Positions 1 through 64,000 of a stretch of 64,000 nt of DNA are shown here, piece after piece; positions within the stretch are counted from its first letter, which is position 1; the number at the start of each line of letters is the position of its first letter. The notes under the pieces are model-generated. The model was not told the origin of the DNA, ran no database searches, and saw nothing but the letters and a program-made list of their open reading frames with translations. Source of the DNA: Diprion similis (Eukaryota; Arthropoda; Insecta; Hymenoptera; Diprionidae). The DNA lies in assembly GCF_021155765.1 (NCBI RefSeq), contig NC_060106.1:9369501-9433500 (forward strand), read 5' to 3'. The position numbers and the translations under genes were made by a program.

Positions 1-44
1 AGTCGTTCTGACGAATATTTAATGAATACTGGAGAAATACACAC

Positions 45-3000
45 CTCTACAAGTACGTCACGAGTCAAGTCGATAGCCGTTGAAATTTGCACGTAAATAT
101 CCAAAATGTATAAAACATCTATAATGACTCTGATAGTTAGCAGATCATCAGTCATGTAACGCTTGAAGCATGCGAAGTATGGATAGAGAATTGCAGCGAT
201 CAGAACAGCGAACACAATCACGCTTTGCCAGAGTGTTAGAAATAACGTGTTGGGGGTTAAAATCCAGGGCCATTCGGTTTTTATGCAAATATCGTATCGG
301 GCGACGGCTGCTTCGGTCGCCATTATGTACATGTCAACTGTAACAGTACAATTTCGAGTCATTCCATAAGTTTGACATCTCTCAGTTTTATCACATATTT
401 CGATTGTAATCCACGCACCAGTGTCCTGCGGATTGAATTCTGGGCTTAATGGATACGTATTTATCTGACATACGGTATTGTCAGTTTTTTGCTTCTTGCG
501 AAGTTGATTTTTGAAGATTTTCAACGGCTTTCTTGGCGAGGAATAGCCAAGATTGATATCGTGCAAAGCTCTTTCTACCGCATTTTCTTGCGCTCTGAAT
601 GTTACGATTCGTTTTTTCGTGTAATCCAAGCGATCTGACACTCTGTAAAGAGATAATTTTCCTGATCATACACGATTTTTGACAACAGAAAGCTTGCGTC
701 TATCTCCTCGTTTCATCTTCACTCGTGTATAATGTTAAACTCGATAATCTTAGAACTAAAATTACGTATACAAACCTGCGATTCATTTCCACGTAAATAT
801 CGTGAAACAAATTATTGTGTGCAAATAAAGTGGCTTTGTGGACAACTTGAAGTTCGCAGGACGTCGCGGCGACAACTTGACTTTTGCATTCAATATTTAG
901 TAGCAACGCTGCATCACCGAGTATCGTACCAGCCGTCAAATTTAGTATCGAACTCTCGTTGTCATCCGACGATAAAATCTGTTCATTACGTATTCATAGA
1001 GTTTTAGTCAAAGCGTGTATGTACTATGTATGTACCTCATAAATAAACATCGATAAGCTTCCCAACTTTCAACTTTTCAACGATGCGGTTCCATAGATGA
1101 TATGGAAACAATATAGGTATACGGTAAATCGTGTGATAAAACGGTACAATTTTGCTCAGCGTCGAAATTTTCTTACGTGAATTCTATAAAAATTCACTAT
1201 TCTTGTTGTCACGTCTATGTTACGTAAACTTTCTTTTCTACCTACTGTCTTACTGCATTATTGTATTAAATACTCACACTGATATTTCCTCGAACCACAT
1301 ATATCATACGATCAATGGGGCTTCCTTTCGTGTATATAATATCACCGCAGTTGTAGTATTCATTGCGTGTTCTCATTGAGAGATCTCGCAAGTATGCCGA
1401 AGGCAGGCCACGTAGCATTACAGACTGGCGAAATAAACAGTGCAGTGCTGTTACACATGGTTTCTCGATTGGAGTCTATCAATGTCGCTCTTTTATGGTC
1501 AGTATGTAATTAGCTCATGTCGAATTTAGCACGACGTGTGATAATCAGAACGCGTTTCTTACGTCTTGCTAATCCTTGGGAAAATTATACAACGTAATAA
1601 AGTAGGAGAAAAATGAGTTTTTTTTTATAAAAATTACTCTTATGAATGCCAAATAGTAGCGGTCCAAGTAAATTTCCTTTTGCAGCGTCAACGGTAAGTC
1701 CGCAAACATTTCAGATGCACTGATTGCTTTTTTGTACTTCCAGAAAGATTTGTGAAACTCGATTACACCCTCCCGCATGTCCTTCGATACTTTAGCTTGC
1801 ACCTGAAATATAATAACTTGCTGTCGTTTACGAAACAAAACACTTTTCGTTTTCTAGTATTTTTTTCACATGAAATTATAGACTCCGACATGCGTTAAAA
1901 ATCAGGCATTTATCGGTGTGCAGTTTAAGTTAAAAAGACGAACGGTTATTACATATTACCAAAGTTTCTGTGATAAGGTGGAGCTTGTTCCGGAATTCCG
2001 TATTCCTTTTAACCGCCTCTAATATCCCGCTTGTTAAACTGCCGATAAAGGCTGCGACAAGTATCACAAATCCCGTGGCCATCATTAATAACGTATACAT
2101 TTGCTCCATGCTGTTGCGTGCCGTGATTCCGCCAAATCCAGTGCTGCTCATAGCGCACGTTACAAAGTACAGAGAGACGAGGTACCATTCCCACGGTTCG
2201 TCGGTTGTCAATTTCTTGCTACTTGATATCGTTACGATCCAGCGTTCGCCGCATACGGTGCATTGTGAAAAAAGATACCTGCGAAAATCTTGTTAGCTCT
2301 TTTTCCAATTTGTGCTTAATGACGCTAAAGTTACTCACCAGAAACAAGTGTAGGTGTGTAGAGTAACTAGAAATATTACAAGGTACGTCGCGAACGTGAC
2401 CGTGATAGCAACGTTTCCCACCATATCTGTCAATCGTGAGAAAAAATTGATGGGTCTGTACATTCGAAGTACTGGTATCATGACGGAGAGGAAGTCGACG
2501 TAAATCGGCTCATCCTCAACCGAGTGATCTGACGAAAGGAAAAGGAGTTTTATTTGTCAAGAGGCTTTTAGGGATAGTTTCGAAGACCTTAGATCGTTGG
2601 CACAAATTTCTTTCTCATACTTAATAAAAAGCGGATTGGCATTCCTATAACAACTCCCAATATGTCAAGAAATATCAGAAATATCGATCTCGCCTTAAAC
2701 TCTTTTGTGGTTCTGATATCTTCTAATCGCCAGTGTAATATCGACGAACAGACGTCGACGATATACAATACGTCTAGAAGTAACTTGATGATAAATGAGA
2801 TTCTCTGTTCTGTTTCCTGCAATAAAATCGTAACGGTTTTGGACATACAAACGCTGTTGGGTAGGTAAGAGAGATTATCAGGATACCTCTTCCACTTCAA
2901 AAAATACTTCGTACGTAGTCATCATATAGACCACTATAGTAACCAACACTAGAGACAATTCCCAGGTTTTTCCGAAGCTCAGGAAAACAAAACATTCCAA

Positions 3001-3156
3001 AGTTGAATCTATCGATACTCTAACAGGGTAATCGTCTTCTGTGTCAGTATCCTCGTCCAACTCTAGCGTGAGTGAGTCTCTCGACTTCTGATTCAGCCTC
3101 AAACCATCCCCATAAAGTTCGGTTTCCTGGGGTACTTTACCCTCCAGTAAATGCAT
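45..3156 (-). CDS. Multi-repeat CNBD-superfamily ion channel, 5' part (partial)
   Basis: Eight phase-consistent exons (3156-2915, 2853-2621, 2528-2339, 2278-1960, 1802-1638, 1475-1278, 978-776, 642-45) give about 716 codons, leaving the window at a GTGTGT donor. ATG 3156 has an in-frame TGA two codons upstream. Order: acidic N-terminus; S1 (WELSLVLVTIVVYMM); S2 (KLLLDVLYIVDVCSSI); S3; S4 with only two arginines (VLRMYRPINFF); S5; pore with SSTGFGGI (2148-2125); S6; C-linker (FADLPLTLQKEIYLDRYYLA); nucleotide-binding domain (GDIIYTKGSPIDRMIYVVRG, then TAGTILGDAALL). Exon 642-45 then adds a linker and new S1 (LWQSVIVFAVLIAAILYPYF) and S2 (VIIDVLYILDIYVQIS) helices, so a second channel unit is fused in frame. 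Known family: HCN/CNG/EAG-like channels; CNGK-type channels carry four such units in one chain. The first intron would be only 61 nt, and the exon-6 acceptor (GATAG) is the least certain. Substrate ion and ligand are not predictable from this sequence. Confidence 0.82.
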
Positions 3157-3162
3157 TTTTCA

Positions 3163-4046
3163 ACAACTATTCTGTTACGTTATTTACGAAGGACTCTGCG
3201 CGATTTTTCTAACAACGAAGAAGGGGTTATGCTGATAGTTTCAAATTTGAATATGCCAATAATCATAATATTCGATGATAAAGTGACTGAAAGAAATTTA
3301 AGAAATATTTTAAGATTATCAGCCCTACCGTGATCTTATAACGAAACACTCGATGATACCGTATCTTTAAATTACGGATTTTAAACCTTCACCAAACGTC
3401 ATATTTATCATGTGAATATAGTCGAAAATTATCACATGAATATGCTGTATCTCAAAACAAAGGAGGAGTTACGCGTTGCAAACAAAATGCATTACAAATT
3501 GATATAATTAATAGGTATATTCATAAGCTTTAAGGAATATGTTTCCCATTTGATACAATCATAAAAAAACCAATTCCCAAGATTAGAAAGTATACCTGCG
3601 TAAATAAAAAAGATTGTTGAATTTACCTAACAAAACAATCTAATACGGCGAATGAAATACTTTGTTAATTCAAGTAAATGTCGTTTTACTTGGAAACACA
3701 AATTATTGTTTTGACAACTATTTATTGAATTAAATAAAATTTCTTTGAGTTTCGAAAACCTTTCTTTCGCCATATCTGATCAATTCTACAAATCCTTCCA
3801 CCGTGTGCATAACATGACAGATTCGGGATAATAAAGTTTTTTGCCATAGGTATTTTTATTCCTGATATTTTTCCTCTACTATTACAATTCTGACGAATTA
3901 ACGTTGTAACGAGTCCTAAGCTATCGCGTAGAACGCAAAAGAAAAAACTCGATCGACTTACGTTCTGCGTGATATAGTATACGCGTAGAAAAAAAGACAG
4001 AACTGAATAAATAGTATTTAATCATTCACAACGTTATGGCATCGAT
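3163..4046. other. Intergenic spacer, channel gene to TTLL2-like gene
   Basis: AT-rich, with stops in all frames and no conserved coding stretch that I can see. It lies upstream of the channel start and downstream of the TTLL2-like stop, so it should hold the channel promoter and the TTLL2-like 3' UTR. TTTATT near 3849 is a possible minus-strand AATAAA signal for TTLL2. Confidence 0.6.
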
Positions 4047-6906
4047 TCATTTCTCCGGCAGCCATACTTCTGTATTCAGCCCTAGAGAGCTTTGTAGGAA
4101 TTCGTTACAAGGGTCATCACCCAAGTGGCCGAGTTTTCCGTGAACATCTTTGGCGGCTTTCAGGTACCTGTATACAAAAAATCATGCATATAATTTTCCA
4201 ACCTCCGTCTCGAAGAGATCGCTCTTCATTGCTATCCACCAAGTATATCGCCAAGTTCGTTTTACTTACTTGTAAATGCACATCACCGTATTTTTTATTT
4301 CCTTTTCGGCGATGCGCGGCGTATCGCTGAGCAAGGGGCTACCCGAGTGATGTATGAACTCCGTAGACTCCCTTGGCTTCAAATGCGTCAGTGGATACGT
4401 ACGGATCCATCCTCCTTCGCGGGTCACGGGGTTGCGCCAGTCCTTTCCATTGTCCCAGACGAAGGGTGGCGGCGTTGAATTGTTTCCTTTGAAACCACGC
4501 CGCGTTACCCTGTCGACTGACAACGCATTGTACCGGGACCAAACGTCACCGCACGCGTCCGGAATCCCCTGTCGAAACTGCATGTCACGCGTTTCCGCTC
4601 GTGATATGAAGAAAGTTTTCGAGGGTGTTAAGTCACCAGGTGGACAAGATACGTTCGTCAATGTTGGTCTATAGCAAAATAATCTAGCCTATACGAGACA
4701 ATGATCTCGCATGGTGATTTTTTTTTTTGAGATGTACCAATATTGTTCTTTTTCGCGAATAAAAACATTTTACGTAATTTCAATAATTTCACATGCTTAC
4801 TCAACTCGGAAACTCTCAGAGAAGAAAAAAAAATTCACGAAACAAAGGGCACAAATTTGAAATTTGGACTTTTTTTTAAACCCTTATTGGTTACTTAGGG
4901 TGAATATCATTCCACATATTTTTCAAAAGTCCTCGTGAGTCCCTTCGTACTTTAACTTCTACTGAAGTGTGACCAATTAGGGTTAAGAAACGAAAATATG
5001 TTCATTTGGATGAATCGATGAACCGGAGATATTACTTGCCATAGTTTGGGGTTCGGGGCAAACGTTGATCAGAGCAACCGATTCCCTTCCGATTTTGCAT
5101 GGTCTTTTCGATTCCTTGCTCGGGTAGCAGCGCGAGGATCGCTCATCCTCTGCTTCCTCTTCACTTGTTGCCCAAATCGTGAAAAGAGATAATCCGGTAT
5201 TGCAGACCGGGAGACCCAGTAGGTCGAACATGTCGTGAAGCAGCGGCTTCTTCACTTCAGAATCAACCTCGCAGTCATTTCCCAGGGCTGGACTGACGTT
5301 GACCTTGTTTCGAGAATGATAGACCTGGTGACTATTTGTCGGTCAAGTGCAGTGAGGTTGAAACGCGATTCACTGAGGGTTAATTTTCTCCAATTTATAA
5401 ATTCGTCACCGACCTCTATGAGCCAAGGTTTCAAATTCTCGTCAATGAGAACGTCGAAACCAAAAAACTCGAAGCAGTTCGAGGACCGTGGAATTCCAGC
5501 CGCTTGACTAAGTATCGTAAGGCTGACGAGACACGCGATTCGCTGCCATAAAAACCAGTCGGAATATCCAGACTGTTCCAGGTATCGCCTCAGTTGTCTC
5601 AGGGTCCACTTGCACCCTGAAGTTGACACCATTAATTCATTTCCTAATTCGATTCTTAGTCAAGACAGAATTTCTAGTACTGCGTATAATCAGCGTGACT
5701 CACCTGCCCCAACCCTCTCCTTCTTCTCCGAGTATCCTGGACCAAGTTTGTTTAGAGAGCAGTTCGTGAGGTGACGGAAAGGGTTGTCCAAATTGTCCAG
5801 CGAAAACTTCTCGGTTGCAAAACGAACCAACCCTTCCTTGTAGAGGTAAATTGTCAGAGGTTTATAGGAAGGCACGCAGACGTAAAGTCGAAGGTCGAAC
5901 TTGTAGCTCCCAATGAGGAGCGGATTTTTAATGTACCTCTGAACCACAGCCATGTTGTCGTACGTGAGATCGCTCAGCTTCTTCGAGTTACCGAGAACAC
6001 GTATTTTATATTTGTACGTCATTTCTTGCCATTCGAATTCCGAGCTAAGTTTTTCATCGAGAACAACTTACTCGAAATAGAAATATTCCTCTGCCCTGAC
6101 TTTGACCGACTGGCTTGCAGATCCATACCCTGTCGTCCTTTTCATATCGGCTACAATCTGCCGCTAGCTTCGTGTATTCTAATGGAAGATTGTATCCGAG
6201 GGGGCTGAAATTCCACAATAATGTGATTTTAACACTCGCCAACCTGATGGCTTTAAATAAATTTCGTCCGCTCTTTTGTATTTCCACATATTGTCACCAC
6301 TTTTCAGCAGGCTTAGAATCATGCTTTGACCAATTTGTCAGTTCGAAGTTGGTGAATATGTGACGATGCCGTAGAGACGAAGCATATCTCATACGATTGA
6401 ATGACAAAGTGTTGGAACGTTCTTGCCTATCGCGAATCACCAACACGAAAGCGTTGTTTACCTAAAGTCATATATCGATCCGTAAATCTTCTTCATACAC
6501 TTCAGATGTCTCACCAAATTGTCCTTCCGGCATATCGAGCTTCCCTTTGGTATGTGATTGGTGAACTAGAGGGACACGAATTACATAAGTAACAATGAAC
6601 GTCGTACGGCAACGTTTTATTACCCGCCATTCGTAGAGCTCGCTAATTACCTGCCAAGGAAGCAACGTTTTGTAATGGTTTGACGGGAACCCTCCGGAAC
6701 GCCACCAAAGATTCCAGCGATCCTTAAGCGTCATGTTATCCCCTGTATACTCACGCCAACCACGCTCGGTGCACACCTACCGGAAGTTGTTAATATTCAC
6801 GTATAAGCTCACCGTGCGTGATCGCAATCAATTCAATGCGCTTTCCCCGCAACATTACAGAATCAGGACACAAACTGTCCTGGTATTTCGTGAATTGTTT
6901 TGCCAT
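4047..6906 (-). CDS. TTLL2: TTLL2-like tubulin polyglutamylase
   Basis: The family adds glutamate chains to tubulin tails on axonemal or cytoplasmic microtubules using an ATP-grasp fold. Exons: 6906-6859, 6776-6651, 6461-6331, 6204-6072, 5980-5704, 5616-5414, 5303-about 5000, then about 4630-4270 and 4167-4047. Motifs in order: ERGWREYTGDN and DRWNLWWRSGGF (TTLL N-terminus); VWICKPVGQSQGRGIFLF (ATP-grasp nucleotide loop); DNMAVVQRYIKNPLLIGSY and KFDLRLYVCVPSYKPLTIYL; RFATEKFSLDNL; FRHLTNCSLNKLGPGYSEK; GCKWTLRQL; NCFEFFGFDVLIDENLKPWL then IEVNVSPAL, which holds the catalytic acidic residue. Phases agree through the core. Exon 6461-6331 is divergent in sequence. The donor before VNVSPAL is a weak GTCGGT, and the junction from the core to the last two exons (ending EVWLPEK) is uncertain: reading through exon 7 would instead stop at 4983. 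The TTLL assignment is firm; the TTLL2 subtype rests on the PLLIxSYKFDLR and FGFDxLIDxNLKPW blocks. Confidence 0.85.
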
Positions 6907-9399
6907 TGATTCTGGTTTATGGACAGGTTGTGCTTTCTTCACTATATTATTGCAGTCTTATGTATAAGTTTAATTAAGGCATGTTGATTTTATTCAGATC
7001 TTTCTTTTGACAGAGAACGTTTTTACGCTTTTTCTGACGCGAGAAGTGAAAACAACACCCGATACACCGGATGATGATAAAGTATCGAACCTACATTGAG
7101 AACATTTTTGGTGGTGATGCCTTTGCAACTTTTACGATTACCAACACGCTAAGCGCGATAAAAATAGAAATTGCGACTGCAGTTGCAGTGCTATTTTAAA
7201 TTCTGAACCGTTAATCTCGCGAGTGACTTGATCACCGTGTTATCGATCATAAATTGTTCGTCATAGCATCGTCGAGTAGGTTGAAATGTAAGCGACGCTT
7301 TGTAATAAATGCAGGTTGTTTACGCAGTGTCTTATCGCTAGAGATGTACAAGTGCAAATTTATAATTAACTTCAGAAAGAAAATAGGATTTAAGAAAAAT
7401 TATGGAAGTCAGGATCATATCAATATCCGTATTTGCGACTGTGCGATTCACGGTAATTTCCTCTTGTACCTTGAAAACTGTTTTATATAGTTCAAGGTTG
7501 GCTAACTCTGTAACTGTGCCGAATAAATTCACTGCATAAAAAGCGCATCGTGACATGTGATCTGATTTAGGTATACCACGCGTCTTAATTAGGTCTCTGA
7601 AACTTTTTAAGAAACAAATTACGTAGTTAGTACCGTTTCACGTGATTCTTTTTTCGTTTGTTTTTTTTTTCACTGGACTTTGGCGGAAATTTCGGGAGTT
7701 CATAAAAATTAGCCCTCAACCTTGGTACTTTCCCAGGTACTCAATAATCAAGTTTACGTTGTCGTCAGTGTAAATGACGTGTCTTCAACTTATGGATTTG
7801 AGAATCACCCGGTATACGTTACTTGAACTAGTAGATGAGGTCCCGCGCCGTTTTCATTCAGCCTGAACACGAATGGTCCTTCCAGATAGTTTAGTGCCAT
7901 CCCACGATACAGGGCGGCAGCCACTTTCCAGTAAAATATCACAGATTGATATACAACAACCTATACCAGGATAATGTGATGCGTCAGGTGTATGGATAAT
8001 CAATAAATACATACGGATATTTTTACGTCTATTCTAATCTGAAAAATAACCAACGACATACTGCAGTGCTGAATGCTGTTCTCCATTAGATATTTAAAAA
8101 AGAAACTCCTATTTTTTCTGGAGAAATCATTTTAACGGAAAACTTGCATGAATTATAACATCAATATACTTCTTATTATGATACTCATAGTTCTTCACGC
8201 AAGAGTTGTCACACAAATTTTTTTTTCACGCTGAAGTTTGCAACCAACGTGTCAACTCACCAATTGATCATGCATTCCCGGATGTTGAAGTCAAGAAAGG
8301 GTGTCAAAATTGTTGGTGAAAACTCTCACGCTAATAAAACAATCGAGAGGAGTGCTTTTGGGTAAACAAGTGTGGGGCTGGGTGCGTGCAGGAAAAGTTG
8401 GCACCGTCTATACGGATACCGGTGCTACCTAAAACTTTCAAGATAATAGACCAATCATGTCAAAAATAATTTTACTTAATTATCCCTGAAATAATGAGCG
8501 ACTTTTGCGAGTCTTCTTTCGCCCAAAAAGTGGAATTCGTCCACGTTTCTTTTTATATCGATGAAATGATACAAAAATGAAGTTAGTATAATGTTAACGT
8601 AATGAAAAATTGGGAAAAAGTTGCCATTTAGCAACTTTAGAAAGATTTTAAAGCAATTAAATTTGTAAAATATGAGCAGATATGATTTGCTTTATTACAA
8701 TCGATCGAATTTAAGACATGTTTATAGTTATGAAAAAACGATCTTTCGTAAATATGCATTGTTATAATAACTTACGAAATTTAATCTCAACGAAGTCAAA
8801 GGATTTTCGATTTAGGATTTCACTCTGGTACGGTGATCTAAATGTGAGTACGACTATAGGTAGTACCGTGATTGGGGAAAGGCACATAATATAGTCATTT
8901 GTGTTTGCTCGAGACTGTTTACATTTCGCACTACAGTAGGGTAGAAAGTTACGCCGCACGATATTATATTACTCCCGTATGAGTAAGTATTTCAATTGAA
9001 GGGCGTATGAGATTACACAAAGTAGAACGATAGCACGAGTGGATAAGGCTACAAAGTGTGTTTTCAATACTCCATTTTTCGTAGCTGCTACCTGCTACTA
9101 AGAAATTCTAAAAGCCTAGACTCAAAACCAACTAACGAACTCACTTCTCGCAAAGCACAAGAAAAGTGTGGTGTTCCAAAGGAAACTGGCTTGAAGCAGT
9201 ACAGCAGAAAAGAGAGAGCGTGCGTGTGTCGTATTTTTATATTTGTACGTAAATATTGCACAAAAATATATTCGTGGTGGCAAAAACGTGTTAGAAATCG
9301 AGCACAACGTCGGTTTGAAGAATAACTTTGGTGTGAGATTTCCTAAAAATACGAACTTTCTCACTTAATATACATCGTCACGCGTTCGTTGGTCAAAAT

Positions 9400-9640
9400 T
9401 TGGCGAGTTCCGCGTCCCATCCGAGGGTGAATAGATGCCTTTAGGGAGAGCCAGTTTGCTGCTTCGGGACACGATCCCCTCGTCACGTCATCGTCCAAGT
9501 CAGCTGCTCCCTAGACTGACGCAAAGGCTGCCACCTCGCTCGTCCCGACGACGCTCGTGACGTCGCGGCGTCGCCGAAGACGCTGAGCCCCGGGGGATGA
9601 TGAGGGAGGGAACGCTTCGGAGGATCGCCCGCGTCGCCGC
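9400..9640. other. CpG-rich block, possible promoter or CpG island
   Basis: This stretch is visibly far richer in G, C and CpG (GACGTCGCGGCGTCGCCG-like runs near 9560) than the AT-rich sequence on either side. No coding gene can be attached to it on either strand. It could be the promoter or first exon of an unannotated transcript, or an unmethylated regulatory element. The inference rests on base composition only. Confidence 0.3.
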
Positions 9641-9670
9641 GAGTCAAATGTCGACTGAACGGGATCGAGG

Positions 9671-9706
9671 GTTTAGGTTTAGGTTTAGGTTTAGGTTCAG
9701 GTTTGG
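9671..9706 (+). repeat. Short (TTTAGG)n-like hexamer run
   Basis: Four perfect GTTTAG units are followed by GTTCAG and GTTTGG. The unit resembles, but is not identical to, the insect telomere unit TTAGG. The run is only six units long and sits inside the CpG-rich block, so it is an interstitial microsatellite rather than a telomere. Confidence 0.8.
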
Positions 9707-11081
9707 GTTGATGCCGAGCCCTGCACTTATGCTAAACAAGACGCGGTTACGATATCTGTCTTGGGTAGAATCCGCGCTTATATCGGGTGACTCGTTTCGT
9801 CAGGGCGACGAACAGCCCTGCAGCGATACGCCGTCTCCTCGCTTCCACCCCTCGCCGCTGGTAGCGGGTAGCGAAGACTGAGCTTTTCGTGTAGGGTGAC
9901 ACGGGCCAAGGGAGGCATTTGTTTTTGCCTAATGGGTAGTTCCCCGTGATTTATCTCCTCGACAGTGCTTCCATCCTTCTCCAGCGGCTTTCGGTGCCCT
10001 GATACAATGGCGCGCCGCTGCAGAATATGCGAAACTGAGGAATGCCTGTCGAACATCTGTTCGGTTGACAAGAGAGACGATGGGAATCCTTTCGCACCCT
10101 TAGTCCATGTTCCACGAGGATCAATCGTAGTCGGAGCTAATTATACGATTTTCATTTCGGTATTGATTGTCGATCACCCCGTACGCGGATATGGGTACAC
10201 CTGTCATCGGCGTTGTGGGATAAAATACGATACTCACCCGCGATTCGGCGATGAGCACGCAACGTGAAAACTTTTCCGCCTTCCTTTTTTCCGCCCTTCT
10301 TCTCCGTTCGCCGTTTCGTTATCCTCTACACTCTATATTATCCTGCTTTACTGCCACATGCAGCGTTTATTTTATTCGCGTGTTTTGCTGGGACTGCACG
10401 TATGCCAAAGGGGGCTTGATTTCCTGAGGGGCATGCTGGACGGAAAGGGAAATTAGAATACCTCGTTCGTTACTTGTTCTCTTTGTCGAGATCTCCGCTT
10501 CCGCATTCCTAAAATAGTCCCTTTTTATGGATTCGTCACAGCTGATTCTCCTACTTGTGTGATATTTTCCTACCTTGCTCAACGCACTCTTGGCCATGGA
10601 AACGGTCAGTGAGTTAGATCATGTCCTTAATTTGAGCTTGGTGAGGTAAGATGGAGGAAAGGGTCAAATTCTATATAACGAAGTACCGAAGCACGAGCTG
10701 CGTCGTGAACAGGTGGAGGGAAAGTAATTTTGGAAACGGTTCGAAGGAATGGAATGCGGTCGATATACGTAAGCGAGGAAGTAATTGACGTTGCAAAGCG
10801 GAAGAAATTGCTCTGTGCCCTATTGCGCATACGTATTCGGTGCAGGATCCGTATCGTATATACAATTAGCAGAAATAATTACAAGCTGTTCAACTGCGGC
10901 TAAGGTCACAAGACTTTTATATCTATGAAATACACAGCGTTAAGGCTGTTGCGAAATAGCGACGTGCAGACAATTTATTTATACTGTCTATAAAATGATA
11001 CATTTTTGCTAACAGAAAGAACCAGGGAATCCTGAAAAGTGTAACAAGGTTATAATAATACAAAAGCAATCGATAATTGTC

Positions 11082-11083
<2 letters not shown>

Positions 11084-11128
<45 letters not shown>
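11084..11128. repeat. (TA)n microsatellite
   Basis: An uninterrupted TA dinucleotide run of about 22 units in the intergenic region downstream of Zasp52. Confidence 0.95.
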
Positions 11129-11132
<4 letters not shown>

Positions 11133-12199
11133 CACGGAATGACAGGATATCAAATATTCACTGCACGTATATATGTATATTATTTATTATTATAATTTAT
11201 ATACCTTATTGAATGCGGTTCATCATGTTCAGCAATTAATGCCGTTATCGGATACTCTGTAATTATTGATAGCGATCGTGATTTACGACAGATTCGTTAT
11301 ACCTGTTTTTTTTTTAATCGATGTCGATACCCCTCGATTCCCTGTCATTTATTAATTTTTTTTATTTGTTTGGAAATAGCTAAATATACGGAGGCTTTGG
11401 AAGTTCTGTGCAACCTGCACCATACCTATGAATAGTTGGCAAGGAACGAGTGAGAATTAAGTTAAATACGACTATTTATTTTATTGTAAGCAACACGTAA
11501 GGGGATACATAGGACCTTTCGGGGACTTATACTTAACGTAATTGATTTTACAACTTTTAATATACAGCTGTTGGTGTCGATCGTCAATTACATTGAAAAC
11601 GCTAGAGCGATTGTAAATTTCTAATAATTTTTTTCAACGTTGCTCTCTTATAGATTTCAACTAACAATGCATGTTCTTGCCTAATAAGAACGTCAAGTTA
11701 TTGAATTACACTTCTGCAGAAATCTTCATCAAACATGATTAAAATATCAATTAAAAATTGCAACGTCCGATTGTTATGTATAATTTTATTTTCCAATTAA
11801 ATATATAGCTTAAATTCTTAGATATTATGCATACTGTTTAAATCTTAATTTATTATCCTCGTTATTGGTAAAAGATGTGCCAGTTATTTTCATGACTATT
11901 ATGACACAAGCTTGAAAATGGCACTAAAACGGTAACCTGGCATAATATTAATATGGCAACTGTATTGCTTTGACTGGATGAGCATATCCATTTACATAAA
12001 CGATGAACTTATGCATATGATTACTGTTACCTCTACATATTAGATGATCATATTCCTTATCGTAAAACTGACTCTCTCACAATCTCGACGGCGTTCGTTA
12101 GTTTCTGTGTATCAAACGTGCAGAGCAACGAAATGCAACGCCGTTGAGAGCGCAGCTTTGACTGAATATCAAATTTATATTTTTTACTTTTTGTATTTT

Positions 12200-12221
12200 T
12201 TCTCTCTCTCTCTCTCTCTCT
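12200..12221. repeat. (TC)n microsatellite
   Basis: About ten TC units followed by TTC, in the region downstream of the Zasp52 stop. Confidence 0.9.
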
Positions 12222-13043
12222 TCAAATAAAGCTATAACATATAATACGCGAAAACTCACTATATAATATATACCGTACTGATAAAAATATGTTAGACGTT
12301 CAATACGTACCTATAATATATTTATTTTTCTTATAATTTTTGACCAATGAAAGATATTGTATTTCGACTCTTTTAATAATTCATTGATTTTTATCAACTG
12401 TTTTCTATTCCACAGGTTCGGTTCGATATACAATATTTTGAATAAATTAATTACATCGTTTGGTAAGATGAAATTCTTATCATAACTCGATATTCTGGAA
12501 CCTAAGGTCATGCCTGAATCGGATTACCGCTCATTTATTTAAATTTTCATCAGAATAATCCGCAATGTCTTCGTGACTGCAGGATTTTACGTAAAGAAAT
12601 CGAAATGCGCAATTAAATATGCAATTTTGTTTAATATTTCTAATTGGCAAGACGACCTTCGCATGTTTCAGCTAAGTTGACTTGCTTTCATGCTGATGCT
12701 TATGAGTTGCTTGTGGTATTTAAACTTCACCCACTTTTGTCAAGTTTGTGAATTAAATTTATAAATTACATTCGCGCACGGAAATACTTTTCGGTTTTGT
12801 AATTAGAATTATTATCGTAAGCGATTCGTAAACTGTTGTAATATGACTCGAGAGGGTGAAATAAATCTTCTTTTCACTGTTTCTTCCAGATAAATATAAT
12901 AATTATCCTCGTACAGTATGGCATAATTAATCATTCATACGCGGTTGATAATGGCTTCCGTAACGTGTTTCTGCTTAGGTATTTTATAGAATATAATTAT
13001 AATTGTTATTTTTTGGTTTCAGAGGTCGGATGATCCCTCCGCA

Positions 13044-16000
13044 TTAGCGCGCGTGATTTTTGCAGAACGGACGACCTCCTTTCGCGTAGAAGCTTTGACC
13101 TTCGAGATTCTTTTTACACATCTGAAAAAAGGTAATGCATTGAATTCATTATACCTAACACGTCAATCTTTCATATTTTTGTATCAAATTGCAGCGTTTT
13201 CGAAATGATCGATCTTACTGTGATGAGTAAAAATGAATTACTTACCGTGCAATTGAAGCACTGGCTGTGATAGTTGTTGCTCAAAGCTTCGACCCATCTA
13301 TCGCCGGCTTCCACCGGGAAACCGCATGAGAAACATTTCGTTGTAAATAATTCGTTCCAATCTGAAACCAATTCCATTGAAATTAGCATCGAAAGTGGGG
13401 CGATAGCTTTGCTACCACATTTTATCAATCTGATATAGAATACTGACCAGCTTCACAGTAGGGCAATCCGTCTTCCAAGAAGAACGGATTATTTCCGAAA
13501 AGCTTGCCGCAATATGAACAGTTGAAGCACTCAGGGTGGAAATGTTTTCCAATAGCGTTCAGGCATTCCTGAAATAAGTTTAAAAATATTATATTATGCA
13601 AAGGTAAGAATGAAACGGCGGTAAAATATAATTGAAGCGAAATAATCTCATTGATTTGGGATTGTTTGAAACTGTAGACAATACGTCGTAGTTGAAAATA
13701 GTGAATAGGTGTACTGACCCCTTTGATTTTGTTGTTGCACTTGCTGCAAGGCGGGGCAATGAATTGTTCGAAACAGTACTCGCAGTATAATTGTCCCTTT
13801 TCTTCGACGAACCCGATATCCTGAAGGGGTCGACGGCATTGCGCGTTTACGCATACGAAGTGGTCGGGGCACCAGATGTTACCGAGTGCCGTGATGAACG
13901 GACCCCTGTGTCAAAAAATTTCATATGAAATAATACCGTTCGTGCAGAAGCGAATGAACGGCAGATAAAATTCTTCATGCTTTTTCCACGCTCTTATATA
14001 TTCCCCACAGCGTGCTTTATTAGCCACGTAAATTTTATTTACAAGAGGATACAAATTTAGAACTTGATTCTCGCCCCCCACCCCATACCGCCCATATTTC
14101 TCTCCGCCAACCTACGCCGCGGTTTGTAATCGATGTGAAAAGGCTATAAAAAGCGGAGAAGTTATATTCTCTCCTGAGACTTATAAAAGGAAAGCTAGAA
14201 GTCCACTGATAATAAAAGGCCGATAAGACAATTGAACATGCCAGGCACGCGGGGGAAAAGGTTGATCGTAAGTTTTATTCGCATAAAGCACCGTTCGATG
14301 GTGCGTTCTTTGGGCAATATTTGACCCGTGAAACACGGAAGCGAAAATCACTGTTTATTCACCTGGCAGATTCAATTCATCAAAGCAAGGTTTAATTTGC
14401 TTTCCACATTAACGGGTAGACTTGAGTTCTACGCACCTTGTAATCTCACTGTTACAACTGTGGCACACCGGTCTGAAAGCCTTGTCGTTGATCAGGTTGT
14501 TAGTAATCTCGCGTTTAGCTGTTGACATCGTGCACTATAATGTTAGTCGAAATACAAAACTGTCACACATTTTATGTACATTAGAAAAAACATGGCGAAA
14601 TAGAAGACGATGAAATAAAAAAATATATACAGCACAAACGGCTAACGTAAGTTAGACGACGTCAGGCAGTGAATATCCAGGTACTGAAACAAGAAAATCA
14701 TGCGAAAAACTGTTGAGGAGTGCAACAAAAGTCCAATTTACAGCTGGAAAGGTAAAAGAAAAAAATGGAATTACGTGAATATAGATTTACATCAAAAAAC
14801 AAACAACAAAGACAACAAATAAGGCGGTGTAAACATGCCAAGGTGAAAATTTCCTGCAAACAGTAACACAGCGCAGGAGCAAGTAGCGATGTTAAAACAG
14901 CAAGTGCAGGTGCCTGGTAGTGTTCGAGATCAGTTCTGTACCTGACGTAAGAGTTGCAGTAACCGCATAGAGGAACACGCGATCCAGGTCCACCTTGCTG
15001 CGTCAAGATACCGCGACCACGTTTAGGAGCTGTGTTACCAGCGACGGCGCCGCTCTTCGAACCAGGACCTCCAATGCCGGTACCTAGATCCGGGTGGGAT
15101 GACAAATTCGGTGGGTCTACTAAATTCTGGGTCTTACTAATCGGGGCTAAGAGGGGGCATTTTGGGCTTTGGGTCTGACACAGGGTCTGAGACGAGCACT
15201 GGGCCTGAGGTTTGTACACGTGGACCGATTGCTTGTTCGTTTTGTGGACTAGCCGCGTAAGCTGGCATCCAAGGTTAGTGCGAGGCGTATGGATCGGTTG
15301 AAATCCCAAATCGTTTAACTGTGGTATCGGGCTTTTAGCTAGAGGGCAAACGGGTTCGTTGTCGTCATCGTAGGGCAAACGGATCTGAGGAAAGGGCAAG
15401 TCGGCTGTCGGTGAACGGGCAAAGGGACACTGACTCTTCGGCATTGGTTTTGGGCATGGGGCTACGCAGACCGAACCGTCGTTGCACGGTGTTATGCAGA
15501 CGTCTGACAGGGGGCTATTATTGCCTATATCCAAAGCTGACGAACCCAAACGTCTTCCACAGGTGCCCGATGGCTGACCGCAACTCTGCTGCTCCACTCC
15601 ACCACACGGGGAAACGCAGAGGCCTCTGCGATCGGTTGTAGGGATGCTGCAGACGCCGGACTGTGAGTAACTCCGGTTTGCTTCGGCGGTCGGCCCAGTC
15701 TGCAGGTGACTCTTGGGCTTGGTACCACAGAATGCGCTGCGCTGAGACTGTGACACTGTGCGTTGGCAGACCTGCGACTGAGACTGAGTTTCGGAGTAGA
15801 TACTTTTCTTGCATTTCGATTGTTCATTCACTATAGTCTTAGGACAAGGAGGCAAAACGCGGACTCCCGTTTTTGGGAATCTTTCGGATTGGCTCTTGCC
15901 CATCGGACAGGGTAGCGTACCCTGTGGTTGGTTAAGCTTTCCCATCACGCAGACGGATTTTTGATACGATTCACACTGCGGCTCAGGCTTCTTTGCGGAC

Positions 16001-19000
16001 TCAACTACGATCGGTATACTGCAAGGCTTCTTTATATCGCATGCCGGATTCTTTTTAACGTTCTTCAAAGTCTCTACCACCTCCTTTTCACTTGCAACGA
16101 ACGATTCTTCATCGCCAGCGTAAGCGATTCGAAGAGATCCTTCAACATCCTTTATAACACGGCCACGTGGTGTGTTCTTCTCTTCGTGGTACGTGTATGA
16201 CTCTCCCTCTTCCTGCGGTTTTTTGTTGTGCCTGCCACCCGAAGGTGTTGTCGATCTGGGTGGATCATCGGTCTTAATCTTCGGGGCTTGAGCCTTGACG
16301 TAGCATGCCGGTGGTTCGGGTGGTCCTTGAGCAGGAGATTTCGATCTTCCCGGTGTCGGTGTTGGAGTTCTACTTGGAACATAATTGTGACCTTCGACCG
16401 GGATCTTCTGCATGGCAACTAAATTTCGTTGGTACGGGGGAATCGTACCGGGTTTCTTCAGGCCAGTCATCAGCGACCGATTGCTTGGTGTTTGCGATCG
16501 AGATCGAGGCTGAGACGAATCTCTAAAATGAAAGTCAGGCGGAGGCAACGGCAGTGGCTGTGGGGTTACCGACTTTCTGACCCTCCTTTCACGTCTCACC
16601 GTCTCTTCCGTAGTGTCATCGGCATACAAGATTTCCGCCGGCGCGCAGTATCCGTCCGGACCAGGGTTTGCCTGGACCGTAGGAGTTTGCGAGCGATGGC
16701 ACACCTCTATCTCAGTTTGGTATTGACCTGGTTCATCGTAGAATCCCAACGGTGTGTAGGATCGGTCTGGTGCTGTGGTAAGAGCCTGCTGGAACGGGGA
16801 AACGCAACGTTGTGGCTCACATTCGTTCGTCGGGAACTGAGTTTCTTCGCAGTAACACTGTTCTTCGGTGTAAGATTCCTCGACGAAGCTGTTGTCCTCC
16901 GTCAAATGTGAAGTGGTCAGTGGTGAATAGGCTCTGTCGGATGCCGTTGTCAAGGCGTTTACCATTTCCGACTTCCATTGTTTTGGTGTAGAATTTTTAA
17001 TCGTTGTGGGCGGAAGTCGCTTTATACCAGATTCTGTCTCCGTTACGAACTGCACATGCTTCTTGGCGCATGATGTTTCCGCTGTTTGTACCTGCTGACG
17101 TGAAAAATCTTGTTGGTTAAACTTCGCGCTGAGTCTGCGTTCTTGAAGAGTTGGCGGTGGTGGTCGTCTTTCGGGAATTTGCTGTTCACGCAGAGTTTGA
17201 TGCACTTGTACTTGCTCTCGCAAACTCTGGCGCCTCTGTTCTTCCATCTCTTGCTGCCTAAAGTTTTCTTGAATCCTGATTTCCTCCGTCAACTCTTCAT
17301 ACCTATGCGCATCGTCTTCTTTGACGGTCTGGTGGCGTTCTATGAAACATCCTTCATCCGTACTCTCCTGCTCCGTAATGCTTACACGTTTTCCCATGTT
17401 GGGTTGAACGGATGATGAAATCTGGTGAACAGCAGCCGTTCGTTCTTCTTCAACAATTTCTTGTTCCTCCTGTTTAATCTTCTCCATTAGCTGCTGCGTC
17501 CCAACAGCTGACGATATGACCTCAGCACATTCGGCAATATCTCTCCTATCAGAAATGTTCTCGACTTCCTGGTCCAGATGGATAGATCGTCGCTTTTCTA
17601 CTTCTGAACACTCTTCGTCCTCATCATCAACGACTTCCACCGTCTTCTCGTAGATCGTTGTCTTCTTAATGTGTATCGGGCCAACATCATCCTCAGTAGT
17701 TTCAGTCACATAGTCATGCTGACCTTCGATGCCCGCAGGGCAAACAGCCACGTATTGTGGTACGACTTCCGTTAAGGTGACGCTGTTTGGTCTTCGGAAC
17801 GTGAAAGTTACTTCCGTCTCCACTACCGGAGATGCGGGTTCTGGTTCCGGTTCAGGTTCTGGCTCTGGTTCTGGTTCTGGTTCACAGACAGCTGTTTTGA
17901 AGAGGCTCACTTGCTGAGGAGGTTTAGGTGGATACACTGGCCGATATGCCGGCTTGCAAACTGGCTGACAAGGTTGATGGCAGACGTGATGATGGTGATG
18001 GGATATCTGTTTACGCTCGCAGGTTTGCTGACTTTGGCATATATGATTCTCACATGATACCTGCTTTTCGCATATTTGTTCCTGTTCGCATACCGAGTCG
18101 CAAATCATAGCTGGACACGATTGTTCGTAGAGGTTTGTACCCGAAGTAACAGTTGCTGTCCAAGGCTGAGGGGTCGGCTGAGTTATTTTCGTAGGAGTCA
18201 GAGATCTTCGCAGACTCTCTCTCGACGCCGCTCTCGAAGTTGATCGCGAACAAGTGACTTCTTTTGATCTCGACTCTCTCTGATTCGTCACTCCGTGTAG
18301 TTGTACCCTTCTGTATACCGGGCCGGAGCAAGTCGCCTGCTCCATTCTTGCTCGTTCTTCGCTCTGCTCTCGGTGAATTTTGATTTCCTGTTGCTGCTCC
18401 ATCAGTTGGCTTTGTCGTTTTTCTTCAATGGCTCTTTGCTGCCTTTGATTTAGGATCGGGTTTGGGTTAATGTACAAAGGACTCGCTGTTGGGTATGTGA
18501 TATCTTCAAGTGGTTTCGCCGGGGGCCATACAAGGCTCTTACTTTTTACGGAAGGTGGAGGTGGCGTTGATGGAACACTTTCGAAATGAGTTTCTGTTTC
18601 TACTTCGTAGTAGTCGGATTCTTCAAAGTAGGAGTCTGTACGGGATGGTAAAGGGGAACAGGAACAGGAATGTCGTTTTGACATTTCAACCGTTTCATAG
18701 GGTTTCGTTTAAAATTTTTTATAGTTCCGGAAATTTCATTCCACACGAGACATGCGCGTTCAACAATATGGTAGTTAACATGGTTAGCGGTTTCGGAGCG
18801 TTAAATTTGGTTAAAAAGAGAAAACAAAGAAAAAAATTGTAAGTATAAAGCACGTTCATAGATCCACAACCATGACTGCTCATTTCTAGATTATTCCTAT
18901 TTTTATTTTTTTATAATAAAACTATCGATTTTGTTCGTTTCCGGTTCTTTGAAGCAGGTCATATATTTGGGATTTGGAATTGAGCAATCATGGATATGTC

Positions 19001-22000
19001 TCTGGCTGCTAAATAGCAAAAAGCACTTGAACAAGTCATAATAATACTAAAATCATGTGATAAAACATAATTCTTAAATATCTAATTAAAGTCTATGACC
19101 TATATTAAACTTCTCGGAGACACTTCACTCTGCGCTAGTTGCAAAACTGCGGAGGAAAAATATCAAAAATTTTCTGGAATTTAAAAATATGAAATGATTG
19201 GTTGGAACGTGTGATTGCGAGTGTAAAAATGGAGGGTAGCAGGTATTGTGAAGTAAACATATCACGAAATAAACGATAACCATGTTTGGATGGGTATATG
19301 TACATGTATGTGACCGTGTGTAAGCTACATGTTAATTTATTGCTGCAATAAAACGGTGGTCGAGGGTCAAATAGCATAAGCGAACACGACACGAGAATCC
19401 GAAATCAGCCTTTCTAAACAATCTGCAATGAGTAAGGGACCATGGAATTAAAATCAAATCGTTACTGTACATTTTAATGTGCTTTGTATATGATACAAAG
19501 ACTCGATGTCAATTAAGTCGGAAATCACGTACCATTCCTTTAATTTAATTTTTATTCGTTGAAAAAGAAATTCTCATCTCATTGTCACAGTATGATGAAT
19601 TATTGAACAGCAACGATACTTGATTTTAAACGATATAAGATGAATCGATATGTGGACATAAAATTTGTTCGTTTGAAGATATGGTATATATATATAATAT
19701 ATATATATATATATTATATATGTGTATTATAAATAAATTTATCATATATATGTATATATATATATAGCATATGGGTATATGTTGAGAGCTGCTTCACTCA
19801 TTCGAAAGAAAGAGAGAAGGGACGAGGTTTTTGGTTGAAAGTTGGAGTAGCTGAAAAAAGATAAGAAAAGAAGAATTATGTAGAATATGCTGTGATGATG
19901 TCTGTTTATCTGTAACGCAATTTATATGCAGATAATCTTTGTGTGCTGTAAAAAAATAATAGTGAAAAACGTATCACAGAAATACAACTAGTGCTGATTC
20001 ATGCTTGCGTATGGAGATATACCCATGTACGTATGTATGTATGTATGTATGTATGTACGTATGTCACTTTTCGATTATAACAACTGCAACGTATAACACC
20101 TATTTGTTTCAATTTCCGTTTGATGACTCATTGTCAGGGTCAAATCAATCAAGGCACCGTATCGCCTAGTAATAATGGAGCATAATGGAACCAATGATCT
20201 ATTTTCATTTAGAAGATGACCTGACACCAAGATCCATTGTAAAGCGTTGTGAATCGTGTATTGTGTTCAAGTTTAGGGCTCAACCGACGTAACGTAGCTT
20301 CAATGTCAGTTTGACACGGGCAGCCATAATGAGGGTATTGATTAATTGAAAAACAAGAAAGTAGCCGAGTGGTGGAAAAGTTTTTTTCTCAATTTCCCCT
20401 GCGGCCATTTAACGGCTGAATAGTTTCCATCTCCGTCTTGTAAAATTTCGCACTAAACTGAGAACTTGACGCTTCACTGGCGGTGCGATGTAAGTCGCTT
20501 TGTTTCTTACGGCATTATAGTATACATATATGAGTACAGTGATTTAAAAATCTCGACTGCAGCGAACAGCTCTCAACAGTTGAGTAGGAATATGAAGGTA
20601 ATCGATATATACGATACGATGACTTTTGCGACAATTGGAAGATGGAATGACGGTGTATATGACGACGAAGCGACTTGTCGTTTTATTCTAAATGAAAAAG
20701 ATATGGGCGATGTAGCGAGTTATCATGAATTATTTCACGCAAGCATTTTGTGTAATAAGCTAAAGCTTGAAAATCATCGTTGTGGACTACGGGTTACGTC
20801 CTCATACCTCTGAAGAGGGAACTTTTGGGCTTTGGCAGTGTGGAGTATCGACCTATTTACAACAATGAAACGTGTTAAACGAACGTGTAGTGTTGTGTAT
20901 CCTAGGTGAGGCTTACTGACATGTCAAAGATCCGAAGTTCGGTGCTTTTTAAGGAAGTCTCATCGAATCTCTCATTCAATGCTTTGAGAGAGAAGGACAA
21001 TTAACTACCCCCGCCGCAAGATCGAGATTAGAATTGTATGAAGGACGTAGTTTAGTTCACAAGCAAAACGAACGCAGATTCATTCGACATCTCAGTATTC
21101 GGCCCAATTTCCATCTTTAAATGCTAAACATACGTGCTGAACATAACTGTACAGTAATTTGGCGTTACTTTCTATGCTTAAATGCGCGTCCGTACTGGTC
21201 GTAAAAATGTCCGTAAACCAGGAGTAAGGTTTGATAGGAAAGTAATAAAATGAAACCGGTAAACGCTAACTGTTACATGTCGGTCAAGTGCATTTGTAAC
21301 GATGGAAGCGGGGCACGAATTGAATTGTGTAGGTACGCGTGCGTGCGTGTGTGTGTGTGTGTGTGTATGAAATGTATGTACGTAAGCGGTTCATTTCTCA
21401 ATCTGTACCGCTTTGTCAGTTTAGCTCATCGGTTATTTTTGCCAGGAGGTTTTATTTTCAAGCAAATTAGTTTCGCGTAGATCTAACAATAAGTGAGGTT
21501 TATACCAAGAGAGTAAGTGAAATTTATACGTGTTTAGTTGGATCTACGAGATCTTCCTGTCAGTGATATCAATTTCACCTAAATACAATAGAATATTGCA
21601 ATAACAAATTTACTGTCAACCTCACCATCTCTTGATAGATTAAAGGTATCGTCTTTGATATCAAAACTGCGGGATAAAATAGTACACAGATATTTTTTAA
21701 ACATTTACATTAAATGTTGATCCAACGGTCCGTTTCGTTTTTTATCACATATTATTATGCCTATATTGTCGGTTGTGTCCAGAACCGGTGGAGTCGACTG
21801 ACGTTGTCTGATCAAAAGGATTGTTCTTCTTACTTTCGAAATTGCACTATTACGTCATACTCGATTGAGGATGGACTTACCAGTGGCGTTTTGGCTCTGC
21901 GGACGGGGCAGAGTGTTGCTGCTGGAGTTCAAGGATGGTGCGGACACCAGACTGGGCGCGGTTTGAACGCCTCCGAAGGGCTTCGGACCACCGATGCTGT

Positions 22001-22416
22001 TCGTCGACGATGCCTGAAAACATGAAACGGGTTTCGAGTGATTCACTCTGGCCAAAGTCTCGCCCCAACGAATTCTTAGTAAGTAGACACTGTCACACGA
22101 CTTCGCGATGTAGTTTCATCAATGATTAAGGGAAACAATAACAGTCGGAATATAATTATACCTCAAAACCGCAGCGATGCGCGATATCCTTTTCTGATAC
22201 CCAAGACGAAGGACACCCCACTTAACTAACGATAAAGCTAATTCGTTTCAAGATGTGCGACGACGCTCCGGTTCCTGAACGGCGACGCACTAGTTCATTA
22301 ACGCGAAATCGCACTGGTTCGGATAGATATTAATCGTTCGAGGGAGTTACCTGGACTGCAGGGTGCAGATCTGGTGGACTGATAGGGGCGAGCGCCAATT
22401 TGGAATGACTGCAATT

Positions 22417-22451
<35 letters not shown>

Positions 22452-25400
22452 CAATACAAAAGCCATGCCCACGTGACAGACGCGTTGCGAAATCAATTAG
22501 ATCGTACCTTATAAATAAATTCGACTCGGATGAACCAATTAGTTAATAGTATAACGTTCTGTCATCATCTCGCAATGCGTCTTCAATGCGAAGTGTTAAT
22601 TATGGCGAGGACGCGTAAGCTTTCCGCGTTGGTGTACTGCATGGTATACTTTATTTGACAAGGTCGGTGAAAAAATAAACTTCTTCATCACGCCGGTTCA
22701 ATATTAATCATCGACTTTGTTCCTTAATAGCTGGCGAATGATAAAAATAAATTCAACATTTACGCGACATATATATGGACCGGAAATTGCTGCCAAACGA
22801 CTTGCAGACTCTCGGGTATTGGCGGAAAATAATAATTAATCATTTCGGCGAACATGCTCAATTTGTTAAAAAAAAGCTCTCCCCTTAATAATAAGTTCAA
22901 GTAAAAGTAAGTCACCTGTTTTCGAACTGGGAAAGGTTGGGCTGCAATCGCTAGCAGGTCAGTGATCGGTTCCTCGATGGTATTGGTTAGTTCAAACTCG
23001 CACAAATTTTGATTATCACGTTTTGGTTCGAGGTAAATATCTGTGTTAACAGTGTTATTGTACAAAAGCTTGTCGCCGTTGTTGGTACTGCCAACCTCGT
23101 TCCCCGTCTGAATGATGAGCGTACTGGTAAAGGTCTTTGAATTCTCGCCCGCACCATTGCGAGTCACGTTTAGTTTCGCTTGATTTTCGGGCGACCGTGG
23201 AACCGGTGCAGACGAGGATAATCCGGAAGTGCCGTTTTCCACGCGGAGACGCTGAACGCCGTCTTGTATGCTGGCTACGTTGGTCGGTCGATTGCAGGTC
23301 TGGAAAATGGTTTAGTAGCAAAAATTCACGCGAAAAACTCTGTTAATAGCTTCCAACGATCGTTATAGACCCTCGATTTGTTAAAATTCCGGCTATCCTT
23401 GCGGTTAATTTGGATATTTATTATATCGTAATCTGTGTCCAATTAATTCAATGAAATATGTAACACGTGATTATACAAAATATGTTATTCGATTCACTCA
23501 AAAGTTTTGTGAATAAAAGTGCCAAGCGGACGATGCGAGGTCGATTCTACTTTGATTAGAAAACTTGAGCTGTCACACAAAAAATCGAGATATGATCAAC
23601 AATACTGTACATGGTAAAAGCTGTTGAACAACGATCATGCTTATTGCATACATTGATAAAAAATTCGCCAAAATTTACTACCCATACATGCTGCGCTATA
23701 ATACAGTTGTGCAGCGTCAACTTGTAACACCGCGCTAATCTAACGATGGATTAATTTTTTTTATCAATTTTATATAAGTTTAATATTGCTCGACTTACGA
23801 AAGGCTGGGGCGACGAGTGATTGTTCAAAGATGGTGACAGAGGTGCCAAGGGAGGGATACCAGCACCAACGTTAGCCAGTGCTGCGGAAATGGTGCCAGC
23901 GGGTGCCTTGCCGCTGAAAAAATTGCAAAAAAATATTTTACTCCTTGCCCCACGTGTATTATCGAGGTTATCCTTTCAACGATCAGCACGCACCGCTTAA
24001 TCTGCCGTATTTTTAAATTACTGCCGCTATTAATAGTCCGGTTATTCTATAATCGACTCATTGCCAATAATAGAAATTAATCGGTGGTATAAATTTCGTT
24101 CGTTGCATGGTGTTATCATCTCTTTAATTACACGAAACTGCTATTAGTCTAAGGTATATGGGACTCGTTAGGACGTCAGTGGTAATCGATGAAACGTTTC
24201 AAGGTGATTGCCACAGGTATTCCGGCGATGTATATTCCTAGAAGAATTTATGCCCTAGGAATTTTTCTTACTCCTAGTTCGTGCGTCACCCTTCGGCTAT
24301 TTCGGGCTATGGTATCCCATGGATGTAGGTACTCACGGTGCAACTGTGACTGGGACGAGGCCTGAAGCCGGTGGATTTTGCCTGGCTACCAGCTTTGCGT
24401 GGATGTCGCAGTAGAGCTTGTTGTTGATGTTGTAGTACCCGACGTTCTTCAGGGACGTTCCGCAGGTAGAACATTTGAAGCATTCCACGTGCAAGTTCTT
24501 GTCCTTTATCCTTACGAAGACACCCCTGTTTGCGGAAAAAACGATGTCAAATAGAGTCGCTTAGTCGCCTTCGTATTTAGGATACAAAATCGAAGCGTAA
24601 TATTAGTTTCGACAGCTGACGATATGTGTGTATTCTCATTTGAATAGCTGGTCTTTTGATGCCGTTTGCGTAATCTACTTGAACAAAACTTAACATAATA
24701 CTGCAGTTATTTGAAGAGAGCCAAAAATTCATCTACGTTTTCCAGATAAGATAAAGGACGGACAGTGGATGACTCATGTTCGAAATCATCTCGCTGACGT
24801 CATCCAAGATCTGGACAAATCGTACGTTTCTCTCTGTGCAGCTGAATTCGCGAACCATGCAAAGTGTGACAGATTCTTTTCTCCGGAATTGTGATCACCC
24901 CAAATAAAAATCATATCACGGACAAGAGATAAATGGAATGGTGTGAGAATGAGGTTTTCGAATAGCCATCACGTATTTATCTGCGGTGTATCTGGTGTAC
25001 CAGGTTTGAATAATTGTAAAATGCCGCTAGGCTTGAAAGATGGGTAAACAGTCGAATCTCAAAGTAAATATGTAAATACATTTTGCAAAAAACAATTCTG
25101 GAGAAACAACCTGTAAGACTTCGAATGGTGTGTATGCCGAAATACCGTGTCTGCACGATAGCGAATATTCCGCTGTTCAATGTACACATCAAAAAGCAAA
25201 ATTACGTGCCACATGATCTACCGATACAAGCGTCAAATTCTACGAATACGGATAGAGAGATAGAAAGATACGTGTAGTAAGCGTGAATATTTGACCAGTG
25301 CTAATTGTGCGAGATGGCTTAGGTATGTATACAGATCACGAGCGCACGATAGCTACTAGCGGGACAGATGAAAAGCTATAGCGACTTTTCATTGCAACAA

Positions 25401-28278
25401 CGAGTATACGTAGGTAAACTGGTCGCTATTGACGATGCTCAGCGATTACAGGTAGTATGAAGATGAGGTACGCGTCTGTAAATAGAGGTGCGTTACGTGC
25501 AACTACAAGTGTCCATATTCCATGGAACGATATTTGATGATGTGAATGATGCGATGATTGTGTGATGTGAAAACTACAGGCAAGTGATATAGGTCGATCG
25601 CAGCCTGCGCTGTTTTTCAAGTATAAACAGCTTTCTCATACGTGAGCGGTAATAGGACAGCATTGAGCATAGGCAGGCAGAAAGACGAAGGTATACGATA
25701 GCTATAGAGTACATTGGTCCATGCCCGTGCACGAAGAAAAACCAACCGTTGGTATTAATGCATATAGTTACACAATTGATTTATCGCAGTTGCGGCAAAC
25801 GGGAGTTTCTGATGAGGGTTTCGTCTCTTCTCGGTGGAGGTGATTACGTTCGGATTGTCCGGGCACGGAGCATTGATGGAAATTCAAATTTTCCTGCCTC
25901 TGACCGAGACCCATAGCCCGGCCCAGGGGTGTCGGCGACCTTGGTGAGGTGGCGCGACCCCCCACGGCATGACTGAACGAAGAATAAAATTCCGTCCGGG
26001 ATGAAACTAGGACATTAATGCAATACCCGAAGAAGGTTACTAATTGTTCAAGGATGGGTGGGGGAGGGGAACTCGCAGAATACGCTATCATGACGCAGAG
26101 AGCGAGAGAGTCTAAAGATGACCGAAGCCCCAGGCATTACACCAGCACCGCATTAGGTACCTCGTGCGATCAATTTTCTGAAAGTGGAGAAAATGGCAAT
26201 GGGTATTGTTCCTCGAGGGTGAACTTACACGATGAGCCTCTCGCAATCCGCGCAGATATTCTGTCCGGGTGGCAGGCTGGTTTGTGGTGTCGTTGGCTGC
26301 GGCTTGGTCTCCGGTGCCGAGACGTGCCTCAGACCGGTAAGACCGGTGACGCCGGCATTCGTCGGGGTAACAGTACCGCTTTGATTCGTGGGTTCCGCTA
26401 TTTTGCAAATTGGTTATCGTGGGCGTTCGCTGATTTCTGAATTGTTTTTTTTCTTTTCTTTTTTTTTTTTTATTTCAGTGACGCCAAAGGGGGAGGAGGG
26501 TGACTTAGTCTCGTTGCGGAAGTGTGATACCTTCTTACCTTTTTTCTCGGAATAAAACTTTATTCAAATTACCGGCGTGATCGTCACATGCTAGTCACGA
26601 GACGTTGCTCTATGTAAAGCGAGTTATGAAGATTGACTGATGGTGTATGAAACGACATTGAGAAATTGATTGAAGATTTATGTAGAGTATAATTCTTGTT
26701 GCGATAGCCCGAGTAGTGCGTCACACGTAACCCTGAAGAGGCTGTCGGACGTGTGAAGGGAATCTCTATGCAAAATTTCAATCCCTATAACGGGGAATGC
26801 AAGGAACGTCAACGAGACTACGTCACCTCCACAAATCTTTCCCTTCTAGTTACAATAAATGGTTATTAAACGATTTCGGTGTTTACTGTAAGGCTGAAAA
26901 TGGTTACATCTTTTGAATTCTAATTGACAGAATCTGTGGAAAAGCTCTAATCGTTGAAATTACAGTAGTTCCAAATTGTCAATTTTCATGTGTACTAACC
27001 AGGTTCGGGTGACCTTGGTTCCTTGTCCGCCTCCTGGACCATTTTGAAGACTTCGCTGTTCTCGGCATTATAGTTCTTCTCATTCTTTTTGAAGTTGACC
27101 CTGCAAGCGCGGTAGGTTTAAATTTGCAAAGTATGTGAACCGGATTTCGGTTTAGAAATCAGCTCAGGTCACAAGATTGGTTATTTTTCATGACCTGTCA
27201 AAGGATCGGTTCATTACAACATACCCCAGTACTCCACCGGCGAGAACCTCTGCCTGAGCAGATAAGGTTTCTGCTATAGTTTCTTCACTGTAGATGCCCA
27301 CCGGGCTGTTATACTGCTTGTTGACGATAGACTTGATAGGAGCTTCCCCGTTTCCGTTCAACTGTTTGGCGAATAAAACTGGCGTGTGAGCGTTACGTCG
27401 ATTGTGGGAAAAAAGTGTTGAGTAACCGCAATAAAACGGCGATTATTTTCACTCACGAATGGCTTTGGGCTGAAGTTGTGTCCGCTTCCGATCAATGGTC
27501 CATCCTGCTTCTTCGCTGCCAGAGATGTCTTTGTCACAGGTGAAATACTGGCCGCAGGGCTGGCTGGCTTAGGGGTTGGAAGGGTCGCTGACACGGGTGT
27601 CACGCTGGGTTTCCATGTGCTGCCGCCTCTGGAATAAGAAGAACGGGTTCAGGAAACTTCCTCCGGCTGCATGGCATAAGCTGCTCCTCGATTTCTTTGT
27701 GTGAAAAAATCACCTCTGGATGGTTATTTCGAAGTTGTTTCCCGCCCTCACAATGACATCCTGAGCGTCCTTGTGCCTCAGGTTGAACGTATCCGTGTTG
27801 TTCACCTTGATCACCGAGTCACCAGCCCGGAGACCAGCTGCCTCAGCGGGAGAACCCCCGTTCACCTGCGCAGACAAAGCAAACACATGATATATACCGA
27901 AGTCTGCATTTCTTCGAGTCGAATTAATGGCGGGGCACTTTGATGCAGGGAGCCCGAATGCGGTCCCTCTCTTTTCATACGTCGCTAGTTAATGCCGGAA
28001 GCTAATGCAAATGACCCCACCGATAATAGTCTCGATAACGATAATGATCGTCATTACAACGGTGGTGAAAAAGGAGAGTAAGTGTCTTCCAGGCATCGCT
28101 TATGCGCTCTCGAGGATCTATTTTTATGGAACATGGAACGTCGAGCACTGCACAGGGCATCAATTAACCGATCCAGACTCCGGGCTCCAGACGCTGCTGC
28201 TTCCTCGGGGGAAAAAGGAAGAGAAAAGTTGGTGCACTGGGAGATGATCACAGAGAGGAGAGTGAGAGAAAGCAAGCT

Positions 28279-28318
<40 letters not shown>

Positions 28319-31300
28319 GAGCCCTGCGAATACTGGACCTTCATTCATAAGATTTAAGACGCAGTTCGAAGCCTGCTGCATCGAGTTATCGCGGCTAAAG
28401 CATTGGCCCCATTTCCTGGGCCAGTATCAGAAATAATTAACGGCTGAGGCCTTCTAATAAATGGCCACTGCTGCCAAATATATTGGAATTTATCCCGCTG
28501 TTATTTTTACGGCTGCCTGCAGTCGAATCGCGCAATGATGCTTTTGAGTGAATCAGAAACTGGGTCACCCTGCCGCTAGCAACTACTTTGAAAGCTGCCG
28601 TCTCTGATGGGCCATGCCCAACAGCATCCATGATGATCCTTCGACTGAGGTTAACAGTTTTGTTTACTTTAATTAAGGTGTATCCCATCGATATTTATTA
28701 CTCAAACACTATCATCGAGAACTTCTTCTCGCTTAGTCGATTCTTGTTTTGCTCTGATCATCATTCGTTCGATACTTTCTTGAAAAAGAAACCCTGTCGC
28801 TACGGTGCCAAGTCTTCAACGAAAGTTGAAATTTATATTCATGGTTATAATAATTCGAAAGTTTATAATTGCGGTTCACGTTGCCTAAGATCGAAGCATA
28901 TTTGAAACGAAAAATGTCCACCTGCTTTCCTAGCAGATTAAAGCAGACGAAGCATTAACCGGTTCGCGTTTCACCGGTATGAGATAAAAATAGACGGTTT
29001 ATTATCGCAGACTGACCTTTGAATAGTCAGGGCTAACTGACATTTCAAAACGCAATCTTTTCCCTCCGTTACTCTTCCTCCTCTGATTCACCCACTGCGA
29101 TATATTAGTGTTTCTGCAAATACACTCTGGCCGAAATTTCGTCGCAGAAATAGTGCACGATGATCAGAAAGCTGCGAGCAATCAGACACTTCCGGGACAT
29201 TGTTTACACATCAAGCATATTGCCTATCTAAACGATTGTTAATTACAGAATGGAATTCTCATCCATCGTATTCGTAGTACGAAAACAAGAGAAGTGATTG
29301 TCGTGGAATGTAGAAACTTCCAATGATACTTAGATTACGAGTCTGGGTAAGGTTATCGTAGTAGCTGGAGTCGTAACGCGCGACAGCTGTGTCAAAATTT
29401 GTAATACCTGATCTCTGGTATATTCTCAGATTTTCAAACGACCTCATTACGGGATGAGAATCTCAATATTCTCCAGCTAATTCCGTTCACGTCGCATCTA
29501 TCGAGGTGTCGTCGTTTGGTCCGGATTGGACGACCTCTTACGCTGCAGCTCGGCGTGAGGGAAATATCTGTATAAATTTATACAACGAACGGGATGTGCG
29601 CCTGTTAAACTCGCGTTAATCCATCGATTCCTCTTGTGACTTGGCGTGTGTGTAATCGGCCTCGTGAAATTGGGATGGAGGATGAGTTTACGCCAAGGGC
29701 CGCAAATAGCTTTGCGCAGAGTTACGTCAGTGTGTTAGCGTGCGTAACGCGACACTGTGAGTCGCGAGTCGAGACCGATTCGTTCCGGCGCCTATTTTCA
29801 ATTCGTTAAACGCATGCTGGCCGAGACGTCAGCACCACAGCTTCTCCGATAGCCCAAGGGGGCTACGTATTTCCCAGGGAAAGCTTTATTTCTGTCTGCA
29901 CTTCCGAAACTACTCATGTGATACAGAATCACTCTTGAGTATAAAATGAGGACGAACATTTGACGGAGAGCCAGTTCGATGGAGTTTTGATACTCCCAAG
30001 GAAATTCGTGGTCTTATTTTACAATGGGTGCTGCACTTGATACTCTTAGCTCCCGATGTAACATGACGATTTTAAAATACCTTGGTTGCTCCTTTGGCGT
30101 CTGCCACGTTTATGGAATACTTTCGACAACATAAGCCCGAGGCTTATCCCTGGGCGAAACATCTATCAGATTGTCTGTGAAACTGTTTGCTTGCCGACGT
30201 GTTTATATATTACACTTTCGCCGTTATATCGTGAAAGTATAATAATACTCGTGGACAGATAACGTGAAGAGTATTTTTCTGTTCAATTCGACGTGAGCAT
30301 GACTATTGCTATCGCAGAGATATTTCTACGTGTTTACAATTCGAACTTGGCCCTGGTACTTGAAACTGTAACAGAAACGATGCCGTAAGTCTCACCGTTA
30401 TACAATCTCCCGGTAATTAGTGTTTCAGCGTAGACACGTGTGACAACGATCCTCTTAGTTGCTACCGAGAAATCGTTTGGATACTTTTGACCTCCTAGAC
30501 GCGTTAAGAAAATAGGTAAAAAAGAAGTCGGTGAGATACAGAGTGCAGGCTTTCATCACATGCGCGTAGGTTTTCATCGGCAATAATACGGCGAAAAAAT
30601 CACTTCATTATTCCGCAATTATTCTGCACCAGCAATATTACGACGCGCAAACGCATGCCGCATGTATCGAAAGAGTACCTCTCGGTCATGCATTTGGCAA
30701 TCTATCAGACATACATGCAGAATCCCGGAAAACCCTGAGTTACAAGATCGTCTTTACATAAGCGGTGAGTGTAACTATTGCGTTGCACGTGACGTCGCTG
30801 AGTCAGGGTTGAACTTGGAACCGAGGAACCTTCTAAAAATAGCCATGGACCGGTCTAAAAATAGCTTCTTATTATATGCACTCGAAGGAGTCGAGACGAG
30901 GCATTAGGTTGGTGCGCATTCCGATGAGCGGGTTATCAGAGATGGAACCCCTCGCCGCGCTTCTTCCATCTCTCGCCCATGGCAGCCGGAATGCATTCCC
31001 CAGCTATGACGATCAGGCACAGGTTCGAAAATCTAAAGACCGTACCGCAACACGCCGATGCAGTGGGCCGTTTGGTCCCGCTACAAGCCTCCTTCTCGTG
31101 CCGGGGACCAACCCACGCGTGAAATACTGTCCCCGACGACGCACTGCAGGGTGGGCCCTAGCCGCGGATAGGTTTGGTACCAAGTTTGGTTCGGTTCGGT
31201 GTTAACGACGGAAAACCAGCCAAGTAGCGATTTATTGGTATCGGTGTTTCGTTCTTCCGACATGTGTATAGAGAAAGCGAGAGTGACGTAACCCTTGAAT

Positions 31301-34300
31301 TTGAATCGAGATTCTTTCGGCTTAGCCGAGTCAATGATCTCCGAAGGATATTCTCCCGTCTCTTCATGCCGAGTCAACCTTACATTCAAATTCGTCGACC
31401 GAGCGTAATGAACCGGTAACTTGATATTGCGAGGTGAGTATTTTGCGCACCGCATCGCTGATGATTGTCCGGGGTCAGACACTAGCTGTAAGCTTCTAAG
31501 CTCGTGGGATTAAATTAATGAATATATTAGGTCGATCGAACCGTCGGAAGACCGATCAGTCGACCTGAAAATTACTTCGAGATCTTTAACTGCACCCAAT
31601 AGTCAAACATTCGAGACTCACTCTGTCGAAAGATCCGTTTTTATCACCATATCGAACGATTTAATTTATTCTCACGAAAACCCAACCGCCGAATCCGCAT
31701 CAAATTATGCTGAGAATTCAACGTCCAAGCCCGAGGATTAAACCTCTGGAATGTTACTATATATACGTAAGAGGAAAACCCTGATTAGAGACGCAGATGA
31801 TTTGGAAAGCTCGTCGAGGGAAAATAACGGTTCGAGATATCGAACGCTAATCAATTTTACGCACTTCTTTCGATCATTATCAGATTAACATGGACGCTGT
31901 AATCGCGTCGAACCATTCAAGTCCACGCCTTCGACCATGACCGTGAGATCTCGGCGATAAATCCGTCATCCATCTACGGAATCATCTTGTCAAAATTCGT
32001 TGAGCACAACTTCCCGAAGCTTGACAGCTCGGCGTATGATTTTAAGTAGTCATGATCATCGGTTCTGAGAATAACGACGTTCGGCACAAAATGGCTTGAC
32101 TGTTCTACTTATGCTGTATGACCTGTTATATGCGAGCGCATTAGTGCGCCTGATAAGTGAGGCCGCGAGAGTGCATTTTTTACGCGCAGGAAGTGGGAAG
32201 GAATCTGCTGGAAAGCAGTCAACCGTATTCGCTGAATATTTTTGTAATTTAAACAGACGAAAGTTGCTCAGTATGATAGGTATGTTATTGTCAATTATTG
32301 CAACTCAGTACTCAGTCGAGTATTTCATGACGCCAACAGCAATCACCGTCTCGATTCTCTTTATTTCCGTCTTGGTGAAATGTTTACATCAATGCCAGAA
32401 ACCGCATCGCGTAAATCGAAACCTACCATCAAGCATTATTTATACCTACATTAAACCGCCATGGATGTATAGCTTTACAAATTTCGCTTGGACATACTTT
32501 TCATATCTTGCTCTGTACGTCTATTATTGGTATTTCTTTGAAGCGATACAGCAGATGGTCCTCATTGCGGGTATAAATGAAGTCTTCGATACAATTTTCT
32601 CATTTTACACATATTCCGAGAATGGGGAGAGTTATTTGAACTAGCTTCACTCGTACGTCGGATGCGAAAATTGAACATGCACACTCTGCATATGTTCCAC
32701 GTCGCTTGAGCTGCGAATTCCGCTTACCATGAGTTTGAGAAAAACTTTAGTGTTTTTGACATTCTAAACAAATTGCAATTTGTAATCTTTCGCTGCACCA
32801 CGTATTCCCTACAAGTATAATGACAATAGTACCGAGTACCGTGAGCATCGTAACAATGTAACGTGTAATATGCAACTTCGAACAGACCTAGACGGCAACG
32901 TGTATGTACGTATATAATTTACAGATAAGAGAGAGCCGTATCTTGACGAACGCGACGATTCAGTGACGCCGTCCGTTGAATTTACCCTGACGTCATGCTG
33001 CGTTCTTGTGTCTACCTATGTAGGTACATAGATATAGGTACATATTCCTCGTATCTTATAGCATTGATATTAGCTCGCCGGCTGGCATGCGTGTGCGTGC
33101 CTATAACCGGCTGTAAGTCTATAATATTCCAAACGAACAAATTTAACAGGAATATTATTCACGGTGAATTTGTGCGTGATAAACACTTTCGCTCGGTATT
33201 CATCGGTTTTAACTCGTAGTCCGCGCGTCGCTGTTTATTTATTTAGCCGCACATATATTATATGCATATATATATATATATATATATTATTCACCGAAGT
33301 CTTTATCTCGAGTCAGCGTTTATTCAACGCAGTTGTAACAACTGGTATGACGATTTTATTATTTATCGTCAAGTACGTACACACAATCCCATGTATTCGA
33401 ATAGAGCTGCAGTGGCGGTTGATTTCTTACGGTGTACACGAATTAGAAGCTCGACAAATTACCACCGATCATTCGTCATCGAGCTTCCTGGAAACCTTCG
33501 ACGATTTTCTCTGGTAGAAATTCTTCTCTAATATTAACACTGCGATAAGAACCGAGAAGAACGATGCGGCTATCCATGTGTAAACCCAGCGTGTCACTAA
33601 CACTCAGGTACAAAGGTCCGACGATAAATTCCAGGTCTACGCACCTGGGCAGCGCACTCTATTACCATATATATTATATTTTCATTTGATTTCACCGTGA
33701 TAAAAACGCGGACTCTCACTGTTCGCCGCGTGATCATCCACCTTCCGATGTACACCTACGTACGCAATAATACGTCTATCTAATTGCGCCGAGCGATCGT
33801 CTCTGTCTTTTGTTCGAGATTATTTCTTTCCTGTTCGTTGTTCGCAGGCCATCGCCTCGTGCAGGTCGTGGAGCCGAATGCCGGGAGATAAAATTTATTT
33901 ACTCGTGTAGGTGTTTCCTGTACCTTTCTGTATACAATATAGACATTTATAGCCCTGCTTTGCCTGTCTGCTTGTCTACCTTCGCTTCGTATGTCCGAAA
34001 AAGAAAGAAAAAAAAAAAGAAAAGAAAAATATCAACTCTCTTTGCGAACCGTATTCGTATATACGTACTGTGCAAACGGATTACTCGGAACGATCGATCG
34101 TTCTCTCTACCGGTTCCTCGCCTGAATCATTGACGCTCGATCTCACAGCCGCGGACTTGAGTCTGTCGGATGTTGCCTGGCGCAGGTCGTAGCCTCCGAG
34201 GCCAAGGTGATCAGTGATCTCATCTTATTATTGCACTTCAATGAACAACATTCCATCGACAATTGTTTCTCGTTGTGGTTACGAATTATCTGCACGGTTG

Positions 34301-37300
34301 ATCGTTCGCGTGTTCATTCACGAGAGTGCGGGGAGTTGCAGCTTGACCTGAAGTATGCGATGAGTGAAGACGTCTGGTTCTAAACGGTGCTTAAATCTCA
34401 GATCAGAGCATGAAAGGCATATTGGCATAAAAAATAAAGACATGGGCAATTATATGTTCCTTATTGTCGGTATATAAAGCGATGAATTCCAACGCAGTTT
34501 TGCAAATTCCATCCTTATGAGTAATAGATTTACTATAGTTCTTTCGATTCCAAGTTTGTCTTTTTGCCGAATAACATTGCCGAAAGCGTCTTTTGTTCCG
34601 ACTAAAAACCTAGGGAAATCACGTCTTACTCACAGAAATTTGAAACCGATGTTCCGTTGCTCGGAACGCTGCAGTTTGTTTAATTTTTTCATTTCTCTAC
34701 TTAAAAAAGTGATTCATCCAGTGTAGGAGCTCTGAGTTGACACAGTGAAGCACGCCGGCGCCGACGTCGAGCGTTAAGAAGTATTTTCTGGTGATCGGTG
34801 AGCTCATCTTCTGCCTGATGAGCCTCGACTATCTCACGCGTACGTTTTATCCTGACGAATAATGATGATAACATCAACAGGAATAATAATAACAACAGTG
34901 ACAAAGGATGACTGCGGGTTTCGGGGGGCGGGATGTGACGCGTCGGAATGTGGTTTAGCTGTTAGACGGGACGACGCGTTGGGGAGATAAGAAATTTTGC
35001 AAAAAATGCGAACAGCCCCCTGTCCCAACCGCTCGAGTGCCTGTGTTTCTCGCCCACATCGCGCGACATACATATTCTTTGTTTCGCTCACGATGTCTTT
35101 TATTTTCTATTCTTTTCTTTATCCTTTCCTCTCTTTTCTACCAAATACCTAATTGCACGAAGACGCTCGTTCCGCCGCGTTCTTCGTACTTGTAAGCCAA
35201 GGTGCGAAATACCTCGGGTCAATGTTTTGCTCTGATAACTAACTACATCGTTGATCTCGGAGGCGGAATTCCTCGCAAGTTTCGATAGTTTTTTTTTTTT
35301 TTTTTATCATTATTGATACGTAATCGTAGTCTGTACCTGGCTGACAATCTCACTGCGGAATTTCTTCTCGCGGCAGATGTGATCACGTATACATATGTAA
35401 TACATAGCGTCAACCCACGTGTGAGCTAAGCCACTGATAACGCACCCTGACGTTGAATAAACATTGCGAGATACTATCCTTTGTTCCGGAAAGAAAATAT
35501 ATTCGCACGTTTTTCTTTATGACGGTTATACCATTGTGTAGACGTCTAACAGAATTCCGCTTCGTTATAAGGTCGACGGATAAAAAGAGCCCACAATGCT
35601 TCTCACAATATGCATATTATGCCATGAATTATTGTCTTCATCAACAGCGATGAGATCGAGGTACATGAGATACGTGATTTCAATGTGACTCGAGGTGTTG
35701 CCAGAAGTCTTAATATCCACCAGGTACACCATTGATGAAGGGGCGAAGAATCTTCCCGCCAACTTGATCCTCCATATCATTTTCTTGTTTCGCATGTCCA
35801 TCATGTTAAACTAGCTAATAGTTTTTGTCAGAAGGTTTCCGTCGTTCGGGTCGGAAAACACGGTTCAAACTCAAAGAGTGCAGGGTTTAAGGTATCGCGT
35901 TACAACTCGAGCGCCTGGATTCAAATCCTCTGATTTTCCCGTGTCGATAGAAAGGTAAACTCGGCAATAAAGTTCGCGGGTACAGAGCCAGTTGGCATAT
36001 TTCCCACACCTGTCAGCCGATCCGGCAAATTTCATTGGGCGCGGATCACGCGTGCCGCATCGTTTTTGGCGCATGGTGGCCGGGGGGGGGGGGGGGGACG
36101 ATCAGTCGGGAATTTGGCGATTCTCGATTGACCAGGGAATCGTTGGTCAGTTTCTTAATTTTCTTTTTCATTCTTATTTTTCCCAGCTGGAAATAAACCC
36201 GTGCGGTAATATCGTCGAAAGAAAAAGCGAGACACGCGCGCGAGCAAACGAATCCCACGAGTCGGAGGAAATATACACTGATTCCAAAATGGCGGACGAA
36301 ATAAAAGCGATATTTTTATATCCGCGAGAGTAAGCTTTGTCGGCCGGCACCAGGCCTTCGTTGCCTCTATTAATACCAGCCACCGCGGCGAGGCGAGCCG
36401 GGGTTGCAACAGCGGACGGCCTCAACGAAGATCTCGAAGGAAGGGGCAGCCCTGGCGACAGGGGCGGAAAAAACTGGCGAAAACCCTGGATCGGAGATCC
36501 GGGTAATGGAAGTCTCACCGTTTGACCAGAACTCGTAACAATATTATTAACCACGAATAACGAATGTCATCTCGTTCCGGGTCTATGAAACTTTCGTCGT
36601 CCATACGATATCGCGTAAACTTCCAGGGTATAAATGCTCGGGAATTAAATATTTACACGTGCCGTGCGTAGGCTGGCGAATGAATTCTCCGATTGATTTT
36701 TTTTTAGAACGACCTATATTATACCAGGTGGGTTGAAAAAAATTGACCGTTTTCCTTTTTTTTTTTCACAAACATCGCTATACGTTTGGAGCAAACCACA
36801 CGTTGGAAGTACTCGTTGGACTGCGAGGATTGAAAGGGACAATGTTCCTCCTTGAAACACCTTGAGAATCAGGCTCAACGAACGGCTGCAGGTGAAGGCG
36901 CGGTGAATGCGGTCCGTAGACTGCAGCCAGACGACGACGACGATCGGAGCAAATGAGACGTAAACTAATTGATCTCCGTCCGGCCACTGATTTAGCCTGA
37001 TACCAATCCGAGTCGGCCCGTTACAAATCGGTGGAAAACTTTTCAAGAGCGTTGCTCGTTACTCCGATGTAACCAGGTCTTGACCAGCCGAATAATGACC
37101 AATCAAGAACGATTCCCTTCGATGACCGCCTATAAATCCGTCCGATCCATTCGTCTTCGAATTCACCGTCCTTCTTGCGGGATGCAATGCAGCTCCGTCC
37201 GCGAACACGGTCGTTTGTCTTTTCCCTGGTACCTACATGGGACCATTAGCCGCGGGACTCGAAACTTGAGTCGTGTTTCTGCCAAGCCAATGGAGTCCTC

Positions 37301-40300
37301 GCTTTACGTTATCCCTCGGAGGTAAAGAGGGTGCAGATTGATGGAAGAAAGTCTTCCTTCACCTAAGTGGAAAGTGTAGTATGGATCCTCAGAATCCAGC
37401 CATGATGATCCCATCTTTTTTCTGTCGCTATGTATCTACTTGCCAACGTCACTATGGACATAATAAGCATCTATTTATCTATCTATCTATCTATCCGACG
37501 GTCAGTCGGAGAAAGAAGTTGTGAGGTTCGGATATCCTGTTTCCATGCACGCTCTTGTCAGCTGGTTGACAACCCTGGGGCCCGGGCCAAGACGAGAAGG
37601 TTACGCCACTGGCAGGTTATGTTGGGTTCTCTTCGTCGAAGTCGGTGGTGGTATATTCGTACCGTGTGCACTCGAAGCTCACGCAATCTTCCGATCGCGC
37701 GGCTGCCTACGCAAAGGCCTCCGTTCTGACCGTTCGCCAACACGCCCACGCACCCCACCTCTTCTAGGTGGAAAAACATGTACGACCGCGAATTCGAGAG
37801 CTAGGGCGACGCGTTTTAACGCGTTGAACGCCCTTCGTTTCCCTGCCTTTTTTACCCCCCTCTCTTGTTTTTCAACGTTACGTCGCGTACGTTACGACGC
37901 ACGTATGTAAGGCGCCGTGTTATAAGACGTATTATGTATCTACGTCGACGTTCGCACGTAAGCTCCGGTGACGTCAGACGAGCCCCCGTAGACTCTACGT
38001 AGACGTTACTACCACGTCGTCTTCGCGCTGGTTTTACTCCGTTATGTGCTGAAATGTTTAAAAATATTTTGCGCTTTTTTCATTTTTCCCTATGCGCAAT
38101 CGTTTATATTCGCAGATCTGCAGGATGTGGTTTTTGCTCGGGTCTGATAATCACGACGCCGTTGCATTGGGTCGAGTTATCTTTTTTTAGATCGAAAGTC
38201 ACGTTCCTGTGAACGGATGTTGTCTATGGGCAGATGTAATTTGTACATGTCAAATGGAAGAAAATGAGAGAAAAAAGAAATACAAGATATAATAATTGAC
38301 GTTATCTCGTCATTGCATTTCAATCGGAGCGGCTGTTCAACGCCGATGACGTAACTGCTGGTTTCGTTCTACTTCCGTTTAGAGATATGCAATGTATACG
38401 GGTTATAGGTATTAAAGTTCAAGGACAGTTTCTCCGTTTAACCGTCGAAATTCCAATCCTAGGATTCAGCACCGCCATTCCACAAAAGCCCAATTATTTC
38501 GTGGCATCGTACCGATAGTTTCGACCCTTCGGGTATACTGCGTAGCAATTTTCTCCGCCGAAATCTCACGCTGTACCGCTGCTATAAACGCAATGATCGT
38601 AAAAACCGTCGTATTAGGTATATAGTAGGACGCGACCCTGTAGAAAAGCATGACGGTCGGCGGAATTTCGCAAATTTCACACTTCTCAAGCATGCAAGTA
38701 CGCCTCGACGATTGTGGTTTCGTATTTCCTTGGCTCCGAGCAAACTCTTACGACGATGACGATGCAACGTAGACGTTACATAAATTTCACAATAATATAA
38801 CCAGAACAGCGAGCAACAAGTTATCTTTCAAGATGACTCGGAATTATTCGCTCACTTGCAATACGTGCACTCATTGTACTCACGAGCCCTCTTTTCAAGG
38901 ACCGTTTGATACACACGGCCAATAATTGAGCAATTTGCAATTCGATGTATTCCGCTGTCGTGCGTCCCAACCAACTTTCGTTCGGTTTCTCTTTCTCTGT
39001 CTTCGACGATGCTTTAATCTCCGATACTTGTTTGTCCCATTACAGCTCGCTAGCCCCGTTAGCACATCTGGCTAAGGTTTCACCCTCAACAAAAACGGGT
39101 CATTTGAGAATTTTTTCTTCCTGGAAGGATTTAAATAACATTCAGCGAGAAACTGTTCATAGGCACAGACGTGAATACGTACAAGTCAAGTATATGAAGC
39201 TTTCGGTGTAAATTTTACTTTTTTCACTGTCACATAACTCGGGGGTCGTGAGTCGCGCGTAGCTCAGTCGTAGGAATAGAAAAAGCAAGTTAAAGAGCCG
39301 TCTGGCCTAGGCTTGGATCAAGTCAGGACCCCATTTCAGTGCTACTTGTTTGTGGAACGGTGGTTTACGGTTGCGGAGATGAGTGTCATGTTTTTAATAA
39401 CGAAAAAATATCCGGCACGAGAGAATAATTTGTTCAAGTTTATTACCATTTATAGGTCGTAAAAAATTTCTACATATACCTACAGATATATTAACTGCTT
39501 CTCCAATACGCGTACACCGCAGCGGAGAAAAAGCAGTAAACCTAAAAAAAATTGGCACTTTCAATAATTCTCAAAACATCAATGAGTTGTTGTTCATTCG
39601 ATCGAAGCTTGCTAAAATCACGGTGCTAAATATGATCGTCCTTTCGACAGGCGATTAATCTTGAAAAGATGATTTGGACAGTCTAAACCCAGGTTTGCAA
39701 CTGAAATTGCAAATAATCCAATTGACAGTTTCCCCTATCAACTCATGTCTAGTTTCAAAAAATAATTATACACTCGTTAGGAGGAACAACGGCACGGCTG
39801 AAAATTTTCCGACGTTCTAAGTACGAAGGTTATTCTAATAGAGAAAAAAACAACCAAAACTACTGTGTAAATTATACGCTTATCGTTACATGACGATATC
39901 GGTGACACTGAAGAAGCCAGAATACCTTCGAAGGCGCAAGCGGATATCACATTTTTAACTACATAAACATTTTTTCTTCCGTTTTCCTTTTATTTTCACG
40001 ATTGTCATGACTTTGACAGTGGCTGCAATGGGGGCCTTGAAAGAGGTCTGTTGTCCCAGTTTATCACATGACTCATGGTCAACTAGAGACACGTATCGTT
40101 ACAATGTGACAGTCCTATCATACTGACCTATTGATGCGTGGATTTATAGCTTACAGACCGTGATTAATTGTGGAAACTGCAAATCAATCTGTGCCGGAGA
40201 GAAGAAGACAGACGGATGAGAAAGTAGCGAGGGGAAGGGGGGGGGGGGGGGGTGAATAGGGGTCATCGAAGAGTAATTTAGATAATCGTTCTAAAGAATT

Positions 40301-42810
40301 GATTGTGAAAGTACACGTGAAGATGCGTGTTTATACATTGTCAGATTGAGGATGGTGCAACGTTAATAGCCATGCAATTGATACAATTTCACTCACGAAT
40401 TGTACCACTGGCCCAAAATAGCGTCGGCCTGAAATTGTGTCAGGTTAAATGCACTTCACGAGCAAAGCGACGAGTGTTAAACGGTGCGACTATGCAACTG
40501 CCACCTGCGATGAGACGTGCTTAATTATTACCAAGTTTTCGTTGGAACTAATGAAATTTTGTCAAACTATTCGTTTGCATATCGTTGGACCGTTTAAATT
40601 TTAAATATATCGTTTGTATCTGAATTTATTTTTACAGTTTCCTCAGACAGGAAACTCGAGGGCGATCGTCTCCGGTTTGGCGTCGCGACGCTTCGTGGCG
40701 TCTCCTTGGTGTAGTGGTGATATGCGTTTCGCAAAGGCACCTTCTCAAAATAGCCATTAGCCCGCCTAAACAATTTCACTCATATTACATCTCCCGAATG
40801 TTTTTTCTGCCGCAAGCTCTCTGCGAGTACTTCTTATAATCACGAAACGTAAAATACCGCGATTACATTTTCCTAGATCTCTGCTGCTCCTCGTCGCATT
40901 GGACGTTCACGCGTACTATTTAAAATATTTCATATCTTCAGCGAAATATCTTTCAAACTCTTTGTATTCTAATGTCAGAGAGACGAATTCAGCGTCGTGA
41001 TTCAAGTCACGTCCGTCCAGCCACTGCAGGCAGTGGTATACCCAAGTAATCGCTTAGATTTCTTTAGTGCATCAACACCGCGTAACTTGAACCCCTATGA
41101 GTATTCGGAGCAGAAGCTGTCGCAATTGGTTGCTCCGCTTCTCTGAAATTTGACTCGATATCATTTTCGCCTTTCTCTAATTTTGTTATACTTTCCGCAA
41201 GTCACTGGTTTTTCTTAAATTCAATGGCGAAGCACGACTTTCGTAAAACATGGAAGTAACTTAATCCCGTCTGATTGAATTCAAGCTCATCTAATCTGAC
41301 ATACTTAATACAATTCCCACATTATAATTTCCGGTGGTGAATCAATGATCTGGTTGTTCAGCGAGAGCGTGGCGTATAATATTCTGTGCTCAAAGGCGAC
41401 TGTTTACCAAATGGCATAGGCATTCTTTGTTTAAATATTTTTACTCGGATAGAATTAGTCATGCACGATTCCGATCTCACTGCATCAGTGAGACTCTCTC
41501 CCACCTTCGAGAATACAGAAATATTTTTACAACTCTAATCACAACGCCGCCTTTATTGTTATACGTGTATAGTTACGACTGACCGTTAAAACAATTTATA
41601 CGAACCGCGAAAATATATGAAGCATGTTAGAAAGGCACGTATGTATTTGTGTCTTATACGCGAGTTCTGGTGACAACGTCAGGCTGGTTTCTACACGCCG
41701 ATATAATTGCTTAGATAATTTGGCACGAGCACGACGAGTTGAAAAGGAGAAGTATGTGAAAAAAAAAGAAAACCAAGAAAAAAGATAACAGTTGGCAACG
41801 AATCGTGTTATTCAAACTACACAAAAATGTTGGCATTATTCTGCAATTGCGCAATCACTCGCTTAGACACTTATAACATTGCTATGCATAATAATGTTGA
41901 ACATCTTATTTCGGTAATGCGCGCGCGTAATAATTTTGTCAAATTTATAGATAAACAACCAGGGCTGGCGAAGAGTGCAGATACCTATAGCGAAGCGTAA
42001 CGTCGGTTCTTCAAATGCCTGCACCGCGGTTTCTGGCGCGCGATATAAATTAAGCAACGCGTATCACGTTACACAAAATCGCTCTTGAAAGCCTTGTGTA
42101 CATATTTATCCGAGGCACGCAACAGATTCGCGATATCATAAACAATGAATGAACGATGGAATGCGTTAGTTGTATTCAATACTGCGATCAGCAGGTGACG
42201 AAATATGCTCAGTCATGAACTTCGAACAATTCTCTATCCATGTTTCAAGGTGACTTGTATACATATGTAATATATTTATCGGACTTTACCATTTCAAAAT
42301 ATTTTATTTCCTGGCGGCGATTTACTAGACTATATCGGTAATGTGATTTCAAACTTATTTATACAAGTAAAGTTGAACTTTGAATTTCATGCAATCATCG
42401 GACGTCCATCAACTTGCAACAATTTCAATCGATTCTCTGCTTATAAAATTGTGAAAAAGTTTTCACCCGTTGTATGCAAATTGATGACAACACGTCGCAA
42501 TTACTTATTTCACGCCGTGAAATGAGAAAAGCAATATTATTTGCGTCGTATCGGTCTATATATTAAAGAGAAGAAGAAATCGTTGAAAATTTGAATTGTA
42601 ACTAATTGTAAAACTAAAGATGTACAGTGGATACTACTGCATACCGATTTCCAACAAAACTACGTGTGATAATTGGGCAACGAGAAAGTAATTACGAAGA
42701 CTAACCTTCTGAACGACGAGGGGTGTTCCAAAATCCTTACCACCTTGAAGTCGGAAGCCCCAAGGTGAATTATCAAACCTGGATAACTTGACGCTGATTA
42801 GCTGCGCCAT
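13044..42810 (-). CDS. Zasp52: Zasp52, Z-disc PDZ-LIM protein (Alp/Enigma family)
   Basis: A muscle Z-disc and integrin-site scaffold; the PDZ domain binds alpha-actinin. Exons: 42810-42706, 27865-27714, 27628-27457, 27361-27225, 27100-27000, 26397-26229, 24525-24337, 23913-23799, 23299-22916, 22013-21881, then either 18635-14942 or 14518-14437, then 13905-13719, 13568-13448, 13361-13246, 13121-13044. All junctions keep phase, giving 1950 aa (giant exon) or 746 aa (short form). PDZ: FDNSPWGFRLQGGKDFGTPL, GDSVIKVNNTDTFNLRHKDA. ZM motif: YNSPVGIYSEETIAETL. LIM1: CADCERLIV joined to GVFVRIKDKNLHVECFKC. LIM2-4: ITALGNIWCPDHFVCVNAQC, IGKHFHPECFNCSYCGKLF, CFSCGFPVEAGDRWVEAL, ending GRPFCKNHAR then TAA at 13046-13044. 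Exon 23299-22916 (128 codons) is a symmetric cassette that can be skipped without a frame change. The long first intron is typical of genes with alternative muscle promoters. Confidence 0.96.
14437..14518 (-). CDS. Zasp52: Zasp52 alternative LIM2 half-exon (short isoform)
   Basis: An 82-nt exon, entered in phase 1 (CAACAG acceptor) and left in phase 2 (AAG|GTGCGT donor). It encodes FRPVCHSCNSEITR, the first zinc-binding Cys pair of LIM2, and continues directly into the GPFITALG exon at 13905. It is interchangeable with the end of the giant exon, which supplies VPLCGYCNSYVR instead. Splicing the giant exon into this one would give AG|C TAA, an immediate stop, so the two are mutually exclusive by frame. 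Confidence 0.88.
14942..18635 (-). CDS. Zasp52: Zasp52 giant exon (long isoform)
   Basis: A single 3694-nt exon encoding about 1231 residues of low-complexity linker. It is rich in Gln, Glu, Pro, Ser and Cys, with a His cluster (SHHHHHVCHQPC), a Pro-Glu repeat and RSRSQTP-type segments. It ends in PKRGRGILTQQGGPGSRVPL and then CGYCNSYVR, the alternative first half of LIM2, at a CAG|GTACAG donor. The open frame extends upstream to an ATG at 18684, but that stretch is a pyrimidine-rich tract ending in CCCGTACAG. I therefore place the acceptor at 18635, which joins in phase to exon 22013-21881. The frame also runs past the donor to a stop at 14698, encoding a hydrophobic tail that is probably intron. 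Confidence 0.88.
17838..17883 (-). repeat. In-frame Pro-Glu dipeptide repeat in Zasp52
   Basis: A degenerate GAACCA-type hexamer encoding about nine Pro-Glu pairs within the giant exon. Synonymous variation between units (GAG/GAA, CCA/CCT/CCG) suggests selection on the protein rather than a fresh slippage event. Confidence 0.85.
20027..20064. repeat. (GTAT)n microsatellite
   Basis: About eight tetranucleotide units, with GTAC variants at both ends, inside a Zasp52 intron. Confidence 0.9.
21347..21366. repeat. (GT)n microsatellite
   Basis: About ten GT units preceded by GCGTGCGTGC, inside a Zasp52 intron. Confidence 0.9.
22420..22447. repeat. (CA)n microsatellite
   Basis: About fourteen CA units in the Zasp52 intron between exons 22013-21881 and 23299-22916. 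Confidence 0.92.
28281..28313. repeat. (GA)n microsatellite
   Basis: About sixteen uninterrupted GA units near the 3' end of the Zasp52 first intron. It generates spurious RERERE and SLSLSL reading frames on the two strands. Confidence 0.95.
32111..32644 (+). CDS. Unrecognised membrane-protein-like ORF nested in Zasp52 intron 1
   Basis: A 177-codon intronless frame from the first in-frame ATG, on the strand opposite to the host gene. I do not recognise it. There are three likely membrane segments: residues about 58-78 (LSMIGMLLSIIATQYSVEYF), 83-97 (ITVSILFISVLVKCL) and 130-150 (FAWTYFSYLALYVYYWYFF). They are separated by polar loops, and the C-terminus is short and acidic (SENGESYLN). Codon choice is mixed, with no internal repeat. 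No upstream exon, TATA box or polyadenylation signal can be assigned. It is the longest plus-strand frame of the window outside Zasp52 antisense and stands alone in otherwise stop-rich DNA. It could be a nested gene, one exon of a spliced gene, a decayed retrocopy or chance. Confidence 0.4.
   Translation: MLYDLLYASALVRLISEAARVHFLRAGSGKESAGKQSTVFAEYFCNLNRRKLLSMIGMLLSIIATQYSVEYFMTPTAITVSILFISVLVKCLHQCQKPHRVNRNLPSSIIYTYIKPPWMYSFTNFAWTYFSYLALYVYYWYFFEAIQQMVLIAGINEVFDTIFSFYTYSENGESYLN
33251..33290. repeat. (TA)n-rich tract
   Basis: A TA dinucleotide tract with one GC interruption in the Zasp52 first intron. Confidence 0.85.
36082..36097 (+). repeat. G16 homopolymer
   Basis: Sixteen consecutive G on the plus strand, immediately after GGTGGCC. 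It could form a G-quadruplex or be a sequencing-length artefact. Confidence 0.95.
37471..37495. repeat. (TATC)n microsatellite
   Basis: About six TATC units in the Zasp52 first intron. Confidence 0.9.
40237..40252 (+). repeat. G16 homopolymer, second copy
   Basis: A second run of sixteen G on the same strand, preceded by GAGGGGAA, about 4.1 kb from the first run in the same intron. Confidence 0.95.
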
Positions 42811-45552
42811 CACTCAAACTTTTTAAATAACAAATTCCAATTGGTGATTAAAATTTGTAAAAGCAATTCGAACAATCGACGAAAGGAAACTTGCGCCAAA
42901 CGAGCATAAAAAAAAACCTAACAACCGATAATACGACAAGTACAGTTTATACTTGTTTAAATGCAACGCGCGTTTTACAATAAAATCTTACAATTAATTT
43001 ACTATAACGTTATCTTTTTAACGACAATTAACTTTCTTCCTTTACGCTATATATGCGAAATCTGATTCCAAGGACGCGAAGTTGGTAACGAAACGATCGG
43101 GAGTGACTGTCTAAGCACCGCGACGATGTTCTCGAGGAACGCGAAAACCGGAGTAAACTCTGGTCACTCGGGCAGGAGCTCTCTCCATGCTCTCCAAACC
43201 GGCGACCACGGCGCGCATGCGTCGTACCGCACGAAGAGATTCTACTGGGATCTACTGGGATCGGGTCGGCGAGCCGCCAGCGTTGGCATTCTCAGCATTT
43301 CCCTCCAGCTCTTCTTTGCGCTTTGGCTATCCGGTGCCCGCAGCTCCTCGTCGCGTCCATGGCGAGCTGACGTATAGACTTAATTGTTAATTGATAGCCA
43401 CCGTAACATTCCGCTCAGGAATTTCCTGCTGATAGCTACGTCGCCGAGGCTATGTGATATCCACTGAACTCGGTAGCCGAGAACTTGACACGACTTCGAA
43501 AATTGAAATTTCCTTACGGGATTCCCCAGAATGCGCAAAAACGCGAGACCTGCAAACATACGAGCGTGTAATCACGTTTTACCGTCAAGCTTTCAACGTC
43601 GAATTATAAAAGCGTTTATCCGCAATCGGAGCAACGCTAACGATAACGAGACGTTGTGTTGCTTTAGGAGTTTTATCGTTTAACTCAATGTCTTCGTATC
43701 GGAGGACGTTAGATCATTCCACACTTGCCATGACCAACCTGGTTCCGCAGCGTTCAACCGCACGGAAGCCGCAACGCGGTTCACTTACTTCCGCTGCCTG
43801 ACGTTGCTGCAGGAGATCTCCAGAATTCTTGTTTAAACGTATTTCTGGGAAATTGTGCGAAGCCTACGTGGCGCGCACGTCTTTGGCATATCAATTAGAC
43901 AATTACTATCGCGAGTAGGACGCGTCGTAGCATTTATTGCAGTTCTTGCTCAGCCGCTGCTGCATTCCCCTCCGCCAGGACCACTGCAGCGGTCACGAGA
44001 ATGCGAACTAGTTCGTGAATCATTCTTACAGCGTTTTGCATGAATTGTTGCAGGTACGAGGGGCCAGCCGTGGCTATAATATCCTCGGCTGAAAACGACC
44101 AGGAGCAGACCACCACGCAACGGTCCGAAGCTAGTCAGCGATAGTGAGTCAACGCTTTCGCTGCACCATCGCCTGTCTTTCGGAACTTGCGCCTACGTAA
44201 GTATGCTAAATGATTGTGAATTAGAATCGCGATGACTCGTTTCCTGGCATTCGAAATGTACTTATTGTTAGTTTTATACTTGTCACTGCATGTACGGCCG
44301 TAATTCCTGACGCACGTCACCGTAGATTGGTATAATGTGATATCACACGTCTAATCGGCTTTAGATATCAATAATTCGACGATCAAGTTCAACGAACAGG
44401 TATGATAATTCCACGCCGAAAGCAACGGCTATCGAAACGATGTATCTTTTTGGTAAAAACAACTTTGATCAATCGTTAATCGTTGAGCTCGTGAACGGCG
44501 GTTATTTCAACCACAAAATCAGCTAAATTTCTCAGTTACATGTATCGATTTCGCCAACGACGCAATAAGGACACCTCATCATTCATTCACGAAACCGAAT
44601 CGGTATCTGAGTGTGTCACCGATCGATCGTTGACTAAGAGATTTCCATGATTTCTTTGAGAGGTTGCGTAAAAATAGCGGCTCTGTCTTCGAGTCATTGC
44701 GATACACACATTCGTCAAGAACAAGGAAACTGTCAGCAACATTAACGCCTCGGAATAACGAATAGAAATTATTTTCCGCCCGTGCGGTATTCACGCATAA
44801 TAATCTGTGGTTCGAAGAAACTCACTCGAGTCTTTGACATCGATAAAAACTCTCTGCGCTACATGTATGGTCGAAGAAGGTCAACGATTAATTGCACTTA
44901 GCACAGATTATGCGCAAATAACGCAATTGGACGTTTAAATCTGACTTTCATTGTCGCGCATTTCTGAATCCAATCGATCAAGAATGATTGCGCAGTTCAG
45001 GCATCTGCATGCAGGGATGCGTGACCGGCGACAGGATTAAAATATTTCAGGGGTTTAGATTTCGGAGTACATGAGACGAGTCTGAGACATGGGGAACCAT
45101 CAGACGGGGCGGTCGCGACGAGAAACTCATTATCGGCAGACGGTAGTAGTCATTAACCCCGGGGAGTTTCTGTCTAAATATATCGCGTCAAAATCAACAG
45201 CTCTTGCACGCGTGTCTTGTATAGGTATGTGACCGCAGGATATTACCCATAGGTGCGTAGGAAGCATCGGATAATGTACGAACCGAATGGACTTCTGGCC
45301 GTCATGTCAAGCTGATGCAGTGACGGACGATACTTTTCACCAGATTCCATAGATAATCCGGCTTACACGATGCTTTACTAACGGCTAAGCTGGGGATGAG
45401 GAGAGATTCCGGTGCTCGTTTGAAATAAGGGCTGCCTTGGCGACGCGGTGCAGCTTGGAATTGTAGAGTTTAAATTTAGTCGTTTTTACGGACGAGCTAT
45501 AGCATCGACCGAACTACTCCTATCATTGCAGCTCGTATAGGTGCACAGCTTC

Positions 45553-45588
<36 letters not shown>

Positions 45589-46540
45589 GCATTATTACAT
45601 GATCTGAAGTGACTGCAGGCGCTGTTGTTAAAAATAAGACTTTTTCTATGTGTTCAAATCCGCAGTCGATAGCTAAGAAGACTCGATGCAAGTCCATGTA
45701 AATCCGGAAGTAAAACAATGGTGAATTCTTACTTACATTTAGAACAATTCGCTACTTCCTTTGCGTTTTTTTTTCTTCTTATTCGCTAATAACGCTTACG
45801 GGTGAAAAAAGAGAGGAAAATGGAATCCTATGTCGAAACGATTTAACCTTTTTTTCTGACTTGCGGTTCGAGTTCGGAGGATTGCAGTTTGACGGAAGCC
45901 AGTTGCACACTTTATGGTACAGCGACTCATGTATTTCAGGAGATACGTAATGCTGCTTTAAAATCTACACTTCAATAGACATTAAAAAAAAAAAAGAAAA
46001 AATAGAGATCTCCTGATCGTAGAAATAACAAATTTGAGGAAATATTTTTTTTTGACGCGTGACGGCGGTCGATTAGCTGACCATGAGCACGGAAATTACA
46101 AATACAGCGACTCACGGAGAATCTTAAAACATTTTATCCAATCAGCAAGTCTGCCGTATTTTCAATTTCACGCTTTACCGCAGCGAAACGTAAGCTTTTA
46201 TAGAACGAAGTAACGAACACTTTGGAAAAATCCTTGACGTAAAGTTATCCAACTGGTACAGGGTACGTAATATTATATACGTATAGGTTGTTTTATTTTT
46301 TAATTCCTTATCTTGAGAAAATCAAAATATTCCTAGCAATAAATATTATACAGTAAAATGATTTTATCGTACAGTAAGTTTAATTACTATCAAGCTAAGT
46401 TTACATTTTATTTCATTTATTTTTCCTTATCTAGTAAATTCTTACTCGAAACAAGCGACTCGGCCACTTACTTACTGTAATTTATTATATTTGTATGGTT
46501 AGAATTCTATTCATTATATTATAGTATTATCCGTAAAAAT
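42811..46540. other. Spacer between the Zasp66-like gene and Zasp52
   Basis: About 3.7 kb. The part next to 42811 is the Zasp52 5' leader and promoter side. A more GC-rich block at about 43120-43390 includes a short direct duplication TCTACTGGGA (43241-43260). The part next to 46540 is the Zasp66-like 3' UTR; TTTATT near 46482 is a possible minus-strand polyadenylation signal. Frames in between show no family signature. Confidence 0.6.
45554..45584. repeat. (GA)n microsatellite
   Basis: About fifteen GA units in the spacer between the two ZASP genes. Confidence 0.95.
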
Positions 46541-49500
46541 TTAATTATCGGTGATCGTTGTGCGCTCGGTAGTTTGATCCTCTATAACACTGGGAGTTGG
46601 TGATTTCTGCAACGGATAAAAATATCTTTGTAAAACCTTGCAATATTTGTGCAGGATACGTAACGCCATTCTCGACGGTGCCAACAAAAAAGCAGTATTT
46701 GTAATAAATAATAACTCAGTCTAAAGAACCGCATTCTAGCATACCGATGCTCGACATTCCAGGATGTGTACCAAACGAGGATGTAGAAGACAAGGAAAAC
46801 CGGATGACAGGTGGCATGGCGCCACCATTCGGAAAATAAAGAAATAACAATTAAACGTAAAAGGAGAAATAATGTACGTACGACTCGTTCGAGGATATCT
46901 TCCGCCGCGATAACCTTGGCTGGTCGAACCGGGATCCCTTTTTGCGGTTCTGCCTCCATTTTGTGGATCATTTTATAAGCCGAAGAATTCATCAGGTGGT
47001 CGTAGTTCGGCAGGTTTGTTTTCTCGTATTTCTTGAAATTTATCCTGGAAACAGACCCTCGGTTAGTTGAAAGAAAAAAAGCTAACGATGCGGAGGAAGT
47101 TGACCTAGTGCAGTTTTTTACTTCCTCACAGCGTCTGTATTCTGTACACAAATTATTGTGGGCAAAAAGTTTGCGGAAACACGTTGCCTCTGGTTTTAGC
47201 CTGGCGAATTACCACCGTGTGATTGCAAATATGTCTATTATTCATACGTCACGTGCATTTACACGAAACTGCTGGGGCTCTGCTCGTTTTCGGCAGGAGT
47301 AGAGGACAAAAATACTGTTATATCATCGTCATACTCATATACACATCGCCTATCTTTAAATAGCTCACCCAAGCGCTCGGCCGTTTAGAACTTCGGCTTG
47401 GGAAGATAAAACCTCGGCGATCATTTCGTCATTGAAAAAGTCATTCGGACACCTCCACCTCCTCCCGTAGGTTAGCTCGACCTGTTTAGCCTGGGGCCAG
47501 AGGTCTTTCGAGTGTTTTCTCCCCTGTTTTTGCTGAAATCGATATAATCGTCAATTCGGCATGGTGCAATTTCTTCAATCGTCGCTTCTTCGGGGAAGAG
47601 TAAACGTTGGGTAATACATTATTTACTTGGCGAACCCGCGTGCCTCATTCTCAGTATTAGTTTATTCCTTCACGCCTCAGGCAGGACAAGACGGAGAGCT
47701 TTAGGGATTTTGCACGTGACATTACTGATCAATTCACACTGGATTCGCAATTCATGAGACACTGGTGGCCCAGCGTACCTATCGCATTCGCAATCTATGC
47801 AGGTGACACGTTTCCTCAACAGAACACGAGATCCGATGGTTACGTACAACGATTAACATACGTGAAATGTCGCACTCGTTTTTATGCACGTACAACAAGA
47901 ATACGAAATTCTGATCGAATCCGTGGTTATTCTTAGACTTGGTGACATCAACGTGCAACACAGGGAAAGAAAAAACATCTTGTTAGATATCATGAATGCA
48001 ACGGAAATGAAGCTGACATCGTAGGTGGTTCGAATCGAGATCATTCGGACTGCGTTGTGGCATTGAATACAAGGCTGGAACACCCCAGCGTATTCAATCT
48101 GACAGTAGAGTGATTCACGGTAATTGTCAGTCGGATTCAAAATATTTAGGGACAAGATTTCTCTCTCTTTCATTCCGCTGAGGATAGATTCCAGTAAAAA
48201 CTAGCTTATTGCCTTTGGAATGATAAGAAACCGGCGACTGGGTTCACCTTTGGCCAGATTCGAAGTCGGTTTCAATTGAATGAATGGTCCGAGACCTTGG
48301 ACCTTTACGAATGAATCATCATCACGTTATCGGTCCGTGTATTTTATCAGTATATAGGGAGAGTCCGCGGTTGAAGATTTTTATAAGCATTTAAGAGCAT
48401 CGTACGTAGATAAAGAAATTGGTAAAGTGCAACGATCTGAATTCGGATAAAAGATTGATTCTTATTAAAATCGTTACATTCATGTGTGAATATAAGGTGA
48501 GAGACAATTGAACAGAGGAAATTCTGGGCCAAACATCCTTTCACGTATAATAATATACCTGTAATTCTTGTATGACTTGATCTTTTGGCGACAAGTTCGG
48601 GTCTGGTTTAAAGCTCCCTATAATACATTCGGTTAACATTGTTTAACTTGCTATTTTGGTATTCGTGACTGTGTACAGTCACATGCGTGTATTCAGTTGA
48701 CGAATGCAACGAAATATACTCACTGTCGGATAATGCTGGACTTGCATCTCTCGATCTTATGATCTGCGTCTCGTAGGATATGACAAATTTCTTTACCCTA
48801 TCGTCCTTCACCTCTATCTCTTCGACAGGCTCGACTATCTTTGGAACATCGTCAGCTTCGGACGGTGCCGCACTAGGCTTCTCATCCCCGTGACTTTGAT
48901 CTTCGTCTCTATTTTCCTCTTCTCCATTCTCCCTTATGTCATCGATAATTTCTTCATAGTGATGCTCTTCGTCGATCATCAAACTTTGTTCGTCCTCTAC
49001 CTGTTCCGAGTAGTCTCCCTCGGTTATTTCCTTGGTCACTTCGGAATTTTGCTCTAAAAGAAATAGATATTGGTCACCGACAGTGCAGACTCAAGCTAAC
49101 GAGTCGTCGATTGGGCCTGTACCTGATGCTAGACGACTACTGCTCAGACTGTCTTTACTCACTCCGCTGAGTTCCATTATTTTGTACAGTTGTTCCGAAA
49201 CGATTCTTAAATGTGTTTCTATCTCGCTGGGCAATTGCTTGAGAGCTAGTAGTTGGCTCTGTACGCTTTCCAATTGCTTCTCGAGATTCAGCTCTGTGGT
49301 CACCAGCTCTTTCATCTTTTCTTTGTCGAATTTGGGCACAGATATTTGTTCAATACTTATCTCTGATTCATGAGTTTCGCAAGTTATTTCTTCGGTTCGA
49401 ACAGAATCTTGCTCCCCGCAATCGCCCCACTCAACAACCTCAGTAATTTCTTCGATAACTTCCGTCATCCCGTCAGCCTTTGATTCTGGTCGCGATAATT

Positions 49501-52500
49501 CTTCTTCGGAATTACAAACTGGAGGTTCTGGTGTCGCCGTTGGCGTTGGTGCAGGTGTGGTCTTCTAGAGTTGGAGAACAAAAATCGTGAATTTATTTTT
49601 GATCTACAAGTGTCCGTGAAAAGTACTCGACAATTGCCGTATGATGGAATGTTATGTCGAAACATCACCTGGGTCAGAATGATCGTCAGTCTACTGAAGC
49701 GAATAACAGAGTAAATTACACCGCAAATTACTTGTACTTTCACACGAACACTTTTCACAGTCTGAAGGATTTGCTGAGGATGATATTGCATTTAAATGAG
49801 TTTCTACACACTACGATTTTACCGGCAAGGTTATAATTTAGTGAACTCTTGTTTTGATATTCTCCAGATGTGAGCTTCGTTTATTATTTTTCATAACTTT
49901 AACCTATCCTACATGCAGGCTCAGATGCGTCAAATCAATGATATTATTCCAGTTGACCGCCTGTATTTCCATGTCGATGTTCTGTCCCACCGTGGAATTA
50001 AATGATAAATGAAATGCGATGGTAGTTCATAAACATGCCGTAAATAATATTCTTGACAATACTATACTAAAGTCAATCCTGAAGCAGTAAATTTCACGAA
50101 TGATTGGATATTATAAATCATCCTGCGAGGTAGCAACTAACGAATGATCTTCACTTATGGATGATTTATCACCCGTTATACATCACCGCAGTTCGACGAA
50201 TGACACCTATATTTCAGTCTGAACAGAAGTTGTGAGTATATTAATAAGTACATAATATACGTGGTAATGAAACATGATCAATGCGCCGATATATTTTCTC
50301 TGGTAATAAATATTCTTGTCACCTTTCAAAGAGGCAACTGCAGTCGCAAATCGTTCGCAAGTTATTAAAAGTGAGTAAACGCGGTGTACGTATGTAGAAC
50401 GCGATAACCCATGTAAAACAATCTCCTGATCTTTAAAGTACCGAAGAAACACTGACACTGACGTCCGAAAGTCATTTGTACGCGTAAATTAAGACCTTCG
50501 ATGCACACGGGATCGGAACGTAGGCGAACAACTTCGTAAAATTAATTCCAATATTATTCGTCACACCTTCGAACAATACCGTTGGCACGAAAGACAGCCT
50601 GCGCCCTGCACTCGACTGATCGTATCGAGACTCGATTTTCCCGGAGCAAATACGTTGGCTTCTTTCCGAAACGCCGATTACTTCGTCCTCTGACCGTTTG
50701 CCATTCGCGTTTTTATCGAATATCACATTTGAATTGGAATTTATTTGCTGCGGAGAACTGGACGAGGACGATATCTTTCCGTTCAAAGTTAATTCATTTT
50801 TATCTCTAGTCTTTGATCGCCTTCTACACTTTTCATCGAATATTTCGATGAAAGTTAAGTTTTTCTTCGAGGAAATGCATTTCGGCGGTAACTGGATCAC
50901 CGGTGTCATATGATTTCGAACGCATGCGGCATAAGCAGGGATTCGAACTTTTAAAATTGCGCGCCACCAGACTTTGTATTCGTGGTTTCATTTTGTCAAA
51001 CACATCGTAAGCCTTCCGACAAACTGACTTTGAACAAATTTTAACTCTTTTCCCGAAATTATGACCTTTATCATTTAAATGTTTACCACTTTCCGCGACC
51101 CTGATACTTCTCCTACGAAAAGTTCTATCTGTTAATGAGATGTGTTTTTTCGCTGGATTGCATATTCAAAATTTTCGCAGATAATAAACTTTTGAGTATA
51201 ATTTTTGCCTGCGTTTCGTCTCAGTTGGCTGAAATCTTATAATAATACGATTGAACGATTTGATATTTCTTACAATAATATTTTTCACTACAATAATCCA
51301 CGTATTCTTTCGATTCATATACTTTACAATATAATGTCTTACACAAAATTTTTTCGCCTCGTGCATTCCTTTCCGTGGCACACATGGTGGATTGAACTCA
51401 TGGTGAACCCGATTAGCTAAAACCCTAACACGATTTAATCAAGTGTCGTTTGTATCAAGATACTTCTTGAAATACCGTCTTTTCCAGTAAATTCTAGTTT
51501 TTCTATTCGTTTTGAATGGGATTAGCAGTGCCCCGCTCGTCAAGGTGGCCCAGTCTTTGCCCTTGAAAATGCTATATTCGAATTGTCGATGTTTGAAATA
51601 CAATTTTTCCACCTTGCGAATAGCATGCTTTGGCTTCACCCAAAATTGACTACGATTCCGAAAAACCGGTCGAAATATCACAGATTCTTCGTAATTACTA
51701 TAAAGTCTCTTAGAAAAAATGGAGTTCCTGAGGATTTCACTCCGCGTAGTTTCATCTAACGTCGAACTGTTGGGATTGTCCAGCCTCGCGGGCGTCGATT
51801 GGCTCTCGATATACATCGTTACCTGGGACGGCGGCTCCGGCGAGGGAATCGGGCCAAGAAGCCCTTTTTCTGTGAGCCGTTCGATGAAGCTCTTCTTTTT
51901 CTGCTTCTGGATCACGACGCGATATTGCTCGCCCTTCGGCTGTTCCGGTTCTGTCTTAGGCAGAGGTGGGGGTCGTTGAGGCTTCTGGAGGAAAGTTGTG
52001 GAGCGTTTCAGTTCCTGAACCTGAGGAGGGTCCGCCGTCTCGATTTTTTGGAGTTCCTCCAGGACTTTAGACTCTTTCAGCAGCGCGGCTCGGGGTCTGA
52101 GCTTTTTAAAGTTAACTCTGGAAATACGGAATCAGATATTAATCAAGCGGTAATTTTTTTGCCTGAGGACGGAAACTGGAAATAGAAAATATTTTGGATT
52201 CCTGCCTTACCCGAGAACCCCCTGTTCCGGCAACAATTCTTCCTCCTCGAGGATCAGCTGAGCTATTTCTTCGTCTGTTAAATTTTTATTCGCCACAACC
52301 TCGCTGTTTGCGTCCATAGGTTTGCTCATGAGTGCTTCTTCGTCAGGATCTACAACTTTTTCCGGAGTTTCGGACATTCTTTCAGATTCCGAAAATTCGG
52401 TCGTGCAAGGTTCAGGTACAGATTCTTCTGGCACTTCCGGAGAATAGACGGGTTTTAGTTCCTCAAGCTAAGATTTAGATAAAAATTTTCAAACAGTTCC

Positions 52501-53381
52501 TACGAACGAATTGCATCTGGTGTCTTACTTTGTCTCGGCAAATTCAACACAATTTTTAACAAAAAGAAACACTCACTGGAATATTATAGGGGACGATGTT
52601 TTCCTGCTGAATGGCTTCGATGACTTTCTCACTGTCTTCACTCCTGCAACAGATGGGAATAATTTATCTCCAAGGGTAAATTTGCATATCCGATAATTTC
52701 GCGCTGCGAATGGTGATAAATTATCTCAAAATTGAGAGCTAGGCTAGGATGTTACCTGAGAACACCCAAGACAAAGTTGTTTCCCGCTAATACCAAAGCT
52801 TCCTGGGCCCTTCCGTGAGTGTAACTGCTGATGGGCTGATCATTCAATCTGACAACAATATCACCTACTCGAAGTCCCATGCACTCCGCGAGGCTGCCTT
52901 CCGTTACCTGTGAATTAAAAAAATGATGTAACTTCTTCTAAGGGCCAGTTATTTATTATGCCGTGACACAAGTCTTCATTTCGTATATTGGGTGCAAATT
53001 GGAAGTTCGCCTTGAACTGGATGCCGCAGGAACGCTTTCAAGCTCAAACATTACAGTTTGTAATTACTTGTGGAAGTTTGCTTATTGTTAGCTATGCCAA
53101 CAGCTGCTTTGTTGTGTTTGAAACAAATAATTGTGACGACATTTATTTGGTAATTCATTGTGATAAAAACAATTTGTCACGTTGAAAAAATGAATAAGTT
53201 TTCGGTTCTGTTTGAAATACGATGAAGGGATGTAATCATGATTTGTGAATGGGGTTATTGATGAAATGATGAAAATACGTACTCTAATGACTGTTAATGG
53301 TTGCGGAAAGTCACTGCCGCCCGCTAGACGAAAGCCCCATGGTGTGTTGTCGAACTTTGTGAACTTAATGTCAATCGCCAT
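46541..53381 (-). CDS. Zasp66: Zasp66-like PDZ/ZM protein (Alp/Enigma family, no LIM)
   Basis: A likely Z-disc protein. Exons: 53381-53283, 52907-52756, 52643-52577, 52467-52211, 52117-51823, 49564-49123, 49053-48724, 48617-48559, 47532-47369, 47044-46882, 46606-46541. All junctions keep phase, giving 697 aa. PDZ: DNTPWGFRLAGGSDFPQPLT, MGLRVGDIVVRLNDQPIS, VLAGNNFVLGVLR. Module 1: LTDEEIAQLILEEEELLPEQ, VLG and VNFKKLRPR. Module 2: NDEMIAEVLSSQAEVLNGRA, LG and INFKKYEKTNLPNYDHLM. Between them lie a Pro-rich stretch (PAPTPTATPEPP), a predicted coiled coil (LNLEKQLESVQSQLLALKQL) and a strongly acidic segment. It ends IEDQTTERTTITDN, stop at 46543-46541. The second PDZ exon is 152 nt with the same phases as in Zasp52, and the gene lies directly upstream of Zasp52 on the same strand, so the two look like tandem paralogues. 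The Zasp66 name rests on the missing LIM domains and the coiled-coil block; Zasp67 is the alternative. Confidence 0.9.
50472..50891 (-). CDS. Possible alternative terminal exon of the Zasp66-like gene
   Basis: A 140-codon open frame to TGA at 50474-50472, preceded by CCGGTGATCCAG, a plausible acceptor. It joins in phase 0 to the exon ending at 51823 (PEPPSQ then LPPKCISSKKNLT). The product is polar and basic, with a serine run (KISSSSSSPQQINSNSN), and has no domain I recognise. Codon usage looks coding, but nothing except phase and length supports it. It could also be chance. Confidence 0.35.
   Translation of the reverse strand, partial: LPPKCISSKKNLTFIEIFDEKCRRRSKTRDKNELTLNGKISSSSSSPQQINSNSNVIFDKNANGKRSEDEVIGVSERSQRICSGKIESRYDQSSAGRRLSFVPTVLFEGVTNNIGINFTKLFAYVPIPCASKVLIYAYK
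51439..51822 (-). CDS. Read-through alternative C-terminus of the Zasp66-like gene
   Basis: If the CAG|GTAACG donor at 51823/51822 is not used, the frame stays open for 127 more codons to a stop at 51441-51439. It encodes a very basic, aromatic-rich tail (RRYFKKYLDTNDT at its end). That is unusually long for stop-free intron in this AT-rich DNA. The resulting isoform would have the PDZ domain and module 1 only. Inferred from frame length alone. Confidence 0.4.
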   Translation of the reverse strand, partial: VTMYIESQSTPARLDNPNSSTLDETTRSEILRNSIFSKRLYSNYEESVIFRPVFRNRSQFWVKPKHAIRKVEKLYFKHRQFEYSIFKGKDWATLTSGALLIPFKTNRKTRIYWKRRYFKKYLDTNDT

Positions 53382-55123
53382 TTTACTCTACATCTAAAAA
53401 ATCACAGGCAGACGTTCTATTACCAAACTATCTATGACACAGTATAAATAAAACCACAAATCAAGCATTACGTAACCAACGGTTAGCCACTGCAGTCTAT
53501 GAGGAATCGCATTATATATCGCTGTTCCGTAATCCATTCAAACTAACGAATCGAGGCTTCCTTTACGTATCACAAATTTGATTTAAACTACCACGTCATA
53601 AAGTGCACAAATCCGAAAATCGAAAAGTGGAGCAGTACCCGGGGGAATTTAAATTGGACACATCGTTGGCTTCTTGTTATTTTAAAATTAACGCGGTAGA
53701 CCTTTTCCTCATTCAGGTCCAGTTCGCGTCCAAGTAATCGCCCAATCAAGGATGATTAATCTCATACGTGGTAATTATTCCCGCAACGGTGAAGAGGCTC
53801 GTAGCGAGTTAGTCATTCGGTGATCTTTCGATACCTGATGAATCTGTGTTACGAATGCGGAAGTGACGACGCAGTCGCGGTCTAGGTTCGCGAGTATAAC
53901 GAGTAAAAGTTTTGATGACGTGAATAAATATTGGTCATGATACTTGCCAGCGAAAGGGACGGGGATTGACCTGTAGCTCGCGGCACTCAGTGCACCATTT
54001 GGCAAGGTTTGCTCACCAAATGGAATGGAATAAAGTACTGATTGCTCGTCTCTGCGGTTGCGTTACAGAGGCTCTCGGTGAAACGGTGTCAGTACAAGCT
54101 TTGCCAAAGCCCCGAAGGCAATCAATCGCTCGCCACAAATACCCACCCACCCGCGGGTCCCCGACTGCAGCTGATCGATTTAGATCAAGCTTCGATTTCA
54201 TTACTCCTTTACTAACGGGCCGGAGTGCATCGGGCGTAACAGGCGTACTAAACACGGATCATTCTTACGCTTGTTACTTATACTCGTAATGGTAGGATTT
54301 TAACGCGTTACACCACCATGAATTTTCTCCGTTTCAGAAACAACTAGCGATCAATATAGAGGGTATTTGCACATTATATTAGGCGAATTAAAATATTTCT
54401 AGTTTGAAATATGAAAATGAAGATTGATTCCTGGATAAAAAAGACTCCAAGAGAATCACAAGTTTCAATTTTATTATGACAATACTGGAATATATTGTTA
54501 GAAGGCATAGAAAGAGCCGTTTCAACTTCAGAAATTTGTTTCCTATTTTCTCTTATAACGCTTCGTGTAACTCATATTGCTATGTATCTAAATTAACTTA
54601 AGTAACTTTATTAACTTTACTTGTGACTTAGTCATAAGATTTTCAAGCTCATTTACACGCATTGTGAATTTTTCGAATTTCCTCCGGAAGGTTGCAAGAT
54701 CCAAGAAAATTTAAGTTTTCATGAGTAAAGTTATGAATTTATTAAATTGCCTTTCATTATTAATGACTGTAGATAATTCTAGTTATCTAAAATTTCTGTA
54801 AAATTATAGTGTTATCTTCACAATACAATTAGACTGCCGATTTTAATTACACGTCTTTTATTGGTAAATATTTTTCTAAATTAGGTACCAAATGTATTTA
54901 ATTTGCGTTCACAAAGTCGATTTGTAGTGGTTGGAGAATTATTTTCGGCCTTGCTAGTAACTCTAAATCATTTATCAATCGGTGGCTTAAGGAGCCGCGT
55001 CTGGTCCACGCTCTGGTCGTCGTAGCAGAAGCTTTTGCGCGAAACTCAAATGTATTCTTGCATACAGAACTAACCTATAACGTAGAATTTTCTGCTTCTC
55101 CCACAATTCGCGGTTCATTAAGG
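53382..55123. other. Divergent intergenic region, Zasp66-like gene to WARS2
   Basis: About 1.7 kb between two divergent start codons. The half next to 53381 is somewhat more GC-rich; the part from about 54300 to 55000 is strongly AT-rich. Both promoters should lie here. No TATA box or other element can be assigned with confidence, and the frames at 53966-54289 have no family signature. Confidence 0.6.
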
Positions 55124-56907
55124 ATGTTCAAAACTCTCGGCTGCAGTAAAAAATTATCCGGAAATCTAAGAGTATTAGCACTGAATAAATTCACTGGAAA
55201 TAGATGTTCCAGTCAAAAGGTTTGACATAAATATATATAGGTTATGTATCTTGCACCTGTAAGCGGATGCATATAAAAGGCTGAGATTTTCACTCTGGCT
55301 ACGATTGATAACTTCCAATGCCTGCAATAACTCCTCAAATCTGATGACGATCAAATTTCAGGCAGCGCCCAACTATCCACTGCGGATATTTTCTGGTATT
55401 CAACCTACCGGTGATGTTCATTTGGGAAATTATTTAGGCGCAATACAAAAATGGGTTGAACTCCAAAACAATAATCAGGATGTCATTTACAGTATCGTCG
55501 ATATGCATTCCATTACTTTGCCACAAGTATGTATAATTATTGCACACATTCGTAGGCCAAAACGTTATAAACACATATAAATGCGAATGCTAATAAGACA
55601 TATTTATGCTCCCAGGATCCAAAAGCATTGAAGCAAAATATTCTTAACATCACTGCGACATTATTGGCATGTGGAATTGATCCTGATAAAAGCATTTTGT
55701 TTCAACAATCGACAGTTTCTATGCATACCGAGCTGTGCTGGATTCTCAGTTGTTTGACCACTATGCCACGTCTGGCACACCTGCCTCAGTTCAAAGAAAA
55801 AAGCGCGACAGTAAAAGATGTTCCTCTTGGATTATATATTTATCCTGTACTACAGGCGGCTGATATTTTGCTATACAAGTAATTACTTCACATATGCAAA
55901 CCCGTTTTTCTACAAACTTTTCCTTACGAAAACTTCAAATGGCAATATTGTTCAAGGACCAGGATATATTAATAGAATTCAACTGCGACACAGTTTTTTT
56001 CTTTCAAGTTAATTATTATTTCTCTATAAGTAGCGATGATCATTTGAGAGTCAATGATATTTTAGGTCAACACATGTACCAGTTGGAGAAGACCAACTAC
56101 AGCATTTGCAATTAGCTCAACATTTGGCAAAACTGTTTAATGGAAGATTCGGAGAGACATTTCCAATGCCTCATTCAATGGTCAATGGTCAGTTCATAAG
56201 ATCACGCAGTAAAGCCCAGACGTAAGAGTATGGTGTCACGATATATTTTATCTCTGTACTGTTTAAAAAATTAATATTATTTTAGATGACAGCAGCTGTA
56301 GAGTAAGATCCTTGAGAGATCCGACAAAGAAAATGTCAAAATCTGACCCTGATCCCAAGAGCCGATTACAATTAACGGATGAGCCGAAGGTTCTTTTAAA
56401 CAAAGTGAAAAAGGCAATAACGGATTTCACCTCTGAAGTTACTTACGCACTAGACGAAAGACCTGGTGTCTCAAATCTTATCAGCATTCATTCTTTGTTG
56501 ACTGGAAAAACTCATGATGAAATTTGCAGAGAAGCCCAAGGGCTTGATACCGGAAAGTATGTCAATGTCGTTGAAATATATTTGGAGGTTTCTTGAATGA
56601 CTCACTATCAGCCACTCATTGCTGATTGCTAATGAATGCATGAAAACATGTAGCGAAAATTTGTTTCAGGTACAAACTAGTCGTTGCAGATGTTGTTGTA
56701 GAAAAATTAACTCCAATTCGCGAACGTTTACTTGATCTCAAAACAGAACCTCAGTACTTGGAAGAAGTTCTAAGAAAAGGTGGCGAGAAAGCAACAGATA
56801 TTGCCTGTGATTGTTGGCATGAAGTCAGAGATAAAGTTGGGTTGGGAAACAGCATATTATCGAGCACGAGTAAACGGGAAGTAGGGAAACTGCAAAGTAG
56901 CCTGTGA
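55124..56907 (+). CDS. WARS2: Mitochondrial tryptophanyl-tRNA synthetase
   Basis: Charges mitochondrial tRNA-Trp in the matrix (class I synthetase). Exons: 55124-55219, 55362-55526, 55616-55878, 56066-56187, 56286-56556, 56670-56907, giving 384 aa with all phases consistent. The first exon encodes a basic, Ser/Leu-rich, acid-free leader ([20 protein letters not shown]), a typical mitochondrial presequence. The core starts [20 protein letters not shown], with the HIGH-type signature HLGN, then [46 protein letters not shown], the KMSKS loop ([18 protein letters not shown]), and [20 protein letters not shown]. Length and motif order match the bacterial-type mitochondrial enzyme rather than the longer cytosolic WARS. 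The stop faces the RTN4IP1 stop 147 bp away (convergent genes). Confidence 0.96.
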
Positions 56908-56932
56908 GTCTGCAGAAAAACTATTTATTGTA

Positions 56933-56938
56933 AATAAA
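56933..56938 (+). terminator. WARS2 polyadenylation signal (AATAAA)
   Basis: A canonical AATAAA 26 bp after the WARS2 stop codon, in the short gap before the convergent RTN4IP1 stop. Confidence 0.75.
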
Positions 56939-57054
56939 ATATTATTGATTATGTGTACCTGGTGTAGAGTACATTATTCTTAAACACACACATTCACATC
57001 AGAGCTCGCCAAAAGACTGCCTGAATGTTGATCAGAAAAGTTTATTCCCAACTT

Positions 57055-59016
57055 CTACTTCATATCAATTACGATTTTCCCACGTAGATGACCTCTATCT
57101 ACCCTTTCGTAAGCTTGAGGTAACTCGGAAAATGGATAAACGTTTTCAATCACAGGTACAATCTGAAAGAAATATGTGTTATTGAAAATCACTTTCAGTC
57201 AAAGAAATCTCCTGTGTATACCTTTTTTTGCTCTACGAAATTTTGAATCACGTTGATCCCCTTCTGAGATGGCATGAAAAATCCCCACTTCACCGTAGTC
57301 TTATCTTTGCAAAAAGGAACATTGTCTTTGATCACATCTCCTACATTTTTTACTGATCCTCCTATTACACCAAAGTCATCAAAATTCTTCAACATTGGCG
57401 AGTTCAGAGTTATGTACGTGTTGTAAGAATAGCCTTTAGCTCTGACACTGTCTACTCCTTGTTTACAGCAGTCCAAAATAAGGTCATATCTGAAATAACG
57501 GTGATTCTTAAGCTATGTGATCGAATCTGTGCATTCTCTAGACAATTGAGTCAAATATGCTAGTGATTTTTCACTATCTAGATGATTACGTACGGTCCTT
57601 CTTCGGCGATTTTGGTATCGGCAGACTGGTCTTTATAATCAATGACTACGTGGGCTCCAAGTTGTTCTACCAGTTCTACCGCATCAGTGCTACACGTTGC
57701 CACTACCTGAATTTGAAAATATTAATTCTTGATGCAAAATCGGATGTTGATTATTAAGATTTCATAGATGGACATGTTAAAGCAAGTCATCAACAAATTG
57801 ATGTTGATAAATCATACGAATACCAAATTATCGAAAACTTTATGCAAGCTGTGAAGCTTTAATTTTGTTGCATCAAGTCATTTTATGTCGAGAAATATGA
57901 TAAAACCGTTCAAATTACAATGTACAATTCTTTTAGAACAGTAATATTCTGTCATAAGGTGGTGTCATCCGATATGCTGGATCCCAGTTTCACATTAATT
58001 CTATCAAAACCTTTGATGTTCCTGTGTGCCTGACTTTTTCCTCTTCTGAACTTGTACTATTCTCTGGAGAATTCAAAGACATGCTTGCACATCATCGATA
58101 TCTACAAACCTGCATATTCCAGGCCTTTAACAGTTGAATAGCTAAGGTACCGACACCGCCAGATGCACCGAGAACAAGGATCCTCTTATTCTGATATGTT
58201 GGTATATTAACTTTGAATGACAAACCTCCAGTTATCCATAGCGCCGACCACGCAGTGAGGCCTGCATACAAAATACTGGAGGCTTCAATATGCGATAAAT
58301 TCTGTGGCCGTGGATTGACCTAATAAAATAATATATCAGTTCACATCATTACCAGTAAATCGATTCATTTATTACAGAGAGAGTTATATATGTGATTGGT
58401 GACAAATTCTTTGAGGTGACTTTTATTTTGAAATTAGTTACCAATTTACTGTCCACAACAACATATTCGGCGTGGCATCCCTGTTGTTCGAGGGGCACAA
58501 CTCCCCACACTTCTTCACCGAGTGTTAATCTGTCTCCGACATCAAGCCCTTTTGACACAACGACTCCGCAAAAATCTCTCCCTAATGTCAGGGGAAATTC
58601 TATCTTTCCATCGAAGTCAAGTTTCATAGCTTTCATCTTACGCAGTGCATTGAAAATGGTTGCGCCGAAGCCCCCTACAAGAAGGGGCAGGCATGTAATT
58701 GTGCTCGTAAGGATACTTTCCAAACTCACAAATGACCAGGTTTCGTGAATTACGTACGGGACATGGCAATATCGATCGGATTAATGCTGCTCGCTTCAAT
58801 CTTTATCAATACATCGCTGGGTTTTCTTATTATCGGTATTCTGACTTCTGATAATTTGAGATCTGACAAACCCCCGTAGGAGTGTATCTGCCAGGCTTGC
58901 ATTTTCGTCTCATTATTCTCTTTGGACTTTATCGACAGCTGTGACAAACAACGTATTCGCGAGCTCCGAGCCACTGGCCTCGAGCCTACCGTCGTTAATC
59001 GCAAGACAAACATCAT
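57055..59016 (-). CDS. RTN4IP1: RTN4IP1-like mitochondrial NADPH oxidoreductase
   Basis: A quinone-oxidoreductase-type MDR enzyme; vertebrate RTN4IP1 is a mitochondrial matrix NADPH oxidoreductase linked to coenzyme Q synthesis and optic atrophy. Exons: 59016-58758, 58674-58442, 58319-58110, 57706-57594, 57489-57222, 57162-57055, giving 396 aa with all phases consistent. The leader is basic (VGSRPVARSSRIRCLSQLS). Catalytic-fold blocks: KIEASSINPIDIAMS, RGFGATIFNALRKM, EFPLTLGRDFCGVVVSKGLD, GLTAWSALW, the Rossmann loop VLGASGGVGTLAIQLLKAW, LVEQLGAHVVIDYKDQSAD, VKWGFFMPSQKG, and the C-terminal RVDRGHLRGKIVIDMK. The residue pattern of a zinc-containing MDR is absent, as expected. Two ATGs stand in tandem at the start (59016 and 59013). 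A TTTATT (minus-strand AATAAA) lies within 15 bp after the stop. Confidence 0.93.
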
Positions 59017-59586
59017 TTATCAATGACTTTTCGGAAATAACAACAGTAGCTCACTTGGAGGTTATCTTTGACAGTTGTTAGGTTAGGTTCCCAAAAACAT
59101 CGACCGGATCGGAAAAAGTACGCGTAGTGCTGTAACTTTTGTATTTTACTTATGTCTAAACATTGTGATGCCGGGTAAAAATATCAATCCTGTATTTTTT
59201 GATGACATTAAAAAATCCAAAAGTATCAACAAGTTCCTTTTTCTTTATGGTACGTGGTATGGTACCGTGAAGTCGATTTTTTCTAGTTTGACAGAGCGTA
59301 GTGTCACCCTTCGCCCGCTTGGAGAACTGACAATGAGTGTTAAAATTCTCTTCTTTATCTTTTTCCGTCTTGAATAATGTGCGCGTACCGTGATTTTTAA
59401 CAATTAGAGCATGATAAACCATTGGCAAAACAGAGTTCATACAATTCTTGCTTTTATTTTACGGATGTTGGAGGAAAATGTGTAGTTACAATAAAGTAAG
59501 CCATGTATATATATATTTCCATACTAATGCTATGATTTGAGTACAATGTGAACTCGTTTCCGATCAAGGAATTTTATTTATAAAGT
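59017..59586. other. Spacer between ATP synthase delta and RTN4IP1
   Basis: A 570-bp spacer carrying the delta-subunit 3' UTR and the RTN4IP1 promoter side. TTTATT at about 59453 and 59575 are candidate minus-strand polyadenylation signals for the delta gene. Overlapping frames on both strands at 59156-59440 show no family signature. Confidence 0.6.
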
Positions 59587-60493
59587 TCATTGTGTAGCAG
59601 AAACAAGAGCTTCGGCAACTTCGACGGCAATCGCTGCCGCTGCCTTGTCTTTATCTGAAGAGGCAGAGCTCAGTTCTTGTTGGGCCTTGGAGAGGATTTC
59701 TTTGGCTGCTCCGTTATCCAGATTTTCTACTGGATGGGCTTCCTCTGCCAGAATCTGATCAAGAGAAAAAAGATCACAAAATAGAAAACAATCAAAGGTA
59801 TAGATGGGATAAATATTTTTTTAAAGTTCGCAAACTTTTGCAAATCAGAAAATTATTTTGCTAACTTTTATCCCAATATCGTTGTCTCTGACTTTCGTTA
59901 GATAAATGTGTGCAATTTTATCTTCTTAAACTCACCTGTACGCTGGAATCATCATTAATTGTGATGGTCCCGGATGAAACGAATACCTTCTTGACTGTTC
60001 CATCCTCTTCATATACTGTAACTACTCCTGGTTTAAGGACGGCTAGAGTCGGCACATGCTTTGGCAAAATACCGAAGGATCCAGAAAACGATGGCACATC
60101 CACTTGGCGGACTGGTTTTGTGTCATAAAATACCTTGAATGAAAGGAGCAAATGTAAGAATATAATTCGTACCAAGGATAGAAATAGAAATCTCAGAAAG
60201 GGTCTAGTATTGCGTAGTTGGTAAGAAAATGATTCACTGGATCATACATCATTAGCCGAAAAGGTTAACGACAACACGAAGTGCCATTCATCTAAATTTG
60301 ACATTCTAAGCAAAGATTTGTGGGCGTTAATTTCTAACATGCGTCGGGGATTTGAGAAAATATAAATTTTCACCTGGTTCGCTCCAGCGAAGGTGAATTT
60401 CATCTGATCATCTCTTAACGCCTCGGCGTAATTTCTGACATGACTCCGGACTGACCTTAGGAATGGGCGAAGAGTGCGAGAGATGGTTGCCAT
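59587..60493 (-). CDS. ATPsyndelta: ATP synthase subunit delta, mitochondrial
   Basis: A subunit of the F1 central stalk (homologous to bacterial epsilon) that links gamma to the c-ring in the inner membrane. Exons: 60493-60374, 60133-59936, 59754-59587, giving 161 aa with all introns in phase 0. The leader is basic and Ser/Arg-rich (ISRTLRPFLRSVRSHVRNYA). The beta-sandwich follows: FYDTKPVRQVDVPSFSGSFG, ILPKHVPTLAVLKPGVVTVY, KKVFVSSGTITINDDSSVQ. The C-terminal helical hairpin is LAEEAHPVENLDN and KAQQELSSASSDKDKAAAAI. ATTTCAG sits six bases before the ATG, so a 5' UTR intron is likely, with a noncoding first exon further up (around 60500-60900). Length is normal for the family. Confidence 0.96.
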
Positions 60494-61152
60494 TTTGATC
60501 TGAAATATTAATTGAGAAAAAAATTAGTCAACGTCTGTGTGAGAATTTAATAACAACGAGAAATAATCGCTCTGCGAAGTAGTCGTCTAATGTCGCGATA
60601 CTCTGTTACATCACAGATATCAAGCAGCAAACTGGTTAACTATCTTTCAACACAGCAACATTATACACTGGAAGGTCAACGGCTTGCGTTTATTACTGCT
60701 TCGAAAGTGTCGTAGTGACAGGCTAAGTTTACATGCTATTAGTTTCAAATTCGTTCAAACTTACTGAACTAGCAAATGAACCAGTATTTTATGATATATC
60801 AAAGCCAAGGTGGGCCGACAACAGAAAACTGCTGTGCGCTTGCGTCGTCTGCTACTCTGGCTAGGGATTATTTCCGGTGTCTCCAGTCGCGGAGCACGCA
60901 CTACACAGTCGGGAAACTCTCAAGTCCGAGCCGGTACTTTGCCAGCTACAGGCGGCCGAATATACGAACCGTGATAAACGTAAGCTGTTGTTTTATAATC
61001 CCATAAAGGTGACTTCGGTCGACGAACGTGATGTCAACAAATGCAAAGTATTGTCAACACTTCTGTACTCTCTCCCTGATCTTCAGTCCTTTCTTCGCTT
61101 CGGAACAATACGCCCGATACCGTGAGCGACGAAAATTCGGTAAACGCTGCAC
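60494..61152. other. Divergent promoter region, ATP synthase delta to the right-end gene
   Basis: Should contain the delta-subunit noncoding first exon and its promoter, and on the other side the upstream region of the plus-strand gene at the right end. No conserved coding frame; the frames at 60776-61125 have no family signature. Confidence 0.55.
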
Positions 61153-61666
61153 GTGACTTGTATATCTGCAGCTTCACGCGGCTCATTCCGAAAGACCGCG
61201 CGCAGTCATTTGTTTTTGCATAACGCCAGCGGGATTACGGAATTCTACGGTTTAAAATCGAGATAGAAATTTTCGGGTTGTATCACATAATTCTAATCAG
61301 ACTTGTGATCAGTAATTGTGTAGAAATCGGGAGTGTGTGGTTCGAGGGTAAACGAGTTATCGAAATTAGAGCAGCATGAAAATATTGAAGGTAAATCTTC
61401 TGTCTCTTGTCTGTGACTTGTATATCTGCAGCTTCACGCGGCTCATTCCGAAAGACATCGCGGATTCATTTGTTTTCGCATAACGCGAGCAGGATTACGG
61501 AATTCGACGGTTTAAAATCGAGATCGAAATTTTCGGGTTGTATCACATAATTCTAATCAGACTTGTGATCAGTAATTGTGTAGAAATCGGGAGTGTGTGG
61601 TTCGAGGGTAAACGAGTTATCGAAATTAGAGCAGCCTGCAAATATTGAAGGTAAATCTTCTGTCTC
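61153..61666 (+). repeat. 260-bp tandem duplication, probable duplicated promoter/first exon
   Basis: GTGACTTGTATATCTGCAGC starts at 61153 and again at 61413. Similarity continues for about 255 bp with about a dozen substitutions and no large gap. Each copy ends in ATTGAAG|GTAAAT, a good splice donor (GT at 61391 and about 61651). Copy 1 carries ATGAAAATATTGAAG; copy 2 has CTGCAAATATTGAAG, so only copy 1 has that ATG. The next acceptor downstream on this strand is at 62342. The simplest reading is a duplicated promoter with two alternative first exons of the gene that follows. Confidence 0.85.
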
Positions 61667-62342
61667 CCTTTTATTATTGTGTGCAAGTTTAGCTTTGTTT
61701 TCGAACATGCTAATAGAATCGACTGGAAGGTTAGTTAAGAAATAAGGGCTCGGTCGAGCATCCAAAGATGTGTTTGTTTACATGTGTGGCTGTGGTTATA
61801 CTATATAGTGCGTGGCACGGCAACTTGTCCGTAAACAAACCCTTGCGGTTAGTTATCACTACGATTATTTTGTACTACCATCCATTGTTTCGCATTCTAT
61901 TATATTCTCATTTTGTGACAAAAACCTGGTTCTACATTTATATACCGCATTTGCTGTAGTTGATCGCAAAATGCGAATAAAATATTGTTGATTCTTCATA
62001 CATTGCGTTTCTGAAAAATTTCGGTGAGTTTTTAATAACACGTAATAGCAATTCTCACTTCAGATCAACTACAAAATTTTGTGGTATTTTACATGACCGC
62101 ACCGATCGCGTTATTGTAGGAAAATAAAAAATATGTTATCAAAATGAATTTTATTGATCTTTGTTTACGTAGCTTAACAATGCCGATTATTTCGGAATTC
62201 AGTTAAGACTGAAGTTGAATACTAATTCTCTATTTAGTATGCTCATTTAATACTTAAAAATATTATTTGATTACCCTTCTGTCTGAGTTCTGAACCACGA
62301 ATGATTCATGTAACTTAATATTCGGTTTTATTTTTATTTCAG

Positions 62343-62680
62343 TGCAACAAGTGTGACTTTAACGCTAGGTTCGGAAAGATGGCACGAGAACTATGTCCAA
62401 AGAATGGAGCAACCTGGAGGAGGTAAGGATATTTTTACATTAATTCTTTGATATAATTCAAGGCGCAACATTTGGGTCTAAATTATTGTTTTTGTATAAT
62501 GTACAGTAAATAAATGTAAAAAAGATGATAGTGCTCATATTTAAGTTGATAACTACAAATCGACTGTATAATGTGCATGTTGCCACGTTTCGTCAAATTA
62601 ATTTCAATTTGTTTTTTTGGTTTTTTCACAGTTTAGCAGAGACATCCGAGTAACTCCTCCATTACTTGGCAACATAATTG
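62343..62680 (+). CDS. First coding exons of an unrecognised gene (partial, continues right)
   Basis: The exon at 62343-62422 follows TTTATTTCAG and ends GAG|GTAAGG. The next exon, 62632-62680, follows GGTTTTTTCACAG and ends ATTG|GTGAGT. From ATG 62393 the joined frame reads MSKEWSNLEE, then FSRDIRVTPPLLGNIIG, open to the last donor. An earlier ATG at 62379 in another frame (MARELCPKNG...) reaches a stop in the second exon and would be an overlapping upstream ORF. The family is not recognised from 26 residues. Both donors and acceptors are strong, which is why I accept the exons despite their small size. Further exons must lie beyond 64000. Confidence 0.6.
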
Positions 62681-64000
62681 GTGAGTTGCATGTCCTTGGG
62701 TTACGATTGTTTTTTTAATTTCTCGTTGAAATGAAATTTGAATCCGTCTTCACTCTACCGTTCTGTGAGTTGTGAATTAAAAAAAAAATGCTTTGTAAGA
62801 TTAATTTACGCTGCAACACAGAAAAGGAAAATTCAGGTCTGAAAAAATTTGTCGTGGAATAGACGTACTAAAAGTACCAAGTTAATAAGAAACATGAGCA
62901 TGCTATCGATTCTTTCGGGGTTTCTGCTTGATGCAAATTTGAATATAAACGCTTTGAGATTCGAGGATGTGATATATAAATTGACAAGTCTTATATTTGA
63001 TTTTTTTTTTTTTTATATAAAATAATTTTTTATCACACTTGCATAAAAACTGAGGCTTTGCGTAACAGTTTAGCGGGACGAAAGTAGCCAATTCCATCTC
63101 AGTGTTGTAAAGATAGGTTCACGCATGCGCGGTCCGCAATCGCTTCACTTTCATCCCTTTAGGGAGGAGAAATTGATCACTCGCACGCAGTTGCATATAG
63201 TTTTTGTGCTCATTACGAATAAGTTACATATCTACAATTAAAAAATTCAACCTCTTTTCAATTTACCCGTAATTGAGTGGGCTATATTATGTACATAAAA
63301 ATTATTTTTATGATGCAATTCCTTGTTTTAAATACTAATTAATCAATGAATAACAATTTTACGTAAATACAACGAATTGCGTATTTACAATTGAAGGTTC
63401 TTCAAAATTTAACCTTTTTTAAATTAACCCGTAATTGAGCGGGTTTTTATGTACAAATGACTTATTATGGCATATTCCTTATTCTAAATACAAATTAACG
63501 AATAAATAACAATTTCATATAAATACATATTATGTACAATAATTATGTACATATAATTATACATTTCATATTGACTAGTTCACGCATTATTAGACGCAAT
63601 CGGATATGAAAATATTTCAAATTCTATCGCCATTGAACTTTTGTTAAGCGTATTAGTACAAATGGGAACACGGATCCACATACGTACAATTTTTCGGCCG
63701 AGTTGGTTAGGTTAGCAATGTAGAAACAAAACTTATCAGTACGGTACTGCGTGAGTTTGTCGTCTACGTACAGCGAATACTGACATTTTGGAAGACCGTT
63801 GATTTATTATACTTATGTTGTACATAGCAAAAGTATTACACTAACTAAACAAGCCGGAAAAAAAGTTTTTTCGCGATACTTTTCATCGCCGTGGAAACGA
63901 AAGAGTCTGTCCATTTGTTCGACAAATTTTCGCGACGATGTCAAAAACGGCCGAGTGAAAAATATGGAACTGATAGGACTTGGCAAACAAATCAAAAAGT
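62681..64000. other. Probable intron of the right-end gene
   Basis: AT-rich sequence of about 1.3 kb after the GTGAGT donor, with homopolymer T and A tracts and an imperfect tandem repeat (63234-63528). No plausible exon was found before the window ends. Confidence 0.5.
63234..63528. repeat. Imperfect two-copy tandem repeat, period about 160 bp
   Basis: ACCCGTAATTGAG occurs at 63265 and 63427. Flanking blocks such as ACAATT, TTCAA/TTTAACCT, TATGTACA, ATTCCTT, TAAATAC and AATAACAATTT recur in the same order with a spacing of 156-162 bp. The copies are much more diverged than the 61153 duplication. Origin unknown; no transposon termini are visible. Confidence 0.7.

What the first reader, a model, noticed from the sequence alone, without database searches (positions are those of the whole stretch)
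45..978. Two channel units fused in one reading frame
The nucleotide-binding-domain exon (978-776) is spliced in phase, with a good donor and acceptor, to an exon (642-45) that carries the end of that domain, a linker and the S1-S2 helices of a second unit. No stop or start separates them. A CNBD channel with several complete units in one chain is rare; the four-unit CNGK channel is the established precedent. If this insect gene has two or four units, it is a pseudo-oligomeric channel whose subunits can diverge independently.
Basis: partly seen in the sequence, partly recalled or inferred. Interest (0 to 1): 0.75.

Follow-up and report, generated by a model that had tools for sequence, protein, structure and literature searches.

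The report
Four-unit potassium-type channel, likely insect
One gene encodes a channel protein made of four complete channel units strung together, a design known from the sperm of sea urchins and fish, and the same genome holds three more four-unit relatives whose ion filters have lost the potassium signature.

Summary
Exon 978-776 is joined in phase to 642-45, and the gene runs off the window edge. With the flanking genome I built an 18-exon model (17 GT-AG introns, no frame break) encoding 2,078 residues with FOUR S1-S6/CNBD units. All four pores carry GFG or GYG, and three of four have the unusual Thr described for marine CNGK channels. The phosphate-binding arginine of cyclic-nucleotide domains is missing in all four units, though unit 3 has an Arg one residue earlier. 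So: a CNGK-like pseudotetrameric K+ channel, probably not gated by cGMP.

The same genome holds three more collinear four-unit genes (B, C, D). Gene B carries half of CNBD 1 and units 2-4 in one 1,637-codon frame, so there the joins need no splicing. None of the 12 pores of B-D keeps GYG/GFG. Units cluster by position across genes, so the four-unit chain is older than the duplications. Descent from CNGK is unresolved: no CNGK sequence was available, and the published 1~3/2~4 pairing was neither favoured nor rejected. My paper searches showed no insect CNGK.

The parts
2887..3156 (-). Exon 1 of gene A: start codon (in-frame TGA two codons upstream), N-terminus and S1 of unit 1
2621..2816 (-). 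Exon 2: S2-S3 of unit 1
2339..2528 (-). Exon 3: S4-S5 of unit 1
1960..2278 (-). Exon 4: pore (SSTGFGG filter) and S6 of unit 1
   Evidence: PF00520 19.6 bits (cut-off 25) and PF07885 22.1 bits (cut-off 22.5), both just below cut-off, on the frame holding this exon; pore alignment
1638..1802 (-). Exon 5: C-linker of unit 1
1278..1424 (-). Exon 6: first half of CNBD 1
   Evidence: PF00027 half-match; whole domain 42 bits
776..978 (-). Exon 7: second half of CNBD 1; phosphate-binding arginine column holds C
643..775 (-). 133-base GT-AG intron at the unit 1/unit 2 join
45..642 (-). Exon 8: stretch after the CNBD 1 core, inter-unit linker, S1 and S2 of unit 2
1..44 (-). First 44 bases of a 66-base intron; the gene continues beyond the window through exons 9-18 (C2:9369478 down to 9364523), with the rest of unit 2 and units 3 and 4, stop TAA

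Best explanation
Gene A encodes a single-chain (pseudotetrameric) channel of the CNBD superfamily: four S1-S6 units, each followed by a C-linker and a CNBD, which fold around one pore. Shown here: one open spliced frame, four units, GFG/GYG in each of the four filters. Inferred: K+ selectivity, with rectification by internal Na+ as in sea-urchin CNGK because three of four filters have Thr where most K+ channels have Val or Ile. Inferred: gating is not by classical cGMP/cAMP binding, because the phosphate-binding arginine column holds no Arg in any of the four CNBDs; the CNBD ring more likely responds to another signal (pH, as in zebrafish CNGK, or a partner protein or peptide), with weak voltage dependence. 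A role in sperm hyperpolarisation is the first guess by analogy and is untested. The four-unit plan is older than the split of this gene from three sister genes in the same genome.
For: Gene model with 17 GT-AG introns and no frame break; PF00027 above cut-off in 4 of 4 units and PF00520 above cut-off in 3 of 4; matches to solved plant, KCNH, CNG and SthK channels; filters STGFGG, QTGYGD, CIGFGD, TTGFGD; published Thr feature in three of four CNGK pores (PMC4749565, section 8 read); phosphate-binding Arg column = C, S, Y, H in units 1-4, while CNGA2 and SthK have R; three collinear four-unit paralogs (BLASTP A-B 2e-161, A-C 2e-166, A-D 3e-160); units cluster by position and grouping by gene costs 617 log units.
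Against: No expression, electrophysiology or orthologue from another species was available. Unit 1 has no PF00520 match at E 0.1 when scanned whole and its filter reads GFGG, not GFGD; unit 3 has Cys where the filter Thr normally stands, so full K+ selectivity is not certain. In the CNBD alignment an Arg stands one column before the key place in unit 3 of all four genes (A3, B3, C3, D3) and in C1 and D1, and one column after it in B1 and D4, so a shifted arginine could still serve, above all in unit 3, the cGMP-binding unit of sea-urchin CNGK. SKOR, KAT1 and hERG also lack the arginine, so its loss says what does not gate the channel, not what does. Unit 4 of gene A matches CNG alpha-2/alpha-3 best and has 9 K/R in the aligned S4 stretch, so voltage sensing there is not excluded. 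The sperm role is analogy only; no Na+/H+ exchanger hit lies near a CNBD hit, so the sea-urchin pathway is not visibly complete here.
Confidence: 0.67

Rival explanations
1. Separate shorter proteins: the units are made as one- or two-unit channels from alternative ends or starts, and the long frame is rarely used.
For: No RNA evidence was available. AATAAA occurs five times between the start and stop codons of the gene (for example C2:9369496 and 9366777), as it also may by chance in AT-rich DNA.
Against: Introns are 60-299 bases. The unit 3/unit 4 boundary lies inside exon 16, residues 1556-1935. Gene B holds half of CNBD 1 and units 2-4 in one 1,637-codon frame. Genes A-D align collinearly along four units.
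Confidence: 0.06
2. A direct, cGMP-gated CNGK orthologue working as in sea-urchin sperm.
For: Same architecture, GFG/GYG filters and the three-of-four Thr feature. Unit 3 keeps an Arg one residue before the canonical place in all four genes.
Against: No Arg in the canonical column in any of the four CNBDs of gene A, including the third, which binds cGMP in sea urchin. The FGE glutamate column reads D, V, N, L in units 1-4.
Confidence: 0.15
3. The four-unit chain arose in this animal's lineage by internal duplication, independently of CNGK.
For: The 1~3/2~4 pairing reported for CNGK (PMC7576140, passages) is not favoured: ((1,2),(3,4)) and ((1,4),(2,3)) fit as well. Unit divergence is very high. 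The papers and passages seen report no arthropod CNGK.
Against: The CNGK pairing is not rejected either (p-AU 0.35). Independent assembly of the same rare design with the same Thr pattern is less parsimonious.
Confidence: 0.2
4. A decaying or non-conducting pseudochannel.
For: Few S4 charges in unit 1 (3 K/R in the aligned stretch) and degenerate CNBDs.
Against: 2,078 codons over 18 exons are intact with canonical splice sites, and four filters keep GFG/GYG despite about 20% unit identity.
Confidence: 0.05

Closest known systems
CNGK / tetraKCNG (sea urchin ApCNGK and Sp-tetraKCNG, zebrafish DrCNGK, Ciona tetraKCNG)
   Same: Four 6TM-CNBD units in one chain; GFG/GYG filters; Thr in three of four filters, as described for marine CNGKs; CNBDs need not bind cyclic nucleotides, as in zebrafish.
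   Different: Units only about 19-24% identical; no Arg in the phosphate-binding column of any CNBD; unit 1 filter GFGG; in the papers seen CNGK is reported from marine invertebrates, fish and choanoflagellates; three sister genes without K+ filters.
Plant SKOR/GORK/KAT1, bacterial SthK, KCNH and CNG channels
   Same: Best solved-structure matches: units 1-2 SKOR/GORK/KAT1, unit 2 alone KAT1/SthK, unit 3 hERG/SthK, unit 4 CNG alpha-2/alpha-3 and hERG. SKOR, KAT1 and hERG also lack the phosphate-binding Arg.
   Different: One unit per chain; four chains assemble. CNG channels lack the GYG/GFG filter.
[quoted passage not shown]
   Same: Several channel units in one chain, low identity between units and, in dinoflagellates, partly reduced CNBDs.
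   Different: Two units, different eukaryotic lineages.

Membership tests
CNGK | Four 6TM-CNBD units in one chain | tested here: met
CNGK | GYG or GFG in each pore | tested here: met
   4 of 4 units of gene A; the fuller G(Y/F)GD form in 3 of 4, unit 1 having GFGG
CNGK | Thr instead of Val/Ile in three of four filters (marine members) | tested here: met
   T, T, I, T in units 1-4; published feature read
CNGK | Unit 1 close to unit 3, unit 2 close to unit 4 | tested here: inconclusive
   p-AU 0.35 for 13|24, 0.55 for 12|34, 0.53 for 14|23
CNGK | Groups with CNGK sequences in a tree | not testable with these tools
   No CNGK among the best 60 solved-structure matches shown; no other animal genomes held
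CNGK | cGMP gating through CNBD 3 (sea urchin; not shared by zebrafish) | tested here: inconclusive
   Canonical Arg and Glu columns of CNBD 3 hold Y and N, but an Arg stands one residue earlier; binding itself not testable
CNGK | Sperm expression | not testable with these tools
   no RNA data
CNG/HCN (classical, single unit) | One 6TM-CNBD unit per chain with an intact phosphate-binding cassette | tested here: not met

The most novel reading that the evidence does not exclude
A land insect carries a small family of four-unit CNBD channels: one K+-type (gene A) and three (B, C, D) in which all 12 filters have lost the K+ signature while the four-unit frame is kept. Together they would be a class of single-chain channels gated by something other than cyclic nucleotides and, in three genes, conducting other ions or acting as voltage- or ligand-coupled proteins without K+ conduction.
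Probability: 0.45. Interest if true: 0.85.

Novelty: new variant of a known kind. Interest (0 to 1): 0.72.

Why it matters
In the papers seen, four-unit K+ channels of this superfamily come from aquatic animals and choanoflagellates, with function shown in sperm of animals that fertilise in water. Finding four such genes in one genome that is probably a land insect's would extend the design to internal fertilisers. It gives a natural series in which each of the four subunits has diverged on its own, which a homotetramer cannot do. PMC6259924 (passages) states that CNGK units are nearly identical and show no obvious specialisation; if these genes are CNGKs, that is not a general rule, and the role of each filter and each CNBD could be tested separately.

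Tried and rejected
Two-unit gene: rejected, the flanking genome gives four. C1:17660001-17670000 (three CNBD hits): set aside, it reads as an NTE/PNPLA6-7-like esterase rather than a channel (my reading of the frames; no family search was run on it). Pairing of units 1~3 and 2~4 as proof of CNGK descent: tested, inconclusive. Sea-urchin signalling partners: the PF00999 search gave 11 places, none near a CNBD place; CatSper, sAC and guanylyl cyclases were not searched. The organism: an HCN-type CNBD from this genome matched HCN chains of several animals, which does not settle the group; one paper search for a recalled candidate sawfly gave 0 papers; the insect check with the insect odorant-receptor family did not complete. 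A tree including CNGK, and structure prediction of the spliced protein, were not done: no CNGK letters were held, and I read the predictor's stated rule as not covering joined exons or stretches fetched by place. dN/dS between paralogs was not tried (22-34% identity).

Weak points: gene models B, C and D are mine. C and D come from an aligner that I wrote, guided by the paralogs; stops carry a heavy penalty there, so their lack of stops is partly imposed. Different guide proteins gave somewhat different exons for C (23 or 25) and D (27, 28 or 32). Their start and stop exons are not settled, and S1 of unit 1 is missing from both models used. Controls: scores 1,242-2,717 in six runs on the real genes against 110-143 in eight runs on unrelated or reversed DNA and 167 and 205 for shuffled queries. 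C and D share 14 intron positions (chance mean 0.56, maximum 5 in 1,000 draws); A shares 1 with C and 2 with D, which is within chance, and B shares none.

Full report
1. What is in the window. On the minus strand, eight exons of a channel gene lie between 3156 and 45: 3156-2887, 2816-2621, 2528-2339, 2278-1960, 1802-1638, 1424-1278, 978-776 and 642-45. The ATG at 3156 is preceded two codons upstream by an in-frame TGA.

2. What lies beyond. The window is C2:9369501-9433500 of a 269-Mb assembly in 60 contigs. With three 10-kb stretches across and beyond the window edge the gene extends to C2:9364523. The model has 18 exons, 17 GT-AG introns of 60-299 bases, and 2,078 residues followed by TAA. 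The units span residues 1-497, 498-1067, 1068-1579 and 1580-2078. PF00027 is above its cut-off in 4 of 4 units (42, 42.9, 39.5 and 31.2 bits; cut-off 27.5). PF00520 is above its cut-off in 3 of 4; unit 1 has none at E 0.1. Unit 1 is nevertheless homologous: BLASTP unit 1-unit 4 E 7e-23, and a match to SKOR from about S2 to the CNBD. The unit 3/unit 4 boundary falls inside exon 16 (residues 1556-1935), so that join needs no splicing. The unit 1/unit 2 join in gene A rests on the splice 776/642, and the unit 2/unit 3 join on introns 10-12.

3. Functional residues. The filters read STGFGG, QTGYGD, CIGFGD and TTGFGD. In sea-urchin CNGK three of four pores carry a Thr that most K+ channels replace by Val or Ile; changing these to Val removed the strong rectification caused by Na+ block, and the Thr is present in seawater CNGKs except the sponge's (PMC4749565, section 8 read). 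Gene A has T, T, I, T at that place. The phosphate-binding arginine column reads C, S, Y, H in gene A and holds no Arg in any of the 16 units of genes A-D; it is Arg in CNGA2 and SthK, and not in SKOR, KAT1 or hERG. Against this, an Arg stands one column before that place in the third units of all four genes and in C1 and D1, and one column after it in B1 and D4, so a shifted arginine might still work. Sea-urchin CNGK is gated by one cGMP on CNBD 3, whereas zebrafish CNGK is gated by pH and not by cyclic nucleotides (PMC4749565, passages). I favour non-cyclic-nucleotide gating. This is inference. K/R counts in the aligned S4 stretch are 3, 5, 4 and 9 in units 1-4.

4. Three sister genes. A PF00027 search of the same genome gave 31 places; four of them lie in one 1,637-codon open frame on C1. 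With two upstream exons this is gene B, C1:467735-461282, 2,032 residues and four units. Protein searches of the genome with units 2-3 of gene A and with 1,720 residues of the gene D model pointed to two further loci, C10:5329793-5344375 (gene C) and C10:15020253-15028617 (gene D). One search gave 19 matches: 17 at loci A-D and two weak ones at other channel loci (C8, C11). One search gave 43 matches, all at loci A-D, with 27 of 39 first-look candidates scored, so a further distant relative is not excluded. Models of C and D come from a spliced aligner that I wrote. It returned gene A's window exons in a self-test; its scores were 1,242-2,717 on the real genes against 110-143 on unrelated or reversed DNA and 167 and 205 for shuffled queries. 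BLASTP of A against B, C and D gives 2e-161, 2e-166 and 3e-160 over about 1,900-2,100 aligned columns; identity in the joint alignment is 22-24%, and 34% for C and D. C and D share 14 intron positions against a chance mean of 0.56; A shares 1 with C and 2 with D, within chance; B shares none. None of the 12 pores of B-D shows GYG or GFG. In C1, D1 and D4 the pore lies next to a predicted splice site, so its exact letters are uncertain.

5. Age of the four-unit plan. In maximum-likelihood trees of the 16 units, with and without five outgroup channels, units of the same position group together: bootstrap 100 and 98 for second units, 100 and 100 for third units, 100 and 95 for fourth units, and 100 and 100 for the split separating the first units. 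Forcing units of one gene together costs 617 log units. So the four-unit chain existed before the genes split. The order among positions is unresolved: 13|24 (the CNGK pattern reported in PMC7576140, passages), 12|34 and 14|23 have p-AU 0.35, 0.55 and 0.53. The placing of the outgroups among the units has supports of 16-43, so a single origin of the units is not shown.

6. Literature. CNGK is reported from marine invertebrates, fish and choanoflagellates (PMC4749565 passages; PMC7576140 passages; PMC6259924 passages). PMC6660944 (passages and one section) treats CatSper, sNHE and sAC in arthropods; the parts I saw do not report CNGK there. PMC8835908 (passages) shows Ciona tetraKCNG along the sperm flagellum. 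PMC2572835 and PMC3481119 were seen in passages only. Searches of the open-access library listed no title, abstract or passage that I saw reporting an insect CNGK. Most of the listed papers were seen only as listings, one search listed 10 of 23, and subscription papers are mostly not covered.

7. What is not known. Expression, conductance, ligand and distribution in other species. From recall, a genome of about 270 Mb with about 14 large chromosomes would fit a pine sawfly, but no call supports this (one search found 0 papers; some searches did not complete).

Noticed in passing
L042 (C1:458501-468500), minus strand, C1:467735-461282: Gene B: a second four-unit channel gene with only two introns, its last exon a single 1,637-codon frame; none of its four filters has GYG/GFG. 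It may be a largely intron-free copy.
   Followed up: yes
L022, L032, L044, L047 (C10:5327501-5345842, plus strand): Gene C: a third four-unit relative, about 23 exons, no GYG/GFG filter in the model.
   Followed up: partly
L041, L045, L046 (C10:15018001-15031000, plus strand): Gene D: a fourth four-unit relative, about 27 exons, sharing 14 intron positions with gene C.
   Followed up: partly
third units of genes A-D: An Arg one residue before the canonical phosphate-binding place is kept in the third unit of all four genes, in the unit that binds cGMP in sea-urchin CNGK.
   Followed up: no
L013 (C11:7682483-7685722), also L012 and L036: CNBD channels that may be single-unit, with a phosphate-binding cassette that keeps its Arg (RRVAS or QRLAS); L013 shows an odd filter stretch (CSGFNG).
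   Followed up: no
window 44 to -21 (C2:9369544-9369479): The 66-base intron is a multiple of three and open in frame; retaining it would add 22 residues between S2 and S3 of unit 2, a possible splice variant.
   Followed up: no
window about 6000-4067, minus strand: A tubulin-tyrosine-ligase family gene (PF03133, 107.6 bits on window 5950-5702) appears to end about 0.9 kb upstream of the channel gene on the same strand (reading).
   Followed up: partly
G000 whole genome: Eleven Na+/H+ exchanger domain hits, none near a CNBD hit, so no sNHE-type exchanger was seen (exon-wise search, a lower bound).
   Followed up: partly
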